Both the position numbers and the translations under genes were made by a program. Below the pieces are notes generated by a model. The model worked only from the letters and a program-made list of their open reading frames with translations, did no database searches and was not told the origin of the DNA. From NCBI RefSeq assembly GCF_002214525.1, contig NZ_CP015104.1, positions 1,364,001 through 1,428,000 of the forward strand: a stretch of DNA of 64,000 nt, written 5' to 3'. Within the stretch, counting starts at the first letter, position 1, and each line of letters opens with the position of its first letter. Shown in pieces: positions 1 through 64,000 of this stretch. The DNA is from Thermococcus sp. P6 (lineage in GTDB: Archaea > Methanobacteriota_B > Thermococci > Thermococcales > Thermococcaceae).

Positions 1-294
1 TACGGGAGTGGGATGAGTGCCGAGAAAGGAAGATACGACATCGTCTACCCGGAGAACGTAAACCGCTGGAAGGAGGAGATAGTGGAGACCTTCAACCGCC
101 TCGTGGATGAAGGGGGCGAGATGAAGATATGGTGGGAAGGAGAGACCAGATACACCCAGATAAGGGACTTCGAGGTGATACCCTGCGGCGGAACGCACGT
201 GAAGGACATAAGGGAGATAGGCCACCTGAAGAAGTTCAAGCGTTCCAGTCTCGGGAAGGGCAAGCAGAGGCTGGAGATCTGGCTCAGCGATTGA
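1..294 (+). CDS. alaX: AlaX-type alanyl-tRNA editing protein, 3' part
   Basis: The reading frame is open from base 1, so the gene starts outside the window; the ATG at 13 is probably internal. The visible 97 codons carry CGGTHV, the conserved zinc-binding motif of the AlaRS/ThrRS second additional domain, followed by a basic C-terminus ending WLSD. AlaX proteins are free-standing editing domains that hydrolyse Ser-tRNA(Ala) or Gly-tRNA(Ala) in the cytoplasm. The stop lies 20 bp from the end of the convergent tRNA methyltransferase gene. Without the N-terminal half I cannot tell which AlaX subtype it is. Confidence 0.8.
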   Translation, partial: YGSGMSAEKGRYDIVYPENVNRWKEEIVETFNRLVDEGGEMKIWWEGETRYTQIRDFEVIPCGGTHVKDIREIGHLKKFKRSSLGKGKQRLEIWLSD

Positions 295-313
295 AGCCCT
301 TCCGATGTCCTTT

Positions 314-1306
314 TTACCTTTCGAAAACGTAGAAGTACCTCTCAAGGCTCTTGTGGACCCGCTGGTAATAGCGGGCGATGGGCTTTAAGTCCACCTCTCC
401 CGCCTCTTCCATTGCCCGGAAGTCGGCCGGAAAGGCTATGGCAACCCTGCCCTCGGGCTTCAGGACGTCGTGGATGCTCCGGAGGACCTCCCTGTAGAGC
501 TCGTTCCTCCTCCTTCCGGCCAGCGTTGCGGAGGTGCCGTAGGGCGGGTCCGTTGCCACCGCTTCAAAGCTCCTTCCGAAGAGCTCCTTAAGTTCCGTCG
601 CATCTCCAAGTCTCAGCTCGTAGTCCTTTACGCCGTAGTGCCTCAGGTTCCTTTCGGCCCCTTCCACCATCTCCGGCCTTATGTCAACGCCATACACCTT
701 CAGGCCGAGCAACGCTGCCTCGATCAGTATCCCGCCGGCGCCCATCATGGGATCGAGGAGCTCCCTCCTCGCTTTAGTCAGGTTCACCATGGCCCGGGAG
801 ATCCTCGGATGGAGGGATATCGGCCTGAAAAAGGGCCTCCTGTGGGCCTTTCTATTCTCGAAGTCAGCTGGATCAAAGAAGCGGAGCATTACCCCGGCGT
901 GGAGCCTTTCCCCGCAGTGGACCCTCACGACGGTGTCCGGCTTCGAGAGGTTCACGGGGAAGCCCATTGAGTGGATAACCGCGCCGAGCTTCCGCGGGAG
1001 GTCGAGTGTTCTATGCCTGCAGTTCGCCATGGTTTCCGTATCGACCTTGAAGGTCCCCCTGATCGGCCAGTCCACTTCTCTGGCCTTTTGGAGGAGCTCC
1101 TCAACGGAATCCGCCTCGATCAAGAGCCTTCCGTACTCGTGGGAAAGACCGAGCCTGTCGAGGAAGGGGAAGGCCTTCTCGTCCGCCTCTATCCTGAGCA
1201 GTAGGTAGTCCCTTCCGGTTATCCTTCCGCCCCCGAGCTCGAGCATTGCCCTTACTTCGTCCACCGCCATCTCCGGGAGGCTGCCGAGAATCCTGACGTA
1301 GAGCAT
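314..1306 (-). CDS. trmG10: tRNA (guanine(10)-N2)-dimethyltransferase, Trm-G10/Trm11 family
   Basis: This 330-aa protein has the length and layout of the archaeal Trm-G10 enzyme, which methylates G10 of tRNA to m2G/m22G using SAM. An N-terminal THUMP-type RNA-binding region covers roughly residues 50-160. The methylase domain follows, with SAM-binding motif I DPMMGAGG at 185-192 and the amino-methylase motif IV DPPYG at 253-257. The start ATG at 1306 is the first in frame. The gene is monocistronic and convergent with the AlaX gene. The family assignment rests on THUMP plus DPPYG and the length. A Trm14 (G6) relative is the main alternative, but those enzymes are longer. Confidence 0.85.
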
Positions 1307-1651
1307 GATCCGGGCTCTCCGGCGGGGTTTTTAAGGGTTTGGCCAAGGTTAGGACCTTCGAAAACCTTAATATTCAAAACTGAACTTTACCCATTTGACG
1401 ACCTGCAGTCTTCAAAAACCTTGAGGAATCCCCCTTCTGCGGGAGGAGGGGCGTGAGGCAAAGAAAGGGGAATCAAACCCCATATCGTTGCCGGGAGACT
1501 CTTGTGCGAGTCCAAAAATCAATTATTGAAAGCACGAGATTTTCTTTAAAATTACTTAAGACATTTAATTCCATCCTTGGGCCTTTTTGATATTCATCCT
1601 CAAAATCTTTTTGAAGGATCTGTTTCATCTTCAAAACCTTTATTCTCATAT
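1307..1651. other. 345-bp non-coding gap with three consecutive short hairpins
   Basis: No gene is visible here. Between about 1421 and 1515 three perfect or near-perfect hairpins follow one another: CCCCTTC (1431-1437) with GGAGGGG (1445-1451, one G-U pair); GGGG (1467-1470) with CCCC (1478-1481); GACTC (1497-1501) with GAGTC (1508-1512). The rest is A+T-rich and adjoins the left edge of the methylase/helicase island. The hairpins could be a structured RNA, a transposon end or a decayed gene; I recognise no family, tRNA or insertion sequence in them. Confidence 0.4.
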
Positions 1652-4600
1652 TTACCCCCCAAGGGAGGTGTATATCGCTTTAACCCATGGATGCAGTTTT
1701 ATAAGCTGGAGGTTCTCATTAAGTTTTTTGTCCTTTTCAAGAGCATCAAACACCTTTTTTATATTTAGGAGTAGTTCTTCTCGTTCTTTTTCAGAAGTTT
1801 CAAGTAAGTTGTCTGGAAGATCTATGTCCTCAAGTTTATCCTCTACAAACTGTCTAATCGGGATTTTTATTACATCTCCAAGGTATAACTCATAAACAAG
1901 ACAGTCTATCAGGTTGTCAAAATAATCAATGATGTATTGGAGGTGCTTATCTTTTTTGGCAAAGTAATTCTGGTACTGTTTGAGGAAGAGCATGTATTTG
2001 GCAATAATCACAAGCGAATTTAGGTTAGGATTATTTAAATCAATAATGGGTAGTTCCTCTAATTCATAAGGTTTTATATTATAAGTCAAGGAATATTTTT
2101 GGAATCTCCAGTCAAGTAAAGAGCTATTAAATAATGATAGTAGTATGGCATAATATTTAAATTTGTGATAATCATTTTTGAGTATAATAACTCTTACACC
2201 ATTGGTCAATATGTAATCACCAAATAAAATGGAAAAATGAAGTTTTCTTTTTTCTCCTCTATTTGCCATTTGTCTCCCAACAAGCTTAGGTGATATTTTC
2301 ATTAATTCTCCAACTGTTTTTGCCGAAAGTATCTGCTTGTTTAATTTTCTTTTTCTAAATTCATCGCCGTTTTTTATCCATCTTTTTTCTTCCTCTCTCG
2401 GCTCTAAATCTACAAACCAATCTTTAATATGGTTACTTGCAACAGCAAGTTCCCCTGTAGGTTTTGAAGATAGGTACTTTTTGTCATTAGTTTCATGCAA
2501 TTTCCCATCAAAAATCCACCCTAAAGGCTCACCTTTAATGTAATTTCCAAAGGTTTTATACTTTTTAAGATATTCAATAATCTCTTTTTCCTTTTCATTC
2601 CTTAAAAGAGGCAATCGTAGTAATTTGGAATTTTCATAAATGTAATTTTTATCTATTCTTTGGCCTACGATAGAATTTAAGTTTTCTACTTGCTCAGTAG
2701 TTATAAACGGAAAGACATAAATTGTGTAGTTGGTTTTCTCCATATTTGCTTTTTTTAGTATGAATATTGAGACCTCATAGTTAATACCTTTTTTAAATAA
2801 ATAAGTGGTCGTTTCTAAAGGAAAGTGTAAAATTGCTTTAATATGATAATTCAGGTATAGTTTTCTTAACTCAAAACTTTCCTTATCGCCCCAAAACATT
2901 ATGGGGACTAAAAATGAATAATACCCAGATTTAGATACATAACTTATTGATCGCTCCAAAAACATTTTATAAAGATCAATATTTGCACCTATTTTAGTGT
3001 AAAAATGCTTGTAAATTTTAGAAAAAATGGCTTTCTCATGTTTTGGAATATCCATATTTTTTATTTTCCCATACGGCGGATTCCCCACCACAACATCAAA
3101 CCCCGGATTCTCCCTCAACATAACCTCAGGAAATTCAAAAGCCCAGTGGAAGGTTTTTATCTTCTTTAACTCATCTAAATCAATTCCATGCTCCCCAGCA
3201 AACTTCTCATCCAGTTTACCGTTAAACAGGTGGGTTATGTAATTAAGAAGACCGTTCAGCTTAACCGCATACTTCGAATTTAAGGATGCCACGAGAATCC
3301 TTGTGAGCTTCTCCTTCGTCTTTAAAACCCTCTCAAAGTCCCTCCAGTCGATCTCCTTTTTCGCAAGGATCCTGTTCATCTCTTCAACTTCTCTGAGAAT
3401 GTTTCCCTTAATTCCAAGGGCCTTTGCGATTGATGGCAGGTATTCCTTCAGCTCTTCATCAACCTTAATCCTTTTTTCAATGTCCTGGATCTCCTGCTCC
3501 TTTAAAATAAAACTAAGCAGTGATTTTTGTTTTTCCCTGGGTTCCTCCCCATCTTTCGTTTCCTTCCTCGGTAAATTCACGTAGCCAATAAGAGAATTGC
3601 CCTCCCTCAGATTGAAATGAACGTTCGGAAACCTGATGAAAACCCCCGCATCGGCGTTGAAATGCCTCGCGAGAGTAAGGAAAAGCCTCGCCTTCGCTAC
3701 CTTCAGTGCCGAGGGCTTTATATCGACGCCGTAAACGTTCCTCGACAGAATTATGAAGAATTTGACGTAAATCTCGAACATCCCCTCCTTTTCTGGAATT
3801 TCAAGCAAGTTAAATGGCTCTATCCTTCCTTCATCATTCGCAACGAGAATTTCAAGTTTCTCAATTCCAGCCGTCTTTACCCTATCCTTTAAGTTTTGAT
3901 AGATATCAACGAGAACCTTAATGGCACTCTCGAGGAAGTGACCGGAACCAACAGCTGGATCGAGGATTTTAATATCCTTCAATAGATCAAAAAGGGCAAG
4001 CAGCTCATCCTTCCCTCCGGAATTGATCAGCTCGTCTATACTCTTATATCCCTTGTTGAATTTCTTGTTTATTCTATCGATTAGATATGGCTCGATAGTG
4101 TTCTTTCAGATATATTCTGTAATCTTCCCCGGGGTGTAATACGAGCCGGTCTTCTTTTTTTCTTCTTCTGTCATTAACTTTTCATAAAGGGAGCCAAGGA
4201 CGTACTCGTCGATGTCCCCATCGACCCAGTCCCTGCTCTCAAAAAGGTTTAGCAGGGGAACGTCAAAATCAATGTCCCTTTCAGAAATCATTCTTCTTCT
4301 GCCCTTTGGTGTTAAATTTACCAGCTTCTCAGTGACCCCCTTCTGATAAAAGCACTTATCCGGAATCGTTATGGCTTCGTTGTTCCCCCGTTCACCATCC
4401 AGAAATACCGCCGGGCCGATGACAACACACTTCCCTATGTGCTCGTCCTCAACGTACGGACCATCGGAGTACCCGCTTATCTTATTGAAGAAATGCCTTA
4501 AGAAATCGTGATAGCTCTCAAATCCGCCCAGAAGCTTTCTCTGTTTTAGCTCTTCGAATTTCGTTATGAAGTATCTCTTATCTTTGTTGAAAAATCCTTT

Positions 4601-5143
4601 TTCCTGCAGATACCAGAGTGTGAGCATCTGCATCATGAAGTTATCCACGAATTCCCTTCTTTCCCTATCTCCGGAAAGCCCCTTGATATTTTCGAGCAAA
4701 AACTCTTTACATTTCTTGTAAAGGACGTAGAACTCTTCAATTACGTCGGACCTGTTAAATAGCTCCTCAAAATTCTTAGGGCTTGGCTCTTCCAAAGCCT
4801 TGTACAGCTTTTTGAGGAAGAGTTTGTTTATCTTGGCTATCGTTTTTCTGATATACTTGTCCTTAGCCCTGTAGTCCTTAATAATAACCTCCTCTCCCCT
4901 GTAAACTATGATTCCAAGTCTTGCGGCATAGCCACTCACTGGTGGCTTGTAATTTAAAAGGCTGGAAAGTTCCCTCTTATCGTCGGTTTCGGCAAAAAGT
5001 ATGCCATCGAAGAGGTTTATATCCTCATCTTTCTCGAAGATGTAAACGGGATAATTTTTCCCTGAAATCTCGATTTCTTTTCTCTCAAACTTTTCAATCC
5101 TCCTGAGGATGTCTTTCTTTAATTTTTCAACCGTTATAGGCAT
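1652..5143 (-). pseudogene. Large N6-adenine DNA methylase interrupted by an in-frame UGA
   Basis: Two open stretches lie in one reading frame, separated by a single TGA at 4106-4108: 345 codons upstream (ATG at 5143) and 817 downstream. Together they make a 1163-codon protein of the Eco57I/BREX/DISARM type of large adenine methylase. The first part ends in GSYYTP, the motif X region that precedes the SAM site. The second holds motif I, DPAVGSGHF, 41 codons past the stop, and motif IV, NPPYG, at 3068-3082, followed by a long region probably used for target recognition. No ATG or GTG lies between the TGA and motif I; the first candidate restart is TTG at 3982. The gene overlaps the upstream helicase gene by 17 bp. 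A nonsense mutation (for example TCA to TGA) is the simplest reading; sequencing error or readthrough are alternatives. Base composition is A+T-richer than the flanks. Confidence 0.85.
4106..4108 (-). other. In-frame UGA separating the two halves of the methylase
   Basis: Read on the minus strand the codons are ACA GAA TAT ATC TGA AAG AAC ACT ATC GAG. The protein sense continues without a frame change on both sides (ITEYI, stop, KNTIEPYLIDRI). The 41 codons between this stop and TTG 3982 are fully open and rich in normal protein-like sequence, so the break is one codon and not a frameshift. No ribosome binding site with an in-frame ATG or GTG follows to restart the second half. Confidence 0.9.
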
Positions 5144-8100
5144 AGAACCACCCCAGCGGTTTCTTTTCCACCTTTAACGATTCGATGTCATCCAGCCTCT
5201 TCATTCTAAAGTATTTATAGAGGGCATCAACGACACCTTTAACGTCGTTGATTTTCACATTATTGTTCCTTTCAACCTGAATTAAATTATTCTTAACCAG
5301 CAGAGATTTTATCTCCCTCGAATACTGGTGATAGTCCAGTAGCTGAAGTTTATTAACAATGTTGTTATATTTCTTTCTATACTCTTCAGAGTCTCTTACC
5401 TCCTCCCTTTTTAAAATTAACGCGTTTAATAAGTTATAGAGAAATCCCTTTTGTTTGGGTTTAAATTCTCTCCTTAATTTTTCAACTTCTTCTTCAGCCT
5501 TTTCTTCAATCTTCTTCAGCTTTTCAGCCGCAACATCGAGTTTCACCGGATTCATAGCCCCGCCCTTCACAAGCTCGAGCAGGACAAGGGGAGACTCTTC
5601 CTTCAATCCATCTTCACCCATGCTGATAATCTTCTTATCTATCCTGTAACCCCCGCGATAAAACTCGTAAATGCTGTAGATCCTGTTGGATCCGGATTTT
5701 ACGTAGGTGTAATAGGGCCCATCTTCAAGATTCACGACCTCCTCAAAATCCTCTTTCGTTAATCCCAGCTCGTACTGTATGATGTTCAGAAGCCTGTACT
5801 CATCGATCTGCTCCTGCGGAATTCCACCTTTAAACCACTGCTTGAACTCCTCAGAAATACCGAGCTCTTCAAGGTCGGTCATTGATAATTCGGAGATCCT
5901 CTTGATCCTCTCACCAAATGTCTCAACGCTTATTTTCTCCTCGGGACTGAGTATTCTGGATTCTTTACCAACAACAAGCGTTATGTCCTCGATTTTCTGT
6001 TTGAGCTTGTTCAGAATTCCTACAAGAACCTCTATCTCCTCCGAGGGAATGAAGTTCAGGACATAAACATCCTTCTCGTTTCCTATTCTATTCACCCTTC
6101 CAACCCTCTGGACGATTATCATGGGATTCCACGGCAGGTCAAAGTTAACAACAGCATCCGCATCCTGCAGATTAACGCCTTCACTAAGGGCGTCGGTTGA
6201 TATGAGAATATCAATTTCTCCATACCTTTCTACTTCTTTCTCTCCACCATTGGCCTCTGGAGCAAACCTCTTTATGTAGTTGATCTTTGTAGTTGTGTCG
6301 GTATCCCCGGTAACAAGTGCAATCTTTAACCTGCCTTTATCATCCTTAAGCCATGGATGGAGATCAACTTCTCTTTCAATCCACTCCCTAAGATTGTGAT
6401 AAATGTAATAGGCAGTGTCCTTGTACTGGGTGAAGATGAGGATCTTCTTACCATTCAATGTTGGAATATGTGAAAGTCTCTCAGATTTGTATTTTGGAAT
6501 TGCAATGAGATTTTTCAGGGCTTCGAGCTTGGGATCGTTCTTATAACAGAAAATTCTTGATTTAACGATCTCGTCTTCATCCCTCGGAACCACCCCAAGT
6601 ACCTTGAAATCGCCATTCTCTTCAACTTTAAGCCCGTCAAGTGCTTCAAATATATCATCCATCAGCTTTAAATCCTGTTCAAGCTTGTCTAAGGCTACCC
6701 TTAACCCTATCCTGATTTTTTCAATCGACGAACCCAGGGGATTGTACTCTTCAGCATATTCGTTCAACAATTTGATGACCTTATCAAACCGTGTTTCCTC
6801 ATCTTCAGCCTCCGCGTTGAACTCCTCTGAGACCTCTTCAAGGTCTTTTTTGATCTTAGCCTTTTCCAAAGCCTCCCGAATCAGCTCCTTCAATTCCTCC
6901 TCGCTCATTATTTTGTCGACATCTTTCTTAAACCGGGAGTAGAAGATTCTCTCCTTCTCATAGATCTTCCTGAGGGTTGTTTCAAAGGCGAATATATCGC
7001 TCTCCAGCCTCTTACCGAGCAAGAGTCTGAACAGGTCAGAGACCTCTATTATTCTATATTTTCCTTCCTCTTCGTCTTCCTCAAACACAATATACCTCAC
7101 GCCGTATAGCTTCGTGTGTTCAAAGTTAATTTTATCCATGTTTTTTGATATGAGTTTTATTAAGGCGTTAAACCTGTCTGTGTAGAACGGGGAGTAATCA
7201 AGGCTGTAGGGTTTTGGATCCTTGAAGACAAGTTTCTTGCCATTCATCTCCAGATCTTTGAACTGCTCCAGAATGTACTTTCTTGTCCTTAAAACCATTA
7301 TCTCATCAAGCACATTTCTTTTAATCTCAATGGCCACTTTTTTTAGCTCGTTTTTGGCATTGTCGTCCTTATTTTCCTCATATCTCCTTTTGAGCTTTTT
7401 GTATTCCCTTATTAATTCGTCAATCGCGATATTTTTGTTTTTAAAGGGCTTGAAGGTATCATCCGTGAATATTCTTATCAGGTTGTAAATGTCATCTATC
7501 GTATTGTTCAGAGGGGTGGCCGTAAGGAGCATGAATTTATTTGAAACGTTATTGGATTTTCTCCGTAAAAACCTCGCAGCTTTCCACCGGTTTGTGCTTT
7601 TGTTCCGGTATTTGTGGGCCTCATCAATAACAAAAAGGTCGTATTCATCGGCCATTTTTTTCAGTCTTTCATCAACATTTCCTTTGCTTAAATCTGCCTT
7701 GTAGTTCTGGAAAAGACCAAGCGATAGAAATGCAATCTTACCCAGAAGTTTTTCTCCGCTTTCATCATAGATCTCGTATATTTTGTGATTATAATCATCC
7801 TTTAAATCATCCTCACGTTTTAAATCATCCTTTATAATTCTCTTAAAGTTTTTCTTAAAGAAGAATTCCGAGTTCACTCTAACTTTTTCTCCCCTCTTAA
7901 GCTTTGCCAAAGTTCTATCATCAGCTCTCCCAACAAGCAAATCTTCCCACTGGGATATCAGAGATGGTGGAAGGATCAGCATGACTGCTGGAACCTTACC
8001 CTTCGGTATCCAGTGGGGGAAATTCCCGGTTATAAAATCCTGAATTATCGCTGCTGCCATGAAACTCTTTCCCAATCCAACAGAGTCCGCAAGAATCACC

Positions 8101-8906
8101 CCATTATAATAGTTCAGAATCCTTATAGCGTTAATTACGCCCACAAGCTGAAACTCCATTAAAATATCTTTTTCGCTCAGATTTAGGATCCTGCCTTCCG
8201 TCCATTTATATACAAGGTATTTGAATAGGGTTTCAGGATCAATAAATTTACCAAGCTTTGGATATTTTGCCCCCGGGATAGCACCTGAAATCTCAATAAC
8301 TTTGATTAGATCCTCATTAAAATCAACGGACTCATTCCACAATTCATCGAACCATTTGTTGAGATAGAGAACATCGTCCCTCTCAGTTAAAATTACATTC
8401 AGCTCTTTATTCCTCGCCAATCCTTCAGCTGTAAAATTTGAAGAACCCACGATTGCCACTCCGGGAGACCCATGCCTATCCCCAAGATCCTTTAAAAACA
8501 GGTAAAGCTTGGCATGAAGTCTCGCTTTGTCGTAAAGTTTTATATCTATCAACCCTTTTGCGATGTAATCCCTAAGTTTCTTTAATCGGTCTATCTGCCG
8601 GTCTGTTAATTCCCTGGACTGAAGCTCCTCAATCATTCTCTGCTTAAATAATTCCCTTAGATTGTATCCCTCAATTATCTCCTCTTTTGTAGGTAGGGTG
8701 GTCTCATTCCCCATCACAAGTTTCAAAAAGGGTTTTTTACTCGCATTTTTGGGAAAATCCTCCTCAACCAAGTCAAACCCACTTAAAAAGAAATACCCCA
8801 CAGCAAACTTTGCCTCTATGCTGTCTCTCAGCATATCCCTTATGGCATCTTTGAGAAACCTACCGGAAGTATTATCTATAATTTTTGTTGAGTCGACCCC
8901 CAACAT
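5127..8906 (-). CDS. PLD-nuclease and SNF2-type helicase fusion protein
   Basis: This 1259-aa protein begins with a phospholipase-D-type nuclease domain with one HKD-like motif: H131-x-K133 in HAKLYLF, then GSSNFT at 154-159. A superfamily 2 SNF2/HepA-like helicase follows, with DSVGLGKS (Walker A, 274-281), DEAH (428-431), TATP (462-465) and a C-terminal helicase half with ALSEGVNLQ and QRVGRVNRIG. The last 300 residues are charged and partly helical. The next gene is a large adenine methylase overlapping by 17 bp, so the two form one operon. Pairing of a SNF2 helicase, a PLD nuclease and an adenine methylase is typical of phage-defence systems such as class 1 DISARM (drmD-drmMI, with PLD drmC). 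Here drmA and drmB are absent and PLD is fused to the helicase. Defence is inferred; the domains are seen. Confidence 0.85.
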   Translation of the reverse strand: MLGVDSTKIIDNTSGRFLKDAIRDMLRDSIEAKFAVGYFFLSGFDLVEEDFPKNASKKPFLKLVMGNETTLPTKEEIIEGYNLRELFKQRMIEELQSRELTDRQIDRLKKLRDYIAKGLIDIKLYDKARLHAKLYLFLKDLGDRHGSPGVAIVGSSNFTAEGLARNKELNVILTERDDVLYLNKWFDELWNESVDFNEDLIKVIEISGAIPGAKYPKLGKFIDPETLFKYLVYKWTEGRILNLSEKDILMEFQLVGVINAIRILNYYNGVILADSVGLGKSFMAAAIIQDFITGNFPHWIPKGKVPAVMLILPPSLISQWEDLLVGRADDRTLAKLKRGEKVRVNSEFFFKKNFKRIIKDDLKREDDLKDDYNHKIYEIYDESGEKLLGKIAFLSLGLFQNYKADLSKGNVDERLKKMADEYDLFVIDEAHKYRNKSTNRWKAARFLRRKSNNVSNKFMLLTATPLNNTIDDIYNLIRIFTDDTFKPFKNKNIAIDELIREYKKLKRRYEENKDDNAKNELKKVAIEIKRNVLDEIMVLRTRKYILEQFKDLEMNGKKLVFKDPKPYSLDYSPFYTDRFNALIKLISKNMDKINFEHTKLYGVRYIVFEEDEEEGKYRIIEVSDLFRLLLGKRLESDIFAFETTLRKIYEKERIFYSRFKKDVDKIMSEEELKELIREALEKAKIKKDLEEVSEEFNAEAEDEETRFDKVIKLLNEYAEEYNPLGSSIEKIRIGLRVALDKLEQDLKLMDDIFEALDGLKVEENGDFKVLGVVPRDEDEIVKSRIFCYKNDPKLEALKNLIAIPKYKSERLSHIPTLNGKKILIFTQYKDTAYYIYHNLREWIEREVDLHPWLKDDKGRLKIALVTGDTDTTTKINYIKRFAPEANGGEKEVERYGEIDILISTDALSEGVNLQDADAVVNFDLPWNPMIIVQRVGRVNRIGNEKDVYVLNFIPSEEIEVLVGILNKLKQKIEDITLVVGKESRILSPEEKISVETFGERIKRISELSMTDLEELGISEEFKQWFKGGIPQEQIDEYRLLNIIQYELGLTKEDFEEVVNLEDGPYYTYVKSGSNRIYSIYEFYRGGYRIDKKIISMGEDGLKEESPLVLLELVKGGAMNPVKLDVAAEKLKKIEEKAEEEVEKLRREFKPKQKGFLYNLLNALILKREEVRDSEEYRKKYNNIVNKLQLLDYHQYSREIKSLLVKNNLIQVERNNNVKINDVKGVVDALYKYFRMKRLDDIESLKVEKKPLGWFYAYNG

Positions 8907-8923
8907 ACATAGTACTAACTATC

Positions 8924-8937
8924 CTGCCTTTAAAAAA
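8924..8937 (-). promoter_or_regulatory. TATA box giving a leaderless start for the helicase gene
   Basis: On the minus strand CTTTTTTAAAGG is centred about 26 bp upstream of the helicase ATG at 8906. That is the distance from an archaeal TATA box to the transcription start, and no ribosome binding site precedes the ATG. The mRNA is therefore expected to begin at or next to the start codon. This also supports ATG 8906 over any downstream start. Confidence 0.5.
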
Positions 8938-8940
8938 GCT

Positions 8941-9209
8941 TTCTAAATTGAGTTTGGACCTGTCCGGGTTATCAATAACAAATAAACCTGAAAAATAATG
9001 ATAAAATATGCAGTTGGTAAAGGATATTGTTAAGGCTTAATTTTGAGAGGAATAAAGTACCTTTGGAAATCAAAATAATTGATAAAGCTCTGCCTTATTG
9101 GAGCCCTTAAAGTTGGAGTGGAATTTGAACACCAGTGAAGAGGATTTCATAAAACAGAAAATACAAAACACCCCAGAAGGCCCGTAAAACCCTGAAAACA
9201 CGTCAAAAG
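8941..9209. other. A+T-rich non-coding gap at the right edge of the defence island
   Basis: I see no gene, repeat, tRNA or insertion-sequence end in this stretch. The A+T content is as high as in the island and falls to the level of the rest of the window inside the downstream lysO gene, so the island boundary lies in this gap. Only short frames without start or ribosome binding sites are present. Confidence 0.4.
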
Positions 9210-9794
9210 CTAAAGCTGCATTATCAAAGATATCAAAAATGGTGCCAGTGCCGTGAGTATGAAGCCGTGTATAAAGGCCAGTACGGTTATCTCCCTTCCT
9301 CCAAATTTCACGAGTACCGGAAGGGTGGAGTCCATAGTGGTTGCACCGCCCATCGAAACGGCGAGCTCCTTTGGAATCTTTTTTATTGCCAGTGGATAGA
9401 AGATTATCGTGAAGATCTCCCTCGTCAGGTTTGCCAAAAAACCTATAATCCCGTAAAGGGGGGAATACTGTGCCAGCAGGGGGCCGGTTAGGGAGTACCA
9501 TCCAAAACCCGCGGAGATTGCGAGTCCAAGCTTTAGGGGAGTCCCCACGAGGAAGGAGGCTATGATTCCTCCTGAAAGGGAGCCAAGGGTCGTGCTTATG
9601 GGGAGTATGAGTGAGATCCTGCCCGCTTTTCTGATCTCCGCTCCAAGGGCGTTGCTCCTCCCTATGTCAACTCCAATTATAAAAATCAGGAGGTAGAGCG
9701 TCAGAACGGAAAGATCTCCGAAGTCCGCGCCGGTGTATCTTCCCACCAGGATGCCCGAGAAGAGGGCTCCAAGAACGAGGTACAGGAATTTCAT
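9210..9794 (-). CDS. lysO: LysO-type exporter, C-terminal half
   Basis: This 194-aa integral membrane protein matches the C-terminal (DUF340) part of LysO, a lysine exporter of the inner membrane in E. coli. The sequence is mostly hydrophobic segments, about six, with the family's signature-like stretches GFGWYSLTGP, NLTREIF and GGATTMDSTLP. Its start ATG at 9794 overlaps the stop of the upstream 83-aa gene by 4 bp (ATGA). The two small proteins together (277 aa) equal one full LysO of about 300 aa. In E. coli LysO is one chain, so the gene is split here. The split proteins are expected to assemble in the membrane. Substrate lysine is by family only. Confidence 0.75.
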   Translation of the reverse strand: MKFLYLVLGALFSGILVGRYTGADFGDLSVLTLYLLIFIIGVDIGRSNALGAEIRKAGRISLILPISTTLGSLSGGIIASFLVGTPLKLGLAISAGFGWYSLTGPLLAQYSPLYGIIGFLANLTREIFTIIFYPLAIKKIPKELAVSMGGATTMDSTLPVLVKFGGREITVLAFIHGFILTALAPFLISLIMQL

Positions 9795-10042
9795 CTTCTC
9801 CCCCCCACTAAGAGCGAGAATGCAAGGCTGCCCAGTATGGTCAGTGCCGCAAAGGTTACGGAAACTATCAAAAGGCTTAGGGCATCGATTTCAACCTTCC
9901 CCGCTTCAACGCCCATAAAGAAGATTAAAAGGAGAAGGGTAGCACTCAGAGGCTTATCCAGATCCATCCGAAGCTTCTGCCTGAAGATGCGGCCGATCAG
10001 GACCCCCAAGAGGAGGGGTATGAAGATGTTCATGAATTCCAC
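9791..10042 (-). CDS. LysO-type exporter, N-terminal half
   Basis: This 83-aa protein has about three hydrophobic segments and corresponds to the N-terminal repeat of LysO, starting MEFMNIFIPLLLGVLIGR. It is encoded immediately upstream of the C-terminal half with a 4-bp ATGA overlap, which points to translational coupling. The reading frame is intact, with normal codon use and no sign of decay, so a working two-chain transporter is more likely than a broken gene. The alternative is a recent frameshift in a single lysO gene. Confidence 0.65.
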   Translation of the reverse strand: MEFMNIFIPLLLGVLIGRIFRQKLRMDLDKPLSATLLLLIFFMGVEAGKVEIDALSLLIVSVTFAALTILGSLAFSLLVGGRR

Positions 10043-10370
10043 TCAACCCTTTAAATAATAAACTTAACGCTTTAATGCTATTCAAGGGGAGTATGATACA
10101 CACTCCTCCGGCGACGTTATCCTTCTTTGACTTTTTAATCGCCCGTAAGTTGTGGACATCGTTTCATTGCTGTAAGTTGCCACAGAATGCGTTGAATGTC
10201 CTCGCCTTTACACACCCTTCCTTTAGTAGGTCATCGGTAAGTCCCCCGTGGATACCCACTTTGAAAAACTTCAGGCCCAATGTTCTATTCCCAAAACATT
10301 TGAAAGGATAAATCGTTAATCTCCGAAAATGTTAATAACCCTGATGATAACATAACCATGGTGATTCTAA
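10043..10370. other. Intergenic gap with a possible 3' gene remnant on the minus strand
   Basis: The gap holds the divergent promoters for lysO and the first ferritin-like gene. On the minus strand an open frame from about 10311 to a TGA at 10164-10166 reads protein-like (GLKFFKVGIHGGLTDDLL, later ending FCGNLQQ), but it has no plausible start or ribosome binding site. It may be the tail of a lost gene; I do not recognise the family. A core GTTAATAAC lies at 10331-10339 near the ferritin-like gene's promoter, but such 6-base matches occur by chance. Confidence 0.35.
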
Positions 10371-10895
10371 ATGGAGGTAACCGACAGGGAAGTTTTTGAG
10401 ATTGCCGTGAATGCGGAGATAAGGGCAAAGGAAGCCTACGAAAAGCTCGCCTCACTTGTAAAAAGCGACATCATAAGGGACGAGCTTCTCTTTCTGGCCG
10501 GCGAAGAGGAGAAGCACAGGAAGGCCGTTGAGAAGATGGCCGAGAGGCTTGAGGGAGGCGAAGCAAAGCCCCGGAAGATCGAGATCGATGTGATGGGAGA
10601 GTTCAAGGTGATAGCGGAAAAGATGAGCGAGGCCATCAAAAAGCCCGACATCAACATCGACGAGATCTACGAGATAGCCATGGAAGCTGAACTCGTCAGC
10701 GAGAAGCTCTACAAAGAGCTCGCGGGCTACGCCGCCACCGAAAACACGAAAATCCTTCTTGAAATGCTCGCCGACATGGAGCGGAACCACTACAACATCC
10801 TCCGGAAGCAGTACGACTACATAACCCGTTATCCCGAGTTATATAAGGAGGAGTTCTACGACCAGCTCATGAAGGACATAAACTTCAACTTCTGA
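10371..10895 (+). CDS. Ferritin-like (rubrerythrin-type) diiron protein 1
   Basis: This 174-aa protein is a four-helix ferritin-like domain with the spaced di-iron ligands of the erythrin group. Helix 1 carries EIAVNAEIRAKEAY, helix 2 carries EEEKHR, helix 3 carries EIAMEAELVSEKLY and helix 4 carries MERNHY. No rubredoxin-like Cys4 tail is present, so it is not a full rubrerythrin. The ATG at 10371 follows GGTGATTCTAA, a typical Thermococcales ribosome binding site. Its 3' end overlaps the convergent GNAT gene by 11 bp. It is one of five ferritin-like genes within 3 kb. Peroxide reduction or iron oxidation is a family inference; the exact substrate is unknown. Confidence 0.8.
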   Translation: MEVTDREVFEIAVNAEIRAKEAYEKLASLVKSDIIRDELLFLAGEEEKHRKAVEKMAERLEGGEAKPRKIEIDVMGEFKVIAEKMSEAIKKPDINIDEIYEIAMEAELVSEKLYKELAGYAATENTKILLEMLADMERNHYNILRKQYDYITRYPELYKEEFYDQLMKDINFNF

Positions 10896-11448
10896 GCCTT
10901 TCCATCTTTTTCTCGATGGGTTCGTCCGGAATCTTCAGAACAACGAACTCCCCGTGGTCCATAACCTTAACGAAGCCCTTCCTCAGGTAGTAGGAATAGG
11001 CCTCGAGCCACGGGAAGGTTATAACGTGGGGGACTTTTCCGAGTTCCTTCAGCCTGTTGATAGCGAATCCAAGCAGTTTTGAGCCGTAACCTTTGCCCTT
11101 AACGGCCGGATCGACCATGAAGAACTCTATCAGTCCCGTTTTTTCGTCCTTTATCTCCTCCGGCACCCACCAGAGGGATTTGCCCTCGAGGTTGTAAACC
11201 AGGGCCACCGTTCCGGCTATCTTCTCCCCGTCCCTCAGGATGTAGAGCTCATCGAACTCCTTCCCGAGCCGGAACTCCAGAAAGGGAGCGTAAACTTTCC
11301 TGAACCCCTCGAAGTCATCCGGGGAAGGCTTCTCCTCCACCCATTCCAGAGCCGGATAGGCCCCGCCGGTTCCCCTGTAAACCCTGAAGACGAAGCGGAG
11401 CAGTTCCTCCTTGAGCTTTAAAGGTTCATCCACCCTTTCTATCCTCAT
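10885..11448 (-). CDS. GNAT-family N-acetyltransferase
   Basis: This 187-aa protein shows the acetyl-CoA binding signature of GNAT enzymes: VDPAVKGKGYGSKLLGFAI contains the V-x-P-x-x-x-G-x-G-x-G/A motif. The flanking strands IAGTVALVYN and YYLRKGF match strands 4 and 7 of the fold. The substrate cannot be read from the sequence. The gene runs against its neighbours; its start at 11448 is 52 bp from the divergent second ferritin-like gene. It may have been inserted between ferritin-like genes, or share regulation with the one it faces. Confidence 0.75.
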   Translation of the reverse strand: MRIERVDEPLKLKEELLRFVFRVYRGTGGAYPALEWVEEKPSPDDFEGFRKVYAPFLEFRLGKEFDELYILRDGEKIAGTVALVYNLEGKSLWWVPEEIKDEKTGLIEFFMVDPAVKGKGYGSKLLGFAINRLKELGKVPHVITFPWLEAYSYYLRKGFVKVMDHGEFVVLKIPDEPIEKKMERLRS

Positions 11449-11500
11449 CTTCCTCCGGAAAGGTTATTAGGGAGGGAACTTAAAACCTTTTGGTGATGTT

Positions 11501-11980
11501 ATGAACGAGCTTGAGGCACTCGCTCTGGCACTCGAGGTCGAGAAGGCCGAGCTTAACTTCTACATAAGGCTCGCAAGGAAGGCGGGCAACGAAAGGGCAA
11601 GGAAAATGTTCCTCTTTTTGGCGGGAGAGGAGGCGGAGCACTGGAGCATTTTCGAGGAGAAGTTCGTCGAGAAGCTCGTGAAGGAGTGCGAACTCCCGGC
11701 CGTTGATAGGGAGATGCTTAAAAAGCTCCTCGTTAGCGCGGAAGAAGAGAACCTGAGCGAGGTGGATGCGGTTAAGATAGGCATGGAGCAGGAGAAACTC
11801 ACGTGGGAGTTCTACGAAAAAGCCGCGGAAGAGGCGGAACACGAGGCCGTTAGGCGGGTCTTCAAAGAGCTGGCTAAGGTGGAAAAGGCCCATTACGAAC
11901 TCCTGAAGGCCCAGTACGATTCGCTGATGAAGACGGGTATATGGATGGATTATCAGGATTTCAGTCTTGAGGTGGATTGA
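11501..11980 (+). CDS. Ferritin-like (rubrerythrin-type) diiron protein 2
   Basis: This 159-aa protein has the four-helix arrangement with E and ExxH ligands: EVEKAELNFY in helix 1, EEAEHW in helix 2, MEQEKLTWEFY in helix 3 and VEKAHY in helix 4. It lacks a rubredoxin domain. ATG 11501 is preceded by GGTGATGTT. The next gene, the EncFtn-like protein, starts 17 bp downstream at 11998, so the two are probably co-transcribed. It resembles proteins 1 and 5 of this cluster, suggesting duplication within the locus. The role is probably iron or peroxide handling. Confidence 0.8.
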   Translation: MNELEALALALEVEKAELNFYIRLARKAGNERARKMFLFLAGEEAEHWSIFEEKFVEKLVKECELPAVDREMLKKLLVSAEEENLSEVDAVKIGMEQEKLTWEFYEKAAEEAEHEAVRRVFKELAKVEKAHYELLKAQYDSLMKTGIWMDYQDFSLEVD

Positions 11981-11997
11981 AGTAGGTGATGTAACCA

Positions 11998-12299
11998 TGC
12001 TGGCGAAATATCCCTTTGAGATCCCGAAGGATAGGCCCCTTTCGAAGAGGGAGGTGGCTCAGGCTTTACGCTGGGCCATAGAGGCCGAGCTCGACGCCAT
12101 AAACCTCTACGAACAGCTGGCCGAGCACATAGAGGATGAGAGGATAAAGCACATCTTTTACGACGTTGCCAACGAGGAGAAGGAGCACTTTGGGGAGTTC
12201 CTCGCGGCGCTCTTCGAGATCGATGAAGAGCTCGCAAAGTACATGAAGGAGGGCTTTGAAGAGGTTGAGGAGGAGACGGGCATAAAGGTTGAACTGTGA
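11998..12299 (+). CDS. Encapsulated-ferritin (EncFtn)-like protein
   Basis: This 100-aa protein (from ATG 11998, preceded by GTAGGTGATGTAACC) closely resembles the ferritin-like domain fused to the encapsulin shell in P. furiosus and the free EncFtn cargo of bacteria. The residues E31, E61 and H64 match the EncFtn ligand pattern E32/E62/H65 of Rhodospirillum rubrum, in ALRWAIEAELDAINLY and ANEEKEHF. EncFtn proteins have only two main helices and form a ferroxidase centre at a dimer interface inside an encapsulin. No encapsulin shell gene follows or lies anywhere in the window. The C-terminus ends EETGIKVEL with no obvious cargo tag. An earlier in-frame ATG at 11967 lies inside the previous gene and lacks a binding site. 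Confidence 0.8.
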
Positions 12300-12326
12300 C
12301 CTTTTCTTTTTCCGAACCTTTTCTTT
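12300..12326 (+). terminator. T-rich stretch after the EncFtn-like gene
   Basis: Runs of T (CCTTTTCTTTTTCC and CCTTTTCTTTG) follow directly after the stop codon. Archaeal termination occurs on such oligo-T tracts. The next gene has its own start region at 12413, consistent with a transcript end here. Confidence 0.35.
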
Positions 12327-12412
12327 GATTACCCTCCCTGAGCGGTCCGTTGATGAACCGTTATGACCAACGAAAAACGTTATTAAGGTTCGACGTCCAT
12401 ATAATTTCGGTG

Positions 12413-12862
12413 ATGTCTATGGTTGAACCCCTTGTTAAGCATGCCTACGAGACCGAAAAGAAGGCGGCCGCAAGTTACACCGATGGGCTGGGAAAGCTCA
12501 GGGGACAGGGCTTGAGGTACACGAAGGTTGAAGAGGCCGTCGGCAGGATAGCCATAGATACGATAATCCACAAGCACCTGATGAACGCCATCCTTGAGGC
12601 CCAGAAGGAGCTGGAAAAGCTCGCCGGCGAGGGGCCGGTGTCCGAGCTGAAGGAGGTCGAGCTTTCCCCGGAGCAGAAGGCTCTGGTCAAGCGCTTCGCA
12701 GAGATGCACCTCGAGATAGAGAAGGACATGATAGAAACCTACCAGAAGATGGCTGAGAAGATGACCCACCCACTCTTCAAGGGCCTTGCGGAGGCCATCG
12801 TCGAAAACGAGAGGGAGCACCACAGAATCCTCGCGGAGCTGATAGCGAAGTATAAAGAATGA
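12413..12862 (+). CDS. Ferritin-like helical protein 4
   Basis: This 149-aa protein starts at ATG 12413 or the nearby ATG 12419, both just behind TTTCGGTGATG. An upstream in-frame ATG at 12350 would add 21 residues encoded by promoter-like sequence. The protein is all helical, with ferritin-like ligands in helices 1 (HAYETEKKAAASY), 3 (LEIEKDMIETY) and 4 (VENEREHHRI). Helix 2 has IIHKH where the usual E-x-x-H would be. It is therefore a divergent member and may bind one metal differently. It lies in the same direction as the EncFtn-like gene with a 113-bp gap that contains its own promoter. Confidence 0.65.
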   Translation: MSMVEPLVKHAYETEKKAAASYTDGLGKLRGQGLRYTKVEEAVGRIAIDTIIHKHLMNAILEAQKELEKLAGEGPVSELKEVELSPEQKALVKRFAEMHLEIEKDMIETYQKMAEKMTHPLFKGLAEAIVENEREHHRILAELIAKYKE

Positions 12863-12895
12863 AAGGTTGCACTTTTTCCTTTTAATTTCTGATGG

Positions 12896-13414
12896 TCAGG
12901 GACCGACGTGCATCATCTGGCCGTACATCTCCCAGTCCAGAAGGAGCTCGTACTCGGCCCTCAGGGTGTAGTAGTGCCCCTTCTCCATGTCGCTGAGGTA
13001 ACGCATGAGCCTCTTCCTTTCCTCCGTCTCGACGATCTTCTCGAGCTCCTCGTAAAAGTGGGCGGCTATCTCCTCGGCTTTCATTGCCCAGCGGATGAGC
13101 TCTATAAGGTCCTGAGCTTCCTTGAGTTCCTCGGCAACGGGTTTGAGTTCGGGGCCTATATGCTCCTTCGGAAAAACGACCTCCTTTCCGGGGAACATGT
13201 TCTCGTATATCCTCCTGAGAAGTGCCTCATGTTTTCCTTCTTCTCCGGCAAGCCATTGGATCTTTTTCTTAAGTTCTTCGATCTCCACCCTTTCGGCGAG
13301 GCTCCTGTAGAACTCTCTGGCTCCGATCTCGGCCTTTATGGCCATTCCAAGGAGTTCCTCAAGAGAGAAGTCCCTTATCCTTTCGAGGGGAAGCCCCTCC
13401 TCAATCTCAACCAT
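12896..13414 (-). CDS. Ferritin-like (rubrerythrin-type) diiron protein 5
   Basis: This 172-aa protein again shows helices with AIKAEIGAREFY, EEGKHE, AMKAEEIAAHFY and MEKGHYY, the full set of E/ExxH ligands. ATG 13414 is chosen because GGAGGGTTGACC precedes it. The stop of the upstream DUF59 gene lies 2 bp away, so the two are translationally linked. It is the last gene of a three-gene operon (DUF59, DUF59, ferritin-like) running against the other ferritin-like genes. The pairing suggests that it works with iron-sulfur maturation factors, for example by buffering iron; this is inference. Confidence 0.8.
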   Translation of the reverse strand: MVEIEEGLPLERIRDFSLEELLGMAIKAEIGAREFYRSLAERVEIEELKKKIQWLAGEEGKHEALLRRIYENMFPGKEVVFPKEHIGPELKPVAEELKEAQDLIELIRWAMKAEEIAAHFYEELEKIVETEERKRLMRYLSDMEKGHYYTLRAEYELLLDWEMYGQMMHVGP

Positions 13415-13416
13415 GG

Positions 13417-13761
13417 TCAACCCTCCTCCAGTAACAGTCCGAGTTCATTGTAAACCCTCACCTTATTAAACCCTTTCTCTTTCAAAATCTGAATCGTGTC
13501 TTTAACGATCTTCTTCTGGACGTTGATCGCCATCACCTGACAGAAGTGGCACTCGGGCGTTGAGCGGGCCAGAAGGAGAAAAACATCCACGTTCTTCCCC
13601 TCCACCGTCAGCCCGTAGAGGAGCCCCTCATCCACTATGTCCAGCTCTGTTTCGGGGTCCTTTACGTTCCGGAGGAGTTGAACCACGGCCGAGACTTCAA
13701 GAGGCAGGTCTTTTTTTGGCCCCTTTTTGGGCTTCCTTTTGAGGATCTCGAAGAGCCCCAT
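13417..13761 (-). CDS. DUF59/MIP18-family protein with a CxxC motif
   Basis: This 114-aa protein has a basic N-terminal extension (about 20 residues, KRKPKKGPKK) and a DUF59 core with VKDPETELDIVDEGLLYG, the family's D-P-E signature. The conserved cysteine region reads PECHFCQ, giving a CxxC pair. DUF59 proteins (SufT, PaaD, Cia2/MIP18) take part in iron-sulfur cluster assembly or transfer. It sits between another DUF59 gene (4-bp gap) and a ferritin-like gene. The likely role is maturation of iron-sulfur or diiron proteins. Confidence 0.75.
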   Translation of the reverse strand: MGLFEILKRKPKKGPKKDLPLEVSAVVQLLRNVKDPETELDIVDEGLLYGLTVEGKNVDVFLLLARSTPECHFCQVMAINVQKKIVKDTIQILKEKGFNKVRVYNELGLLLEEG

Positions 13762-13764
13762 GCG

Positions 13765-14118
13765 TTATACCTCGCTTATGTCCTCAGCGGTGTAGCCCTT
13801 CCGGTTTTCAAAAACCCCGACGGGGTTGTTGCTGAGGTCGTAAACGTAGACGTTCTGAAACCTCACGAGGGCAAAGCGTTCGATTATGTCGCCGATTATC
13901 TTCGAGTAGGCCATCGCACTCGAGCCGGTTATGTTGTACTCCGCGTGGCTTTCGAACCTGAGCCAGACCTTTAGGGTGTCGTCCTTCACCTCGAGACCCG
14001 CCACGACACCGGAGTCGAGTATGTCGCCACCGGTAACCGGGTCGGTTATTTTCGAGAGCTCCTCCAAAACGGCCCTGTAGTGCTCGGGCCAGTCCCTGTC
14101 GGGCGTGTAAACCTTCAT
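13765..14118 (-). CDS. DUF59/MIP18-like protein without cysteines
   Basis: This 117-aa protein has the DUF59 pattern ITDPVTGGDILDSGVVAGL and a VKVWLRFESH strand region, but no cysteine at all. It cannot bind a cluster through the usual family Cys and may act as a partner of the next gene, a Cys-containing DUF59 protein. It is first in the operon. ATG 14118 follows ACGGTGATAAG, a good binding site. It is divergent from the DUF998 gene with about 50 bp between the start codons. Confidence 0.65.
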   Translation of the reverse strand: MKVYTPDRDWPEHYRAVLEELSKITDPVTGGDILDSGVVAGLEVKDDTLKVWLRFESHAEYNITGSSAMAYSKIIGDIIERFALVRFQNVYVYDLSNNPVGVFENRKGYTAEDISEV

Positions 14119-14168
14119 CTTATCACCGTTTTAGAAGCCCTTATCTTCTCCTAAGTCCAGTTATCGTT

Positions 14169-14702
14169 ATGATGAGGGATCTCAGATACTCCGGGATAGC
14201 GGGTGTTGTAGCTTACTGGCTCTTCGTCGCCTGGAGCATAGGAGAGAATCCATGGTTCAGCTTTACCAAAAATGCTCTCAGCGACCTGGGTTCACCCGAG
14301 AAGGCCAGCGCTCCCTGGATTTATAACTACGGTCTCATAGTTACGTCCCTCTTCGTACTGGCGTTCTCCCTCTATTTGATGCTCTCGGCGGAGAACAGGC
14401 TTCAGACGGTTGGCGGAGCCTACGTCAGCGTATCCTCACTCTTTTTAGCTCTCATCGGGGTCTTTCATGCAGGCACGAGGCCCCATACCTTCGTCTCGAC
14501 GTACTTTTTCGTCCAGTTTTTCCTGGGGATGCTGCTCTACGGGGTGGGTTCGAAGGATAAGGCCATTCGCTACGGTTCCGTTAGCCTCTTCCTACTCGCG
14601 GTGCTGGGAACTCTCGTAAGCTGGTCCTCGGCAGCACTGATAGAGACTTACGAAATAGGGTTGATAGCGATCTTCACCCTGCTGGTTGCGGTTAAGCACT
14701 GA
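14169..14702 (+). CDS. DUF998 family membrane protein
   Basis: This 177-aa protein has about six hydrophobic segments and the DUF998 features: an N-terminal segment ending near SFTKNALSDLGSP, and a later GVFHAGTRPHTF. The function of DUF998 is unknown. Its start (ATG at 14169 or 14172) is next to GTTATG without a strong ribosome binding site, so a leaderless start is possible. It is divergent from the DUF59 operon. Confidence 0.75.
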   Translation: MMRDLRYSGIAGVVAYWLFVAWSIGENPWFSFTKNALSDLGSPEKASAPWIYNYGLIVTSLFVLAFSLYLMLSAENRLQTVGGAYVSVSSLFLALIGVFHAGTRPHTFVSTYFFVQFFLGMLLYGVGSKDKAIRYGSVSLFLLAVLGTLVSWSSAALIETYEIGLIAIFTLLVAVKH

Positions 14703-14831
14703 AAGCGTTTCTGTTTAATCTTTTTCATTTTGAAAACAAAACAGTTATAAACAATGCCGGCTAACTTCATCCATAAGTCACTTGACGTTTCTTTGAATTT
14801 TAGGGTTTCGTGACTAAAAGGTGTGTTCGAA
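14703..14831 (+). promoter_or_regulatory. Terminator tract and promoter region upstream of the lipoprotein gene
   Basis: After the DUF998 stop, T-rich tracts (TTTAATCTTTTTCATTTTG) probably end transcription. A GTTATAAAC at 14744-14752 combines a TATA-like element with a GTTn3AAC core, but the extended SurR spacing is not met (AACn6GTT), so I do not call it a SurR site. A ribosome binding site GGTG lies 9 nt before ATG 14832. Confidence 0.35.
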
Positions 14832-16514
14832 ATGAAAGGAAAAAGAATAGCAGGCTTTGCCCTGCTTCTGGGAATTGTAATGGTAGGGGCCTTTATCTCG
14901 GGCTGTATTGACCAAGGAACCGCTACAAAAACCGTTACAAAAACCGTGAGTTCTTCATCGTCAGAAACTTCCACCGTAGAAACTTCCACTGTGAGTTCAA
15001 CGCAGGTGGAATGGGAGTCCACGGAAAGGGAACTAAAGACACTCGTAGATGATTACGACAGATCTATATCCGATGCGGGTGAAAAGTTCGTCAAAACGGG
15101 CTTTGAACTCCAGAGCGAGGAAATCCTGAACTGGGATGGATCTTCAAGGGAACTGCTCGAGATGGCCAAAGAGGAGAATGACCCCGAGAGCAGAGCTCTG
15201 ATCCTCAACGATCTGGCCATGCTAAGATACCACGAGCTAACCAACATGAGAACCCTTGCAGGAATCGGGGCACTTGAGCGCTCCTACTGGGAAAACGCCA
15301 CAACCGGCGAACCAATAGAGCCCTTTTACAGCATGAGGGGGACTTTCTTCTACGTCTCCGGGAAGGGCGTTGAGAAACTGGACAGAGCCGGAATCGTGGA
15401 GAGGATGAAAACGGTTAGAGGCTACGAGATGGAGAGCATCGAGATATACCATTTCGGAACAGGAAGCTGGCTGAGGGCCATCCGCGAGGGCGGGAGGACC
15501 GTGAGCCATGTGGTTTCTATCAGGACTGGTACCAAAAACGGCTTCAGGATGAAAGCGGTAAACGGCACGGGTTCCTCACTCAGGCTGATCGATCCCGAGA
15601 CGGGAAAAACCGTCATGAAGATTGCCCCGGATAAGGAGGGCGTTTACTTCGTTCCCCCTGTCGACACGACCCTTATCGGTATGGCGGATGACGAAGGATT
15701 TTGTTACAAAAAGCTCCCAATGGATACGCATACCCTCACTACCATTCCCGAGGGGCCGGACGAGCCTCTGGTATGCCCCTCTCCACAGGTGGCGCCGTTC
15801 ATATTCGATCCCACCGGAGACGAACCCGGTCCGGTACCACTTGAGGACGCTTACCTCCTTCCGGGCAAGTACCGGGTAACCACCCTCGTTATGAAGGCCG
15901 ACCTCAAGGAACTCGCCGAACAGCTCGTTAACTTAAACATGAGAGTGGGTGACGATGTGCTCGCGGTTGAGACCCCGACAAGGGCAAAGAAGGCCCTCGA
16001 TGCCTTTCAGGATGCCATAACCAAGTCTTACCCGGTAAAGATGACCACCCCCGCAGAACCCTGCTCCTGCACGGTTAGTCCCCTCCTAAAAGATGTCTTT
16101 GGGAGAACCTTCGGCGGACCTTTTGATGAGGTTCCCAAACCGAAGGTCCTTAACATAACCCTCGGAAACGGCCCCTATATCCCCGTCAACTGGGAGAAGC
16201 TTGAGAACCAGAGCTCTACCATTGTGGTTTATACCATCACCGACTCCAGCGGGGACACGTTGATAGCCATAGGGGATGAGGGCGTTAAGCAGGGGACGAA
16301 AAAGCCGACTCCCAACAGGCTCGCTGCAAACTACCTCGACAGGGTTTACCTCGAGGTCTTCACCGGCAGGAATGCGGCCGGGGAAGAAATAAGGGTAATT
16401 GCCTTCAAGGTGCTCAATCCTGATGGAACGGTCGGCTTTAGAACCACAACCATAACCAAAAATGATGTGAGGGTGAGCATCATGGAATCCCCGGTGGGAG
16501 AGATCCAGCGTTAA
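14832..16514 (+). CDS. Predicted lipoprotein of unknown function
   Basis: This 560-aa protein has an archaeal lipoprotein signal: a hydrophobic stretch ending in the lipobox ISGC with C25, then a Ser/Thr-rich linker of about 30 residues that would be a glycosylated spacer. The rest is soluble and extracytoplasmic, with a Cys pair CSC near residue 414 and a helical segment of about 100 residues after the linker. I recognise no catalytic motif. ATG 14832 is chosen over the GTG at 14823 because the binding site GGTG precedes it at the usual distance. The gene is alone and ends against the FMN reductase gene (4-bp overlap). Confidence 0.7.
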   Translation: MKGKRIAGFALLLGIVMVGAFISGCIDQGTATKTVTKTVSSSSSETSTVETSTVSSTQVEWESTERELKTLVDDYDRSISDAGEKFVKTGFELQSEEILNWDGSSRELLEMAKEENDPESRALILNDLAMLRYHELTNMRTLAGIGALERSYWENATTGEPIEPFYSMRGTFFYVSGKGVEKLDRAGIVERMKTVRGYEMESIEIYHFGTGSWLRAIREGGRTVSHVVSIRTGTKNGFRMKAVNGTGSSLRLIDPETGKTVMKIAPDKEGVYFVPPVDTTLIGMADDEGFCYKKLPMDTHTLTTIPEGPDEPLVCPSPQVAPFIFDPTGDEPGPVPLEDAYLLPGKYRVTTLVMKADLKELAEQLVNLNMRVGDDVLAVETPTRAKKALDAFQDAITKSYPVKMTTPAEPCSCTVSPLLKDVFGRTFGGPFDEVPKPKVLNITLGNGPYIPVNWEKLENQSSTIVVYTITDSSGDTLIAIGDEGVKQGTKKPTPNRLAANYLDRVYLEVFTGRNAAGEEIRVIAFKVLNPDGTVGFRTTTITKNDVRVSIMESPVGEIQR

Positions 16515-17077
16515 AGCCTCTCCTTCTTTTCCATCAGGTTTCTTCTTACCTCTTCTCTTATCTGTTTTAGGGCCTTTGCGTACTTTTCGAGCGTCCTGAA
16601 AAGCCTCTCGACCCTTTCCACGTATCTCTCATCACCGGGTTCTTCGTCCTTAAAGAGGTCCTCCACGTTGTAAAAGAGCACGTGAGCTACGGGAAGCATG
16701 CGATAGTTGACTGAGGCCAGTCTGAGCTCCTGCAGGAGCCTCGTTCCTCCGGTAACCACAGATACCGTGATGATTCCGACGGGTAACCCCTCGTACTCGT
16801 CGTATATCGTGTCGAGGAGTATCTTCAGCTCGCCCGGGTAACTTCCATTGTACTCTGGGGCAACTATGACGAGGGCATCTGCCTCGAGTATCTTTCCCCT
16901 GTACCTCTCCATCTCGGGGGTTATCCTCCAGCGGTGGGTATGGCAGAGAAGGTAATCCCTCACGTCTATCAGCTCGGCATCCCAGCCAAGCTCCACTGCT
17001 TTTTTAAGGACGTATCTTGCTATTTTTTCACTTTTCCGACCTTCCCTTGCGGTTCCGAAGATTATCTTAACCTTCAT
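16511..17077 (-). CDS. NADPH-dependent FMN reductase-like flavoprotein
   Basis: This 188-aa protein has the flavodoxin-like fold of the FMN reductase family: phosphate-binding GTAREGRKSEKIA at the N-terminus and PEYNGSYPGELKILLD, the signature loop near the flavin. Such enzymes reduce FMN, quinones or metals with NAD(P)H. It is divergent from the peroxiredoxin gene, about 140 bp apart, which may indicate a shared redox role. The last 40 residues form a charged helix. ATG 17077 follows AGGTGATGAT. Confidence 0.8.
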   Translation of the reverse strand: MKVKIIFGTAREGRKSEKIARYVLKKAVELGWDAELIDVRDYLLCHTHRWRITPEMERYRGKILEADALVIVAPEYNGSYPGELKILLDTIYDEYEGLPVGIITVSVVTGGTRLLQELRLASVNYRMLPVAHVLFYNVEDLFKDEEPGDERYVERVERLFRTLEKYAKALKQIREEVRRNLMEKKERL

Positions 17078-17216
17078 ATCATCACCTGCAACAGTTTCAT
17101 CCTCGAACTTTTAAGTTTGTCCTTTCAAAATACAAACCAGTGGATCTTTCCCCTTTTCAATTCGTTAGGAAAACCTTTTTAAATTAGGGCAACCTAACAA
17201 CATTGAGGTGAACACA

Positions 17217-17734
17217 ATGCTGAAGGTTGGAGAAACTGTTCCGGACTTTGAGGCAGATGCCTACCTTCCGGAGAAGGACGAAATTGGAAAGGTCAAACTT
17301 TCGGACTACGGAGGGAAATGGGTGGTTCTGGCATTTTACCCGGCCGATTTTACCTTCGTCTGTCCAACGGAGCTTGAGGAACTGGCTGACCATTACGAAA
17401 AATTCAAAGGAGAGGGTGCTGAAATCCTGAGCGTTTCCACGGATACAGCCTACGTTCACAAGGCATGGCACGACGCTTCTCCCGGAATAAGGAAGATAAG
17501 GTACCCGATGCTCGCGGATCCGGACGGAAAGATCTCCAGACTGTTCGGGACCTACAAGGAGGATGAGGGACTCTCATGGAGGGCCACTTTCATAATTGAC
17601 CCGGACGGAAAGATCGTCCACATGGAGATGCACGATCTGAGCATAGGCAGGAGCGCGAAGGGTCTGTCCCGCGAGCTGGGAACCCGGTAAGGAAACCATT
17701 GAGGTCAGCCTTCGATCTGATAGGGAAACTCTGA
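17217..17734 (+). pseudogene. AhpC-type 2-Cys peroxiredoxin, C-terminus deleted and frameshifted
   Basis: From ATG 17217 (preceded by GAGGTGAACACA) the frame encodes a typical archaeal AhpC-like peroxiredoxin with peroxidatic C49 in FTFVCPTE, and stays normal until HDLSIGRSAK. It then reads GLSRELGTR and stops at 17690. The expected tail is present in the next frame: codons from 17662 read VCPASWEPGKET, which holds the resolving cysteine. A further +1 shift near 17713 gives DLIGKL and a stop at 17732-17734. Comparison with the family indicates loss of roughly 20 codons between RSAK and VCP plus a second frameshift. The 157-aa product would lack the resolving Cys. An intact 1-Cys-type peroxiredoxin lies at 54851-55501. 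Confidence 0.8.
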
Positions 17735-17914
17735 TTTCTCCTGTTTAGGGCCGATTCTTCACCCGGAGGGTTGAACCTTTTTGGCATTTTTTACTTTTTA
17801 AGCTCAGGTAAGCCGTTTTTACTTTAGTATTTTGACTCATGGTTGTTAGATTTTAGCATTTTTTTGTTCAAAATGTTTTTATACTGTATTAAGTATTAAA
17901 TATTGGTGATCCAA

Positions 17915-18835
17915 GTGGCAAGATTTGGATTATGGTGGATTAGATGGGATGGCTCTAAATACACATCGAGGATGAGCGGGAGCCTGGAAGAGTTTAGGGA
18001 GCTTGGTTTTGACTACGCTGTTGTTTTGGGGTCGAGTGGTGTGAACATCCAGTACACCGGAAACGCGGAAACTGACGCGTTTAATCTTTCTGAGTACTTG
18101 AGTGATACTATGGACATGCCATATTACGTTACGATACCTTTCTCCACCCCTTCCAAAGAGCCCAGAGGAAATATAACGGGAAGTTTTGAAGGGTCTTACT
18201 GGGAAAAATGGATTGATGTCTTTACTAAATCCTCGGATCCCAATTTGAAGGGGTTCTACTGGAGTCTTGAGAACGCTTGGATGTTTAAGGATGACCAAAT
18301 AAACCGTAATAGGGGCATATCTCATGGATTAATACAGGCAATGTCCGAGAAGATACACAATGCGGGATTTGAATTCATATGGATCCCATCAGCGTGTACT
18401 CTAAAGCTGGATGGAACCAACATCTTTCCACTCAATAATTCCGAGTGTAAGAACTGCCCAGGTGCTTACGAGTTCTTTGACTACATCTTCGTGCAGCCGA
18501 ACTACTATTTAGGTAAGGGAGAAAATGTATTTTCAGATTATAGTGACCTCGAGAATTATCTGAGAGAATTACAGAGATTAAAGTCAACTTATCATGCTTG
18601 GAATGTTTATTTGGAAATGGAAGCTGATGAATGTGTCATCGGAGGAGGTGGAAACTGCAGGACCTGTTACGATCCTGAAAATTGTACAAGGCTGGCGGGT
18701 GATTACATAAGGGGGCAACTCAATGTTTTTGGCAGAAAGTACTCTCAGAGAGCTTACTACTTCAGAGTAACCTTTGATGTTCTCAGGCACGTTGATTCCT
18801 ACTGCAGAAGCAATCTGGGGGTTCCCTATGTATAA
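17915..18835 (+). CDS. Uncharacterised protein, possibly DUF4855-like TIM-barrel
   Basis: This 306-aa protein starts at GTG 17915, preceded by GGTGATCCAA. It has no signal peptide. Segments such as GFYWSLENAW, IQPNYY-like FVQPNYY and YLEMEAD resemble a glycoside-hydrolase-like barrel, as in DUF4855 proteins, with acidic residues at strand ends; this likeness is from memory and weak. Two cysteine clusters (SECKNC and GNCRTCYDPENC) suggest disulfides or metal binding. The gene is A+T-richer than its neighbours, a sign of transfer. Its 3' end overlaps the next gene by 8 bp. Confidence 0.5.
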   Translation: MARFGLWWIRWDGSKYTSRMSGSLEEFRELGFDYAVVLGSSGVNIQYTGNAETDAFNLSEYLSDTMDMPYYVTIPFSTPSKEPRGNITGSFEGSYWEKWIDVFTKSSDPNLKGFYWSLENAWMFKDDQINRNRGISHGLIQAMSEKIHNAGFEFIWIPSACTLKLDGTNIFPLNNSECKNCPGAYEFFDYIFVQPNYYLGKGENVFSDYSDLENYLRELQRLKSTYHAWNVYLEMEADECVIGGGGNCRTCYDPENCTRLAGDYIRGQLNVFGRKYSQRAYYFRVTFDVLRHVDSYCRSNLGVPYV

Positions 18836-19697
18836 AAAGGCGCTTGTTCTTTTCATCTTTCTATCACTCTCCGGTAACGTACTGGTGAGTGCCGGTGAAT
18901 ACATCTGCGGTCCTCACTCAAATGTTGCTCCCTACGAGTACTGCAACTTTTATACCGGCATCAAAACCGGGGAAGATGATGCTATAATATACGTCTCTTG
19001 GGACGCTCTCGGGCCCGGGATGAGCGGGCTACCCACCCCGAGTATGGTCGGTGACTACTACTTCTACTTCAGGGACGGGAAGCTCTACTACCTCGGGAGC
19101 ACCCTTGGAGCCGAGGAGCTTTTTTACGAGTTCCACGAAGGGCTCTGGTACCTGAGCGACTGGAGGGCCATCAACCCAGAGGGGCCGTGCATACTGAAGA
19201 ACGTCACCCCTCCCGAGAAAATCAAGGAAAAACTTTGCTCCTGCGGTGAAAACATTTCAATAAAGTCGCCCGCCTATCCGGTAACCCTGAACGGCTCAAA
19301 ACTCTATGTCTCGAACGGGAACGTTTCCTACGTTATCGAGGTTCCGGACAATATAACCATTCCCGTTTTCGAAAATGTGAGCTTTTGGGCAACTTTCCTC
19401 GAAAAAGGTGTTCTGATAGTTAACGAACCCGATAGCTTCCTCGTCCCCTTCGACTGGAGCAACATCACCCTGCTGTACTATGATGGGAAGTCACTTTATC
19501 CCCTGAACCTCACGGAGGCCCTTGGAAACTGCCTGCCCGAGTGCCGGGAAGAATCAAACACCTTATCGGAGCGTCAAAATAGGACCTCGAGCATCCAGCG
19601 TCCGGAGCGTCAGAAAGGATCCTCAAATTTCCAGTGGGCCCTCCTCGCGGCATTTATTGTGCTCCTGCTCGCCTTCTGGAGGACGAGGAGGAAGTAG
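18828..19697 (+). CDS. Exported membrane-anchored protein of unknown function
   Basis: This 289-aa protein begins at ATG 18828, inside the end of the previous gene, with a signal peptide (KKALVLFIFLSLSGNVLVSAG). The body is extracellular with CGP and CSCGE cysteines. It ends in a linker rich in Ser, Arg and Gln, a hydrophobic anchor (WALLAAFIVLLLAFW) and a basic RTRRK tail. No known domain is recognised. The 8-bp overlap couples it to the upstream gene, so the pair may work together at the cell surface. Its 3' end overlaps the convergent MFS gene by 75 bp. Confidence 0.65.
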   Translation: MYKKALVLFIFLSLSGNVLVSAGEYICGPHSNVAPYEYCNFYTGIKTGEDDAIIYVSWDALGPGMSGLPTPSMVGDYYFYFRDGKLYYLGSTLGAEELFYEFHEGLWYLSDWRAINPEGPCILKNVTPPEKIKEKLCSCGENISIKSPAYPVTLNGSKLYVSNGNVSYVIEVPDNITIPVFENVSFWATFLEKGVLIVNEPDSFLVPFDWSNITLLYYDGKSLYPLNLTEALGNCLPECREESNTLSERQNRTSSIQRPERQKGSSNFQWALLAAFIVLLLAFWRTRRK

Positions 19698-20939
19698 TAA
19701 GCTGCCTGCTTTCCTATCTTTTCTGTGAATTGGGTTGCCGCCTGATTCCAATGCAATTTTCGGGTCAATGGATTGGGAAGGGACAGATGAGAGATAAGTT
19801 TTCCATACCTTCAGAGATATTAAACCCAGAGTTAGCAATAGAGAGCATATTATCCATTTTACGTGGAGTTTCCCTAGGGACAAAAACAATGGGAGGAGCA
19901 CAACACCCACGGCAGAATTCATCAGAGAGATCAGGGAGATTGCAGATGCCCGTATCTCCGATGGGATTATCGAGTTTCTGATATAACCCATGAAGACGTA
20001 GTATAGACCGATAAGAACCTCAAGCACGTATAGAAGTCCCAGCACCATTATATAGCCAGTATTCCACTTTACCATCAACCCTATGGCAGCCGTAATGATT
20101 GCCCCGGATATCAGGAAAAAGCTCACTCCCTGAAGAGGCTTTGAAACCCTTCTCGCAATGTAGCTACCGAGGGACATGGAGAGCATCAGGGAAAAATATA
20201 CCGGGCCAAGTATACTTTCGGGTGCTCCCAAGGTCTTTAGCGTTACGGGCCACACTACAAAGAATACTGAAAGCATTGAAGATACAATCAAACTCAAAAA
20301 TACGAGCATTGAAAAATCGATGTTCCTGAAGAGTCTCAAGTTTTTCCTCAAAAGGGTCTCATCCCCGGAATATCCTCTATTATCTGGAAGGAAAAGCAAT
20401 ACTACCGGGGAAAACACTCCCACGAGACCGGATAGAAACAGCGGCCATTCTAGTCCCCAATATTTGACGAGGATACCTGACAGTATTGAGGCAACAACAC
20501 CTGAAATATTTTTTAATGTCCCCATGTCAGAAAATAGTCGCTTCACATAGTTTTTCCCGAATTCATCCACTGCCCATGCTTCCAAAGATCCGGAAATAAA
20601 CGCCATTCCGGCTCCTCCGAGGAATGCTGAAAGTAGTACAATGTGAATCTGAAGTCTCCTAAATGCTGTCAGCAATATCATGCTCATCCCAAACAAAAAC
20701 GTGCCCACCATTGTGGACTTGAGTCTTCCGAATTCATCGGCAAATATTCCAGATGGGTACTCAAACAGCAGGTTGGAGAGCCTATTTAATGAGTATGAAA
20801 GGCCGATCCATGATAAGGCGATATGAGTGTTAAGGTACAGTACAAAATAGGGCCCCGGAAGGTACATGGAAGCGGAGAGTGCAAAATAAAACAAAAGGAA
20901 TATCAATCGTTCATTTGAAGCTTTTCTATATGAGGGCAT
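19623..20939 (-). CDS. MFS-type transporter
   Basis: This 438-aa protein has about 12 hydrophobic segments. Between segments 2 and 3 lies GIFADEFGRLKS, the major facilitator loop motif (G-x-x-x-D-x-x-G-R-x). It begins at ATG 20939, preceded by GAGAGGATCC. Substrate is unknown. The last 60 or so residues (after about SSVPSQ) are hydrophilic and low-complexity and read through the antisense of the upstream exported protein's 3' end. The original C-terminus may have been shorter, and the tail may result from a lost stop codon. The gene is A+T-richer than the window average. Confidence 0.75.
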   Translation of the reverse strand: MPSYRKASNERLIFLLFYFALSASMYLPGPYFVLYLNTHIALSWIGLSYSLNRLSNLLFEYPSGIFADEFGRLKSTMVGTFLFGMSMILLTAFRRLQIHIVLLSAFLGGAGMAFISGSLEAWAVDEFGKNYVKRLFSDMGTLKNISGVVASILSGILVKYWGLEWPLFLSGLVGVFSPVVLLFLPDNRGYSGDETLLRKNLRLFRNIDFSMLVFLSLIVSSMLSVFFVVWPVTLKTLGAPESILGPVYFSLMLSMSLGSYIARRVSKPLQGVSFFLISGAIITAAIGLMVKWNTGYIMVLGLLYVLEVLIGLYYVFMGYIRNSIIPSEIRASAISLISLMNSAVGVVLLPLFLSLGKLHVKWIICSLLLTLGLISLKVWKTYLSSVPSQSIDPKIALESGGNPIHRKDRKAGSLLLPPRPPEGEQEHNKCREEGPLEI

Positions 20940-21001
20940 AATGGATCCTCTCGTTCTATTGTAAGTCAGATTTTTAAAATTTTCTTAAACTTATATTTAA
21001 T

Positions 21002-21018
21002 AACTCAAAGTTGGGAAA
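21002..21018. promoter_or_regulatory. Near-match to the SurR motif before a gene remnant
   Basis: AACTCAAAGTTGGGAAA matches AACn5GTTn3AAC except for the last base. It precedes a TATA-like ACTTTTATAAG (about 21032) and a start-like ATG at about 21068 whose frame ends after eight codons. It looks like the promoter of a gene that has been removed. One mismatch keeps the call weak. Confidence 0.25.
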
Positions 21019-21139
21019 TTTCTATAAAAATACTTTTATAAGAAGAGAATAATTTGTAACTGATAGGATGTCTGCAGATATCATAGACGATTGAGATAGT
21101 TCTGGAATAAGAATCAGAAAAAAGAAAACATTGATCTGG

Positions 21140-21590
21140 TTAAGCTCTGTAATAGGCGGGTTTCTCCACGCTTTTCTTCACGTTTGTATCCTTGATGACG
21201 AATTCATCGTACTCCTTCCCCTTTTCAACGATCTCAACGGCTTTTCCACCAAGTTCTTTTCTCATACTTAGTTTTATCCCATAAAAGACCCTCCCGCCGA
21301 TGAACTGCCCGTCTCTGAACCTTAACTCCAGAATGCCATTGCTTGGCTTCAATGATGAACCAGATAAGGCATACAAAAAAGAAAACACCAAAGAAAGACC
21401 ATGGGGAGGAAAACAGCTCAACGCCAAGTTTGTGGAGGAGGTGACATATCCCAATCCAAAAGACAAACCATCCAATCGATGTGGCGGCGTTAACCCAGAG
21501 ATGCCTTCCCTTTGTATGCCCTGTTTCGTGGACTAGGGCGGCTTTAATCCCATCGTAAGAGTTGTGCATGTAGACGCTGGAAAATGGAGC
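21140..21590 (-). pseudogene. M48-type metallopeptidase fragment, frameshifted
   Basis: One frame encodes GIKAALVHETGHTKGRHLW, with the zinc-binding HExxH of M48 (HtpX-like) peptidases, followed by two hydrophobic segments. Around 21340 the sensible reading moves to another frame that continues with RFRDGQFIGGRVFYG and ends YYRA at the TAG at 21140. The N-terminal part of the peptidase is missing: upstream the sequence runs into an opposing thioredoxin fragment. The gene is thus truncated and frameshifted. Confidence 0.65.
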
Positions 21591-21725
21591 GATCTCGTAA
21601 ACCGCTTTGGCGTCCTCAACGTTCCGACGCTCGTATACCTGAAGAACGGAAAGGAAGTGGAGAGACAGAACCTGATAAGGAGAAAGGAGGATGTCGAAGA
21701 AAAATTAAAGAAACTGATGAAGTAG
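21558..21725 (+). pseudogene. Thioredoxin-fold C-terminal fragment
   Basis: In one plus-strand frame the codons from about 21558 read RVVHVDAGKWSDLVNRF, GVLNVPTLVYLKNGKEV and a helix ending KKLMK before TAG at 21723-21725. This is the second half of a thioredoxin-fold protein, with the cis-proline loop VPT; the N-terminal half with the CxxC site is absent. The fragment meets the M48 remnant head to head near 21560, which marks the join of a rearrangement. Confidence 0.65.
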
Positions 21726-21877
21726 CACTCCGGGGGTGCGGCACGATACTCCGGCAGGCTGTTTCTGAAATCTCTCGCTTGGTTAATGATGATGTTTAAC
21801 TCTAATATTTTTGCAATGATGTTTATTTTCGACAAAATTTATTAGGCTTAAATGTCCATACATACTCGGCGATGTCC

Positions 21878-23695
21878 ATGTATGGCAACTGGGGAAAGTT
21901 TCTACGTGTTAACCTCTCCACGGGAGAGGTGAAGGTCGAGGAGTACGATGAGGAGCTTGCCAAAAAGTGGCTTGGGAGCAGGGGACTGGCCATATACCTC
22001 CTCCTTAAGGAGATGGACCCGAAGGTCGACCCCCTTAGCCCGGAGAACAAGCTGATAATATCTCCCGGCCCGCTGAGCGGGACGAGCGCCCCGACAGGTG
22101 GAAGGTACAACGTTGTTACGAAGAGCCCGGCCACAGGTTTCATAACCATGTCCAACTCCGGAGGATACTTCGGCGCCGAACTCAAGTTCGCTGGCTACGA
22201 TGCGATAGTGATCGAGGGCAAAGCAGAGAATCCCGTTTACATCTACATAAAGGACGAGAACGTCGAAATCCGTGATGCGAGTCACCTCTGGGGCAAGCTC
22301 GTGAGCGAGACTGAGGAGACCCTGAGAAAGGAGATAGGAGGCAAGAAGCTCAGGATAGCCTCCATAGGCCCGGCGGGAGAGAACCTCGTTAAGTTCGCTG
22401 CCGTTATGAACGATGGGCACAGGGCCGCGGCAAGGGCCGGTGTTGGAGCCGTAATGGGAAGCAAGAACCTCAAGGCTATAGCCGTTGAGGGAAGCAAGAC
22501 CGTACCAATAGCGGACAGGCATAAGTTCATGCTAACGATCAGAGAGAAGATAAACAAGCTCAGAAACGATCCCGTGGCCGGGGGAGGGCTGCCGAAATAC
22601 GGTACCGCCGTTCTGGTCAACATAATCAACGAAAACGGTCTTTATCCAACGAGGAACTTCCAGACGGGAGTTTACGAGTACGCCGAAGAACAGAGCGGTG
22701 AGGCGATGGCGGCAAAGTATCTGATCAGGAACCAGCCGTGCTACGCCTGTCCGATAGGCTGTGGCAGGGTGAACAAACTCCCAACGGGTGGCGTTACGGA
22801 AGGACCCGAGTACGAGAGCACATGGGCCTTTGGAGCGAACCTCGGCATAAACGACCTCGCAAGCATAATAGAGGCAAACCACATGTGCGACGAGCTCGGG
22901 CTCGACACCATCTCAACAGGTGGAACCCTCGCAACGGCCATGGAGCTCTATGAGAAGGGAATCCTAAAGGATGAGGACCTCGGGGACGCTCCGCCCTTCA
23001 GATGGGGCAACACGGAGGTTCTCCACTACTACATCGAGAAGATCGCAAGGAGAGAGGGCTTCGGTGACAAGCTCGCTGAGGGCGGATACCGCCTTGCAGA
23101 GAGCTACGGCCATCCGGAGTACTCCATGAGCGTCAAGAAGCTTGAACTTCCAGCTTACGATCCGAGGGGAGCCGAGGGACACGGCCTTGGTTATGCAACG
23201 AACAACCGCGGTGGCTGCCACATAAAGAACTACATGATAAGCCCGGAGATACTCGGCTATCCCTACAAGATGGATCCGCACGATGTAAGCGACGATAAGA
23301 TCAGGATGTTACTCCTCTTCCAGGATCTCACCGCCATAATTGACGCGGCCGGTCTGTGCGTCTTCACGACCTTCGGTCTCGGACCCGATGATTACCGCGA
23401 CATGCTCAACGCGGCCCTCGGTTGGGACTTCTCAACGGAGGAGTACCTCAAGATAGGAGAGCGTATCTGGAACGCCGAGCGCATCTTTAACCTCAAGGCC
23501 GGCCTTGACCCTGCTAAGGACGATACACTGCCAAAGCGCTTCCTCGAGGAGCCCATGCCCGAGGGACCGAACAAGGGATACGTGGTCAGGCTCAAGGAGA
23601 TGCTGCCCCGCTACTACAGGATGCGCGGCTGGACGGAGGACGGAAGGGTTACAAAGGAGAAGGCCGAGGAGCTCGGGATCGCTGAGTTCCTTTGA
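21878..23695 (+). CDS. aor: Tungsten-containing aldehyde:ferredoxin oxidoreductase
   Basis: This 605-aa enzyme is very close to P. furiosus AOR as I recall it, beginning MYGNWGKF. It oxidises aldehydes to acids with ferredoxin, using a tungsto-bispterin and a [4Fe-4S] cluster in the cytoplasm. Cluster ligands are visible in CYACPIGC and a later cysteine in GLCVF. Pterin-binding stretches include SNSGGYFGAELKFAG and DPRGAEGHGLGYATNNRGG. ATG 21878 is chosen over the ATG at 21872 because GGCGATGTCC then serves as the ribosome binding site and the protein matches the family's start. The next gene is its radical-SAM partner. Confidence 0.95.
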   Translation: MYGNWGKFLRVNLSTGEVKVEEYDEELAKKWLGSRGLAIYLLLKEMDPKVDPLSPENKLIISPGPLSGTSAPTGGRYNVVTKSPATGFITMSNSGGYFGAELKFAGYDAIVIEGKAENPVYIYIKDENVEIRDASHLWGKLVSETEETLRKEIGGKKLRIASIGPAGENLVKFAAVMNDGHRAAARAGVGAVMGSKNLKAIAVEGSKTVPIADRHKFMLTIREKINKLRNDPVAGGGLPKYGTAVLVNIINENGLYPTRNFQTGVYEYAEEQSGEAMAAKYLIRNQPCYACPIGCGRVNKLPTGGVTEGPEYESTWAFGANLGINDLASIIEANHMCDELGLDTISTGGTLATAMELYEKGILKDEDLGDAPPFRWGNTEVLHYYIEKIARREGFGDKLAEGGYRLAESYGHPEYSMSVKKLELPAYDPRGAEGHGLGYATNNRGGCHIKNYMISPEILGYPYKMDPHDVSDDKIRMLLLFQDLTAIIDAAGLCVFTTFGLGPDDYRDMLNAALGWDFSTEEYLKIGERIWNAERIFNLKAGLDPAKDDTLPKRFLEEPMPEGPNKGYVVRLKEMLPRYYRMRGWTEDGRVTKEKAEELGIAEFL

Positions 23696-23800
23696 TTTTC
23701 TTTCCCATCTTTGTCCAGCAACGTTTTTATACTGCTATCCCCGTATTATCCTAATCGCCGGAACTGAAACGTTCGGGTCCCCTAACGGGTGGTGGATGAG

Positions 23801-24946
23801 GTGGAAAAAGAGGTCGATAGGGAGTACACCTTCACGCTCTGGGACGGCAAGGTCATCGTGAGACCCAAACTCGACATGAAGTACCTCTACATAGAGACAA
23901 CGAGCAGGTGTAACCTTCACTGTGAGATGTGCTTCAAGCAGTACTGGGAAGATACCGAGGGAGATATGGATTACGAACTTTTCCTCAAGATACTCGACGA
24001 TGCTGAGGAGTTTCCGAACCTTGAGATGATATACTTCGGTGGGATCGGCGAGCCTTCGGTCCATCCCCGCTTCATGGACATGGTTCGTGAGGTGAAGAGG
24101 CGCGGTTTCGCCCTCGGGATGAGCACCAACGGGACCCTTCTAACGGACAGCATGTTGAGGGAGTTCTCGGAGCTTGGCGTTGAGCTGGTGTACTTCTCAA
24201 TGGACACCGTTCCAACCGCTCAGAACGCTCTAACCCTCGGGCACATAGCGGCTGCGGTAACCGCGGAGAAGATAAGGAAGCTCGTGAAGTACCGGGAGGA
24301 GACAGGAACCCACAAACCGAGCATAGGGGTTGAGGTGGTTGTAACGAAGGAAAATTACAGGGAACTCCCGGAACTCGCAAGATACCTCAGGGATTTGAAG
24401 GTTGATGCAATGCTCGTCTCCAACCTCCTTCCCATGACGGAGGAACAGGTGAAGGATATCGTTTACGATGGAAGCGTTGACATGAGGCCCATAGTTGACG
24501 AGCTCTACAAGATAGCCAACTCCGGGCTCTACATCAAGCTCCCCAACTTCGAGCTCAAAACCGAGAGGCAGTGTGACTTCGACGAGAACAACGTCGCGGT
24601 CGTGAGGTGGGACGGGGAGGTCTCACCGTGCTACCGCTTCCTCCACTCCTACCACGAATACATCTTCGGCAGAAAGAAGAGGGTAAACGCCTACTCCTTC
24701 GGCAACGTTCGTGAAAAGAGCCTTGCGGAGATATGGACGGGTGAAAAATACACATGGTTCCGCTTTACGATGAAGAACTACATGTATCCATCCTGCACCG
24801 ACTGCGAACTCAGGGATGCGTGCGATTTCGTTAAGACGAGTGACATAGACTGCTGGGGCAACGAGCCGAGCTGTGCCGACTGCCTCTGGGCGAGGAGATT
24901 AGTCCTCTGTCCCATTCCGCAGCACATGTTTGGAAAGTTCTTCTGA
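23801..24946 (+). CDS. cmo: Radical-SAM protein, AOR cofactor-modifying partner
   Basis: This protein of about 381 aa has the radical SAM motif CNLHCEMC near residues 32-39 and a C-terminal SPASM-like cysteine region (CTDCELRDAC, then CWGNEPSCADC and LCP) expected to bind extra clusters. In P. furiosus the corresponding gene cmo neighbours aor and was proposed to modify its tungsten cofactor or the enzyme. It follows aor by about 105 bp. The start is uncertain: GTG 23801 behind GGTGGATGAG is preferred, with GTG 23789 as the alternative. Confidence 0.85.
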   Translation: MEKEVDREYTFTLWDGKVIVRPKLDMKYLYIETTSRCNLHCEMCFKQYWEDTEGDMDYELFLKILDDAEEFPNLEMIYFGGIGEPSVHPRFMDMVREVKRRGFALGMSTNGTLLTDSMLREFSELGVELVYFSMDTVPTAQNALTLGHIAAAVTAEKIRKLVKYREETGTHKPSIGVEVVVTKENYRELPELARYLRDLKVDAMLVSNLLPMTEEQVKDIVYDGSVDMRPIVDELYKIANSGLYIKLPNFELKTERQCDFDENNVAVVRWDGEVSPCYRFLHSYHEYIFGRKKRVNAYSFGNVREKSLAEIWTGEKYTWFRFTMKNYMYPSCTDCELRDACDFVKTSDIDCWGNEPSCADCLWARRLVLCPIPQHMFGKFF

Positions 24947-25043
24947 CCCCCTCTCCAAAGAATCAAATACGTGCCGCTGTTTTGATGGGAAGGGAGACTA
25001 TTATTGTGGGTAAAAAATTGGAAAACCTCACTAAATACTGAGA

Positions 25044-25352
25044 TCAAAAAGCTCCAGTGCTTATGCCACAGATCTTTGCAAAGGGACAGATCGAACAATC
25101 TTCAGTGTAGGGCTCCAGAGAGGGCTCACCCTTGACCGCTTTGGTTATTTCCTTCGCCTTTTTCATATCCTCATCCTCCCCCTCAAGGACGAGCGTCACG
25201 CTTCCTTCCGCTCCTCCAGCACCGCCGGCCGCTATTGGAAGAGCTTCCACGTTCGCCAGTATTTCGTAAGCCTCAATCTCGGTTATGGGTACTGCGTGGG
25301 GAATCGGAACCAGTGCCGCATACAACCCGGTGCCCCAGTCAAAAGAGATGAT
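25044..25352 (-). pseudogene. 3' remnant of a cysteine-containing protein
   Basis: On the minus strand about 100 codons ending at 25044 are protein-like: IPHAVPITEIEAYEILANVE, then EGSVTLVLEGEDED, and a terminal DCSICPFAKIC cysteine motif that could bind a metal or cluster. Upstream of about 25352 the frame continues, but the sense belongs to the ThiI remnant on the opposite strand. The N-terminal part is therefore lost. I do not recognise the family. Between the radical-SAM gene and this fragment (24947-25043) I see nothing. Confidence 0.45.
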
Positions 25353-25358
25353 GCGGCC

Positions 25359-25701
25359 GGGATAATAGCGAAAGTGCCCGGAGTTGTATCGGTTTCTCCG
25401 ACGAGGGTGATGGAGTATGAGAACGTCCCTTCCTATCTTGGAGAAGCTCTTAGGGGACAAATTCATCATCGGGATCGAGATAATAAATGGAAAGGCGTAT
25501 GTGTTCTTTGAAAAGATTGAGGGATGTTGGAGGCTTACCGGTGGGAACCCGGGGTAAAGTTGTGGTTCTCCCAAGCGGGGGCATAGATTCCCGGTAGCCA
25601 TATTGCGACTGCCCCTTCGGGCGGGGAGGGTGGTTACGCAGGGCGAACTGGAGGAGTTCGAGCGGATAAGGGAGGAGCTGGAGAAGGAGGGGGTAATCTA
25701 A
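25359..25701 (+). pseudogene. Degraded ThiI-like tRNA sulfurtransferase
   Basis: Pieces of a ThiI protein appear in order but in different frames: VPGVVSVSPTRVMEYE (THUMP region, from 25359), DKFIIGIEIINGKAYVFFEK (from 25456), VGGLPVGTRGKVVVLPSGG with the PP-loop motif SGGIDS (from 25526), and a tail VTQGELEEFERIREELEKEG ending at TAA 25699-25701. At least three frame changes and large deletions are present, so no product is made. ThiI makes 4-thiouridine in tRNA; an intact copy may exist elsewhere in the genome. Confidence 0.75.
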
Positions 25702-25785
25702 TATTAGCAGTTCTTATGAACCTCTAACTCGGGCCTTCAAAATCCTTTTAAACCACCGCCAGCATCGTATTTTGGGGGTGGTCCA

Positions 25786-26706
25786 GTGCACAATCATAGA
25801 TCCCATGAGCTCAAGGGAAGGATGCTCTTTTCAGTTTTATTAAACTTCACCATAACAGTTGCTGAAGTTGTAGGTGGAATCCTTTCGGGAAGTCTTGCCC
25901 TTCTAAGCGATTCCCTTCACAACTTCAGCGATGCCCTGAGCATTTTAGCGAGTTACGTTGCGATGAGAATCGGCGAAAGAGAAAGGAACGAAAAATACAC
26001 ATTTGGATACAGAAGAGCTGAGATTCTGGTGGCTTTTGTCAATTCCGCAATTCTCGTTGGAGTTGTAGTTTTTTTGCTCGTGGAGGCCTACAAGCGGTTC
26101 ATGAACCCGAATCCGATCCACGGTTCCTTAATGCTTGGGGTTGCTCTGATAGGGCTTTTTGCGAATCTGATCTCCGTCCTTCTGCTTCATGAACACTCCC
26201 ATGAGAACATAAACGTCCGCTCCGCTTACCTTCATCTCCTCACTGATACCCTGTCGTCCGTGGCCGTTGTAATCGGTGGAATCGCCATAATGGTCTGGAA
26301 CGTTCTCTGGTTAGATCCCCTCATAACGGTTGCCATCTCACTCTACATCCTTAAGGAAGGATTTGACATACTCAGGGAGACCCTTGAGGTCCTCATGGAG
26401 GCCTCTCCGGAGCTTGATTTTGAGGCCATAAAAAGGGAAATAGAGAGCATTCCGGAGGTTAAGAACGCCCACCATTTCCATGCCTGGCGCGTTGGTGAAA
26501 AGGAAACCCACTTCGAGTGCCACGTTGAGGTAAAAGACATGCCCGTGAGCAAGGCGCAGGAGGTTATAGATAAGGTTGAAAAGCTCCTCGGGAAGTATGG
26601 GGTAACGCACGTGACGGTTCAGCTCGAGTGTGACAGGTGCGAGGAAAAGGATGTAATCTGCGGTGCTGAAAAAACAAAAAATGGGGCTCAGGGGTCACCG
26701 AATTAG
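25786..26706 (+). CDS. Cation diffusion facilitator (CzcD-type metal exporter)
   Basis: This 306-aa protein has six predicted membrane segments and the CDF metal site pairs: SDSLHNFSD in segment 2 and HLLTDTLSS in segment 5 (H/D-x-x-x-D). A cytoplasmic domain follows from about residue 205 with HHFHAWRVGE and a terminal cysteine pair CDRC. CDF proteins export Zn, Co, Fe or Mn by proton antiport; the His/Asp pattern resembles zinc-type members. GTG 25786 follows GGGGGTGGTCCA. The terminal 25 residues beyond LECDRC are hydrophilic and low-conserved. Confidence 0.9.
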   Translation: MHNHRSHELKGRMLFSVLLNFTITVAEVVGGILSGSLALLSDSLHNFSDALSILASYVAMRIGERERNEKYTFGYRRAEILVAFVNSAILVGVVVFLLVEAYKRFMNPNPIHGSLMLGVALIGLFANLISVLLLHEHSHENINVRSAYLHLLTDTLSSVAVVIGGIAIMVWNVLWLDPLITVAISLYILKEGFDILRETLEVLMEASPELDFEAIKREIESIPEVKNAHHFHAWRVGEKETHFECHVEVKDMPVSKAQEVIDKVEKLLGKYGVTHVTVQLECDRCEEKDVICGAEKTKNGAQGSPN

Positions 26707-26813
26707 GATATTGCCCCTGAAGGGCAGATCCTCTGACAGCCCCTGCAGAACTCCACACAGCTCTCGGGATTGACAAAGTTTTTTGATCTATGCTTGTATG
26801 GGTAATTTTTTTC
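26703..26813 (-). other. Cys-rich 36-codon tail in frame after the DGC gene's UGA
   Basis: The stop TGA of the DGC-domain gene (26814-26816) is followed in the same frame by 36 codons that end ESCVEFCRGCQRICPSG AIS, then TAA. C-x3-C-x2-C-x3-CP is a [4Fe-4S] ferredoxin-type signature. There is no start codon inside this stretch, so it cannot be translated as it stands except by readthrough. It is either the tail of a lost ferredoxin-like gene or a former C-terminal domain of the DGC protein. Confidence 0.55.
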
Positions 26814-27263
26814 TCATTGTTTAATGTCGTTCTTTATCCCTACCCTCTTTGCTATCTCCAGAGCGACCTTGAGGACATCCTCACTGGTTATGTCAAGGGT
26901 GGGCTGCTTTGCTATTCCGAAGTCCGTAACCGTGAAGCTGTAGTCAACCTTTATGCCGGCCTTCTCCATAACTTTGGTGGCACATTTCATGGGGCAGCCG
27001 TCTATGACTATTACCCTCCTCGCCCTCTTTCCGATGTCCAGATGCATCTTCGAGCCGGCCGCCACGGCTGTTGTACAGCACATTCGTGCGTTCTGTCCTT
27101 TGTTGGTGAGCAGAACTCCCACCTCATGACCGATCTCCCCAACGCTCGCCGCTCCCGAGCAGGTGAAAATTATGTCGAGGTTCTCCGCTTCCTTGTGGCA
27201 CGAGGGGAGGAACTTCGGCAGTTTCTCCATCTCGATTTCCTCATTTTTAGAATTCTCCACCAT
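26814..27263 (-). CDS. DGC-domain putative zinc-binding protein
   Basis: This 149-aa protein matches the DGC domain family (PF08859): FTCSGAASVGEIGHEVG, CCTTAVAAGS and the eponymous DGCPMKCA with several conserved cysteines. A metal-binding role is proposed for the family; the function is unknown. ATG 27263 follows GAGGTGACGGAAA. It is divergent from smsCB and shares with it a 120-bp promoter region holding a perfect extended SurR motif. That links it to sulfur or redox control. Confidence 0.8.
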   Translation of the reverse strand: MVENSKNEEIEMEKLPKFLPSCHKEAENLDIIFTCSGAASVGEIGHEVGVLLTNKGQNARMCCTTAVAAGSKMHLDIGKRARRVIVIDGCPMKCATKVMEKAGIKVDYSFTVTDFGIAKQPTLDITSEDVLKVALEIAKRVGIKNDIKQ

Positions 27264-27329
27264 TTTCCGTCACCTCACTGATAACTGAGAGAACCTTATT
27301 TAAAAATATTTTCATATGTGATTATTTTC

Positions 27330-27346
27330 AACCATAAGTTCCCAAC
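27330..27346. promoter_or_regulatory. Perfect extended SurR-type site between DGC gene and smsCB
   Basis: AACCATAAGTTCCCAAC is an exact match to AACn5GTTn3AAC, the reverse complement of the extended motif GTTn3AACn5GTT known for SurR, the Thermococcales sulfur-response regulator. It ends about 6 bp before a TATA-like ATTTAAGA (27352-27359) that fits leaderless smsC transcription, and lies about 28 bp upstream of the TATTTAAAAATA of the DGC gene. One site can thus control both promoters. TTCATATG also occurs twice (27311-27318 and 27369-27376), the second within the palindrome TTCATATGAA. Confidence 0.6.
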
Positions 27347-27384
27347 CTGAACATTTAAGAACATCTTCATATGAATACTTATTG

Positions 27385-28110
27385 ATGGGTATGCTGTTCC
27401 TTAGAAACGTTACCTATTCCGCAAAGGGCAGGAAAATAGTCGAAGGCGTCAACATGCGCTTTAAGGATGGCATGAGCTATTCCATACTGGGCCCCAACGG
27501 GGCGGGAAAGTCAACCATAGCGCACATCCTCATGGGCGTAATCAAACCGGAGGCGGGTAAAGTCCTGCTCGATGGGAGGGACATCACGGATCTTGGCCTG
27601 ACGGAGAGGGCAAAACTTGGAATCTCCCTTCTCTGGCAGGAACCGGCCCGTTATGAAGGGATAACCGTTGGTGAATACCTAACCCTCGGGGGAAAGCTGA
27701 ACGTGGATAAGGAGGAGCTGAGGAAGGTCTTTGGGATAGTCGGGCTGTCCTACGACCTTTACTCCCGCAGGTTCGTGGATAAAAGCCTCAGCGGAGGGGA
27801 GAGGAAGAGGATTGAATTGGCCTCCATCCTGCTTCTGAAACCGAGGTACGCCATCCTCGATGAGCCCGATTCCGGGCTGGACATAACGGCCGGTGACCTG
27901 ATCGATGGGGCTCTAAGATATCTGGAAAAAGCCGGCACGACCGTGATTTTAATTACACATCACGAAGAGATCGCAAAGAAGACCAACTTCAGCTATTTTG
28001 TCTGCGGGGGCAGGGTGGTTAGAAAGGGGTTTTCCGAGGAGGTCGTTGAATACTACAAGAAGTTCTGCGGGAAATGTCCGCTTCTGGAGGGGATGGGCGA
28101 TGGTCATTAA
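27385..28110 (+). CDS. smsC: SmsC, SufC-like ATPase of a minimal Fe-S assembly system
   Basis: This 241-aa ABC-type ATPase has Walker A GPNGAGKST, signature LSGGERKR and Walker B YAILDEPDSGLD, as in SufC. It has no membrane partner; the following gene is a single SufB-like scaffold. This two-gene SufC-SufB-like arrangement is the SMS system described in archaea and deep bacteria as a minimal iron-sulfur assembly machine. The last residues include CGKCP. ATG 27385 fits a leaderless mRNA from the TATA-like element at 27352; ATG 27391 is an alternative. It is divergent from the DGC gene and lies next to a SurR-type site. Confidence 0.8.
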   Translation: MGMLFLRNVTYSAKGRKIVEGVNMRFKDGMSYSILGPNGAGKSTIAHILMGVIKPEAGKVLLDGRDITDLGLTERAKLGISLLWQEPARYEGITVGEYLTLGGKLNVDKEELRKVFGIVGLSYDLYSRRFVDKSLSGGERKRIELASILLLKPRYAILDEPDSGLDITAGDLIDGALRYLEKAGTTVILITHHEEIAKKTNFSYFVCGGRVVRKGFSEEVVEYYKKFCGKCPLLEGMGDGH

Positions 28111-29050
28111 GATGGATAGGGTGAAGGAGTACGAAGCTCTGGTTGAGGTTTACGAGAAGGAGGGTTTGGACACATCGCTCTTCGGGGACAGGGTAGCCGC
28201 GATAATAATCAGCGGGGACAGGATACTCGGCCTGAACAACGTTGAGGGTGTTGAGATAAGGGGCGAGGAGATGGAGAACGGCGTTAAGGCGAGGGTGAAG
28301 ATAAGTGACAACGTTGAGCTTCCCTTCCCGATACACCTCTGCACGGGGTTTTTGAAGAGCGAAGGCTACCAGAGGGTCGTTTTTGACATAAGCCTCGGAA
28401 GAAACTCGAAGGTTAAGTTCCTGTCGCACTGCATCTTTCCCTACGCCAGAGACTTCACCCACGATGCCTACGCGAAGATCAGGGTCGGCGAGGGCTCAAC
28501 CGTTATTTACGAGGATGAGCACGTTCACGGTGAAGGCGTCAGGATGAGGAGTAAGACCGACGTGGTGGTGGGGAAGGGGGGAAGGTACACCGGGAAGTTC
28601 TCCCTTATCAGGCACCGTGCGAGGGAGCTCAGGCTCGAGATGAACGCTGAACTCGAGGATCACGCCGTTTGCGAGCTCGTCTCGAAGGTGAAGGCCGTCA
28701 AAGACGATTCCGTCGAGACAAAGGAAGTAGCGTACCTCAACGGGAAATCCTCAAGGGCGAACCTGAAAACGATCGTAATAGCCTTTGACAGCGCGAGGGC
28801 GAACGTGATAAACGAGGTCCACGGCCTCGGGGATTACGCCAGAGGGCACGTGGAATGCCGCGAGATAGTGAAGGGAGATGCAGATGTTCAGACGATACCC
28901 ATCCTCAGGGTTAAGAACGAGAGGGCAGAGCTCACCCACGAAGCGTCGATAGGGCGGATAAACGAGGCCCAGCTCAACCAGCTCATGGCGAAGGGACTGA
29001 CCGAGGAAGAAGCGGCGGATCTGATAATCAAGGGGCTTTTGAGGGAATGA
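28100..29050 (+). CDS. smsB: SmsB, SufB-like scaffold of the minimal Fe-S system
   Basis: This 316-aa protein is a short SufB/SufD relative with the parallel beta-helix core and the C-terminal SufB/D region LTHEASIGRINEAQLNQLMA, where HEAS is the conserved Fe-S/SufB motif. Cysteines include CREI, aligned with the conserved SufB Cys in that region. It should hold the nascent cluster while SmsC hydrolyses ATP. ATG 28100 overlaps smsC by 11 bp and is preceded by GGAGGGGATGGGCG. An ATG at 28112 is the alternative. It is clearly shorter than SufB encoded at 52168. Confidence 0.8.
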   Translation: MVIKMDRVKEYEALVEVYEKEGLDTSLFGDRVAAIIISGDRILGLNNVEGVEIRGEEMENGVKARVKISDNVELPFPIHLCTGFLKSEGYQRVVFDISLGRNSKVKFLSHCIFPYARDFTHDAYAKIRVGEGSTVIYEDEHVHGEGVRMRSKTDVVVGKGGRYTGKFSLIRHRARELRLEMNAELEDHAVCELVSKVKAVKDDSVETKEVAYLNGKSSRANLKTIVIAFDSARANVINEVHGLGDYARGHVECREIVKGDADVQTIPILRVKNERAELTHEASIGRINEAQLNQLMAKGLTEEEAADLIIKGLLRE

Positions 29051-29210
29051 ATTTATTAAGGGAAGGACGTGAGAGATCTTCCATTTTCGTTGTATTGCGG
29101 TCTATAGCTTTCTGGAGGTAATGTCCATCACATCTTTCCAACTCCAGATCAAAAAAATTAAATATTGAAAAGTACGTACAGTATTATGAAACCTCGGAGG
29201 GGGTACAGGG

Positions 29211-30332
29211 ATGATAAGATTGAAACTTCCGGGTGTTTTACTTCTTAGTTTATTCCTTTTGGGGATCGCCTCCAGCATGGGGTTTACGTCAACCAAAACT
29301 ACAGATTCGTTGCCTGCAAATCCAGCCAATGATGATTTTAACGTGCTTACAAAGAAGTTGCTCTCAGGGGAGCCGGTTTATTTTTATGGAAGGGACGCTC
29401 CAAAAAACGCCCAGAGGTTAATAGATGCTTTACATGAGGAACTCGGCGTTGTGATTGACTTCAACAAAGCCAGCACGTCAGATATCCGCTTCATTGGCGT
29501 TGTAATTAAGCCTACCGGTGGGAATAGATACTACACCGCCTATTATATTGTCGAGGGCCCGGTTGATCTACAGAAGGAAGTAATGAACCTCCAAAAACTA
29601 AGCGAGGATGTGAAGAAGCTTGAGCTCTCGTACGTCACCTCTCAGGTATTTCCTCCCGGTCTTGAAATTTCCGATAACTGGAAGCGTGTAGGAAGTATCT
29701 CATGGAAAAGAAGCGCCTTGGTCTACCTGGGACAATACGCATACATGGAGTTCAAAGCGGATTACGCCTATATAACCACAACTTCGGGCCAGTACTGGTA
29801 CCTGGTGCAAACCACCCACCGGGGGAGGCCAACAACGTCCACCATTGCGGTAAAAGACCTGGAAACAATAGTAGATGCCAACCATCCTCAAAATACATGG
29901 CAGCAGATAGAGGATTGGTGCCCCAAAAATAATGGTGGACCAACAACCATCCACAGTCACACATTCGCAGTTGATAATGCAAATGAGTGTTCCTCAACCC
30001 CTACCGTTAGCTACGAGGCCAGCGAGGGTTATTATATGAAGTGGTACGATTACACCGGCGGTTATGAGAGCAAATTGGACGTTGTCCATGAATTGTATAA
30101 GAAACGGATAGGCCCGGATATCGCATGGGGAGCCCGGTTCACGGTGGAACCCTCGGCAATATTTTCCGCCGATCCTTCCAAAGGGGGAGGAGGCAAATAT
30201 TACCTAAGCTTGGATCACGTTGCAAAGGGAACCTTTTACGTTAAGTCCCCAACTTTAGCGATATTTCCAATGAGCCCCTCACCAATACAATTCCACGTAA
30301 CCGTATATCCATGGACGATTGCTAACTCATAG
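29211..30332 (+). CDS. Secreted protein of unknown function
   Basis: This 373-aa protein has a signal peptide (KLPGVLLLSLFLLGIASSMG) and no other membrane segment, so it is exported. The mature part is rich in Tyr, Trp and Thr, with two cysteines (DWCPKN and NECSS) that could pair. No conserved domain is recognised. ATG 29211 lies behind GGAGGGGGTACAGG. It is monocistronic, with TATA-like AATATTG about 50 bp upstream and a convergent OsmC gene downstream. Confidence 0.6.
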   Translation: MIRLKLPGVLLLSLFLLGIASSMGFTSTKTTDSLPANPANDDFNVLTKKLLSGEPVYFYGRDAPKNAQRLIDALHEELGVVIDFNKASTSDIRFIGVVIKPTGGNRYYTAYYIVEGPVDLQKEVMNLQKLSEDVKKLELSYVTSQVFPPGLEISDNWKRVGSISWKRSALVYLGQYAYMEFKADYAYITTTSGQYWYLVQTTHRGRPTTSTIAVKDLETIVDANHPQNTWQQIEDWCPKNNGGPTTIHSHTFAVDNANECSSTPTVSYEASEGYYMKWYDYTGGYESKLDVVHELYKKRIGPDIAWGARFTVEPSAIFSADPSKGGGGKYYLSLDHVAKGTFYVKSPTLAIFPMSPSPIQFHVTVYPWTIANS

Positions 30333-30355
30333 CTGTGCAACGTTATAAAAAAGGT

Positions 30356-30775
30356 TCAGCCGGGTCGGACTATTTCAACCTCTCCCCTTATCTTCTCCGC
30401 TCCGACCGTGTTGAACACCGTCCCGTATTTCTCCGCCAGTTCCTTTGCCCTTAGAATCTTCTTTTCGTCTTCTCCTGTGATTATGGTTATTTTGTAGGTG
30501 ATTTCCTTCAACTGCGGCTCATCCAAACCGCGCCATCCTCTAACTTCGATTCTCAGGGCCTTAACGTCGAGCCGCATCTTCCTGATTAACCTCCCCCAGT
30601 TGACGGTCAAACAGCCGCCGATGGCCGAGAGAAGCATCTCCGTTGGGTTCGGGCCTTTGTTTTCCCCATCCGTGTTGGTGTCTATGGAAAAGGCGAATTC
30701 CCTTACCCTTGCCTCGCTCCCAACGTTACCGTCCCATTCGAGTTCCGCTTTGTACTCGAGTCTCTCCAAAGCCAT
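30356..30775 (-). CDS. OsmC/Ohr-family protein lacking the second cysteine
   Basis: This 139-aa protein has the OsmC core: GPNPTEMLLSAIGGCL with one conserved cysteine in the central helix. The second cysteine region, normally K-Y-C-P-V, reads KYGTVFNTVG here, so the Cys is replaced. A standard two-Cys peroxidase cycle is therefore unlikely; a thiol-dependent variant or ligand binding is possible. The start is ATG 30775 and not 30793: the TATA box GTATAAAAGG at 30801-30810 places the transcript start close to 30779. Confidence 0.8.
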   Translation of the reverse strand: MALERLEYKAELEWDGNVGSEARVREFAFSIDTNTDGENKGPNPTEMLLSAIGGCLTVNWGRLIRKMRLDVKALRIEVRGWRGLDEPQLKEITYKITIITGEDEKKILRAKELAEKYGTVFNTVGAEKIRGEVEIVRPG

Positions 30776-30887
30776 CACCAATGGATGAAACATATTTCTT
30801 GTATAAAAGGTTGCTGGAGATTAAGGGATATGGGGATAAGCCCGGATTAAGTTTCTTTAGCTGTTTTTTCGTTGGGCGCTTTCCGTT

Positions 30888-30904
30888 AACCAAAGGTTGG
30901 TAAC
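30888..30904 (+). promoter_or_regulatory. Perfect extended SurR-type site before the TrmO-FmdE/ABC operon
   Basis: AACCAAAGGTTGGTAAC is an exact AACn5GTTn3AAC match to the extended SurR motif. It ends 20 bp upstream of the TATA-like TTAAAA at 30925-30930, the place expected for an activator in archaea. The GTG start of the first gene is at 30963. Known SurR targets in P. furiosus include hydrogenase and sulfur-response genes. Control by SurR here is inferred from the motif only. Confidence 0.6.
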
Positions 30905-30962
30905 ATTAAGGTTTGAAAAAATACTTAAAACGTGCTACTAAATACGAATTTGGTGACAAAGG

Positions 30963-32048
30963 GTGGAGGAGTTTTCGGTCAGGCCGATAGGTGTGATAAG
31001 ATCTCCATACAGGGAACCAAGTCAGACTCCGAGGCAGGGAAGGTTCTCGGATGAGGTTGTGGAGATTGAGCTTTTTCCAGAGTTTGAAAAGGGTTTGAAG
31101 GATATCGAGACCTGCACTCACCTCATAGTTCTTTACTGGCTCGACAGGGCTAAGAGGGACGTCCTAACTGCAATCCCTCCCCATGATGGGGCTGAGCACG
31201 GTGTCTTCGCAACACGCTCGCCACACAGACCAAACCCCATAGGTTTCTCGGTGGTGGAGCTGATTGAAAGGAAAGGCAGGGTACTGAAGGTGAAAGGACT
31301 CGATGCCATCGATGAAACTCCGGTTGTTGATATCAAGCCCTATTCATCAGCTATAGATTCTGTAGAAACGGAAACTGGGCCGAATAAGCGGTCGGAATTT
31401 AAGGGATTGCTGCTTAAAGCAAAGGAATTCCATGGCCACATCTGCCCCTTCGTTGCACTGGGCGTTAAGATGTCAGCAATCGCGATGGAAAGGCTTGGAG
31501 TTGAAAAAACCGAGGGCATTAATGAGGAAATTCTTGCGATTGTGGAGTGCAACAACTGCCTGGTTGACGGAGTGCAGGTTGCCACGGGCTGCACATTTGG
31601 AAACAACTCCCTGATATACCTGGATCTTGGAAAGAATGCCCTAACGCTCGTTAGAAGAGACGACTGGAAAGGCGTGAGGGTTTACGCTGATGCTGAAAGG
31701 ATAAGAAGGTACTTCGATAAAGAAGCTTTGGAGCTTTTTGAAAAGGTCGTGGTGAGACGGGAAGGTAGCAGGGAAGATGTTGAGAAACTAAAAGGGCTCT
31801 GGGAAGAGATCGGCTGGAAGATGCTTGACATGAGCGAAGATGAGTTCAAAGTCGAGTTCGTTGAGGTTGAGCCGATTGAGAGGGCGCCTATCTTTGAGAG
31901 TGTGAGGTGTAAGGGCTGCGGAGAGCTTGCGATGGCCACGCGCGTTAAGGATGGGTTGTGCCTGAAGTGTGCTGGTGGTTATTACGCTGTCGTGGGCAGA
32001 GGGATTGTGAAGTTTGTTGATGGGAAGATGGGGGAAGTGATAAGATGA
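30963..32048 (+). CDS. TrmO-FmdE fusion protein
   Basis: This 361-aa protein joins two domains. Residues 1 to about 130 are a TrmO/UPF0066 domain (VRPIGVIRSPY, later GVFATRSPHRPNPIGFS), a SAM-dependent tRNA A37 methyltransferase family. Residues about 150-361 are an FmdE-like domain with FHGHICPF, ECNNCLVDGVQ, GCTFGNN and a zinc ribbon CKGCGE...CLKC at the end. FmdE is found near molybdenum or tungsten formylmethanofuran dehydrogenases and with metal ABC transporters. GTG 30963 follows GGTGACAAAGG. It heads an operon with a BtuCDF/FecBCD-type importer and overlaps that lipoprotein by 4 bp, so a metal-related role is likely. Confidence 0.8.
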   Translation: MEEFSVRPIGVIRSPYREPSQTPRQGRFSDEVVEIELFPEFEKGLKDIETCTHLIVLYWLDRAKRDVLTAIPPHDGAEHGVFATRSPHRPNPIGFSVVELIERKGRVLKVKGLDAIDETPVVDIKPYSSAIDSVETETGPNKRSEFKGLLLKAKEFHGHICPFVALGVKMSAIAMERLGVEKTEGINEEILAIVECNNCLVDGVQVATGCTFGNNSLIYLDLGKNALTLVRRDDWKGVRVYADAERIRRYFDKEALELFEKVVVRREGSREDVEKLKGLWEEIGWKMLDMSEDEFKVEFVEVEPIERAPIFESVRCKGCGELAMATRVKDGLCLKCAGGYYAVVGRGIVKFVDGKMGEVIR

Positions 32049-33172
32049 AGGAGTATCTGGCCTTTGTTTTGGTTGGGCTCCTTGCTATATCCATGGCGGG
32101 ATGCATAGGCCAGACAAAAGCACAAACACCCAGCCAGACGTACATAACGGTTGAGGATCTTGCTGGGAGGACGGTTAAAGTTCCGGCAAACGTTAGCAGA
32201 ATTGTGGCTTCAGGGTCAGGAGCACTCAGACTCATAGTCTATTTAAATGCGACTGACAAACTTGTTGGAGTTGAGGATTTTGAAAAGCATCACCGGATAA
32301 TTGGTAGGCCTTACAGAATGGCACATCCAGAACTTGTAAATCTGCCGAGCATAGGGAAAGGTGGGCCACTTGTTGAGATAGATTACGAGAAAGTTGTAAA
32401 GCTTAAACCAGATGTAATATTCGTAACCTATGTTGATGCAAGGACTGCAGATAACATTCAAGAGAAGACGGGAATTCCAGTTGTTGTTCTGAGCTATGGA
32501 CCACGTGCAACTTTCGAACTGGACAAGATATATAAATCCTTAGAGGTTGCAGGAAAAGTTCTTGGGAAAGAAGAAAGAGCTAAGGAAGTCATAAATTACA
32601 TTGAATCGATTGTAGACGACCTGTCAAAGCGCACAGAGAATGTTGAAGCTCCAAAAGTCTATGTTGGCGCAGTATCTCGGAGGGGGACTCATGGTATAGA
32701 AAGTACGATGCTCAAATGGCCTCCATTTCTCATGCTCCACACCAAGAATGTAGCGGATGAGATTTGTGGTGAAGGATGGAGAATGGTAGACAAGGAAAAG
32801 ATCCTCGAGTGGAATCCGGACGTGATATTCATAGATGAGGGGGGCCTCGGGATGGTCCTTGACGATTATCGGAAGAATCCAGAGTTCTACAGCTCCCTAA
32901 AGGCCGTTAAAAACGGAAACGTCTACGGAACACTGCCGTTCAACTTCTACGCCACAAACATCGGAACGGCACTGGCGGACGCGTACTTCATTGGGAAAGT
33001 TCTATATCCAGAGCGCTTCAAGGATGTTGACCCGGTGAAGAAAGCCGATGAGATATACACTTTCCTCGTCGGAAAGCCGGTTTACGAAGACATGGCAAAA
33101 GATTGGGGTGGTTTCGGAAGGATTGATCTGGACAATGCAACCGTTGAATATTCACTGCCGACCTCACCGTGA
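32045..33172 (+). CDS. ABC importer substrate-binding lipoprotein (metal/cofactor type)
   Basis: This 375-aa protein has a lipoprotein signal with C20 in the lipobox SMAGC and the class III (BtuF/FecB-like) binding fold: ITVEDLAGRTVKVP at the start and LKPDVIFVTY in the N-lobe, EWNPDVIFIDEG in the C-lobe. It starts inside the TrmO-FmdE stop (4-bp overlap). The permease follows 6 bp downstream. The family imports Fe siderophores, cobalamin, haem or, in the MolBCA group, molybdate/tungstate. With the FmdE-domain neighbour I favour an oxyanion or metal chelate. Its central part is A+T-richer than its ends. Confidence 0.85.
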   Translation: MKEYLAFVLVGLLAISMAGCIGQTKAQTPSQTYITVEDLAGRTVKVPANVSRIVASGSGALRLIVYLNATDKLVGVEDFEKHHRIIGRPYRMAHPELVNLPSIGKGGPLVEIDYEKVVKLKPDVIFVTYVDARTADNIQEKTGIPVVVLSYGPRATFELDKIYKSLEVAGKVLGKEERAKEVINYIESIVDDLSKRTENVEAPKVYVGAVSRRGTHGIESTMLKWPPFLMLHTKNVADEICGEGWRMVDKEKILEWNPDVIFIDEGGLGMVLDDYRKNPEFYSSLKAVKNGNVYGTLPFNFYATNIGTALADAYFIGKVLYPERFKDVDPVKKADEIYTFLVGKPVYEDMAKDWGGFGRIDLDNATVEYSLPTSP

Positions 33173-33178
33173 TGGGCC

Positions 33179-34252
33179 ATGAAAGCTTTAAACAGAAAAG
33201 CGAGCGGGGATGTTGGAACGGCCTACGAAAAGCACGTGGCTAAAAAGGCTTTCATCGGCATCGTTCTTTCCCTGTTGATTATTCTGGTTGGCCTCTACTC
33301 CTTATCCCATGGTTCATACGGTCTTTCAATCCATGGGGTCATTGACGCCCTCCTTGGTGATAACAATGGAAGGGCCAGTCTCGTCATCTGGAACATCAGA
33401 CTGCCGAGGATAATAGCCGCGGTTCTTGTCGGTGCATCGCTGGCCGTATCCGGAGCGGTCCTGCAGGGCATCCTCAAAAACCCCATTGCAACCCCCTTCA
33501 CGATGGGAATCTCACACGGTGCCATGTTCGGGGCCTCTCTGGCGATACTTCTCGGGGCCGGCTATGCCGAGAGCTCCGGGAGGATAGTCCTCGACAATCC
33601 ATACGTGGTCGTTCTCTTCGCATTTCTCGGGGCAATAACCGGAACCGCGGTCATAATTGCCCTCGCAAAGCTCAAAGGGCTTAGCCCCGAAGCCATGATT
33701 CTGGCGGGGGTGGCTATGAGCTCCCTCTTCGCGGCCATGACAACCCTCTTGCAGTACCTTGCCAGCGAGCTTCAGCTGGCCGCGATGGTTTACTGGTCGT
33801 TTGGAGACCTCGGCAGGGCCACGTGGAGGGAGAACTTGGTGATGCTGGCTGTTTTTGTCCCCTCTTTCCTCTATTTCCTGTCCACGGCTTGGGATCTGAA
33901 CGCTTCCACCATGGGGGACGACGTTGCGAGGTCGGTTGGCGTAAACGTCGAGAGGGTCAGGCTCATCTCAGCGTTCTTGGCCGCTTTAATAACGTCCGTG
34001 GGGGTTGCCTTCGTTGGAATAATTGGCTTCATAGGGCTTTTGGCACCCCACACGATCAGGCTCATCGCTGGAGGGGACTACCGCTTCCTCGTTCCCCTCT
34101 CAGCGCTGGCCGGAGCCTTCATTCTCTTAACCGCTGACACGGTTGCAAAACTGGCCTTCTCCCCGGTGGTTCTCCCGGTTGGTGTCATTACATCCTTCCT
34201 TGGCGCACCCATGTTCATATACCTCCTCGTAAGGATGGAGGGAAGGTTATGA
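33179..34252 (+). CDS. ABC importer permease, FecCD/BtuC family
   Basis: This 357-aa protein has about ten hydrophobic segments with the FecCD signatures RLPRIIAAVLVGASLAVSG and GFIGLLAPHTIRLIAG. The first 30 residues before segment 1 are hydrophilic and may be cytoplasmic. It forms the channel with the ATPase encoded next (4-bp ATGA overlap). ATG 33179 lies 7 bp after the lipoprotein stop. The family transports siderophores, cobalamin or molybdate/tungstate. Confidence 0.9.
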   Translation: MKALNRKASGDVGTAYEKHVAKKAFIGIVLSLLIILVGLYSLSHGSYGLSIHGVIDALLGDNNGRASLVIWNIRLPRIIAAVLVGASLAVSGAVLQGILKNPIATPFTMGISHGAMFGASLAILLGAGYAESSGRIVLDNPYVVVLFAFLGAITGTAVIIALAKLKGLSPEAMILAGVAMSSLFAAMTTLLQYLASELQLAAMVYWSFGDLGRATWRENLVMLAVFVPSFLYFLSTAWDLNASTMGDDVARSVGVNVERVRLISAFLAALITSVGVAFVGIIGFIGLLAPHTIRLIAGGDYRFLVPLSALAGAFILLTADTVAKLAFSPVVLPVGVITSFLGAPMFIYLLVRMEGRL

Positions 34253-34998
34253 AGGCCATAACCGTTGAGAACCTGCGGTTGGCCTACAACGGAGGGGCAG
34301 TGTTGAGGGGGGTGAACCTTGAAGTACAGGAAGGGGAGTTCGTTGTAATACTCGGGCCGAACGGGGCCGGAAAGACCACCCTCCTCAAATGCATCGCCGG
34401 CCTTCTCCCCTGTGATGGAGCGGTTAAAGTCTTTGAGAGGCCCGTTGAGCACTATCCCGGGGACGAGCTTGCAAAGGTGATTGCCTACGTCCCCCAGAGA
34501 TTTGAACCGGGTTTCATGACGGTTTTCGACACCGTTCTCCTTGGCAGGAGACCATACATGTGGCTGAGGCCATCGAAACGGGACGTTGAGGTGGTGGCAA
34601 GGGTTCTTAGGGAAATGGGAATCGAACACCTGGCCATGAAACGGGCCAGTAGACTGAGCGGTGGCGAGCTGCAGAAGGTTAGCATCGCAAGGGCTCTGGC
34701 TCAGGAACCAAGGATACTCCTCATGGACGAGCCAACCAACAACCTTGACATTAAGAGCCAGCTTGAAGTGATGAGAATTGCAAAGAGCTTCGCTGAGAAC
34801 GGCGGAACGTCCATAGTGGTCATGCATGATGTGAATATGGCTCTTCGTTTCGGGGAGAGGTTCATATTCATGAAAGACGGCAGAATCATGGCCAACGGTG
34901 GAAGAGAAGCACTGAGGGAGGAGCTCTTTGAGAACCTGTACGGTGTGAAGGTTGAAATAAGGGAAGTGAATGGAGCCCCCTTTATCGTTCCCCTTTAA
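34249..34998 (+). CDS. ABC importer ATPase, FecE/BtuD family
   Basis: This 249-aa ATPase has Walker A GPNGAGKTT, signature LSGGELQKVSIARAL and Walker B ILLMDEPTNNLD, followed by the switch histidine in VVMHDV. It overlaps the permease gene by 4 bp, so three subunits of one importer are expected in fixed ratio. It is the last gene of the operon that begins with the TrmO-FmdE fusion and the SurR-type site. Confidence 0.9.
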   Translation: MKAITVENLRLAYNGGAVLRGVNLEVQEGEFVVILGPNGAGKTTLLKCIAGLLPCDGAVKVFERPVEHYPGDELAKVIAYVPQRFEPGFMTVFDTVLLGRRPYMWLRPSKRDVEVVARVLREMGIEHLAMKRASRLSGGELQKVSIARALAQEPRILLMDEPTNNLDIKSQLEVMRIAKSFAENGGTSIVVMHDVNMALRFGERFIFMKDGRIMANGGREALREELFENLYGVKVEIREVNGAPFIVPL

Positions 34999-35083
34999 TC
35001 TTCAACCGGAGCAATCCTGCTGAAGTAATCCTGCCCGGGGATTTACAATAAAAAGGCAAAAATAGCGGTATAGACTTTCCTTT

Positions 35084-36379
35084 TCAATTCCTTCTCAGCA
35101 TGAGAACGATCAGGCCGAGCAGTACCAGAATCCCGGGGCCGCAGATGGACTGCTTTGAGGGAAGGAACTCTGTGAGGTCCAGCAGGTAGACCTCACCGCT
35201 TCCGGTTCCAAGCAGTGCCATGTCTCCATTTATGGATATACTCCTCACGTAGCCCGTGTCCAGTTCGTTCAGGATCTTTCCGTCTTCCCTCGAGATCAGG
35301 TACACCTTGCCCTCACTGTACACCATGGTTCTGTTACCCTCTTCTTTCTGTTCAAACTTGCCGGTTCCCACGAGCAGGTATTCGTTGTAGGCCTTAACCA
35401 CTTTCCCCCTGTAAGGTAGGGAAACCTCCCAGAGCGTATCTCCCGTGTTCAGGTCAACGGCAACCAGTTTTCCGGATGTGCCTTCTATCCCGGCAATATA
35501 ACCGGTGTCATTGACTATCTCTATATCCTCAACGTAGAAAAGGTCCTTTTTCCATTTTATGTTTCCATTTTTGTCAATCAGGTATAACTCCCCAGCAACG
35601 TTGTCGAACCCCGTTCCCACAACAACGTTTCCTCTCCACGTCTCCATGTCCCTAACCCACCACCGGGTGTCCAGTTTCCACAGCAGTTTTCCGTCTTTTG
35701 AGATACCGTACAGGTAACCGAAGTTGTACTTCATGGTGTAACCCGAGGGGGCACCCGCACCTGCGTATATCACGTCCCCCACTCTCACCCGTCCTATGGT
35801 GCCGTTCAGTTCTACAAACCACTCCTGCCTGATTTTATCCCCATCAATGTCCCACCTGTACACCCTCCCCCATGTTTCGTTTTTCGCCCCTTCGCCGATC
35901 CACCAGCCGTCGGCAACGTACAGTGCCTTTCCCTCAATATCAAAGTCAAAGAAGCTTCCGTAGGTTATGTTGCCTGCCAAGATAGAGCCGTTTCTGGAAA
36001 CGAGCCATACTTTTCCCAGAGTGCCGAAAAAGTTGCTCGGTCCCCTGCTTATGTCCACCCCCACCACAAGGGTTTTTCCCGTGGAGGAGAGCTTCCTTAC
36101 GAATCCCACAGGCCGTTCCCATAGTTCCGTCCCGTTTAAGGAAAATGCCGAGATGTTTCCTCCGTACCATATTATCGTGGTGTTCAGCTTTGGAGCGGTT
36201 ACGTAGGAGATGTAACCACAGCCGGCGTATGCGGTGTTGTTTTCCAGATAGACGCTCTCCACGGTTTTCTGAAATTCCGTTCCAGTACAGACGCCCTTTT
36301 TCCATATCACCGGGGAGTCAGCTCGGGCGTATGGTAAAAGGAGCAGTGAGAGTATTAGTACTGCCATTAACCTCCTCAT
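35084..36379 (-). CDS. CGP-CTERM surface protein with PQQ-type beta-propeller
   Basis: This 431-aa protein has a signal peptide (RRLMAVLILSLLLLPYARA), repeated blades with Trp and Asp pairs typical of quinoprotein-like propellers (TLWEVSLPY, KLLWKLDTRWW and NIKWKKDLF), and a C-terminal CGP-CTERM sorting motif: ICGPGILVLLGLIVLML then RRN. CGP-CTERM occurs in Thermococcales surface proteins, which are anchored after processing. Ligand or enzymatic function is unknown. ATG 36379 follows GGAGGGATAAAA. It shares a palindromic TATA element with the divergent HEAT-repeat gene. Confidence 0.8.
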   Translation of the reverse strand: MRRLMAVLILSLLLLPYARADSPVIWKKGVCTGTEFQKTVESVYLENNTAYAGCGYISYVTAPKLNTTIIWYGGNISAFSLNGTELWERPVGFVRKLSSTGKTLVVGVDISRGPSNFFGTLGKVWLVSRNGSILAGNITYGSFFDFDIEGKALYVADGWWIGEGAKNETWGRVYRWDIDGDKIRQEWFVELNGTIGRVRVGDVIYAGAGAPSGYTMKYNFGYLYGISKDGKLLWKLDTRWWVRDMETWRGNVVVGTGFDNVAGELYLIDKNGNIKWKKDLFYVEDIEIVNDTGYIAGIEGTSGKLVAVDLNTGDTLWEVSLPYRGKVVKAYNEYLLVGTGKFEQKEEGNRTMVYSEGKVYLISREDGKILNELDTGYVRSISINGDMALLGTGSGEVYLLDLTEFLPSKQSICGPGILVLLGLIVLMLRRN

Positions 36380-36410
36380 TTTTATCCCTCCGAGGGGGTC
36401 GGGTTAAAGT

Positions 36411-36418
36411 TATATATA
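36411..36418. promoter_or_regulatory. Symmetrical TATA element serving two divergent genes
   Basis: TATATATA reads the same on both strands. On the plus strand it lies about 33 bp before the HEAT-repeat ATG 36448; on the minus strand about 36 bp before the CGP-CTERM ATG 36379. Each fits a 25-bp TATA-to-start distance with a short leader. No second TATA box is visible between the genes. Confidence 0.5.
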
Positions 36419-36447
36419 TGTTTCGTGAACTTAACACGGTGGGGTGG

Positions 36448-37197
36448 ATGGCCGAGGAGGAAGAGGTGGACATCAGGGAGATGCTGGCGGAGGGGAAGGA
36501 TTTAGACAAGCTTGTCATACTTGCCAGGAGCAGGGACGGGTATTTTAAAAAGCTTATAGAATGTCTGGATGATGATTTGTGGGTGGTCTCAAAGAATGCT
36601 CTGGTGGTAATAAGGGAGCTTCTGGAAGAAAAGGATGAGATTCAGGAGCCCCTTGCAACCAAACTGGTCTCCATGGTCAGGAAGAGTGAGGCGACCCTTC
36701 TCACGTACGAAATCGGGAAGACCTTTGGAAAACTTGCCGTGCTCGAGCCCCCTTTAATACGGCGGATGATACCGATTCTGTTTGCCAACTACAATATCGG
36801 CAATCCAAAAGTTAAAATAAACATGACCTATGTCATTGAAGAGATAGCGAGGAGCAATCCCAACCTGCTGGCTTCTGTAATAGGAGACGTTAAAAAAATG
36901 CTGTATTCCAACAGTAGAGACGACATTCTGGTGGCCCTCAACTTCATAGCCGCGCTCGGGGGACATAATTTCGTCTATGTGGCCCCTTACCTTCCCCGGC
37001 TTCTTGATCTGCTCCATCATGAAAACGAGGTTGTAAGGGCGGCTGCCATTGAAACCCTGAGCGATCTGGCGATGAACAACAGGAAACTTAGAAAGGTGGT
37101 GATTGAAAAGCTGGAGGAGTTGAACGATCCGGATTCACTCGTGAGGAGGGTTACCCGGGAGAACATATCTAAACTGATGGCCGCCGAGAAGGGTTAA
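36448..37197 (+). CDS. HEAT-repeat protein
   Basis: This 249-aa cytoplasmic protein begins with an acidic AEEEEVDIREML and consists of paired helices of about 35 residues, e.g. DDLWVVSKNALVVIRELLEE and NEVVRAAAIETLSDLA, typical of HEAT/Armadillo repeats that bind other proteins. No enzymatic motif is present. ATG 36448 is the first after the TATA element. Its end overlaps by 4 bp the convergent coiled-coil gene that belongs to the archaellum gene train, so a scaffold or adaptor role there is possible but unproven. Confidence 0.7.
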   Translation: MAEEEEVDIREMLAEGKDLDKLVILARSRDGYFKKLIECLDDDLWVVSKNALVVIRELLEEKDEIQEPLATKLVSMVRKSEATLLTYEIGKTFGKLAVLEPPLIRRMIPILFANYNIGNPKVKINMTYVIEEIARSNPNLLASVIGDVKKMLYSNSRDDILVALNFIAALGGHNFVYVAPYLPRLLDLLHHENEVVRAAAIETLSDLAMNNRKLRKVVIEKLEELNDPDSLVRRVTRENISKLMAAEKG

Positions 37198-38180
37198 ACC
37201 TCCTCTTCCTCTTTTTTGCCCTTCATGAGTTCTTCCAGCGTTCTATTTAATTTTGAATTCTCCTCCCTGAGTTGCTCGTTTTTCTGTTTCAGTTCCTCTA
37301 TCTGGACGAGAAGTTTCTTCGTTTCCTCCACCAATTGTCTTACTTTTGTCCTTGGAACGTATTCCTTAAGTTTCCTCAACGCTTCCTCTGTATCGTTTGT
37401 CCCCGTGAGTCCCGTAAGGAACGCCTTTATGGAGGTTAACTCATCTATTGCCTCACGGTATTTTCCGAGCTCCTTTTCTATGTCCTCAACAGTTTCCAGC
37501 TGCTTTTGAAGCGTTGCAATCTTCTGTTTTAGTTCGGCAATAAGGCGGTTCTTGGCTTTGACCTCTTCTTTTAGGGAATAGTTCTCCCTTAAAATATCCT
37601 CATAATGGCTCTGGATTTCCTTCAATGTTTTTGCCAGATCAACGCTGACTCCAAGCGCTTCTCTTCTTAACCCTTCCTCCAGTTCCTTGAGTCTCTCCTG
37701 GAGTATCCTGTTGATCTCTTCCTCAATTTTTTCTTCGTAGATGTCCTTTAACTTGTTCGCCACTTCTATCGGGTAGTACTCCAGTCTTTCTTCCAGCTCG
37801 TTGATGCGGGGAAGCACCTTGTTCAGATTGCTCAGTACGAGCGTTTCCCTCTCCAGTTGCTCTATTCTGTCTTCCAGCCCTTTTATCTCTTTTTCCAGTC
37901 GGTTGTATTTCTGTTCGTATTCCGATCTGACCGACTCGAGTCTCATATTCAAATTCTCCACTTGGTCTATGGAGTACTCAACCCTACTTTTAAGTTCTTT
38001 ATAAACCTCCGTTATGGCGGTCAGGCAGACGATGGAGTAATCCCCTATCCCCTCCGCTTCCACGACCGAGCCCTTGATCTTTTCCCACTGCTCCAGTGCC
38101 TTCAGATCCTCAACTAAGTCCGGATGCTTCTTTTTTAAATAATTCCACGAAACTCGTGTATTTTTCTTTTTTTCAAACAT
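37194..38180 (-). CDS. Long coiled-coil protein downstream of the archaellum operon
   Basis: This 328-aa protein starts at ATG 38180, behind GGTGAAGAAG. After about 60 residues of folded sequence (WNYLKKKHPDLVEDLKAL) it is almost entirely heptad-like and rich in Glu, Lys and Leu, a long coiled coil with no signal peptide. It is encoded immediately after the secreted protein coupled to arlJ; the start codon lies 24 bp inside the previous gene. Structural or scaffold work in the archaellum base or polar cap is one idea. It might equally be an unrelated cytoskeletal-like protein. Confidence 0.65.
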   Translation of the reverse strand: MFEKKKNTRVSWNYLKKKHPDLVEDLKALEQWEKIKGSVVEAEGIGDYSIVCLTAITEVYKELKSRVEYSIDQVENLNMRLESVRSEYEQKYNRLEKEIKGLEDRIEQLERETLVLSNLNKVLPRINELEERLEYYPIEVANKLKDIYEEKIEEEINRILQERLKELEEGLRREALGVSVDLAKTLKEIQSHYEDILRENYSLKEEVKAKNRLIAELKQKIATLQKQLETVEDIEKELGKYREAIDELTSIKAFLTGLTGTNDTEEALRKLKEYVPRTKVRQLVEETKKLLVQIEELKQKNEQLREENSKLNRTLEELMKGKKEEEEV

Positions 38181-38203
38181 CTTCTTCACCCCGGTTGGGA
38201 ACA

Positions 38204-40153
38204 TCACCCGGTTCGAGACTGTATCCATGCGATTATTATGATGACAGCTGCGCCGATCACCATTCCGATTCCTGAAAAAACGATCTTTGACTTTAACGGG
38301 GTGTATGGAACCGTGATTGTTTGGTTTACGATTTTCTCAACTTCTATGGGTACCTTTTTCTCCACGTACTCCGTTCTGTTCACATAGACAACACGGGGGG
38401 TGCACGTGACGTTTTGATTGGGAGTAACGTTTTCCTGAGGAGCTTCCTCTGAGATGAACTTCAGTGGGACACTAAGCCGGGCTATGGTACGGTTCCCAAA
38501 GATGATCTGCCCTTCGATCGACAGGTTGTTTTCGGTTAGGGCGATCAGTGACAGCTTTATCTCCTTGGATTGGTTGGGCGCCAAGTAAAGGGAGCCTTCC
38601 ACGTATGGATAGTTGAAGGACACCTCCTCAAGTTTAACGACTGCGAACTTTTCCACCGGCATCCTGAAGGTAACGGGGACTTTTACGTTTCCGGAATTCC
38701 GGATCTCCACCCTAACATCGAAAGGATCGCGTCCAACAGCCTCCGGGGCTGTTATGCTGATGTTGTACTTCAGTTCCGCTTTTTCAATGTACGCTCTAAC
38801 GGGTAGCGATGCAATCTCTATGGTACCGTTGTTGCAGTTTAGTCCCTTTGGCGAAGGGGCTTTTACGATTATGTTTCCAAGGGTCAGGTTACCGAACTCC
38901 TCGTCAACTGCAACGTAGAACTTTAGCCGGTATGAGGACCCTGCCCCTATCTTCGGGATGGTGACCCGGGACCCGTTTAACAGCCTCACGTTTGAAGAGG
39001 GAACATAGTTAACCTCCACGTTTTCAACGTCTTTGTTCTCGTTGTTCTTTACCGTGACCTCGATGGGGAAACTTTCGTACTGAACCGCTCTGGATGGAGA
39101 GTTCACCGTGACGTCGAGTTTTGGAGGAATATCATCGTACTTGAGGATGGATTTGTTTGATACGAACGTGATAACGGTTATTCTTCTGGGGGTTGCGTTG
39201 AGGCTCATACTCAGGACGCTTACCTCGAGTTCACGGTAGTTCAACGCTTTGAATACATCCTGAGGGGTTATTAGGGCACCTGTCAGTTCCTCCCCGCACA
39301 GGTTCGTTATTCTTAAATAAACGTGTGATGGGTCGATGTAGGTGAAACCAATTAAATAAGGCCCAAATCTTACAGTTTCTCCCTCGTTTATGATATTCTC
39401 GAAACCGGGATTTACACTGACATCAACGAAGGCTCCCTTTAGGTATGCGTTCACTTTGGCGTAGACGTTGGAGTCGTTGACTATAATCCTCTCCACACTG
39501 ACCACGAAAGCACTGGTTTCCACCGTTTCTCCAACCTGCACCTCGTAGGTGCTTCCGTTTTCCCTGAACTCCAGCACGTTAACGTATTCTCCTGAGCTGT
39601 TCTCGACCCTTACCTTCTCAAACAACAGGGAACGTGAATAGAAATCTATGGACTCCCCCTCCTTCAGATATCCGGAGTAGACTTCCGGAAAGGGGGTGGC
39701 GTTTATTTTCAGGGGTCCGTACTCTATCTTCGGCGTGGTGAACTCCCTGGTCTCATTCCCCTCCGTGATCGCAATCCTCAGACCATCCTTTCTTGAAGAG
39801 AGCAATGAGATCGAGTAGTTCCCTATCTTCATGCTCTCCCCTTCCAGCAAATAGGGATAATCCAGGGAAAGGTGGGCGTATATCCTCTCGCCCATCACGA
39901 TCCCGTCCACGAGAAAAGACGATCCCATCAGTGACAGAGAATCTCCAACTTTGAGGTATCTCATGGTGGAGTTGTTGGCAGATTCAACTTGTATGAGGTA
40001 TCCCGAACCGTCGGCAGAGACGTCCTGTAACCTGAGGGTGTAATCAGGGAGGGTGATGCTGAACGGAACTTCCAGCCAGCCGGTTATAACCGAAGCACTT
40101 GCCGGGGGCAGGAAGAGGGCCAGAATGAACATGATAACCACGAGCTTTTTCAT
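38204..40153 (-). CDS. Secreted, membrane-anchored S-layer-like protein coupled to arlJ
   Basis: This 649-aa protein has a signal peptide (KKLVVIMFILALFLPPASAS), a long extracellular part with many beta-strands and repeated phrases such as LKEGESIDFYSR and INEGETVRFGPY, and from about residue 350 a COG1361-like (S-layer/NEW3-type) module. A C-terminal hydrophobic segment (GIGMVIGAAVIIIIAW) anchors it. Several N-x-S/T sites fit glycosylation. The start overlaps the arlJ stop by 4 bp (ATGA), so it is co-translated with archaellum genes. Its role in the machine, for example in the wall around the filament, is inference. Confidence 0.7.
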   Translation of the reverse strand: MKKLVVIMFILALFLPPASASVITGWLEVPFSITLPDYTLRLQDVSADGSGYLIQVESANNSTMRYLKVGDSLSLMGSSFLVDGIVMGERIYAHLSLDYPYLLEGESMKIGNYSISLLSSRKDGLRIAITEGNETREFTTPKIEYGPLKINATPFPEVYSGYLKEGESIDFYSRSLLFEKVRVENSSGEYVNVLEFRENGSTYEVQVGETVETSAFVVSVERIIVNDSNVYAKVNAYLKGAFVDVSVNPGFENIINEGETVRFGPYLIGFTYIDPSHVYLRITNLCGEELTGALITPQDVFKALNYRELEVSVLSMSLNATPRRITVITFVSNKSILKYDDIPPKLDVTVNSPSRAVQYESFPIEVTVKNNENKDVENVEVNYVPSSNVRLLNGSRVTIPKIGAGSSYRLKFYVAVDEEFGNLTLGNIIVKAPSPKGLNCNNGTIEIASLPVRAYIEKAELKYNISITAPEAVGRDPFDVRVEIRNSGNVKVPVTFRMPVEKFAVVKLEEVSFNYPYVEGSLYLAPNQSKEIKLSLIALTENNLSIEGQIIFGNRTIARLSVPLKFISEEAPQENVTPNQNVTCTPRVVYVNRTEYVEKKVPIEVEKIVNQTITVPYTPLKSKIVFSGIGMVIGAAVIIIIAWIQSRTG

Positions 40154-41862
40154 GGTACGCTCCCCCCTTTGAGTACCAGAAGGAACACCTCACTCGCCCC
40201 GAACTTCAGCATTTTCGCCATGAGCATCTGCCCAAAGTACATTCCCACTGCGAATATCCAGATAAGGATCACGAAGTAATACAACGTTGCCAGAAGGTTT
40301 CCCCCGTCGGAGAATTTTATTACAAGGGATGAGATTAATGAGTGTATGACCATGAGCAACAGCATCATCGCGGTTAACAGCACTAATCCCGCGGGTTCGA
40401 TAACGTGTATTAAGCTTCCTATGTATTCACTGGGCACCTCCATTTTTCCGAAGATCTCACCTATCGATACGGCAACCTGGAACGACGATGCCAGGGTGAA
40501 TGCAAATGCTCCGGTTAGCCCGTAGATGACACCTATGAAACTTGCCACGCTCTGGGATCTTTTTCTTCTCATTCTAACCATTCTTTCAAAGTTTCTTGAG
40601 ATCACCTTGCCTACGTAGTCCGGCTCAGCGCCCAGCTTGATACTTTCCCTGAACATCTCCGAAAACATACCTATGAGCCAGCTCCCCGTCTCGGCGATAA
40701 AGTAATCCCATGCCGCTTCGTCGTTGATCCTGACGGCGAGTCTTTTGTATAACGCCCTGATTCTTTCGGTCAGGCTGCCGAAGTCATGGGCGCTTAGATA
40801 TTTCAGAACTGAGACCATGGATGACCCGCTCGCCGCCAGTGTGGAGCTTAGACTGCGTATGAACGCCGGGAAGTTTTCATCCATAACGTAAATACTCTCT
40901 TCTTCCCTTTTCGTGAGCCATCCGGCGTATGCCAGCGGCGTTGAAACAAGGGCTATGACAAATTGATAGGGGATGTTAAACCGGTTTCTCAGCAACAGCA
41001 CGTAAATTAAGCCCATAACGACCGTACCGAGGATGGAGATTCTTAAGGCCCTCCTGAGTTTTCTCGTTCTTTCTGTGGGTATCTGTTTTTCCGCCCAGAC
41101 GGGGTCTTCGGGCATCCTGTACCTTATGAAAAAGAGGATTCCCAGTTCCGAGGCCAGTATTATTGCCACCAGATATATTGAGAGCCTTGCTATGCTCTGT
41201 CCCGTGATTATGGGGCCTATAATGATGAACGATGCTATGAAAACCACGGAAATTATTATTGATTCATAAATCTCCTTAAAAACATCAAGATCGTACAGTG
41301 CCCCTTCGTAAAACGTCTGAAAATCGTCCATGACGGTCGTCTGCTCTTGGAATAGGTAATCTTTGAGTTCCACACCGCTGTCCAGGGAGTAGGCCAGCCT
41401 GTCTAAAAAATCTGCAAACACCTTGCTCGGAGTTCTTCTGGCGAGAAACCTAAAAGCCTCAGGTAGACTCCTGTGGAGTTTTCCAACTATTGTGTACACT
41501 TTCTTCAGCTCGCTGGCTATCGCTCCGAGTTTGTCGTTCTCGGACAATATTTTTATTAACTCGTCCCTCGAAACCTCACTGGTCGACAGGGTCGCGAAGT
41601 ACGTTATGAAGAAGGGAATCTTGGAGTTTATTGAAATCTTTTTACTATCCGCTACGAAATAGGGGTAAAAGGCGGCGTATATCATGACTACAAGTGGAAT
41701 GAGATAGAGGAGAACTTTAAACCCCGTGGGAAGGGATACAAACCTTACCAGAACACTTGTGGCTATAACCAATACAACGGTTAAAATAATGGAGGGGAGG
41801 AGTATCCTTCTGAGGTACTTCTTCATTGAGAGATCCGCCTTTACAAAGATACTGGTTCCCAT
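40150..41862 (-). CDS. arlJ: Archaellum membrane platform protein ArlJ (FlaJ)
   Basis: This 570-aa integral membrane protein is related to type II/IV secretion TadC/GspF, with two clusters of hydrophobic segments near each end and a large cytoplasmic loop holding the conserved basic region around RMRRKRSQSVASF. It anchors the motor ATPase ArlI. The order ArlH-ArlI-ArlJ and the length are typical for Euryarchaea. ATG 41862 follows GAGGTGGGGAGCCT. Confidence 0.9.
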   Translation of the reverse strand: MGTSIFVKADLSMKKYLRRILLPSIILTVVLVIATSVLVRFVSLPTGFKVLLYLIPLVVMIYAAFYPYFVADSKKISINSKIPFFITYFATLSTSEVSRDELIKILSENDKLGAIASELKKVYTIVGKLHRSLPEAFRFLARRTPSKVFADFLDRLAYSLDSGVELKDYLFQEQTTVMDDFQTFYEGALYDLDVFKEIYESIIISVVFIASFIIIGPIITGQSIARLSIYLVAIILASELGILFFIRYRMPEDPVWAEKQIPTERTRKLRRALRISILGTVVMGLIYVLLLRNRFNIPYQFVIALVSTPLAYAGWLTKREEESIYVMDENFPAFIRSLSSTLAASGSSMVSVLKYLSAHDFGSLTERIRALYKRLAVRINDEAAWDYFIAETGSWLIGMFSEMFRESIKLGAEPDYVGKVISRNFERMVRMRRKRSQSVASFIGVIYGLTGAFAFTLASSFQVAVSIGEIFGKMEVPSEYIGSLIHVIEPAGLVLLTAMMLLLMVIHSLISSLVIKFSDGGNLLATLYYFVILIWIFAVGMYFGQMLMAKMLKFGASEVFLLVLKGGSVP

Positions 41863-41874
41863 AGGCTCCCCACC

Positions 41875-43506
41875 TCATATCCTGAAGCTCAGACCCTGTA
41901 GTCCCTTCTCGTAGAACGCTTTAATTTCCCTGTATACGTCCCAGTAGTTGGTAATTCCGAGTTCGACCATCCTCTGCAGAATTCTGGCCCTTAAGAACAG
42001 TTCATCGTAGATTGCCTTTGGATCTTCGTATCCCGCTATTTCGGCTATCTTTTTCTCGAGTATGTACGAGTTGTTGAATCCTCTAAAGTGGTGAACATCC
42101 GTCACAGGATCCCATTCAAACACGTTCCTCGTGGCCACCCCACCGAGTTCCTCGTAGTATCCTTCTATCTCGACAACCGTGAGCACCCTTCTCAGGAACT
42201 TCCCCCTTACGTACACCGCCTGCTGGAAAAGTGCTATGTTGAGGTTATCGATAAAGGTAATGGGAACGTTAATCGGGCTTCCTGTGAACCTTTGAATCAT
42301 TTTCTTTACATCGCCTGCGTGGAATGTGCTCAGTACCGGGTGGCCCGTCTGCATTGCCTGAAACGCGATCGCACCCTCGGCACCCCTGATCTCACCAACG
42401 ATGATATAATTAGGTCTTGATCTCAGGGCAGCCTTAAGCAGGTCGAAAAGTGTAACCCTGCTCTCCTCGGGACCCCTTTCCCTTGTTACCAGACGCTGCC
42501 ATGTTGGATGTGGCACGTGGACCTCCGGGGTATCCTCGGCCGTGTAGATCTTAGCAGTGGGTTTTATGAAGGGAATGATTGCGTTCAGTGTGGTTGTTTT
42601 GCCGCTCGCGGTTTCTCCACATACGAATATGCTCATACCGTATTCCAGGGCAAGCCACAGGTAGGCGGCCAGTTCGGCACTCATGGTCTTCCATGCTATC
42701 AGCTGGGTTATGCTTAACGGTGTGGCACTGAATTTCCTTATCGTCGCACTGGGTCCCGTGAGGCTTATGTCCGGGCTATATATTATGTTGATTCTCGAAC
42801 CGTCCGGCAACGCTCCATCGACTATTGGGTACCTGTCACTCACTGGCCTTCCTATACGGTCACTGAGACCTTTAAAGTAGTCCATGAGCTTTATGACGTC
42901 ACCGAAGGTTATGTTGGTGGGCAGGGCTTCAAAGATCTTATGGACGAGTGAAACGTAATTCGGTCCGATTATGTGGATATCCTCAATGTAGGGGTCTCTG
43001 GCGAGGGCTTCAAGGGGGCCTATGCCTATTATGTCCCTTTTTATCAGGTATCTGAACTTCTCGGTATCCTCGCGGGTTAAGGTAAAGTTCACTCCTTTTT
43101 TAAGTGGGCTTCTGGATTTTAACAGGGAAAAAACAGCTTCGTCGAATATCTCATCCAGGAACTTCTCGAACTCTTCTTGATCTTCGGGTATGTCCTTTGA
43201 AGGAGCGAGCTCAAGGATCCTGTTTTTTATCGCGGTGTATTTTTCCTCCTCCTCTCTGGTTTCGATCCGGGGTTCGATGACTATGTACCTCTTTTCCGTC
43301 TGGGGATCACCGTAGATGTGGATGAATATTGGATCCCCCACCGGATACAGGATGTTGGGATAGGGTATCTCCTTCATGTCCCTCGTGAGCTGGGCATGGA
43401 ATTCCGGCAACTTCCCGTACTTTCTTCTGAATTGTTCAACGTATCCTCTAAGGTGGGGGTTTCTCCTCATAGCATCATCCAGGGTATCACTAATGTTCTG
43501 GGCCAT
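41875..43506 (-). CDS. arlI: Archaellum motor ATPase ArlI (FlaI)
   Basis: This 543-aa secretion-superfamily ATPase has Walker A GETASGKTT, Walker B ENYIIVGEIRG-like YIIVGEIRG and the His-box region TGHPVLSTFHAG. It drives assembly and rotation of the archaellum from the cytoplasmic face, as a hexamer. An N-terminal domain of about 180 residues precedes the core. ATG 43506 follows GGTGGTGTGAA. It lies 12 bp upstream of arlJ. Confidence 0.93.
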   Translation of the reverse strand: MAQNISDTLDDAMRRNPHLRGYVEQFRRKYGKLPEFHAQLTRDMKEIPYPNILYPVGDPIFIHIYGDPQTEKRYIVIEPRIETREEEEKYTAIKNRILELAPSKDIPEDQEEFEKFLDEIFDEAVFSLLKSRSPLKKGVNFTLTREDTEKFRYLIKRDIIGIGPLEALARDPYIEDIHIIGPNYVSLVHKIFEALPTNITFGDVIKLMDYFKGLSDRIGRPVSDRYPIVDGALPDGSRINIIYSPDISLTGPSATIRKFSATPLSITQLIAWKTMSAELAAYLWLALEYGMSIFVCGETASGKTTTLNAIIPFIKPTAKIYTAEDTPEVHVPHPTWQRLVTRERGPEESRVTLFDLLKAALRSRPNYIIVGEIRGAEGAIAFQAMQTGHPVLSTFHAGDVKKMIQRFTGSPINVPITFIDNLNIALFQQAVYVRGKFLRRVLTVVEIEGYYEELGGVATRNVFEWDPVTDVHHFRGFNNSYILEKKIAEIAGYEDPKAIYDELFLRARILQRMVELGITNYWDVYREIKAFYEKGLQGLSFRI

Positions 43507-43507
43507 T

Positions 43508-44206
43508 TCACACCACCGCGGCTATTTCTACTATTAGCCCGGCCTTAGGCTCAACTCTAAACGGAATAATCTTCTGAAAGACTCCTTTTGTATTGTTGTA
43601 CTTTACTATGGTTGCCGAATTCTTTAAATCTCCCCCAAAGACCTTTACCTGTAATCTTATGAGCATCGTGGAAGCTTCCTCGAGCATGAGCAGGGCATCC
43701 CTATCCATCTCCTCTTTGTTGACCGTGAGGATTATCACCTTATCCAGACTGGCGAGTTTTTTGATGTACATAAGGAAATTTCGGATGGCCTCCGGGTCCT
43801 GTTCCCTCGTGAGTATGGATGAAAAGGAGTCTATGATGATTACATCATGATCCCACAGCCTGGGTTCTCCCAGAAGTCTCCCGAGAAACCTTTTCTTCTC
43901 GCTTATGCCCGTCAACAGGGGATAGAGCGACACGAATACCAGCTTTTTTCTTATTAGAAAAGGGATTACGTCATACCCCAGAGAAGACATCTGATTTAAG
44001 TATTCGACAGTAGTATACTGACTGGAAACGTAGGAAGCACGGTATCCGTTCATCAGGAAACCGTACAAAAGTCTCTGCACGAAAATGGATTTACCCGTAC
44101 CCCTATCCCCCTCCAGGAGCATGATGGTCCCGGCGGGTATCCCTCCCCCAAGGCGTCTGTGAAGTTCATCCCCCTTAAGCTGAATTTTGAGTAACTCCTC
44201 CGCCAA
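43508..44206 (-). CDS. arlH: Archaellum regulatory ATPase-like protein ArlH (FlaH)
   Basis: This 232-aa RecA-like protein has Walker A GDRGTGKS and Walker B VIIIDSF. It binds ATP with weak or no hydrolysis and regulates ArlI in known systems. The start is most likely TTG 44206, because GGGTGA lies 5 nt before it. A GTG at 44215 overlaps that binding site and is the alternative. Neighbours are arlG and arlI with tight spacing. Confidence 0.88.
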   Translation of the reverse strand: MAEELLKIQLKGDELHRRLGGGIPAGTIMLLEGDRGTGKSIFVQRLLYGFLMNGYRASYVSSQYTTVEYLNQMSSLGYDVIPFLIRKKLVFVSLYPLLTGISEKKRFLGRLLGEPRLWDHDVIIIDSFSSILTREQDPEAIRNFLMYIKKLASLDKVIILTVNKEEMDRDALLMLEEASTMLIRLQVKVFGGDLKNSATIVKYNNTKGVFQKIIPFRVEPKAGLIVEIAAVV

Positions 44207-44231
44207 AACGCTCACCCGCTGAAAGCTTTTA

Positions 44232-44702
44232 TCAGGATATCCTAAACACGAGACTCCTCTGTATTCCGTTTTCCAGTACCACCACCAGCTTGTGGTATCC
44301 GGACGTTAGCTTGGTGGTGACCGTTATTGCCCCCACTTCGTACGGTGCAAGACTTGAGATTGGATTGCCGTCTATGTCCGTGAATGCTAAATTTGAGGGA
44401 GGCACGATGTTTCCATCTATGAAGACCTGAACCGCTTCACCACTGAAAGCGAAGGCTTCCTTACCCGTGTTTTTTATGTAAAACGTGTAATCATATGGGC
44501 CCGAACCGGAGACCGGGATGTTTTCCGGGTCGTTTATGATCACAAAGTCGGATTTTAACCTGCTGGACAGTTCCTCGCCCTGTACCCGCATATCCCTGGC
44601 AAGGTCGTTGGTCACGTAAGCCAGGCCTCCCGCGACAGTCCCCGCGATGATTATGGCCACGATGAACATTATGAGTTCCGAAGCCGGTCCACCCGCTGCC
44701 AT
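44232..44702 (-). CDS. arlG: Archaellum stator protein ArlG (FlaG)
   Basis: This 156-aa protein has an N-terminal membrane helix (ELIMFIVAIIIAGTVAGGLAY) and an extracellular beta-sandwich, as in ArlG. ArlG forms a filament that, with ArlF, links the motor to the S-layer. Its ATG 44702 immediately follows the arlF stop codon, and GAGGTGAGCTGA gives the ribosome binding site. Confidence 0.85.
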   Translation of the reverse strand: MAAGGPASELIMFIVAIIIAGTVAGGLAYVTNDLARDMRVQGEELSSRLKSDFVIINDPENIPVSGSGPYDYTFYIKNTGKEAFAFSGEAVQVFIDGNIVPPSNLAFTDIDGNPISSLAPYEVGAITVTTKLTSGYHKLVVVLENGIQRSLVFRIS

Positions 44703-45191
44703 TCAGCTCACCTCTCTGGGACATGCCCACCCCGTTGCATCCACAATCGCGTTGGTTCCATTGTCATACCATTCAACCCTCAACCCACAGCCATTTTCTG
44801 TGAATATCCAGATGACATGAGGTTCACCATTCAGGGGGATTCCCGTCACGTTGATCGTTATGTTCTCACCCGGAAGTAGATACCTCTGAGAGGGAGTAAG
44901 TGCCGGTCTGGGAGCGCCATCATAAACTATCGTCCAGTACGAAGGGGTGAGCGTTAGTCCGTCGTTTCTGATTACAAACGTGATGTTGTATGTGGAGTCG
45001 GGATTCACCACGGACGTATAATTTTCAAGATCGAGTTTACTGCTTATCCTGGAGATCTCCAGGTCGTGGGAGTACTTCTCCGCGTCTTTAACCTGGGAGT
45101 ATGCGTTGTACCATGCGGGGTAAAGGACCGAAAGTGACAATAAAATGGAAGTAAAGAGGATCGCTGCACTCGCTGATACGCTGAATCCCAT
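44703..45191 (-). CDS. arlF: Archaellum stator protein ArlF (FlaF)
   Basis: This 162-aa protein starts at ATG 45191 (binding site AGGTGGCCACC); an in-frame GTG at 45200 lies inside that site. An N-terminal membrane helix (ASAAILFTSILLSLSVLYPAW) precedes an extracellular domain with the DLENYTSV region. ArlF binds the S-layer and makes the stator with ArlG. The order arlF-arlG-arlH-arlI-arlJ is the usual euryarchaeal one. Confidence 0.85.
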   Translation of the reverse strand: MGFSVSASAAILFTSILLSLSVLYPAWYNAYSQVKDAEKYSHDLEISRISSKLDLENYTSVVNPDSTYNITFVIRNDGLTLTPSYWTIVYDGAPRPALTPSQRYLLPGENITINVTGIPLNGEPHVIWIFTENGCGLRVEWYDNGTNAIVDATGWACPREVS

Positions 45192-45208
45192 GGTGGCCAC
45201 CTTTGGTT

Positions 45209-46402
45209 TTAGACGCCGTAGAACTCATCGAGTGTCTTCTCCAGAGTTTTGATTTCCCTTTCCAGTTTGTCAAGCACGTCCCTGTTTATCCTCAGCCCCC
45301 TGAGGCGTTCAATAAACAGCAACGAGATCAGGTGGTCCTGCACGGTAAGTTTCTCTGCGGGTTTCCATTCAGGATCTCTGTGGTGAGGTCTGGTGCCTTT
45401 GGCGTACCTCAACAGGGTATTCAGCACGTTTTCGCTTATCCATCCTATCTCGTAGTAGAACTCAAGTACGTTCTCAAGGTTCTGTATACCCACCCTGTCG
45501 ATAAGGAAGCCCAGCCACTTGAGTGCTATCATCGTTGATACCATGTCCTCGGGAATAGCTTTGAGACGGTAATTTTTGGGTTCTTCCTCAAACAGCAGTT
45601 TTGCAAACTCCTCAGGGACTTCAATCTTCCCTTCGGCCATCTCAACTTCACCCCCTTCCGATTTCCTGGTAACCTCCTCTTCGGAGGCGGCCTTAAACTC
45701 TTCTTCGTGAACTTCCACTTCGGGAACCTCTTCTTGAGGAGTCTCTTCTTCAACAACCTCCCCCGTAGGGGCTTTCTCTTCGGGAACCTCCACTTCAGGT
45801 TGTTCTTCGGTCTCTTCCGCTTCCACATGAACTTCTTCTTCCTTGTGAACTTCTTCCTTCGAAGGGATCTCCTCCACCACAGGCTTTTCTTCAACCACCT
45901 CTGGGGTGATACGCTCCTCTTCCCGGAACCTGGTTTCGGGCACTTTGGACTCTTCGGGCTTCTTGCTCGCCTCGAGCTTTTCATGAAGACCCCTTACTTC
46001 TTCCTTAATCTCCTCGACTTTCTCGAGCTTTTCGCCAAGACCCTTTACCTTTTCCTTAACTTCCTCGACTTTTTCTCCCAGGTTTTCAGCCCTCTTCTCA
46101 TATACGGTGTACTTGGCTTCCTCCAGACTTTCAAGCAGTTGTGATAACTGGGCACTGAGATCGTTTAGTCTCTTTCCCATCTCGTCGACTTTCTTGTTGA
46201 TCTGTTCGTATTTGCTGAACTGGTTCCCATACACTTCGAGAGTCTTTTTAACGATCCTGTCCAGATGTTCAGGTGTTAGTTCATCCTTCTTTGCAAGTAG
46301 CTTCTCCCTGAGGTCGTTTATGATGACACTCGGAACTTTGCCCCTCAGCTCGGCGAGCTTTGCATTGATGTCCGCTTCGGTCACGTAACTTGTAACCTCC
46401 AT
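45209..46402 (-). CDS. arlD: Archaellum cytoplasmic ring protein ArlD/ArlE-type (FlaD/E)
   Basis: This 397-aa protein has three parts. The first 150 residues are helical coiled coil (EQINKKVDEMGKRL). Residues about 150-275 are low-complexity and rich in Glu, Val and Pro. The last 110 residues hold the FlaD/E domain (WLGFLIDRVGIQNLENVLEF and LRYAKGTRPHHRDPEW). ArlCDE connect the motor with chemotaxis via CheF and the polar cap. The acidic linker is unusually long. ATG 46402 follows GGAGGTGTAACGC. Confidence 0.88.
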   Translation of the reverse strand: MEVTSYVTEADINAKLAELRGKVPSVIINDLREKLLAKKDELTPEHLDRIVKKTLEVYGNQFSKYEQINKKVDEMGKRLNDLSAQLSQLLESLEEAKYTVYEKRAENLGEKVEEVKEKVKGLGEKLEKVEEIKEEVRGLHEKLEASKKPEESKVPETRFREEERITPEVVEEKPVVEEIPSKEEVHKEEEVHVEAEETEEQPEVEVPEEKAPTGEVVEEETPQEEVPEVEVHEEEFKAASEEEVTRKSEGGEVEMAEGKIEVPEEFAKLLFEEEPKNYRLKAIPEDMVSTMIALKWLGFLIDRVGIQNLENVLEFYYEIGWISENVLNTLLRYAKGTRPHHRDPEWKPAEKLTVQDHLISLLFIERLRGLRINRDVLDKLEREIKTLEKTLDEFYGV

Positions 46403-46405
46403 GCG

Positions 46406-46882
46406 TTACACCTCCGACAGTGCCTCGTATATTATCGAGTCTATGTCTATCACCCCGTAGCCGGCAACTACTTTCAAATCGCTTTTGATCTGGGCAAGTT
46501 CTGATCTAATCTCTTCGAGTTGCTGTCTCAGTTCCTGTAACTCCTGAGATAGGGGATTCTCTGAGGCCATCTGTTCTTTAAACGGGTTTATCTCCTGTGA
46601 GATCACTTCGTATAACATCATAACGTCTTTGATGGTCTTTTCCAGCCTTTCGATATCCTCCCGGGTTTCCTGGAACTGTTTTTTCATCGTGTCAATGCTT
46701 ATCTTTATCCTTGGAATCTCGTTCTCGATTTCGTTTATCCTCTCTGCAATTTGCTCTATCATTTCCTCCTCTTCTTTGCTTCCTTCCAGTTTCTCTTCCA
46801 GTTCTGCTACCAGCTCCTCCGTCTCGCTCTCACTGGTGTCCTTCTTCTTTTTGAATAATGAAGATAGGAACCCAAGGGCCAT
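46406..46882 (-). CDS. arlC: Archaellum cytoplasmic ring protein ArlC (FlaC)
   Basis: This 158-aa protein is charged and helical, with an N-terminal amphipathic piece (LGFLSSLFKKKKD) that may touch the membrane and a C-terminal FlaC-type helix ending AGYGVIDIDSIIYEALSEV. It works with ArlD beneath the motor. ATG 46882 is preferred because GGGTGATAGGG precedes it; a GTG at 46891 lies inside the site. Confidence 0.82.
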   Translation of the reverse strand: MALGFLSSLFKKKKDTSESETEELVAELEEKLEGSKEEEEMIEQIAERINEIENEIPRIKISIDTMKKQFQETREDIERLEKTIKDVMMLYEVISQEINPFKEQMASENPLSQELQELRQQLEEIRSELAQIKSDLKVVAGYGVIDIDSIIYEALSEV

Positions 46883-46906
46883 CCCTATCACCCTTCATCG
46901 CTTTCT

Positions 46907-47665
46907 TCACTGGAGCTCCATGATCTTCGCGGTGTACGTCTGTGGCGTTGTGAACTCTATGACGCCGTTGCTACCCGTCTCAAGGATCACGCTCCCCACT
47001 ACTTTGGTGCCTGGCGGAATCCCAAACCCGTTCGAGTAATCACCGTCATTGTCGAACGGGAACGTCCAGAGTGCCACTACCGCTATGTCCCCCCAGCTAA
47101 GCACCGGGTTGTCCTGGGTCAGGCTGTTGTCCGCATCCTGCACGGCGAGTATTCCGAAAGCTGGAGTTCCGGTGCTGGTGTACATGTACGCCAGGTTCTC
47201 CCAGAGGGCTTCAACGCTGTTCGTGGTATTGTACCCGCTCAGCGATGCTATCCTGGTCTCCACCCCCTCCGGGAAGACGTTGGGTATTGGTCCTCCGTAG
47301 AGGAACGTCCCCTGACTCAGGTACGTTGAGTTGGGGTACGTGTAGATTACCATGTGAGTACCGTCTGAGAGCATGATCTTTACATTGGACAGGTCGATAC
47401 CCTGACCACCCGCGTTGGGCGATAGGTAGATTACCAGACGTGTTATGTTCCCTTCACTGGGTATAGAGCTGTTCACATATCCGTACACGTTAAGCACCTT
47501 TATACCGCTTGAGACCTCCTGTGTGGTCTGCCTTCCGGTGCTCATGGCCCTCTGCTGCAGCGTCCCTGCCGTGCTTATGAGCACTCCTGCGGCCACTGCC
47601 GCCACTAACACCATGGCTATGAACACTATCAGCGTGCCGATGCCTATTGCTCCCCTTCTCTTCAT
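46907..47665 (-). CDS. arlB3: Archaellin ArlB3 (FlaB)
   Basis: This 252-aa archaellin has the type-IV-pilin-like leader KRRG then [20 protein letters not shown], cut by the archaeal prepilin peptidase after the Gly. The body contains [21 protein letters not shown], common to archaellins. It is more divergent than the first two copies, whose N-termini are identical. N-x-S/T sites (e.g. NITR and NSTY) suggest glycosylation. ATG 47665 follows GGGGGTGACCCA. Confidence 0.93.
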
Positions 47666-47719
47666 TGGGTCACCCCCTTAAAATGTTAAATTTAAATGGT
47701 TAAAAATAAATCAAAGAAT

Positions 47720-48676
47720 TCACTGGAGTTCAACTACTTCGGAGGTGTAGGTGCTTGGGGTTGTGAACTCTATGACGCCCGGAGCGCCGAATTCTGGGAC
47801 GACCTCTCCGCTGATCTTCGTCCTAACAGGGATACCACCGTTGAATAGTGCTTCGGTGTTGACGCATAAGATGGCAACGTCCCCCTGGTTGAGGGTTGGA
47901 GTGTCCCTATTTAGTGAGTTGTCGTAATCCTGAATGGCGATTATACCGAATCTGGTACTGCCGAGGGCATTCCAGACGAACTCCGGCCATGAAATTGCCG
48001 CTGCCTGGGCAAAGGTGCTGTCTACTATCTGAAGGGAAGTGTCGGTGGTGTCGTAGTCAAGGCCTCCACTGAAGATACCACTTATTGCACCTTTCGTAAA
48101 CTGCGGGTTGTTGAAGTATATCCAAGTGATGTTCCCACTTGTAGTATCCTGGCCGAACTGCAGAATTCCAGTTGCATTTAGCTTGCTCATGTTGACGTAG
48201 TATGAATCGAGAGGAGAGGATAGTTGCCCCTTTTCAAGGATGTATTCCGTTAATCCAAGTGCACTTGCAAACTGGGACGCGTTAGCGTATACATAATTGG
48301 ATGTATCTGTAGTAGTTTCAATGTTCACTGTGATGTTGGAGGTCCCGTATTTAAGGAGAGCCTCAACGTCCCCATTTGATAGGGTCATCTTGGTGTTGAG
48401 CAGGTCGATTCCTGAGCTTCCAGCGTTCGGGGACACGTAAATCGCAAGCTTTGTTACTTTGTTAGCGCCATCCGGAACATAACCGGTGACACTGTTGACT
48501 TTGATTCCGCTTGCGACTTCTTGGGTGGTCTGTCTGCCTGTGCTTGAGGCTTTCTGCTGCAGGAAGCCGCTGGTGTTTATGAGTACTGCTGCGGCCACTG
48601 CCGCCACTAACACCATGGCTATAAACACTATCAGGGTGCCGATACCAATAGCACCCCTCTTCCGCCCAAACCTCAT
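47720..48676 (-). CDS. arlB2: Archaellin ArlB2 (FlaB)
   Basis: This 318-aa archaellin is the longest of the three. Leader RFGRKRG and the first helix are identical to ArlB1; the middle has about 105 extra residues, many of them Thr, Ser and Asn, that would form an added outer domain on the filament. ATG 48676 is chosen because GGAGGTGAATGAAA precedes it. The 173 bp from the start to 48504 are identical to ArlB1's, as are blocks near the 3' end. Confidence 0.93.
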
Positions 48677-48697
48677 TTTCATTCACCTCCTAAAACT

Positions 48698-49339
48698 TCA
48701 CTGGAGTTCAATTACGGTGGAGGTGTAGGTGCTTGGGGTTGTGAACTCTATGACGCCCGGAGCGCCGAATTCTGGGACGACCTGTCCGCTGATCTTCGTC
48801 CTGACCGGAATGCCGTTGCCGAACAATGTCTGAACCTTAACCGTCAGTATTGCCGTATCTCCGGCGTTGATTGTTGGAGTAGTACCACTGATGGAATTGT
48901 CGTAGTCCTGAACGACTATTATACCGAACTCTGTGCCGCTGGTGAAGCTCCATGCGTCGAGAGAGGTGTCGAATATGTCGCTTGGCAGGTTCGGTGTTAT
49001 TTTACCAGCGTACTGGAGGATGGCCTGATCTTCGCCGTTTGACAGTATTATCTTCGTGTTGCTCAGGTCGATTCCTGAGCTTCCAGCGTTCGGGGACACG
49101 TAAATCGCCAGGAGGTCTATGCCGTCATTTGTTCCATTCACGTGTCCGACGACTCTTGAGACCTGTATTCCGCTTGCGACTTCTTGGGTGGTCTGTCTGC
49201 CTGTGCTTGAGGCTTTCTGCTGCAGGAAGCCGCTGGTGTTTATGAGTACTGCTGCGGCCACTGCCGCCACTAACACCATGGCTATAAACACTATCAGGGT
49301 GCCGATACCAATAGCACCCCTCTTCCGCCCAAACCTCAT
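48698..49339 (-). CDS. arlB1: Archaellin ArlB1 (FlaB), first gene of the operon
   Basis: This 213-aa archaellin starts at ATG 49339 behind GGAGGTGCTCGGCAG. The leader RFGRKRG is cut after Gly, leaving the hydrophobic assembly helix [23 protein letters not shown]. Being first behind a strong promoter with EarA-type boxes, it is probably the major filament subunit. The ATG and first 57 codons match ArlB2 base for base, a sign of recent duplication or gene conversion. Confidence 0.93.
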
Positions 49340-49386
49340 CTGCCGAGCACCTCCGTAGGAGTTTTTCAAATATTGTACGGCGATTC

Positions 49387-49432
49387 TTTTATATACGCTT
49401 TTTTTGTTTTTAGTTATGTAATTGGTTATGTA
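49387..49432 (-). promoter_or_regulatory. Archaellum promoter: TATA box with two TACATA (EarA-type) boxes
   Basis: On the minus strand two TACATA hexamers, at 49432-49427 and 49420-49415, are exactly 12 bp apart (TACATAACCAATTACATA), followed by GTATATAAAA at 49396-49387. The TATA box is about 25 bp from the likely transcription start near 49364, giving a short leader with GGAGGTG. TACATA is the motif reported for EarA binding in front of the Methanococcus maripaludis archaellum operon. An earA-like gene lies 1.2 kb upstream. Confidence 0.6.
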
Positions 49433-49581
49433 GGTATCAATGTAAGTGGAGAAGGGACATGGGGGGCGCCTTGGTATTGTTGTAATTTCGTAAAGTATTT
49501 GGAAAAATTCTGGTATTGTTGACCTCCTTGGGACACGATGATATAGGAGATTTAGACAAAGAATTATAAAAGAGAAGATAT

Positions 49582-50526
49582 TTAATGTTTTGTCACTACC
49601 ATCACGCTTTTGCCGAGGGTTTTCACATCAACATTAAAGCCGTTATCGAGGATGGCACGCTTCACCTCTTCAGTGCTTGGATACCCCACAAAGTCGCCGA
49701 CCAGACCCTCGAAGAATTCAAGCGCTGAGATCTTCTCAAAGTTATCCCTGAAGGGCTCAACTATAATTAGCTTGCCTCCGCTTTCAAGAGAGTCCAGCAC
49801 CCTGTGGATAACCCTCCCCCTGTCTTTGAGGTACTCAAGCACAAAACTCATTACGGCCACATCGTACTTCCTCGAGGGTCTTATCAGGTGGGCGTCTATC
49901 TCCTTCAGGTTGACCCAGTCGTATCCGCCTTCCTTTACCCTTTCTCGGGCTATCTCAAGCAAACCTGCGGAATAGTCTATTCCCATGTAATAACCGTTTG
50001 GTCCGGCCTGTTTTCCTATTTCGACCGGAGAGACTGAACCGCAGCCAATGTCGATAACGCTTTTGCCATCTGAAATGCCGGCTACCTTGTCTATTATTGA
50101 CCTGTACAGTGATGCGAACTTTGAATTCAGTCTGATATCCCAGAAATCGGCATCCTTATCAAAATCCATGGAAACGTAGGGGTGATCCCGACGTATGAAC
50201 GCGTAATCCATCATAAAGTATACCCTCTCCAGTGACATCATCCAGTCTGAGAAGGAATAATCGTCCGGCGCTATGTACTCCTGAGGAAGTTTTTTGAGCA
50301 TCACTCCTAGGGAGGTGTTTTCAATGATACCCAGCTTATTCAGGGTTTCGATGAACCTCTCCAGCAGTTCGGTGTTCTGAACTTCTATGCTCTCCAGTCC
50401 CCCGTTGGGTTTTTTGGAGAGCGCTTTGAAGATATTGTACTTTATCCCAATCTGGAGGAGATGACTAAAGGATACGTTGGCCATCATTTGCAGATTTTTG
50501 TCCAGGACTTCGATTGAGGACGTCAT
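49582..50526 (-). CDS. SAM-dependent methyltransferase between earA and arlB
   Basis: This 314-aa protein has a winged-helix-like N-terminal domain and a class I methyltransferase fold with motif [16 protein letters not shown] and LIIVEPF near the active site, like small-molecule O-methyltransferases. It is co-directional with the earA-like gene (9-bp gap) and lies 240 bp before arlB1, a position kept in other Thermococcales as I recall. The substrate is unknown. A role in archaellin or glycan methylation is possible. ATG 50526 follows GAGGTGAGAAG. Confidence 0.75.
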
Positions 50527-50535
50527 CTTCTCACC

Positions 50536-50856
50536 TCACCAGAACTTCTTGTAGTAGGGGTAGTAAGTTTTTAAATACTCCATAACTTTTTTTCCGTACT
50601 CTGTGAGCTTATAGTATTTGAAACCATTGTTGTGAACCTCTTCGACGAGGCCCAGATATACCAGAGAGCTGTCACCGTTGTATCGGTTTCCCAGTCCTAC
50701 CAGCGCCCCCCTAACGTTGGATGGGTCGGAACCTACGTTCCTTGCAATCTCTGACAGGTACGTTGCGGAAGGGTAAATCTGGTATAGGTGCATTAGTATC
50801 CTCCTCCTCAGATCACTCCTGTGGAGGGATCGTAATATATGGGGATCAATATACAT
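50536..50856 (-). CDS. earA: EarA-like winged-helix regulator of archaellum genes
   Basis: This 106-aa protein is a winged helix (DLRRRILMHLYQIYPSATYL, then SEIARNVGSDPSNVRGALVG as recognition helices). EarA of Euryarchaea is a small HTH protein encoded next to the archaellum operon that activates its transcription. The position and the TACATA boxes upstream of arlB1 fit. TACATA-like sequences also occur at 50852-50857 and 50884-50889 near its own start, on the other strand. ATG 50856 follows GGAGGGTGCAGAT. Confidence 0.75.
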   Translation of the reverse strand: MYIDPHILRSLHRSDLRRRILMHLYQIYPSATYLSEIARNVGSDPSNVRGALVGLGNRYNGDSSLVYLGLVEEVHNNGFKYYKLTEYGKKVMEYLKTYYPYYKKFW

Positions 50857-51446
50857 ATCTGCACCCTCCTGACATGGTCTCTGTACATATTGTCAAGATT
50901 TTAGCTCCATTCTTACAACAGGCGTCACAATTCACACGTAAGCTTATTGGATGACCTCGCAGTTAACATCACTCCAACCAGAGGCGTTATTATTTGTATT
51001 GTATAGTATTTAAAGCTTTTGGATGATTATAGTTTTATAATCAACAATATCGCCAGATATTTTGAAAATTTTCAAGATATTGGAGAGTCTGGTACCGTTG
51101 GGAAGGTGGCTATGGAGTTTAAAATCAAATGATATTTTGGAAGATTATAACGAAAATGATAGTTTTGGTACCATATAAAATGTATAATCGTTATTTGCAT
51201 GATAATTTTGGTATTGGAATTTTTCCAAAAACTGCATGATAATTTTGGTATTGGAATTTTTCCAAAAACCGGAACTCACGCGGAGGGAAAGGAAGGGAAC
51301 GGTAGATTCACACCACCTTCGGATCATTCCGGATTCAGGGGGTATCAAAGGGATTTCTGGTTCCCGAAATACCCATTATTGAGAAGAAAGGTTTTAAAAG
51401 TGTACTCTCCTACCCAATCACGGGTAAAAAGGAAGTGGTGATGAAC
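50857..51446. other. 590-bp regulatory gap between the earA-like gene and sufC
   Basis: No gene is seen. The gap is A+T-rich and divides into the earA-side promoter region, a possible plus-strand TATA box (CATATAAAATG at about 51172-51182), the 37-bp tandem repeat (51196-51269), a less A+T-rich piece and the suf promoter (GTTTTAAAAGTG around 51393). A transcript from the first TATA box would run through the repeat toward suf. I find no stable long hairpin or known riboswitch. Confidence 0.45.
51196..51269. repeat. Two perfect 37-bp tandem repeats with an internal palindrome
   Basis: Copies at 51196-51232 and 51233-51269 are identical base for base. Each contains TTGGAATTTTTCCAA, an inverted repeat TTGGAA-TTT-TTCCAA, preceded by ATAATTTTGG. 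A degenerate half copy (GATAGTTTTGGTACC) lies upstream at about 51158. The array is about 120 bp upstream of the suf TATA region. Tandem palindromes suggest a regulator binding as dimers. Confidence 0.9.
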
Positions 51447-52190
51447 ATGCTGAAGGTTGAGAATCTCCACGTTAACGTTGGGAAAAAGGAAATCCTCAGA
51501 GGGATGAACCTTGAACTCGCACCGGGCGAGCTCCACGTCGTCATGGGACCCAACGGCTCTGGGAAGTCCACGCTGGCCCTGACGATAGCGGGCCATCCGC
51601 GCTATACCGTTACCCGGGGGAGAATACTCTTCGAGGGGAAGGACATAACCGGCGCAAAACCCGAAGAAAGGGCCAGAGCGGGGATCTTTCTCAGCTTCCA
51701 GAACCCTGTTGAGGTTGAGGGCGTGAAGGTGATCAACTTCCTTCAGAGGACTCTCAAGAACCTCAGGGGTATCAACGAAGTCGAAGCCTACGACCTTATC
51801 TTCAAAACCGTCGAGGAGCTGGGTCTGGACAGGGGGATGCTATCCAGAGAGCTCAACGTCGGCTTTTCCGGCGGTGAAAGGAAAAAGCTCGAGATGCTTC
51901 AGGCTTACCTCGTAAAGCCGAAACTCCTCATTCTGGATGAGCCGGACAGCGGTGTTGACGTTGACTCCCTGAAGGTTATAGCGGGGTTGATATCAAAGCT
52001 TCACAGGGAGGGAACTTCAATCCTTCTCATCACGCACTACGGCAGAATCCTCGAGTACCTTAACCCCCAGATGGTGCACGTTATCAAGGACGGAAGGCTG
52101 GCCGTTTCCGGCGGAATGGAGCTCGTAAAACTCATAGAGGAAAAGGGCTTTACGGCGGTGGGAGAAGATGGAGCAGCACTCAAAGCTTGA
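51447..52190 (+). CDS. sufC: SufC, Fe-S assembly ATPase
   Basis: This 247-aa ABC-type ATPase has Walker A GPNGSGKST, signature FSGGERKK and LLILDEPDSGVD, with the SufC-specific SFQNPVEVEGV. ATG 51447 is chosen (MLKVENLHV); GGTGATGAAC before it is the ribosome binding site, and ATG 51441 lies inside it. SufC works with SufBD to build clusters. The sufB start lies 23 bp inside this gene. Confidence 0.93.
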   Translation: MLKVENLHVNVGKKEILRGMNLELAPGELHVVMGPNGSGKSTLALTIAGHPRYTVTRGRILFEGKDITGAKPEERARAGIFLSFQNPVEVEGVKVINFLQRTLKNLRGINEVEAYDLIFKTVEELGLDRGMLSRELNVGFSGGERKKLEMLQAYLVKPKLLILDEPDSGVDVDSLKVIAGLISKLHREGTSILLITHYGRILEYLNPQMVHVIKDGRLAVSGGMELVKLIEEKGFTAVGEDGAALKA

Positions 52191-53595
52191 GGAGATACTG
52201 AAGGCGGGATCCCTCGAGGAGATCCTCGGTCAGTCTCTTCCCTACCCCAAGGAGATAGAGCTTCGGGGCGAGATAACGGAAGACACCGTCAGGGAGATAT
52301 CCCGCATAAAAAAGGAACCCGACTGGATGCTCAGGCATCGCCTGAAGGCCCTCGAGCTCTTTCGAAAGCTCCCCATGCCAAAGTGGGTCTATGGGATAGA
52401 TGAGCTCGATGTGGAGAGTTTTTCTCTGTACTCCAAACCCGGGGTGGACAACGAGGTCAGGAGCTGGGAGGATCTGCCGGAGAACATCCGGAGGGTGTTC
52501 GAGAGGCTGGACATTCCCGAGATAGAGAAGAAGTTTCTGGCGGGTCTCACGGCCGGTTTTGACAGCGAGAGCGTCTACTCCCGGCTCAAGGAGGAGTTCA
52601 AGAAGAAAGGGATAATTATGATACCCATGGAGGAGGCCGTTAGAAGGTACCCCGATGTGGTGAAGAGGTACTTTGGAAGGGTTTTTCCGCCCGGGGACCA
52701 CAAGTTCTCAGCCCTGCACCATGCCCTCTGGAGCGGTGGGGCTTTCGTCTACATCCCGAAGGGTGTCAGGGTGCCCTTCCCCATAGAGGCCTTCTTCGTC
52801 ATAGGCTCCGCCTTAGAGGGTCAGTTCGAGCACACACTCCTCGTCGCCGATGAGGGAAGCTACGTTCACTTCATAGAGGGCTGCAGCGCGCCGATGTACA
52901 AAAGCTCCTCGTTCCACGATGGAATGGTCGAGATATATGCCCACAAAAACTCCACCGTTAAGTTCACGACAATCCAGAACTGGAGCAGAAACGTCATCAA
53001 CTTCAACAACAAGCGTGCAATAGTCGAGGAAAACGCCTACGTTGAGTGGATTGAGGGGAGTATAGGGAGCAGGGTAACCTACACCTACCCCTCCAGTGTT
53101 CTAAAGGGTGAAGGGGCGAGAACGGCCCAGTACGTGGTGTCCCTTAGCAACGGCCCGTACCTCAAGGACACCGGGGCGAAGACGTGGCACCTCGCCAGAA
53201 ACACGAGCTCGAAGATAATCTCCAAGAGCATAAGCGCCAACGGGGGGATAAACATCTACCGCGGGCTCGTGAGGATAGCCAAAGGCGCCGAGAACTCAAC
53301 GGCAGCGGTCTCGTGCGACTCGCTCATCCTCGATGAGAGGAGCAAGGCCTACACCTATCCGCACAACCAGAGCGACGAGCCGAGGGCGAGCATAATCCAC
53401 GAGGCCACCACTGGAAAGCTCGGCGAAGACAAGCTCTTCTACATGAACCAGAGGGGCATAAGCGAGGAGGAGGCGAAGAGCCTGATAGTCCTCGGTTTCA
53501 TCAGCGAGGTTCTCGAGGGACTGCCCTTTGAGTACGTTCAGGTTCTCAAGAAGGTCATAGAGCTCGAGTTCAGCGAGGTTGGAGGTGTTGGATGA
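52168..53595 (+). CDS. sufB: SufB, Fe-S cluster scaffold
   Basis: This 475-aa protein has the full SufB layout: an N-terminal helical domain, the beta-helix core with VHFIEGCSAP and IEGSIGSRVTYTYPS, and the C-terminal IIHEATTGKLGEDKLFYMNQRG with the conserved His-Glu-Ala region. ATG 52168 is behind GGTGGGAGAAG inside sufC. It is the cluster-holding subunit of the SufBC2D complex. Confidence 0.95.
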   Translation: MEQHSKLEEILKAGSLEEILGQSLPYPKEIELRGEITEDTVREISRIKKEPDWMLRHRLKALELFRKLPMPKWVYGIDELDVESFSLYSKPGVDNEVRSWEDLPENIRRVFERLDIPEIEKKFLAGLTAGFDSESVYSRLKEEFKKKGIIMIPMEEAVRRYPDVVKRYFGRVFPPGDHKFSALHHALWSGGAFVYIPKGVRVPFPIEAFFVIGSALEGQFEHTLLVADEGSYVHFIEGCSAPMYKSSSFHDGMVEIYAHKNSTVKFTTIQNWSRNVINFNNKRAIVEENAYVEWIEGSIGSRVTYTYPSSVLKGEGARTAQYVVSLSNGPYLKDTGAKTWHLARNTSSKIISKSISANGGINIYRGLVRIAKGAENSTAAVSCDSLILDERSKAYTYPHNQSDEPRASIIHEATTGKLGEDKLFYMNQRGISEEEAKSLIVLGFISEVLEGLPFEYVQVLKKVIELEFSEVGGVG

Positions 53596-54698
53596 TGTTT
53601 AACGTAACCCCCGAATTCCTTGAAAAGCTCGAGTACCAGAAGTACGGGGACAGCCCGACGATAAGAAGTTACACGAAGTGGAGGCTTTTTGAGGAGAACT
53701 CCCCGCTGAAGCTTCCCATCGAGGCGGAACCCGGAGAGACCCCGGTGAAGGGACACGTTACCCTCTCGGGAAGCGGGGCTGAGTTCAACCTTCCCGAGGG
53801 TGTTGAGCTCGGTGAGGGAACGTTGGACCTCTCCCGGCCAGAGGAGTCGAGGATTCTCGGCTTTCACTTCTATGCCCTCAGGAATGCCTATCTGCTGAGA
53901 ATCAAGGAGAATCTGAAGGAACCGCTCGTTATAGTCTCCCACCTCTCGGGTAGGGCTTTCGTCAGCCACCACATAAGCATCGAGGCCGAGAACGTCAGGG
54001 TCCCGGTTGTCATCTACGACCTGACTGAAAAGGGGACGAAGTCCTTAGTGGTGGAGCTCAAAGCCAAGGGTTCGGAGATCGAGCTTCTAACCGTTGGAAG
54101 GCACCGCGGGATATCCCACTACCTGCTCAGGGGGAGCCTCGGTGAGAAAAGCAGGGTCAGAGCCTTCACGCTCTTAAGGGCCGGGGAGATGAGCCATCAC
54201 CGTGAGGACTACTCCCTCGAGGGGGCCGGAAGCGAGCTGATCCTCAGGGGTATGCCGGTTTCCATGGGGGGGGCCGTGGATTACGTTACCAACGTTCTCC
54301 AGTACGGTGAAAAGAGCAAAAGTGAAACGAGGGTTCACGGCTTCTCGTATAAAAACGGCTGGACCGTCCACAGGGGCACGGCAAAGGTCTTCGAGAGCGC
54401 GGGGAACGCATCGAGCGGCGTGGTATCTCAGGTTACCGTGATGGACGAAGGGTCGCTTGGAGTGAGCGTGCCGATGCTCGAGGTCGATACGGGGGAGGTG
54501 GAGGCGGCCTTCCACTCCTCAACGGTCAGGCAGTTCGACGAGGATGCGCTGTTCTACCTCCGCTCAAGGGGGCTTGATGAGAACGAGGCGCTCGATCTCT
54601 TCGTTCACGGCATTGGGGAGGCTTTGAGCAGCCATCTCGAGGGACTCCGCGGAAAGGCCCGTGGAAACGTTGGGGAGCTCATAGAAGGGCTCCTCTGA
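53592..54698 (+). CDS. sufD: SufD, Fe-S scaffold partner
   Basis: This 368-aa protein is the SufD-type paralogue of SufB, with the same C-terminal signature changed: VDTGEVEAAFHSSTVRQFDE and LFYLRSRGLDENEALDL. It overlaps sufB by 4 bp (ATGA) and completes the sufCBD operon. It supports iron entry and cluster assembly on SufB. No desulfurase gene (sufS) or sufA lies nearby; the sulfur donor is not evident in this window. Confidence 0.93.
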   Translation: MMFNVTPEFLEKLEYQKYGDSPTIRSYTKWRLFEENSPLKLPIEAEPGETPVKGHVTLSGSGAEFNLPEGVELGEGTLDLSRPEESRILGFHFYALRNAYLLRIKENLKEPLVIVSHLSGRAFVSHHISIEAENVRVPVVIYDLTEKGTKSLVVELKAKGSEIELLTVGRHRGISHYLLRGSLGEKSRVRAFTLLRAGEMSHHREDYSLEGAGSELILRGMPVSMGGAVDYVTNVLQYGEKSKSETRVHGFSYKNGWTVHRGTAKVFESAGNASSGVVSQVTVMDEGSLGVSVPMLEVDTGEVEAAFHSSTVRQFDEDALFYLRSRGLDENEALDLFVHGIGEALSSHLEGLRGKARGNVGELIEGLL

Positions 54699-54850
54699 TG
54701 TTTTTATTTCCGTCGTATTTCCGGAATTCTGCCCTTTTGGGTCTTTCTTATTTACTTCCTATTGTGGATGCTTTTCTCGAAAAAGGTGTCATGATGGTCA
54801 ATTAAAATCCCGGAAAAGGCCTTTAAAATGGTTTAAAAAAGGAAAGGGGA

Positions 54851-55501
54851 TCATTCGAGCTTCTTGTGGCAGAACCACCAGTCGTAGCACTCGATCTCGC
54901 CCTTGGCCTTGGCCTCTTCCCTCTGCTTCTTCTCGTCGATGCTGGCCGCGGGCGGAACTATGACGCGGTCGCCGATGAGCTCGTTGTTGGGCCACTTGTG
55001 GGGCAGTGCAACGCCTTTTTCGGTGCTTATCTTCAGCGCCTTCACGAGGCGGAGTATCTCGTCCCAATCCCTGCCGACCTCAGCGGGATAGTAGACGATG
55101 GCCCTTATGATGCCCCTGTCGTCAACGACGAACACGGCCCTGGCGGTGCTGGTTGAACCGAGGGGTATCATTCCGAGCTTGTCGGCGAGGTCGCCGCGAT
55201 CGTCCGCTATGACCGGGAAGGTTATCTCCTCGCCGAGGTTGTCCTTAATCCACTCCATCCACTTGATGTGGCTGAAGACCTGATCGACGCTCAGTCCTAT
55301 CGGTTCGACGCCGAGCTCCCTGAACTGGTCGACCCTCTTCTGCATGCCGTAGAACTCCGTTGTGCAGACCGGCGTGAAGTCGGCCGGGTGGCTGAACAGC
55401 AGGAACCACTTGCCCTTCTCCGCGAAGTAGTCCGGCAGTTTTATGGTCCCGTGGGTGGTCTTGACCTCGACCTCCGGGAACTTTTCTCCTATCGCTACCA
55501 T
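54851..55501 (-). CDS. Prx6/AhpC-type peroxiredoxin
   Basis: This 216-aa peroxiredoxin matches the archaeal thioredoxin peroxidase of P. horikoshii type. The peroxidatic cysteine lies in [10 protein letters not shown] (about residue 46), and two further cysteines near the C-terminus ([12 protein letters not shown]) are those used for resolution in this subgroup. It detoxifies peroxides in the cytoplasm and forms large rings. ATG 55501 follows GAGGTGATGGAAA. It is an intact contrast to the broken AhpC-type gene at 17217. Confidence 0.93.
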
Positions 55502-55561
55502 TTTCCATCACCTCTTTTCTTAAGTTTCCTCACTATAAACCATATTGGTTCTGGTATATAA

Positions 55562-56038
55562 ACTTTTTGGTTCTTTTACAGATACCAAAATGATGTATAT
55601 TCAATCCAGCTAATGGCTTTTTGGGGCCGAATTCAAGTGGCCCCCATATTTCCTGTCATCTTGTAATTGAAATGGCTACCCGATTGGCAGAAGGGGAGAA
55701 CATAGATCGGACCTAAAACTTTCCTGACGTCAAGCCGTGTTGAATGATGGGTCGTTCAGCGGGGTATCGAGAGCCGGAACGACTCCCTCCGGAACCTTTA
55801 GAAAACCCCTGAGTTCTTCCCCTTCAAGAATGGCCGGGGAAGTGCAGTTATGGTTTGGAGGACTCGCGAGGAGGTTTGACATGGATGGATCCAAAACGCT
55901 GGCCTACAAGCTGGAGGATGGCCGGGAGAACGCTGCTTGAACCTCTCTCCAGAATGAAAGCCTTCCGGCAGCTTAGCCTCCTCCGGGCAGAGAAAACCGG
56001 TATTTATCGGGTGTTCCGGATTGAGAAGGGCATGAGCA
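55562..56038. other. 477-bp gap with a 50-codon minus-strand frame
   Basis: No recognised gene is present. The minus strand holds an open frame from ATG 55882 to TGA 55730 (50 aa, MSNLLASPPNHNCTSP at its start, later GVVPALDTPLNDPSF) with no clear ribosome binding site. The plus strand frames look like chance. The content is close to that of the coding neighbours, so this may be the eroded remains of a gene. Confidence 0.35.
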
Positions 56039-56596
56039 TCACGGGGCTATCCTTACCCTCTCCGCAGCGTCCCTCTTTACAAGAACCTCCCCGATGCTCC
56101 GGGGAATTACGGCAAGATCACCGGCCCTGAAGGGACCGTGCTCCCCGAGTTCTTCGTCGAGTATGCGGGGCAGGTCGATCTTGATTATGTAGGCCTCTCC
56201 TCTGGTCTTCCTTCTGGGAGGTTCTTTTTCTTCCGGGACTTCGGTAACCTCCTCCTCTCCCCCGGGTAACTCCTCCCGTTCTATGAAGGCCCTGAGCACA
56301 GCGAAGACCTTCTTCTCCTCCTTCGTCAGGCCGTACGGAATTCCTTTCACAGCGAGGTCAACGATCTTGTGCAGCCTTACCCGGATCATCTCTCGCATGA
56401 GTTTCTCCGCTATTCTCAGCTGTGCCAGATAGAGACGCTCCTCTACGAGTTCCTCCCTCTCGCGAGAACTTTCCGCCCCCAGCTTGAGGGCCTTCATGAG
56501 GCTGTCAAACTCGCGGTAGAAATCCTCGTTTAACTCCGTCAGATCCTGCGACGAAAGCTCTGCTTCGAGCAGTTCCCTGAGCCTGACGATGTCCAC
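56039..56596 (-). CDS. gins51: GINS replication factor subunit Gins51 (Gins15)
   Basis: This 185-aa protein has the A-then-B domain order of archaeal Gins51: a helical A domain (LRELLEAELSSQDLTELNED and VEERLYLAQLRIAEKL), a Glu/Pro-rich linker and a small beta B domain (AYIIKIDLPRILDEEL, then FRAGDLAVIP). GINS joins MCM helicase and RecJ-like GAN at the replication fork. Start GTG 56596 is behind GGTGGGAGC. It is the last gene of the TFS-small protein-PCNA-gins51 operon. Confidence 0.88.
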   Translation of the reverse strand: MDIVRLRELLEAELSSQDLTELNEDFYREFDSLMKALKLGAESSREREELVEERLYLAQLRIAEKLMREMIRVRLHKIVDLAVKGIPYGLTKEEKKVFAVLRAFIEREELPGGEEEVTEVPEEKEPPRRKTRGEAYIIKIDLPRILDEELGEHGPFRAGDLAVIPRSIGEVLVKRDAAERVRIAP

Positions 56597-56628
56597 GCTC
56601 CCACCAGCCGAAGAGAAATGGAAAGAAG

Positions 56629-57378
56629 TTACTCCTCAACGCGAGGAGCGAGAAGGAACATCAACCTGCCCTCGTCCCTTATTGGATACTCCATCTGAAG
56701 GGGCATCTCGTTGCCGAAGCGGATTATAACCTCGTCGGCCTTCCCGATGCCCTTCACCATGTCAGCCAGATAGCTGATACCGTAGGCGCTTCTGGTGTCT
56801 TCCTCAACCTCCAGGTCGAGCAGGCCTTCGTCCTCAAGGGTCAGCTTTATCTCGACCTCGCTCGTTTCTCCTTCTCCCCTCATGGTGAACTCGTTTTCGG
56901 TGGCGATGAACTTGATGGCGTCCGTAACGAGGGAGGTGTCCTTAACGGCCTCCTTCAGGACCTCTCCGAGCAGAACCACTCTGGCCGTGAAGGGAAGCTC
57001 GGGAAGGTCGAGCTCAAGCTCCTCAACTTCTATCAGGGGTAATCGGAAGGTTCTCTTTGCGGTTCCCTCAAAGGTCACCTCGAGGAAGTTCTCCTCGCCC
57101 TTCTGGAGTATGAGCGTTTCCTTGTTCTTCCCCCTCTTCAGTATCTTCTTGAAGTGATCCATGTTTATCCCTATCGTTTCCTCCTCCTCGACCTCGTACT
57201 TGGAGAAAATTCCCTCGGGCAGGTTGAGGTCGATGAGAACGACCCTGCTCGGGTCCATGGCGCGCATGCTTATTCCTTCCTTCTTTATTTTGAAGGCGGC
57301 CTCGTCGATGAGGTTGCTTGCCGTCGCAATGAGGTCGGCAAAATCTTTGGCACCATCGAAGACTATCTCGAACGTCAT
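56629..57378 (-). CDS. pcn: DNA sliding clamp PCNA
   Basis: This 249-aa protein is an archaeal PCNA: FEIVFDGAKDFADLI at the start, MRAMDPSRVVLIDLNLP with the centre loop, and LMFLLAPRVEE at the C-terminus. It forms the trimeric ring that tethers polymerases and ligase. ATG 57378 is behind GGAGGTGGAAGA and overlaps the small upstream gene by 4 bp. Confidence 0.97.
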   Translation of the reverse strand: MTFEIVFDGAKDFADLIATASNLIDEAAFKIKKEGISMRAMDPSRVVLIDLNLPEGIFSKYEVEEEETIGINMDHFKKILKRGKNKETLILQKGEENFLEVTFEGTAKRTFRLPLIEVEELELDLPELPFTARVVLLGEVLKEAVKDTSLVTDAIKFIATENEFTMRGEGETSEVEIKLTLEDEGLLDLEVEEDTRSAYGISYLADMVKGIGKADEVIIRFGNEMPLQMEYPIRDEGRLMFLLAPRVEE

Positions 57379-57545
57379 TCTTCCACCTCCTTCAGTATGT
57401 TGAGCATCAGCCTGACCCTCTCTTTGCCTCGAAATAAATAAGCTTTTCCGTTATCCACATCGGGTACCCTCATGTAGGCCTCTTCAAGCTCCTTGAGGGC
57501 CTTCTCGGCGAGCTTTCTCAGGGTCTCCAGCTCAAGCCTGTTCAC
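57375..57545 (-). CDS. Small conserved-position protein between TFS and PCNA
   Basis: This 56-aa helical protein, from GTG 57545 to a TGA at 57375, begins NRLELETLRKLAEKALKEL and ends RLMLNILKEVEE. Its start overlaps the TFS stop (GTGA) and its stop overlaps the PCNA start (ATGA), so translation of all three is coupled. It has no cysteine and no known motif. A longer in-frame start would lie within the TFS gene without a binding site, so I prefer the GTG. Confidence 0.65.
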   Translation of the reverse strand: MNRLELETLRKLAEKALKELEEAYMRVPDVDNGKAYLFRGKERVRLMLNILKEVEE

Positions 57546-57874
57546 TCGTAGGACCTCCAGACGTAGCCGCACTTCGTGCACTTGTAGAATATAGTGCTCG
57601 GCTCGTCGCCGGCCCTCGTCTGAACCTCCCACCAGTAGGCCGTGTCGTTGCCGCACTTCGGACAGGTGACCTTGGTCGTTGGTAGGGTTTTAACGTCCCT
57701 GTCGACCACTATGACCCCCTCGTCGGGCTTGTGATCGACCTTCTGCTTTATGACGGTCTTCTCCCTGTCCTTTTCTTCATCAAAGGGTTCCTCATAGCCA
57801 CATGAACGGCAGACCCAGACCTTTCTCTTCCTGTCAGGGAGCATCAGGTTACCGCACTTGGGACAGAACTTCAT
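57542..57874 (-). CDS. tfs: Transcription elongation factor TFS (TFIIS/RPA12-like)
   Basis: This 110-aa protein has two zinc ribbons, FCPKCGN...CRSCGYEEP at the N-terminus and TCPKCGND...YKCTKCGYVWR at the C-terminus, with the acidic loop RAGDEPST that carries the catalytic acids for RNA cleavage. It rescues paused RNA polymerase. It begins the operon with the small gene, PCNA and gins51. ATG 57874 is just after GGGAAAAAAG. Confidence 0.95.
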   Translation of the reverse strand: MKFCPKCGNLMLPDRKRKVWVCRSCGYEEPFDEEKDREKTVIKQKVDHKPDEGVIVVDRDVKTLPTTKVTCPKCGNDTAYWWEVQTRAGDEPSTIFYKCTKCGYVWRSYE

Positions 57875-57960
57875 CTTTTTTCCCTCCCGCCGAGGGTTGA
57901 GTAGGGGGATGAGAATAAAAAGTTTTGCCAGCGGAAGGAGGAAGGGTCAGAAAGTCCGCC

Positions 57961-58395
57961 TCACGTTGCTACCTCGAATTCCACTCCAAGCTCCTTGCTG
58001 ACGGCCTTCTCATACTCCAGAACGACCGTCTTCGTGATCCTGTAACGTCCCGGCTCCAGATGAAGCTTGGAAAGATCGATCTTCTGCTCCCAGCTCCGAC
58101 CGGGCTCGATCGTCACGGCCATCTCAATGAACGCCAGCTCCAGCGGAACCTCCTTCCATTCCCCGCCTTCCAGCCTGTAAAGTTTGAAGGCGTAGCCCGT
58201 GGTGACGCTAACGTTAGCCCCGTTGCTTATCGTGAGGGTCATCGTATCCTCCGGGGAATAGGTCGTTTTATCGAGCCCCAGAACCACTCCCCCACCTTCC
58301 GGAAGGTTCCGGGTTCCGTCGTTTCCCCTCGAGGCTATGTAGTACCCCGCCGGAATCAGCAGGGCTATCAGCAGAACCGGAATCGCCCTTCTCAT
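57961..58395 (-). CDS. Exported Ig-like domain protein
   Basis: This 144-aa protein starts at ATG 58395 (behind GGGGAAGGCC). A signal/anchor segment (AIPVLLIALLIPAGYYIA) is followed by one beta-sandwich domain with GLDKTTYSPEDTMTLTISNG, the pattern of bacterial Ig-like (Big-type) domains, and LEPGRYRITKTVVL. It is probably membrane-bound outside the cell. Function is unknown. It is alone, with 268 bp of non-coding A+T-rich sequence to the glyA end. Confidence 0.65.
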   Translation of the reverse strand: MRRAIPVLLIALLIPAGYYIASRGNDGTRNLPEGGGVVLGLDKTTYSPEDTMTLTISNGANVSVTTGYAFKLYRLEGGEWKEVPLELAFIEMAVTIEPGRSWEQKIDLSKLHLEPGRYRITKTVVLEYEKAVSKELGVEFEVAT

Positions 58396-58711
58396 GGCCT
58401 TCCCCGGTGGAAGTACTTTTCCGGATTTTTTAAAGGTTGTCACGGTTTCAAATCGGTTTGAAGTGGATTTTATCCCTTATTTTAACCAGCTTATTTGAGC
58501 GATGGTACTCAGGGGGATGTATAGATGGGGTGAGCCACCACCATCGATGGACGTTGAAGGCCTCGTTTATAACTTTTTCTAAAATAAAATCCAACGTGTG
58601 GCTTTGAAACATGGAAACCTCCCAATTAACACCCCCGTTTCGGGAGACAAGTCTGAAAAACACTGAAAAAATCTCAATTACTACACACTGAAATTGAAAA
58701 AAGAACGGAGA

Positions 58712-60001
58712 TCATTCCTTCATTGGGAGGCCGTAATCGAAGGAGTAGTAGACCTTCTGGAAGTTCTGCCTGAAGTAGAAGACGTCGCGCTCGACCTTCT
58801 TCGGATCCTCTCCGTCGATGAGGACGCGCCTGATGAAGCGGGCGATCTCCTTCATGTCCCCCTCGAGCATGCCGACGCGGGTCATCTCCTGAACGCCTAT
58901 GCGCAGTCCGCTCGGCTCGTTGACCTTCTCGAGCGGGTCCCATGGAAGCAGGTTCTTGTTGAGGATTATCCCGGCCTCCTCGAGCAGGGGAGCCGCCCAG
59001 CCTCCTCCGGCCGGATGGAGTTCTGAAACGTCCACGATCACCTGATGGCTCTCGGTGTAACCCTTGTCCTCACCGACGACCTTGAAGCCCTCCTCTGCGA
59101 GGGCCTCTGCGAGGGCCTTTGCGTTCTTCACCACCTGCGTCGCGTACTTCTCTCCGTACTCGAGCATCTCGGCGGCGGTGATAACCTTTCCTGCCATGTG
59201 GTGGAGGTGGTGGTTGCTGAGCACACCGGGGAAGATGGCCTGCTGGAGTCTGGCTATCTCTTCCGTCTCCCCGAAGCGCTTGTAGATTATGACACCGCCC
59301 TGCGGTCCCGGGAAGGTCTTGTGGGTCGAGGCGGTTATGACGTCGGCCCCCTCGCGAAGCGGGTCCTGGAACTGCCCTCCCGCTATCAGACCGAGCACGT
59401 GTGCGGCATCGTACATCACGTAGGCCCCTACCTCTTTGGCAACCGGGGCGAGCTCCTTAACCGGATGCGGGAACGGGAAGAGCGAACCACCGAAGACGAC
59501 AACCTTCGGCTCGAGCTCGCGGATGAGCTTCTCGGCCCCCTCAACGTCGATGTTGAACTCATCGTTGTCAAAGGGCCACGTGTGGACCTCCAGACCGCGC
59601 ATTCCAGCGGCACCGAAGGGCATGTGGCTTATGTGCCCGCCGTGGCTGGTGTGGAGAACTATGGCCCTATCGCCCGCCTGTGTCAGTCCGAAGAAAGCGG
59701 CCTGATTGGCGTTGGTTCCGGAGATCGGCCTGAGGTCGGCGAAATCGCTCCTAAAAAGCCTGGTGAAGAGCTCAACGCCTATGAGCTCGACCTCGTCAAC
59801 GTACTTGCAACCCTGATAGTACCTCTGCTTTGGCCAGCCTTCGGCGTACTTGTGCATGAAGCCGCTCCTCACGGCCCTGTTAACGCTTGGAGAAGTGATG
59901 TTCTCGCTCGCTATGAGGTTTATGGTGTTGCTCCTCCACCTTTCGTGCTCCTCCAGAAAGTTTAAAACCCTGTCGCGATAGGCCCTGTATTCCTCCCCCA
60001 T
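58712..60001 (-). CDS. glyA: Serine hydroxymethyltransferase
   Basis: This 429-aa PLP enzyme converts serine and a pterin C1 carrier to glycine. It holds the PLP-lysine region TASTHKTFPGPQGG, the substrate region GHISHMPFGA and EMTRVGM near the end. ATG 60001 follows GAGGTGTTACC. Archaeal enzymes of this length use tetrahydromethanopterin-type or related carriers; Thermococcales glyA is known to be dimeric. Confidence 0.96.
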   Translation of the reverse strand: MGEEYRAYRDRVLNFLEEHERWRSNTINLIASENITSPSVNRAVRSGFMHKYAEGWPKQRYYQGCKYVDEVELIGVELFTRLFRSDFADLRPISGTNANQAAFFGLTQAGDRAIVLHTSHGGHISHMPFGAAGMRGLEVHTWPFDNDEFNIDVEGAEKLIRELEPKVVVFGGSLFPFPHPVKELAPVAKEVGAYVMYDAAHVLGLIAGGQFQDPLREGADVITASTHKTFPGPQGGVIIYKRFGETEEIARLQQAIFPGVLSNHHLHHMAGKVITAAEMLEYGEKYATQVVKNAKALAEALAEEGFKVVGEDKGYTESHQVIVDVSELHPAGGGWAAPLLEEAGIILNKNLLPWDPLEKVNEPSGLRIGVQEMTRVGMLEGDMKEIARFIRRVLIDGEDPKKVERDVFYFRQNFQKVYYSFDYGLPMKE

Positions 60002-60103
60002 GGTAACACCTCGATGTAGGTTTGAGCCGGAGAATATAAACCTTACCTCATCTATTCATACCTGCAGAAGAGGACATCGGGAGAAAAAGATAGGCAGGGA
60101 TGC

Positions 60104-61288
60104 TCATTTTTGGAGCTTCGAGGCCAGCCATATCAACACCGGGAGCACCACGAAGGCCATCAGGTCCCCGGTATCGCCGGCGAAGGCCAGAACGTTGGCA
60201 AAGTCCCTTACGCCTGCAAAGTAAAGCACCGCCGGGGGAACGACCGTCAGGGCCCATGCAGCCTTCCTCCTCATCCCCAGGAACTCCTCGTTGTTGCTCT
60301 GCTGTGCCAGGGCGATGCCTATAAAGCTCGTCGTTATGGCGAGCAGGGGTATCAGGTTACCCACGAGCCGTCCGGATCTTCCGTACAGGCTCTCGAGGGC
60401 CAGGGTGGCCACCTGAGGAGTCTTCTCTCCGAAGACGAGGAGGAAGGAGGCCATGAATACCGCGTAGATTACCGTTGGTATGAGGAACGCCAGCGCGACC
60501 ACCCTTCTGGTCTCCGCGTAACTTCCAAGCCCCCTGTAAACGTCCGGGATCACCGTGTGGCAGCCGAGGGCGAAGATGGCCACACCGGTTATGCTCAGCA
60601 GACCGTTCCACCTTACGTAGAGGGCCTTTTCCGGGTTCGCGTGGGGCAGGAGCATGGCGGTGACCCCGATGAAGAGGAGGAGCATGACGTAACTCATTAT
60701 CAGCTCGGTCTTCCCGCTGGCTTCCAGCCCCCTGTAAACTACGATGGAAGCCAGAAACCAGAAGATGGCCGCCCCCATCGTGTCGCTGATCCCAAAGAGA
60801 CTGGCGAAGACGTTTCCCATGCCGGCGGTGTAGGCGAGGATCGCCCCGAAGCTCATCAGGCTGACGCTCAGGTACATCAGCCATCCCCCCGCTTTCCCGA
60901 GGGTTCTCCGGGCGAGGGTGCTCATCTGGGCCCCTCCCATACTGGCGCTGAACTTCAGCACTATCAACGCCGTACCGAGCATGAGGAACATCGCCCCGAT
61001 TAGCACACCGAGGGCGGGTATCAACCCCACTTTGCTCGCCGCGTAGGGCAGTCCGAGGACACCGGCTCCTATCTGGGTTCCAACGAGTATGGCAAGGGCC
61101 TCTTTACCCGTTATGTGCCCTTTCTCCACGCGTATCGGGCTCGTGCGTATGCCCCTCGCTCCTTTCCTTTTTCGTATGCTCTGGATGACCGTTAGCTTCT
61201 TGCGCCTCTGGGCCGCGAGTCTCGCCTGATAGTACCGTCCGTGGGAGGTGGTGATCCTCTCCCTCTGAACCCCATCCGACACAGGCAT
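60104..61288 (-). CDS. Aromatic amino acid permease-like transporter
   Basis: This 394-aa protein has eleven hydrophobic segments and the GTQIGAGVLGLPYAASKVG signature of the HAAAP/AroP-Trp/Tyr permease family (as in TyrP, Mtr). A basic N-terminal stretch of about 55 residues precedes segment 1, longer than usual. ATG 61288 is preferred because CCGGTGAGAAAC precedes it; an in-frame GTG at 61297 lies in the binding site. Substrate may be aromatic or branched amino acids. Confidence 0.75.
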   Translation of the reverse strand: MPVSDGVQRERITTSHGRYYQARLAAQRRKKLTVIQSIRKRKGARGIRTSPIRVEKGHITGKEALAILVGTQIGAGVLGLPYAASKVGLIPALGVLIGAMFLMLGTALIVLKFSASMGGAQMSTLARRTLGKAGGWLMYLSVSLMSFGAILAYTAGMGNVFASLFGISDTMGAAIFWFLASIVVYRGLEASGKTELIMSYVMLLLFIGVTAMLLPHANPEKALYVRWNGLLSITGVAIFALGCHTVIPDVYRGLGSYAETRRVVALAFLIPTVIYAVFMASFLLVFGEKTPQVATLALESLYGRSGRLVGNLIPLLAITTSFIGIALAQQSNNEEFLGMRRKAAWALTVVPPAVLYFAGVRDFANVLAFAGDTGDLMAFVVLPVLIWLASKLQK

Positions 61289-61389
61289 GTTTCTCACCGG
61301 CGAATGCTCTCATGAATACAATTTAAACCCTCCTGCGGAAACGTGAAGATCGCTTCAAAGATTCTTCGGTGATACGTTCTTGGACATGA

Positions 61390-61397
61390 TTTTTAAA
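61390..61397 (+). promoter_or_regulatory. TATA box giving leaderless sirtuin mRNA
   Basis: ATTTTTAAAGG with TTTTTAAA at 61390-61397 is centred 25 bp before ATG 61419, and no ribosome binding site precedes that ATG. It fits leaderless transcription and supports 61419 over the in-frame ATG at 61380, which lies upstream of this TATA box. Confidence 0.5.
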
Positions 61398-61418
61398 GGG
61401 CGCTGCGTACCTGAAACC

Positions 61419-62174
61419 ATGATAGACGAAGCCGCCAGACTGCTGGCACGTTCGAGGTTTGCGATAGCCTTCACCGGTGCCGGTATAAGTGCCGGGAGCG
61501 GCGTTCCCACCTTCAGGGGTCCCGGCGGCCTCTGGAAGAGCCACCGCCCGGAGGAGCTGGCCACACCCGAAGCCTTCAGGAAGGACCCCCATCTCGTCTG
61601 GAGTTTCTACAGGTGGCGCATGAACCTCATACTGAGAGCCCGGCCCAACGCCGCCCACCGGGCCCTCGCGGAACTGGAGAGGATGGGCCTGTTAAAGGCC
61701 GTGATAACCCAGAACGTTGACGACCTCCATCGGGAAGCCGGTAGCGGGAACGTCGTGGAACTCCACGGCAACATCTTCAGGGTCAGGTGCACCTCGTGTG
61801 CTTACGTTGAAGACCTCAAGGCCAGCGGACGTGTGGAAGAGTTCCTGAAGGAGAAAGCCCTCCCAAGGTGTCCGAAATGCGGTTCCCTGCTGAGGCCTGA
61901 CGTCGTGTGGTTCGGAGAACCCCTCCCGAAAAAAGCCCTTGAGAAGGCCTTCAGCCTCGCGGAGAGGGCGGATCTCATCCTCGTGATAGGGACGAGCGGC
62001 GTCGTGTACCCGGCAGCTTACATACCTGTGATGGTCAAGGAAACCGGCGGAAAGGTGATCGAGGTGAACGTCAGGGAGAGCGGCATAACGCCCATAGCGG
62101 ACGTCTTCCTCCGCTGTCCGGCCGAAGAGGCGATGAAGAAGCTGGTGGAAAGGGTACGGAGGATGGTGGGATGA
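61419..62174 (+). CDS. cobB: Sir2-family NAD-dependent protein deacylase
   Basis: This 251-aa sirtuin has [15 protein letters not shown] (NAD site), [12 protein letters not shown], the catalytic histidine in VVELHGN, a zinc ribbon CTSC...CPKC, and VVWFGEPLP of class III/V-like members. It removes acyl groups from lysine, such as on the chromatin protein Alba in archaea. Start at ATG 61419 because of the leaderless promoter. The next gene overlaps by 4 bp. Confidence 0.93.
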
Positions 62175-62584
62175 GCTCGAAGGTTTTGATAATCGGTTTT
62201 AATTCCAGAGAGGTCGAAAAACTCAGGGAAGCCATCGACGTTCCGGTCTTTGAGGTTCCAGAGTACTGCGGGGACTGGGTCGTCAGGGACGTGGTTGAAA
62301 GGGCGGAGGAGCTTCGCGGTTCCGGCGACTGGCACGAGAGGAAGTTCGTGATAATGCATGAACTCGAAAACGAAGCCCTGAAGGATGTTATCGGCTCCGT
62401 CCGGTCCCTGAACCTTGGGGACGTCATATTCGCCGCAACGACCGAGAACTCGCTCACCTTCAGGCTTAAGGACCTCCTCGAGGAGCTGATGGAAGAGCAC
62501 GAGTACTTCAGGGCCCTGCGGTGGGCAAGAAGGGAAGCGAGGAAGGGAAAGGGCCCGTTCCTTGACATCGACAGGGTTAAATAA
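62171..62584 (+). CDS. DUF3783 family protein
   Basis: This 137-aa protein has the DUF3783 features: [14 protein letters not shown] at the start and [14 protein letters not shown] in the middle, with the C-terminal helix [12 protein letters not shown]. Its function is unknown. It overlaps the sirtuin gene (ATGA) and is likely co-translated. Confidence 0.75.
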
Positions 62585-62614
62585 ACAAACGGAGAATACA
62601 AAAAGGGTGAGTGG

Positions 62615-63343
62615 ATGATAAAGGTGGTTTTCTTCGACCTCGACGATACGCTCGTCGACACCAGCCGGCTGGCGGAGATGGCCAGACGGAACGCCGTGGA
62701 GAACATGATCCGCCACGGTCTTCCCGTTGACTTCGACACCGCCTACGGGGAACTCCTTGAGCTCATAAACGAGTACGGGAGTAACTTCGGCAGGCATTTC
62801 GACTACCTTCTCCGGAGACTTGACCTTCCGAGCGATCCGCGATGGGTTGCGGCGGGGGTGGTTGCCTACCACAACACGAAGTTCGCCTACCTGAAGAGCG
62901 TCCGTGGGGCGAGAAGGCTTCTCCTCGAGCTCAAAAAATCCGGCTATCGACTCGGCATAATCACGGACGGTAACCCCGTGAAGCAGTGGGAGAAGCTCAT
63001 CCGCCTCGAGCTCGATGATTACTTCGACGGCGTCTTCATCTCCGATTACCTTGGGGTCAAGAAGCCCCACGCCAAGATATTCCATAAGGCCCTCAGGAGC
63101 ATGGGCGTCAAACCGGAGGAGGCCGTTATGGTTGGCGATCGGCTCTATTCCGATATCTACGGCGCGAAGGAGGTAGGTATGAAAACCGTGTGGTTCAGGT
63201 ACGGCAAGTACGCCGACAGGGAGCTGGAGTATCTGGATTACGCCGACTTTACAACCGGGAAACTCGAGGATGTCCTCGATATAGTGAGGGGGCTGAACCT
63301 TGAGGATGAAGAGCGTTCAGATAAGGAAGTTCCTTCTGATTGA
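62615..63343 (+). CDS. HAD-superfamily hydrolase
   Basis: This 242-aa protein has all HAD motifs: DLDDTLVD (motif I), ITDGN (II), K in GVKKP (III) and [11 protein letters not shown] (IV). The length and cap domain resemble the archaeal HAD group TIGR02253/PH0459. It is a phosphatase of unknown substrate. ATG 62615 follows GGTGAGTGG. The next gene begins in the last 40 bp of this one. Confidence 0.88.
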
Positions 63344-63881
63344 CTCCGCCTACAAATCGAGGATACTGCGAGGGGATAAGGTCACCACGATACGCTACGG
63401 GAACTACGAGGCGGAACCCGGGAGCGAGGTTTACCTCGTCCTAACGCCGAGCGATACCGCGGTGGCGAAGATCAGGATAACAGGCATCGAAAGGAAAAAG
63501 GTTCGAGAATTGACCGATAGGGATGCAAAACTCGACGGTTTCCGGGACGTCAGGGAGCTTCTGGGGGAGCTCAACAGGATATACGGCGAGCTCTACGGGG
63601 ACGATGAGGTTACCGTCATAAGCTTCGAGGTGACGAAGCGTTTTAAAGACGGGATCCCCCTGAAGTGGCTCAAGGGGCTGAACTACAGGGAGCCGGAGGA
63701 GATAGCGAGGCTCTACCTCGAAAATCAGGAAAGGCTGAACCTGAACCGCGGGACGGACTTTATCATGAGGAGGATCTACAACGAGGGCCTCGGAAGGGCC
63801 GTGAGGACCTTCGGACCGAAGAGGGTTCGGGAGGCTCTGCTCAAAACTTACCACGCCCTCTACGGAGAGGGTATAATTTAG
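63306..63881 (+). CDS. ASCH-domain protein
   Basis: This 191-aa protein starts at ATG 63306 with an ASCH (PUA-like) RNA-binding domain: [22 protein letters not shown] and [21 protein letters not shown] proteins bind RNA or hydrolyse modified nucleosides; here function is unknown. Its start lies inside the HAD gene, so the two are co-translated. A charged C-terminal half (about 90 residues) has no known domain. Confidence 0.8.
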
Positions 63882-63917
63882 GGAAACTTTTATCTATCCC
63901 CCCGTGTTTCCCTTCCC

Positions 63918-64000
63918 ATGCCTCCGGAAGGAAAGAAGCTCCAGCTACTCACCCTCGCGCTCGTTATACTGCTCGTGGCTCAGGTTCTGGGATGGCTCGA
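63918..64000 (+). CDS. Start of a membrane or secreted protein (cut by the window end)
   Basis: ATG 63918 follows the TATA-like CTTTTATC at about 63887-63894, giving a leaderless or short-leader start. The 27 visible codons include a charged PEGKK and then a hydrophobic stretch LLTLALVILLVAQVLGWL, a signal peptide or first membrane segment. Nothing more can be said. Confidence 0.5.
   Translation, partial: MPPEGKKLQLLTLALVILLVAQVLGWL

Follow-up and report, generated by a model that had tools for sequence, protein, structure and literature searches.

Three genes lie beyond arlJ, the last gene of the archaellum operon of Thermococcus sp. P6, and the question raised by this locus is whether they belong to the archaellum and, if so, to which part of it. 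The window analyzed here, a stretch of 64,000 nucleotides, is part of a 1.52-Mb Thermococcaceae genome. In it, the archaellum operon runs on the minus strand in the order earA, a 314-aa gene at the fam position (PMC4263178), the archaellins, ArlC, ArlD/E and ArlFGHIJ, with arlJ last. Downstream of arlJ follow the genes for a secreted protein (P649), a coiled-coil protein (CC) and, on the opposite strand, a HEAT-repeat protein (HEAT), and then a β-propeller gene (PQQ). The features are listed in Table 1.

Table 1. Features of the arlJ locus and of the archaellum operon, with positions in the window.
Feature	Position	Strand	Description
PQQ	35084-36379	-	Secreted beta-propeller with CGP-CTERM-like tail; PF13360 E=1.7e-11, TIGR04288 E=0.0068
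Putative HEAT promoter region, proposed from sequence	36405-36447	+	TATA-like TTATATATA, start codon ~30 nt further
HEAT	36448-37197	+	249-aa HEAT-repeat protein; PF18817, PDB 2db0
CC	37194-38180	-	328-aa coiled-coil protein; 33-row alignment, Shine-Dalgarno GGGGTGA
P649	38204-40153	-	649 aa, secreted multi-domain Ig-like/CARDB protein with C-terminal membrane anchor; ATGA overlap with arlJ
arlJ (flaJ)	40150-41862	-	Platform protein; NCBIfam NF004704.2 ArlJ/FlaJ, 741 bits vs cut-off 550
ArlD/E	45209-46402	-	PF04659; carries the extended acidic KE-rich linker that is typical of type 1
EarA-type box	49426-49434	-	CCTACATAA, pattern match; promoter upstream of first archaellin gene
earA	50536-50856	-	Archaellum transcriptional regulator; PF07381 E=1.3e-32

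An earlier note on this DNA had described P649 as a secreted, anchored protein starting inside the arlJ stop codon. Both points were borne out: the overlap with arlJ is present, and the protein carries a signal-like segment at its N-terminus and a helix near its C-terminus (residues 620-648). HEAT had been said to converge on CC with a 4-bp overlap, which we find at 37194-37197 (TTAA). The start of CC, which the same note placed inside P649, had to be moved. All 33 aligned homologues begin with MF or ML and a KK-rich stretch that aligns to M17 of the long open reading frame, corresponding to position 38180, and this codon is preceded by GGGGTGA-AGAAG. The start thus lies 23 nt past the P649 stop, which makes CC the 328-aa protein listed in Table 1. 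Gene overlaps of this kind are nothing unusual in compact archaeal genomes. However, homologues of all three proteins are conserved in 42 to 65 of 94 genomes of the family, and the three genes are therefore more than a chance assortment.

A tree of the ArlJ sequences of the family has two clades, denoted type 1 (64-72% identical to ArlJ of the window, which itself falls in this clade) and type 2 (51-58% identical). P649 is found immediately 3' of arlJ in both types. CC and HEAT form a convergent pair, usually in the order CC> <HEAT PQQ> (che) earA fam arlB...arlJ P649, PQQ being the usual neighbor of HEAT in type-1 genomes by synteny. In the other type-1 clusters examined, the pair sits at the cluster's upstream end or elsewhere, and only in the present genome, among those examined, is it located 3' of arlJ and P649. 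In one subclade, CC is inverted and 2 kb of unrelated genes separate it from HEAT. The distance from the pair to arlJ is ~30 kb or less in nearly all complete genomes, with the exception of genome G025, in which it is ~410 kb. The earlier proposal that extra genes have been joined to the archaellum operon beyond arlJ consequently stands in part. All three genes are linked to the archaellum, but they do not make up a single three-gene extension: what is conserved after arlJ in other genomes is P649, in both types, while CC and HEAT are found at the far end of the arl/che cluster. A contig scan with ArlJ as the query yielded four MAG loci.

P649 occurs without CC and HEAT in type-2 clusters. It is also missing from ten type-1 genomes of one subclade whose arl clusters are apparently complete, and is therefore neither universal nor an obligatory wall passage. 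An isoaspartate methyltransferase-like gene is next after arlJ in the two loci of this subclade that were read through. From gene order, we take P649 to be the orthologue of PF0329 and TK0050. Residues 346-424 match the CARDB family PF07705 (26.6 bits against a gathering cut-off of 22.7, E=7e-6), and the AF2 model (mean pLDDT 84) is an all-β chain of β-sandwich domains, followed by a disordered linker (residues 570-619) and the membrane helix. Comparison with the PDB returned only generic multi-Ig matches such as integrin alpha chains, with a TM-score of ~0.2, which was uninformative about function.

We considered the possibility that P649 has nothing to do with the motor and is a generic surface protein or adhesin whose gene stands last in the operon by accident. 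Its weak relatives in the family are found among ABC ATPases and permeases or next to them, and not with pili, and one type-1 subclade lacks it, both of which would fit such a protein. RT-PCR in P. furiosus found PF0329 in no cotranscript, but flaJ, too, was found as a single transcript only (PMC4263178). Against this possibility, P649 directly follows arlJ in the arlJ-bearing genomes of both types, that subclade excepted. Furthermore, TK0050, the gene at the P649 position in T. kodakarensis (TK0051 being the isoaspartate methyltransferase-like enzyme), was down 5.4- to 6.5-fold alongside the fla operon in histone variant strains (PMC8155482). An adhesin without relation to the motor thus seems to us rather unlikely. 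P649, whose position is already known as that of a hypothetical gene, is best read as the extracytoplasmic companion of a membrane machine. On the best reading of its sequence and model, its exact task would be that of a membrane-anchored, Ig-like strut outside the cell, beside the motor and common to both archaellum types.

The distribution of CC and HEAT is different. Both are present in 40 of 41 type-1 genomes, the sole exception being an assembly that is 61% complete, and in none of the 32 type-2 genomes, where the CC profile search gave only weak coiled-coil noise. A tree of EF-2 from 87 genomes, the rows of which were subjected to a motif check, shows at least 13 changes of archaellum type. 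CC and HEAT switch with the type in all nine independent pairs (sign test p=0.004), and in 11-12 of 12 when set against all other genomes. ArlD also differs: it is long in type 1 only (388-483 aa vs 266-301 aa in type 2), owing to an acidic KE-rich linker that adds roughly 90-200 aa. In three genomes, both the arl cluster and the pair have decayed. In G041, an arlI remnant adjoins a truncated HEAT; in G020, CC and an arlJ fragment are kept and HEAT is gone; and in G076, CC is split by ~0.8 kb. Part of the co-occurrence of the pair with the archaellum type is explained by its near linkage to arlJ, which permits joint transfer as a block. We also looked for a replacement coiled-coil gene beside the type-2 clusters and found none; the recurrent flanking genes there look like housekeeping genes.

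The promoters of CC provided a second link to the archaellum. In Thermococcus, they contain an invariant CTACACAAAA amid diverged flanks, directly before the TATA box, and the arlB0 promoters of the same genomes have the same CCTACAC core. We searched 61 Thermococcus genomes for the composite pattern CCTACACAAAANNTATWTAA. By coordinate, it precedes CC in 28 of the 30 CC-bearing genomes (25 exact matches and three with TCTACAC), and 27 of these 28 loci were confirmed by translation. All exact matches for which the locus was checked were at CC, while the reversed control pattern gave one match. CCTACACAAAANNTATWTAA agrees with the candidate EarA site published for the region upstream of arlB0, A(C/G)(C/G)TACA(T/C), as given in PMC10665913. 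Among further matches with one mismatch, some lie before genes that appear to encode methyl-accepting receptors. No box was found before CC in Pyrococcus or in three other type-1 genomes outside Thermococcus. The present genome has none before CC either; a box of this kind does occur in the promoter of its arl operon, which CC directly follows, and CC has probably moved behind arlJ and P649, where the arl promoter could drive it.

Because type switches of arl resemble transfers and the pair is closely linked to arl in most genomes, CC and HEAT could be passengers of a transferred arl block, with no role in the archaellum. However, a passenger would not be expected to keep a promoter box amid diverged flanks, nor would the pair be expected to survive its separation from arl, as it has in G025. 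In addition, the pair is intact in no complete genome without an archaellum, and where the arl cluster is broken, the pair is broken as well. We consider it quite improbable that the two genes are mere passengers.

It was also conceivable that CC and HEAT are signaling adaptors of chemotaxis that connect the receptor array to the motor. They are frequently neighbors of che genes, similar boxes (with one mismatch) precede methyl-accepting receptors, and CheW correlates with the pair in ~7 of 9 independent pairs of genomes, tracking the archaellum type less strictly than CC and HEAT do. The two systems are nevertheless dissociated in both directions: three near-complete type-1 genomes that lack both CheW and CheF retain CC and HEAT, while two type-2 genomes with chemotaxis have neither. 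(G041 also lacks CheW and CheF, but its arl cluster is damaged.) We therefore rejected CC and HEAT as chemotaxis parts, an assignment that we regard as having very little chance of being correct.

The best explanation overall, and in our judgment a reasonably probable one, is that CC and HEAT form a module of cytoplasmic accessory proteins dedicated to the type-1 motor, with P649 as a separate, shared component. As part of this explanation, the sequence data suggest that CC is switched on together with the archaellum via the EarA-type box in Thermococcus.

CC, which by counting we take to be the orthologue of TK0033, was correctly recognized in the earlier note as a coiled-coil protein. It consists mostly of long helices, and hydrophobic residues in its C-terminal half recur with a heptad-like period of 3.46-3.48. 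In the AF2 (AlphaFold) model, a small three-helix head is followed by helices comprising residues 49-173, 181-259 and 277-327, which would span ~38 nm if straight. The C-terminal helices have coiled-coil periodicity, and the first long helix falls below the same threshold. Comparison of the fold with the PDB gave no match. We also considered CC as a diverged ArlC or ArlD, but the hhalign probability was 1.5-12%, and neither PF05377 nor PF04659 was among the matches listed for CC. A profile search of 115 genomes of the phylum returned only coiled-coil noise outside Thermococcaceae (E ~1e-4 to 1e-5). HEAT matches PF18817 (HEAT_UF) with 58.5 bits against a cut-off of 30, and is an orthologue of PH0542, for which there is a crystal structure (PDB 2db0; E=1.4e-77 over 245 residues, 3-247 of 249). 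The HEAT-repeat α-solenoid is a common adaptor fold. In T. kodakarensis, we take TK0034 to be the HEAT gene.

From the gene anatomy, co-occurrence, regulatory box and folds computed here, we infer a docking site, a partnership between CC and HEAT and a mechanical role. Most likely, CC forms a stiff coiled-coil rod that bears a small helical head at its N-terminus, with HEAT serving as the adaptor of this rod. The two proteins probably attach to the motor from the cytosolic side, and a plausible site is the ArlC/ArlD ring, whose ArlD has the long linker in type 1 only. In this position, they could couple the motor ring to a polar scaffold.

A role in the polar cap is possible. CC, with HEAT, might be a structural part of the cap or cytoplasmic cone, acting beneath the archaella as a coiled-coil spacer or as an element of a lattice. 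Neither gene depends on chemotaxis, caps have been seen in the genera Thermococcus and Pyrococcus, and both genes are carried by the genome that we take to be T. kodakarensis and by all nine Pyrococcus genomes of the set. In P. furiosus, the gap between the membrane and the polar cap is ~35 nm (PMC5517150), close to the modeled length of CC; this agreement is suggestive at best, since it is a match of one number that may be due to chance. Moreover, polar caps are also reported in H. salinarum (PMC5517150), while the PF18817 HEAT family has no match in any of 14 control genomes, including those of the archaellated Haloferax volcanii and Methanocaldococcus jannaschii. CC and HEAT could therefore be at most a Thermococcales-specific component of the cap, and a structural role in it strikes us as unlikely.

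These findings bear on the question of which proteins build the cytoplasmic side of the archaellum, and especially the polar cap or cone. We tentatively put forward CC and HEAT, with more doubt than confidence, as the first gene candidates for a Thermococcales-specific polar cytoplasmic structure, either the cap or cone or an outer cytosolic ring, that organizes the archaella. If this is true, the type-2 relatives without the pair are natural mutants lacking that structure. The two genes are precise targets for deletion and tagging in the genetically tractable T. kodakarensis, all the more so as the structure of HEAT is already available and CC sits behind an EarA-type promoter box, and the type-2 species offer ready-made comparisons.

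Two findings appear to be new, namely that CC and HEAT are linked to a single archaellum type and that CC is preceded by an EarA-type box. The searched portions of the main texts of an archaeal pilus census (PMC4858521), the EarA study (PMC10665913) and a review of the archaellum motor (PMC8978795) do not mention the pair, and a literature search by locus tags turned up only PF0329 and TK0050. PH0542, the orthologue of HEAT, is named only as a hypothetical protein in the PDB, and the searchable parts of the papers contain no link between it and the archaellum. P649 resembles the S-layer-like proteins of archaeal type IV pili loci, as described in PMC4858521, in being large and secreted, with one C-terminal transmembrane helix and a place in a pilus-type operon; it differs from them in its CARDB/Ig-like domains and in that its detected relatives in the family accompany ABC ATPases and permeases. 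Compared with the EarA regulon in the available part of PMC10665913, in which the CC boxes do not figure, the Thermococcus CC promoters share the core of the arlB0 boxes. However, the CC box is single and abuts the BRE, whereas arlB0 has up to three boxes located ~9-10 nt upstream of the BRE, and EarA itself may therefore not be the factor acting on CC. The closest parallel is the cytosolic ring formed by ArlCDE or ArlX. CC differs from these proteins in showing no homology to ArlC or ArlD in the profile comparison, in being encoded off the operon in other genomes and in its absence from type 2, but like them, CC and HEAT are cytoplasmic, helix-rich, linked to arlHIJ and variable between lineages.

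ArlD/E is 388–483 aa long in type-1 clusters, with a KE-rich linker and one case of a split gene, as opposed to just 266–301 aa in type-2 clusters, the types being defined by ArlJ clade. In G000, a 99% complete genome, archaella are apparently present without chemotaxis; its arl operon looks intact, despite neither CheW nor CheF being detected in the whole genome. In G076, which lacks arlJ, the coiled-coil gene is interrupted by ≈0.8 kb.

The usual neighbor of the HEAT-repeat gene in type-1 genomes, outside most Pyrococcus, is a PQQ-type β-propeller gene; the product in the window is secreted and has a CGP-CTERM-like tail.

The regulon marked by EarA-type boxes may extend beyond the arl operon. 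Such boxes also lie ahead of genes that look like those of methyl-accepting chemotaxis receptors; in G024 (probably T. kodakarensis), such a box precedes the gene for a small exported 154-aa protein.

Coordinates of features (L, locus-local)
Feature	Position	Remark
ArlD/E	window 45209-46402; L127-L166	types compared
PQQ-type β-propeller	window 35084-36379 (-)	
Coiled-coil gene	L278:6491-8378	interrupted, G076
EarA-type box	L280:6175	G025
EarA-type box	L301:1501	G042
EarA-type box	L182:1430	
P649-like gene	L182:7002-8948	beside ABC ATPase/permease genes
P649-like gene	L183:6662-8638	beside ABC ATPase/permease genes
P649-like gene	L185:7966-9786	beside ABC ATPase/permease genes
P649-like gene	L186:6873-9002	beside ABC ATPase/permease genes
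P649-like gene	L189:8495-10333	beside ABC ATPase/permease genes

In several Thermococcaceae, genes for secreted proteins of 606–709 aa resembling P649, the anchored protein after arlJ, are directly adjoined by ABC ATPases and permeases, which suggests that such proteins are a family accompanying membrane machines on their extracytoplasmic side.
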